DNA of 5,118 nucleotides from Nitrospinota bacterium (GTDB taxonomy: Bacteria; Tectomicrobia; Entotheonellia; J063). The position numbers and the translations under genes were made by a program. Shown here piece after piece: positions 1 to 5,118 of this stretch; the stretch's first letter is position 1; each line of letters begins with the position of its first letter. The DNA lies in NCBI GenBank assembly GCA_003696125.1, contig RFHZ01000594.1, forward strand, positions 1 through 5,118, in the 5' to 3' direction. The notes under the pieces are model-generated. The model saw only the letters and a program-made list of their open reading frames with translations. It was not told the origin of the DNA and made no database searches.

Positions 1-1
1 A

Positions 2-1366
2 CGTGAACTGCGACGCGATTCCTCTTTACTCCAGACCCTGCAGGCGCATCTCCGGTCCTATGCAGCCGCAGTGGCCTATCCCCCGCATCAGGTTTTTCTA
101 GGGAGCCTCTATCCGGATGAGCTCCATCACCAGGCAAAGCCCTGGTTCCAGGTGCAAGAGGGGGGAGAGCGACGAGGCCCACACGGGGAGATCATGCCGG
201 AGGAGGAGTTTTACGGCTGGCTCAAGATCTGTGACCTGTTTGATCTGCTCTGGCTGGAGGAGGAATTCTCCCGGCAGGTGGGACACCGGTTGAAAGAACA
301 CCCCTACATCACCCAGACCGATCTGGAGCGGCTGGGAGCGGGGCTTCCTTACTCACGGATCGAGGCGGCTGTACAGGGAGAGGGACAGGCCCGTCCCTTA
401 TACCTGGCCGGGGGGAGGCTGATCGGGTGTATGCATCGCGCCCACGAAGAGGACCCCACCCTGGAGGCAGGGGTCTTGCTGGAAAACCTGGCCTGTAAAG
501 CAACCGCAACCATGGCGCTGCGCACCCTGCTGGGAGAGGAAGGGATCGATCCGCATACGATCGGCTATGTCTTGAATAGTGGGGAGGAAGCGGTAGGGGA
601 TCGATACCAGCGGGGTGGGGGGAACCTGGCCAAGGCGATTGCCGAGATGAGTGGATGCCTGGGGGCCAGCGGGGTAGATATCAAAGGCTTCTGCTGTGGA
701 CCCCTCCATGCGCTCACCATCGCCGGTAGCCTGGTGCGGGCCCAGGTTTTTCCCCAGGTGGCGGTGGTGGCAGGGTGTTCGCTGGCCAAACTCGGCATGA
801 AGTTTCGTGGTCATCTGCAGCATGATCAGCCGGTCTTAGAGGATGTGCTCGCCGGGATGGCCGTACTGGTAGGAGAAGACGATGGATACTCACCCGTGAT
901 CCGTTTCGACTCGCTGGGACACCACCCGGTGCAGGCAGGTTCCTCGCAGCAGGCGATCTATGAGCGACTGGTCGCCGAACCGCTGCAACGCCTGCAGATG
1001 AGGTTCTGTGACATCGATAAGTATGCCACCGAGCTACACAACCCGGAGATTACGGAACCGGCCGGCAGTGGGAATGTGCCCTTACTCAACTACCGGGTCA
1101 TCGGAGGCCTGGCCGCCCTGCGCCAGGAAATCACCCCTGCCGACCTCCCCCGGTTTGTCGAGAGGCATGGGATGCCCGGTTTTGCCCCCACGCAGGGACA
1201 CATCGCCTCGGCTGTTCCTTTCCTGGGGCATGCCGTAGACCGGATGCGGCAGGGGAAGATGGAACGGGTTTTCTTCCTGGCCAAGGGGAGCCTCTTTTTA
1301 GGAAGGATGACGCAGATGGCGGATGGATGCTCTTTCATGCTGGAACGGAATCGGGGAGTGGGGTAA
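2..1366 (+). CDS. grdC: Glycine/sarcosine/betaine reductase complex component C, beta subunit (GrdC), 5'-truncated by window edge
   Basis: The reading frame is open from base 2 and ends at TAA 1364-1366, giving 454 residues; roughly 55 N-terminal residues are missing compared with clostridial GrdC (about 510 aa, from memory). GrdC is a thiolase/KAS III-like subunit of protein C. With GrdD it takes the acetyl group from the GrdA selenoether and forms acetyl-phosphate in the cytoplasm. Family landmarks, numbered within the fragment, are QRGGGN (203-208), the cysteine motif GFCCGPLHAL with likely acyl-carrying Cys231, NPEITEPAG (from 347), PTQGHI with His400, and the C-terminal GSLFLGR (429-435). 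The GTG at codon 24 (base 71) is internal, because similarity to GrdC continues upstream of it (SYAAAVAYPPHQ). The protein stops soon after the ERN motif and lacks the tail of about 35 residues I recall in clostridial GrdC. The next base of Cys231 also encodes Cys232, where clostridia have Ala. grdA follows after 109 bp; grdD does not follow directly. Confidence 0.95.
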   Translation, partial: RELRRDSSLLQTLQAHLRSYAAAVAYPPHQVFLGSLYPDELHHQAKPWFQVQEGGERRGPHGEIMPEEEFYGWLKICDLFDLLWLEEEFSRQVGHRLKEHPYITQTDLERLGAGLPYSRIEAAVQGEGQARPLYLAGGRLIGCMHRAHEEDPTLEAGVLLENLACKATATMALRTLLGEEGIDPHTIGYVLNSGEEAVGDRYQRGGGNLAKAIAEMSGCLGASGVDIKGFCCGPLHALTIAGSLVRAQVFPQVAVVAGCSLAKLGMKFRGHLQHDQPVLEDVLAGMAVLVGEDDGYSPVIRFDSLGHHPVQAGSSQQAIYERLVAEPLQRLQMRFCDIDKYATELHNPEITEPAGSGNVPLLNYRVIGGLAALRQEITPADLPRFVERHGMPGFAPTQGHIASAVPFLGHAVDRMRQGKMERVFFLAKGSLFLGRMTQMADGCSFMLERNRGVG

Positions 1367-1379
1367 TCTAAAGGGGCAA

Positions 1380-1426
1380 AGGCAGTGGACGTCTGGTAAG
1401 GGTGCAGCGCACTGCGTCCCCTGCCT
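1380..1426 (+). promoter_or_regulatory. Long hairpin in the grdC-grdA leader, with nested small hairpin
   Basis: Bases 1381-1391 (GGCAGTGGACG) pair with 1415-1425 (CGTCCCCTGCC), with a single T/C mismatch; A1380-T1426 adds one pair. Inside, GTGC 1402-1405 pairs with GCAC 1409-1412 around a 3-nt loop. No T-run follows, so it does not look like a classical intrinsic terminator. The hairpin lies between the grdC stop and the grdA ribosome-binding site. It could act in mRNA processing, 3'-end protection of the upstream message or control of grdA. The pairing is seen directly; the role is inferred. Confidence 0.5.
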
Positions 1427-1463
1427 GCTGGACACAAAAAACCTGACTACAGTAAACAGGCAG
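1421..1463 (+). promoter_or_regulatory. Competing helix next to the grdA ribosome-binding site
   Basis: CTGCCTG at 1421-1427 is perfectly complementary to CAGGCAG at 1457-1463, which touches the grdA Shine-Dalgarno tract. The 1421-1427 strand is also the 3' arm of the hairpin that begins at 1380, so the two helices exclude each other. This is the geometry of a leader switch, but a 7-bp match in GC-rich DNA can arise by chance and no ligand-binding core is recognised. Confidence 0.3.
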
Positions 1464-1465
1464 AG

Positions 1466-1474
1466 AGGAGGAGG
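1466..1474 (+). promoter_or_regulatory. Ribosome-binding site of grdA
   Basis: AGGAGGAGG ends one base before ATG 1476. This very strong purine tract marks 1476 as the grdA start, over the in-frame ATG at 1323 that lies inside grdC and would add an unrelated N-terminus. Confidence 0.85.
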
Positions 1475-1475
1475 C

Positions 1476-1940
1476 ATGAAGCTAGAAGGGAAAAAGGTCA
1501 TCGTCCTCGGTGAACGGGATGGGGTACAGGGGAGCGCCATTGCCCGGTGTGCCCAGAGCGCCGGAGCCGAAGTGGTACTCGATGTCACCTATTGTTTTGT
1601 CTGAACCGCAGCTGGGGCACTCGACCTGGAAGGTCAGGCAGAGATTAAACGGACCGCAGAGAAGCATCAGGATGATGACCTGGTTGTCCTCCTGGGAACA
1701 CCCAATGCCGAGAGCAGCCGGCTGTATGCCTTGACCGTGACCGAAGGGGATCCGTCCTGGGCCGGTCCTCTGGCCGGCATCTCACTCCGGTTACCGGTGT
1801 ACCACATCATCGAACCGGAGATTAAGGCACAGATCGACCCGGCCGTATACGAATCACAGGTAGGGCTGGCCGAGATGGTGCTGGAAGTAAACGAGATTTC
1901 CCAGGCACTGCAGGAGGTGCGGGCACGGCTGCAGAATTAA
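1476..1940 (+). CDS. grdA: Glycine/sarcosine/betaine reductase protein A, selenoprotein (GrdA), with in-frame UGA = Sec43
   Basis: This is one 154-residue gene read through TGA 1602-1604 as selenocysteine, with the true stop at TAA 1938-1940. GrdA is the small cytoplasmic selenoprotein shared by glycine, sarcosine and betaine reductases. Its selenol accepts the carboxymethyl group from protein B and passes it to protein C (GrdC/GrdD); the oxidised Cys-Sec pair is re-reduced by thioredoxin. Visible marks are the N-terminal nucleotide-fold-like start KLEGKKVIVLGERDG (2-16), the active site YCFVU (39-43) with Cys40 three residues before Sec43, then TAAGALDLEGQ. After Sec the frame continues with VVLLG, a TEGDPSWAGPLAGISL segment, VYHIIEPE and a helical C-terminus, all as in GrdA. 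Length matches the family (about 155-160 aa). Start chosen at ATG 1476 for its strong ribosome-binding site. A conventional caller would split it at the TGA. Expression requires SelA, SelB, SelC and SelD encoded elsewhere. Confidence 0.96.
1602..1604 (+). other. UGA selenocysteine codon of grdA
   Basis: The TGA sits exactly where GrdA proteins carry selenocysteine (CFV-U-TAAGA). Protein similarity to GrdA continues in the same frame on both sides with no frame shift, so this is recoding and not a nonsense mutation. Confidence 0.95.
1617..1640 (+). promoter_or_regulatory. Candidate bacterial SECIS stem-loop
   Basis: GACC 1623-1626 pairs with GGTC 1632-1635 around the loop TGGAA. Below a C/A mismatch, T1621-G1637 and C1620-G1638 extend it weakly. 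The loop guanines are at +24 and +25 after the UGA, near the spacing known for the E. coli fdhF SECIS, where SelB contacts loop bases. The lower stem is weak, so the exact fold is uncertain; some SECIS is required here because UGA is read as Sec. Confidence 0.6.
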
Positions 1941-1965
1941 GGCCAGGCCCTGGAGGAGGGGGGAA

Positions 1966-1986
1966 CTGAGGGAGCTATTCTCTCAG
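1966..1986 (+). promoter_or_regulatory. Small hairpin between grdA and the solute-binding protein gene
   Basis: CTGAGGGA 1966-1973 pairs with TCTCTCAG 1979-1986 (one G-T pair) around the loop GCTAT. The following bases, GATCGTTGTTGCTT, are only moderately T-rich. It may be a weak terminator or processing site that separates the grd and transporter messages; the fold is seen, the function is not proven. Confidence 0.3.
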
Positions 1987-2018
1987 GATCGTTGTTGCTT
2001 AGAAGAGGAGGGGGAAAG

Positions 2019-3569
2019 ATGAGACCGAAGCCTCTGCTTATCGGTGCCACCGTATTCGTCTTTATCGCCGCGCTGGTGCTTATGCCCAAAACGGCACCGG
2101 CACAACCAACGGGTACGATCACCATCGCCCTGGGGACCGAGCCGACTACCCTCGACCCGCAACTGCGGGATGAGGGACCGCTTCGCTACACCATGAATCA
2201 GGTTTACGAGGGCCTGGTAGCCCGCCATCCCCGAACCATGGCGATCATCCCAGAGCTGGCCGAGCGCTGGGAGCTGGTCAACAACACCACCTGGCGCTTT
2301 TATCTCCGTAAAGGGGTGCAGTTCCAGGATGGGGAGCCGTTTAATGCCGAAGTGGCGGCTTTTGCCTTCAACCGTGCCGTCAATCCGGAGTACGCTTCCC
2401 AGTACTCGTCCTACTGGGTCGGTTTCAAAGAGGCCCGGGTCGTCGATGAGTACACGGTGGATATCCTCACCTCCCAGCCGGTCCCTAATCTGCTGGGAGG
2501 CCTCTATTTCATGAAGATCGTCCCCAAGAAGTGGGTCGAGGCCAATCCGGATCGCATCCTTACCGAGGCGAATGGTACCGGCCCTTACAAGCTGGTTCGC
2601 TTCACCAAAGGGGACCGGATGATCCTGACCGCCAACCCGACCTGGTGGGGAGACTGGACCACCCTGCCGGCCAAAGATGTGGTCTTCCTGTTCCGACCAG
2701 AGGAAGGGGTACGCGTAGCCGCGGTAAAGGCGGGTGAGGCGGATATGGCGGCTCATCTGGGAGGGGAGATCGCCCGGCTGGCCCCCAAATTTGTTCATAA
2801 GCCGGTACTGGAAGTCTTTTTGATCCGGCTGAATTACAAGACCAAGAGCTGTGCCTGGCTCAACGATGTGGAGGTGCGCAAGGCGCTGAACTACGCCATA
2901 GACCGGAAAGGAATCAGGGAAAGCCTCTTTCAGGGGATGGCTTCACCATCCTATGGACAGCCTTTCCTGGAGGTTATTCCGGGATTTAACAAGGAGTTGA
3001 AAGACTACCCGTACGATCTGGACAAGGCCAGGGAGATCATCAAGAAGAAGGGGCTGGTAGGGAAAGAGATTGAGCTGTTGGGCCTGGAAGGTCGTTGGGT
3101 CAAGGATCGAGAGCTGACCGAAGTGCTGGCTTCCCAGTTAAGCCTCTCCGGGTTAAAAGTCAGACCCCGGATCGTTGAATACCGGACCTGGCTCGATAAC
3201 CTCTTTGGGGTCAGTTCCAAAGAGGAAGCGGTGCGGGAGAGGGTACCGTGCCTCCAGTTGACCAATCACAGCAACGAGGCCATGGACCCTGACCGGACCC
3301 TCTCCTTCTACATCTGGGATAAGGGGCGAGGTTCTGGAAAACCCCGGGTGCCGGCCATCGATGAGCTCATCGAAACGAACCGGTCTGAGCTGGATCCGGA
3401 AAAGCGGGCGGCAACCTATGCCAGGATCCTGAAGATGCTCTACGATGATGCGCATGCCTATGTGGCCCTGCTGGCTGCAGATGTGGTGCATGGGTTGAGT
3501 GAACGACTGGAGTGGGAACCACGGCTCGATGACCTGATCCTGGTCAAGGAGATGAAGCTCAAGAAGTAA
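2019..3569 (+). CDS. ABC transporter solute-binding protein, DppA/OppA family (SBP_bac_5), periplasmic
   Basis: This 516-residue secreted binding protein presumably captures a peptide-like solute and delivers it to the two permeases encoded just downstream. Residues 1-28 form a Sec signal peptide: Arg/Lys start, a hydrophobic core (about 6-22) and a T-A-P-A end before Gln29. There is no lipobox Cys, so the product is probably free in a periplasm. Family marks are TEPTTLDPQ near the mature start, the YEGLVARHP segment, PELAERWE, LRKGVQFQDGEPFNA, GTGPYKL (186-192) followed by ANPTWWG, a VRKALNYAIDRKGI segment and DPD at 423-425. The start is ATG 2019, preceded by GGAGGGGG at 2007-2014; the upstream TTG 1992 would put nine extra residues before the signal peptide. 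Length fits the family (500-540 aa). The bases before DPD do not resemble the W-x-G-D pattern of dipeptide-binding DppA, so the ligand is open. The gene lies 78 bp after grdA. Confidence 0.93.
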   Translation: MRPKPLLIGATVFVFIAALVLMPKTAPAQPTGTITIALGTEPTTLDPQLRDEGPLRYTMNQVYEGLVARHPRTMAIIPELAERWELVNNTTWRFYLRKGVQFQDGEPFNAEVAAFAFNRAVNPEYASQYSSYWVGFKEARVVDEYTVDILTSQPVPNLLGGLYFMKIVPKKWVEANPDRILTEANGTGPYKLVRFTKGDRMILTANPTWWGDWTTLPAKDVVFLFRPEEGVRVAAVKAGEADMAAHLGGEIARLAPKFVHKPVLEVFLIRLNYKTKSCAWLNDVEVRKALNYAIDRKGIRESLFQGMASPSYGQPFLEVIPGFNKELKDYPYDLDKAREIIKKKGLVGKEIELLGLEGRWVKDRELTEVLASQLSLSGLKVRPRIVEYRTWLDNLFGVSSKEEAVRERVPCLQLTNHSNEAMDPDRTLSFYIWDKGRGSGKPRVPAIDELIETNRSELDPEKRAATYARILKMLYDDAHAYVALLAADVVHGLSERLEWEPRLDDLILVKEMKLKK

Positions 3570-3600
3570 GACGGCTACATGGCAGTATTGAGACGTTATT

Positions 3601-3633
3601 GAGGCTGGGTTCCTTCAGCAGGGATCCAGCCTC
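3601..3633 (+). promoter_or_regulatory. Strong 14-pair hairpin between binding-protein and permease genes
   Basis: Bases 3601-3614 pair with 3620-3633 around the loop TCAGC; twelve pairs are Watson-Crick and two are G-T. It begins 31 bp after the binding-protein stop and is not followed by a T-run. In many importer operons a stem-loop at this place stabilises the binding-protein message, so that it exceeds the permease message; that role is inferred here. The hairpin also argues against translation starting at TTG 3599, which lies at its foot. Confidence 0.6.
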
Positions 3634-3661
3634 CTCATGCCGTTTATGGTTATCAGGGATA

Positions 3662-3673
3662 GAAAGGGGTGAG
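3662..3673 (+). promoter_or_regulatory. Ribosome-binding site that places the DppB-type permease start at ATC 3677
   Basis: GAAAGGGGTGAG is the only convincing Shine-Dalgarno tract in the 3570-3700 gap. The in-frame codon at suitable distance is ATC 3677, immediately before the conserved S-V-Y-I-F-R-R-L start. No in-frame ATG or GTG exists nearby. Confidence 0.5.
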
Positions 3674-3676
3674 ACT

Positions 3677-4594
3677 ATCTCTGTCTATATCTTTCGCCGT
3701 TTGAGCCAGGGGATCATTGTTCTCATTGGGGCCCTGGTCATCGTTTTTTGCATTACCAGCCTGTTTGCCGATCCGGCCAAGCTCATGCTCCCCATTACCT
3801 CGAGCCAGGTGGAGTACGAGCGCCTCAAAGCCAAGCTCGGGTTCTACGACCCGGCATATATCCGCTTCTTGCGCTTTGCCTGGGGAGCGATACGGCTGGA
3901 TTTTGGGAAATCGCTCTGGCAGGGGGTCTCGGCGATGCAATTGGTCCTGGAGAGGTTGGGAGCCACCGCCATGCTCTCCTTCAGTGCCATCGGGATCGCC
4001 ACCCTCATCGGGGTTCCCTTTGGGAGCCTGGCCGCTGTCCGGCCTCGCTCCAAACTGGATCGCTTCTGTACCATCTCCTCCCTGACCGGGGTTTCTATCG
4101 CCGATTTCTGGCTCGGCTTGATGCTCATCCTGCTCATTGCCGTGGATCTTCGCCTGCTGCCGACCTCGGGGTACGGCTGGAAAGAGCTGATCTTACCGGC
4201 TCTGACCCTTTCTGCGCGTCCCATAGGTCGCATCGCCCTGGTGACCCGTTCTGCCATGCTCGATGAGCTGAATCGTCCCTATATCACCACTGCACGTTCC
4301 AAAGGGCTCTTTGAGCGGAAGGTGGTCTTCTCACATGCCTTGAAGAATGCTGCCCTGACCGTGGTTACCCTCTGCGGGTACGAGATAGGGCGGATCTTTG
4401 CCGGGTACGCGGTCATTGTGGAGACGGTCTTTGGCTGGCCAGGCATCGGCCAGCTCGCTGTCCAGTCGATCTCGAATGACGATCTGCCTGTGGTGCAGGC
4501 GGTGGTGTTTGTGGCGGCCTGTATCGTTGTCATCCTCAACATCCTGATCGATCTCTGTTATGCCTTTTTAGACCCGCGTATCCGCTATACCTGA
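3677..4594 (+). CDS. ABC transporter permease, DppB/OppB family (start codon non-canonical)
   Basis: This is one of the two inner-membrane channel subunits of a peptide-type importer. From ATC 3677 it has 305 residues, a normal length for DppB. The N-terminus SVYIFRRLSQGIIVLIGALV matches the usual family opening (x-x-Y-I-x-R-R-L) leading into membrane segment 1. Further hydrophobic segments follow around the TAMLSFSAIGIATLIG, FWLGLMLILLIAV and VVFVAACIVVILNILIDL stretches. The cytoplasmic EAA loop, which docks the ATPase, is YITTARSKGLFERKVVFSHA from residue 202. The end DPRIRY is typical. Stop is TGA 4592-4594. The only ordinary in-frame upstream start is TTG 3599, which adds 26 residues without family likeness and sits at the foot of a strong hairpin; I prefer 3677 despite the rare codon. 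A miscalled or mutated ATG is an equally good explanation. The gene lies in the same operon as the binding protein before it and the DppC-type gene after it. Confidence 0.88.
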   Translation: MSVYIFRRLSQGIIVLIGALVIVFCITSLFADPAKLMLPITSSQVEYERLKAKLGFYDPAYIRFLRFAWGAIRLDFGKSLWQGVSAMQLVLERLGATAMLSFSAIGIATLIGVPFGSLAAVRPRSKLDRFCTISSLTGVSIADFWLGLMLILLIAVDLRLLPTSGYGWKELILPALTLSARPIGRIALVTRSAMLDELNRPYITTARSKGLFERKVVFSHALKNAALTVVTLCGYEIGRIFAGYAVIVETVFGWPGIGQLAVQSISNDDLPVVQAVVFVAACIVVILNILIDLCYAFLDPRIRYT

Positions 4595-4604
4595 TTCCGG
4601 TTTT

Positions 4605-4656
4605 CACCACGGAGACACAGAGGATCTCCTCCCCTTTTCTCCATGTCTCTGGGGTG
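4605..4656 (+). repeat. Imperfect palindrome, possible dispersed intergenic repeat
   Basis: CACCACGGAGACACAG at 4605-4620 pairs with CCATGTCTCTGGGGTG at 4641-4656 with a few mismatches, and the helix continues to about 4624/4637 around a pyrimidine loop. The string CACCACGGAGACACAGAG resembles a palindromic intergenic repeat I recall in several environmental bacterial genomes; that is memory, not a search. It fills much of the 129-bp gap between the two permease genes, an unusually long gap for DppB-DppC pairs, and has no T-run after it. Confidence 0.45.
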
Positions 4657-4713
4657 ACCTGGACAGAGCAATGATAGGAGGAGCGATACCGTCATATACC
4701 AGACAGGGGGAAC

Positions 4714-4717
4714 GGAG
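4714..4717 (+). promoter_or_regulatory. Ribosome-binding site of the DppC-type gene
   Basis: GGAG, within GGAGAAGGGA, lies six bases before ATG 4724 and supports that start. Confidence 0.6.
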
Positions 4718-4723
4718 AAGGGA

Positions 4724-5118
4724 ATGGAGCTCAAGCAAGACCAACCCAAAACGCTTTCCGCAGAGGCGATCCAGCTCCAGGGAAGCCTCAGGACCCGGTT
4801 AAAGGGGTTTTGGTGGATGCTCAAGGCGGATAAGTTTGCCATGGTCGGGCTGTTTTACCTGCTGGCCTGGTGCTTCATCGCTCTCTTTGCCGACTACATT
4901 GCTCCGCATGATCCGACCTTTCAGACCCTGGGCAAACGACTCACCCCGGGCTTCTGGTCGGCAAGGGGGTCCATGACCTTTTTCCTGGGGACCGATCATC
5001 TGGGACGGGATGTGCTCAGCCGGCTGCTCTTTGGCAGCCGGGTTTCCATCATTGTGGGACTGAGCACGGTTGCCCTGGCCGGTACGCTGGGTACACTTCT
5101 GGGCTTGATCTCCGGGTA
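4724..5118 (+). CDS. ABC transporter permease, DppC/OppC family, 3'-truncated by window edge
   Basis: The first 131 residues of the second membrane channel subunit are present; the family is usually about 280-320 residues, so more than half lies beyond the window. The N-terminal 28 residues are polar. A DppC/OppC N-terminal domain follows: FWWMLKADKFAMVG leads into membrane segment 1 (about 41-60), then the IAPHDP motif (59-64). The hallmark LGTDHLGRDVLSRLLFGSR is at 88-106, leading into the transmembrane domain (from about 107, SIIVGLSTVALAG). The pairing with the DppB-type gene upstream is standard for heterodimeric peptide importers, and one or two ATPase genes (DppD/DppF type) would be expected just downstream. 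Start chosen at ATG 4724 because of its ribosome-binding site and normal N-terminal length. Substrate cannot be read from this part. Confidence 0.94.
   Translation, partial: MELKQDQPKTLSAEAIQLQGSLRTRLKGFWWMLKADKFAMVGLFYLLAWCFIALFADYIAPHDPTFQTLGKRLTPGFWSARGSMTFFLGTDHLGRDVLSRLLFGSRVSIIVGLSTVALAGTLGTLLGLISG

Follow-up and report, generated by a model that had tools for sequence, protein, structure and literature searches.

The window considered here is the whole of contig RFHZ01000594.1 (G000:C950), 5,118 nt in length, from a 4.18 Mb bin in 990 contigs. The host is an uncultured Entotheonellia bacterium and a relative of the sponge symbiont 'Ca. Entotheonella'; other members of the same class include two single-contig 'Candidatus Entotheonella' chromosomes (OX639990 and OY282375). 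The window carries a truncated grdC, a complete grdA with an internal UGA codon and genes of an ABC transporter (Table 1).

Table 1. Features of the window, with their positions, strand and the basis for each assignment
Feature	Position	Strand	Basis
grdC, component C beta subunit, KAS III/thiolase fold; truncated 5' by the contig edge	2..1366	+	NF040746 match
GGAGGAGG, Shine-Dalgarno-like, precedes grdA	1467..1474	+	direct sequence reading
grdA, selenoprotein A, 154 aa with Sec43	1476..1940	+	read-through translation; PF04723 and NF040748 matches
UGA codon read as selenocysteine	1602..1604	+	TGA in 16/16 homologues; Sec machinery in genome
SECIS-like hairpin, stem 1620-1626 / 1632-1638, loop UGGAA, 15 nt past UGA	1620..1638	+	synonymous lock, paired cells
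Terminator-like hairpin in the gap between grdA and the ABC transporter, weak tail	1966..1986	+	consensus scan: 1 found, 0.5 expected
ABC transporter substrate-binding protein, SBP_bac_5 family	2019..3569	+	PF00496, 229 bits; a link to grdA is a possibility only
ABC transporter permease, Opp/Dpp/Nik B type; the actual start probably lies more internally	3599..4594	+	PF00528, 122 bits
ABC transporter permease, DppC/OppC type, truncated at the contig end	4724..5116	+	PF12911, 44 bits

When TGA is read as selenocysteine (Sec) the frame of grdA holds a single internal TGA, codon 43, and yields the motif C40-F41-V42-U43. The read-through protein matches all 147 positions of PF04723 (204 bits against a cut-off of 22, E 1e-60) and scores 209 bits against the NCBIfam equivalog NF040748 'reduct_selen_A', for which the curated cut-off is 130; both halves belong to the same family in the same frame, and an unaided six-frame search recovered the same place with '1 TGA' inside. 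No credible match to GrdA was found in the PDB. The TGA is present at codon 43 in 16/16 codon-aligned homologues from Entotheonellia, Chloroflexota, Thermoleophilia, Coprothermobacter and Vagococcus, whose frames are undisturbed before and after it, an alignment that excludes a chance origin for this reading. As the first permease ORF of the window itself terminates at a TGA (4592-4594), there is no general reassignment of the codon. On these comparisons the gene is a genuine GrdA, an ordinary member of its family, and the in-frame UGA is its Sec codon. A preliminary description of the locus had proposed just this, with the correct coordinates, and both the alignment to the GrdA family and the undisturbed frames of the homologues bear it out; its further statement that standard annotation would miss the gene was overstated, given that NCBIfam holds an equivalog model for GrdA. 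Known selenoprotein families are recoded by modern annotation pipelines.

The strongest synonymous constraint in the codon alignment of grdA (n=16) lies in the region just 3' of the UGA, where Leu49 is CTT in 11 of 12 CTN codons (expected pairwise identity 0.25), Asp50 is GAC in 15/16 (expected 0.53) and Gly53 is GGT in 13/13 (expected 0.30). The bases locked at these three codons form the stem of a SECIS-like hairpin, and across the alignment 90.2% of the stem cells are paired, against 10-56% for slid controls, with few (2) compensatory changes. In the window itself the stem is broken by a C-A mismatch at 1622/1636, and single-sequence folding of this copy does no better than that of shuffles, so that the case for a SECIS is a comparative one, and it is on the homologues rather than on the window alone that we take the hairpin as a SECIS. 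A scan of the window with Rfam gave 0 matches, which is not informative regarding SECIS elements.

It had also been proposed that the host decodes selenocysteine, and a search of the genome for selA, selB, selC and selD recovered all four. Contig C102 carries both selB (386 bits) and selA (526 bits), with a second, partial version of selA on C184; selC, the tRNA-Sec gene, lies on C328 (74 bits against a cut-off of 47) and is called tRNA-SeC with anticodon TCA by ARAGORN; selD is a fragment at the contig edge of C684, with its own in-frame UGA in CAGUASK. With selA, selB and selC accompanied by a Sec-containing selD, the host, as read from its genes, decodes selenocysteine. It is scarcely conceivable, then, that codon 43 of grdA is a nonsense mutation or sequencing error in a relic or pseudogene: such a reading would draw on the interrupted frame and on a hairpin with one mismatch that folds no better than shuffles, but the conservation of the UGA between intact flanking frames in every homologue rules it out, and the machinery for reading it is present.

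SelD is likewise a selenoprotein with CAGUASK in the Entotheonellia genomes G003 and G004, as in the host (L046, L047 and L050), while the best SelD matches of G001 and G002 start with MRCGGCGAKVG, without CAGUASK. Homologues of SelA and SelB have been reported at a RiPP gene cluster of Entotheonella (PMC12858407); as selA and selB are adjacent in the genomes studied here, the homologues at that cluster may simply serve ordinary Sec decoding.

The bin has a completeness of 94.8% and a contamination of 7.98%, and this last figure, together with the occurrence of SelA in two partly overlapping versions, might suggest that the contig is a contaminant from which nothing follows for the host. In a maximum-likelihood tree of GrdC, however, the window groups with the Entotheonella chromosomes and the F1-120 bin (support 100/99), outside all other groups. 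The contig thus fits the bin despite the contamination, and a foreign origin is very improbable. The two SelA versions, on C102 and C184, are slightly different, which points to a mixture of strains in the bin.

The GrdC fragment upstream of grdA scores 617 bits against NF040746 (cut-off 450). Its Cys231 (fragment numbering, in 'GFCCG') is invariant in 16 GrdC sequences, is active-site-like and aligns with the active-site Cys of KAS III, and an AlphaFold2 model of the protein (pLDDT 83) resembles enzymes of the thiolase fold such as FabH and OleA (Foldseek 1e-10; Z about 20 across some 257 residues). On the other side of grdA, a binding protein and Opp/Dpp-type permeases lie directly downstream (2019-5118) in this contig only; the first permease scores 270 bits against NF045470, below the cut-off of 350. 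The transporter was considered as a partner of grdA and rejected, and its genes are not counted in the grd system, because homologues of the binding protein and first permease were found near grdA in none of the 17 related loci searched and because a terminator-like hairpin intervenes; a tie between the two is a possibility only.

Component B of the host is represented by a GrdB fragment on C138, which follows two acyl-CoA dehydrogenases and an M20 peptidase, and a GrdE fragment on C930, both of which stop short of the Sec and the cleavage site. In the Entotheonella relative L019 grdB, grdE, grdC and grdA form one cluster, and GrdB of L018 and L019 has its own UGA, in UGTCNRC. GrdB of SAR202/Dehalococcoidia (L016, L017, L022, L023 and L025) keeps the Sec, with UGTSTRSG in place of UGTCTRCG, so that both redox cysteines of UxxCxxC are Ser. 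The motif GNCVSACDKN, which holds the processing cysteines, is present in 3/3 classical GrdE proteins and in 0/12 of the variant GrdE-type sequences that span the site; judged by these sequences, the variant alpha subunits are without the cysteines for the pyruvoyl group used for glycine. The component-B proteins of the variant come nowhere near the cut-offs of the models specific to glycine, sarcosine or betaine, and the gene neighbours of extra GrdB/GrdE copies in the host and a relative, which in the relative include cytochrome c and HpcH/HpaI aldolases, gave no pointer to the substrate. One Entotheonella chromosome (G001:C1) has three GrdB/GrdE pairs (203980-206349, 1576174-1578683 and 2938934-2941433) for one GrdA and one GrdC, which suggests that several substrates feed one GrdA in this organism.

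In clostridia GrdD is the alpha subunit of component C and releases acetyl phosphate, a role tied to its Cys359. In the known pathway component B forms a carboxymethyl selenoether that is carried by GrdA, component C converts it to an acetyl thioester, and release by phosphate yields acetyl phosphate for use by acetate kinase (PMC10298544, PMC13188914). Four classical genomes (G040, Coprothermobacter, Vagococcus and Bacillota) were compared with 13 variant genomes (five Entotheonellia, five SAR202/Dehalococcoidia, Yes70-20, one Thermoleophilia and G052), which were gathered by similarity to the GrdA of the window, a choice that favours one clade; one of the 13, G003, is without GrdA or GrdC. 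The GrdD model NF040747 scores 586 bits in G040 and has no match in the five Entotheonellia or in G052. PF02504, which catches PlsX and GrdD alike, finds more than one gene, PlsX-like and GrdD-like, in each classical genome but a single one in 11 of the 13 variant genomes (G001-G004, the five SAR202/Dehalococcoidia, Yes70-20 and Thermoleophilia), and the nine of these that were scanned are PlsX above cut-off. The host and G052 have no PF02504 match; as even PlsX is missing from the fragmented host bin, its lack of GrdD rests on its relatives, and GrdD was not found in the two single-contig chromosomes of the class. Acetate kinase (AckA, PF00871) is present in 4/4 classical genomes and was found in 0/13 variant ones. 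At the level of gene content, GrdA/B/C without GrdD and without acetate kinase is thus shown for Entotheonellia and related marine and soil lineages. The trait coincides with one split on the GrdC tree, variant against classical (support 100/100), so the association of GrdD with AckA is a single evolutionary contrast and not many, and the link between them is suggestive.

These results do not support the earlier claim that the host can run reductive Stickland-type metabolism, as GrdD and acetate kinase, which carry out its two final steps, were found neither in the host nor in four relatives of its class, and component B of the relatives is without the pyruvoyl cysteine pair needed for glycine. 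It would seem quite unlikely that an ordinary Stickland glycine reductase is present whose GrdD and acetate kinase were missed through incompleteness of the bin or divergence. GrdA and GrdC do score above their equivalog cut-offs, and in a bin of 990 contigs PlsX went undetected too, but both genes are also missing in the two single-contig relatives and in every other variant genome, while 11 of the 13 variant genomes have a PlsX, and the pyruvoyl cysteines of GrdE are missing as well.

The reading that we favour, and consider fairly probable, is that of a glycine/sarcosine/betaine reductase variant without GrdD and AckA, in which the acyl group probably passes from GrdC to CoA and not to phosphate; the host and its marine relatives would then probably run an altered glycine-reductase reaction. 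The Sec of component B would attack a small substrate with a leaving group on its alpha carbon, betaine-like or another activated acetate, in what would not be ordinary glycine chemistry, and component B would pass the carboxymethyl group to Sec43 of GrdA. Reduction of GrdA would follow and leave the two-carbon unit bound to the KAS III-like Cys of GrdC as an acetyl thioester. From there GrdC would transfer it to coenzyme A, and central metabolism would receive acetyl-CoA in place of acetyl phosphate for ATP. The class of substrate, the flow of the acetyl group and its acceptor are what we infer here. With GrdD missing, coenzyme A is the most likely acceptor of the acetyl group from GrdC; acetate kinase is gone too, and GrdC is similar to enzymes in which acyl groups move between CoA and an active-site Cys, so that CoA transfer would be the simplest completion of the pathway. 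This step is drawn from fold and gene absence only, and an unrelated protein could replace GrdD.

Such a replacement, by which acetyl phosphate or free acetate would still be made, we regard as unlikely. The product of the variant system is predicted here from gene content, and several ORFs near grdA in the relatives belong to no NCBIfam family; no conserved extra gene, however, accompanies grdC-grdA across the loci examined, and with acetate kinase missing acetyl phosphate would have no usual outlet. Beyond the CoA-linked variant proposed for the host, it is possible, though we suggest it only tentatively, that Entotheonellota, SAR202-type Chloroflexota and Thermoleophilia share an acetyl-phosphate-free branch of glycine reductase, in which GrdC would act as a KAS III-type acyltransferase to give acetyl-CoA, with non-glycine B components and in respiring bacteria.

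The variant shares with the clostridial GrdABCDE system the CxxU of GrdA with its UGA-encoded Sec, the Sec in GrdB, GrdC, a SECIS-like element after the UGA and SelABCD in the host. It differs in being without GrdD, acetate kinase and the GNCVSACDKN processing site of GrdE, in its gene order grdC-grdA and at position 346 of GrdC, where every variant row has His and 4/4 classical rows (two of them near-identical) have Gln; when GrdC is aligned by profile with a FabH-like protein the alignment stops short of the second catalytic residue, and this position is therefore not claimed as the FabH His. A closer likeness in component B is found in the fluoroacetate system FarACEB of Cloacibacillus porcorum, where FarE is without pyruvoyl cysteines, FarB has Sec without CxxC, as do those variant beta subunits with UGTSTRSG, and a shared GrdA/GrdC is fed (PMC10838667); grdD and ack, neither of which was found in the variant genomes, are both present in C. 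porcorum. Among NCBIfam models the variant alpha subunits score highest with GrdG (190-210 bits), ahead of FarE (120-159 bits), with both far below cut-off. As in betaine component B (GrdH/GrdI), the alpha subunit is not a pro-protein (GrdI, PMC10838667), but the GrdH match of 279-358 bits is so far below the cut-off of 775 that a substrate cannot be assigned. Dehalococcoidia glycine reductases have been reported from serpentinite springs, in a paper whose main text makes no mention of GrdD (PMC9751293), and cultured SAR202 are aerobic (PMC10444878). Our search of the open literature, with most subscription literature outside it, found no report that pairs Entotheonella or SAR202 with glycine reductase, and the variant system without GrdD and AckA appears to be undescribed in the literature searched.

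In the textbook view glycine reductase belongs to strict anaerobes, conserves energy and has acetyl phosphate as its product. The retention of GrdA/B/C in sponge symbionts and marine SAR202 relatives, with the Sec of both GrdA and GrdB kept and GrdD and AckA gone, suggests that this selenium chemistry is put to a different use there. In the absence of GrdD it also becomes possible to test on which subunit of component C the acetyl group is carried, and whether or not phosphate is an obligatory acceptor.
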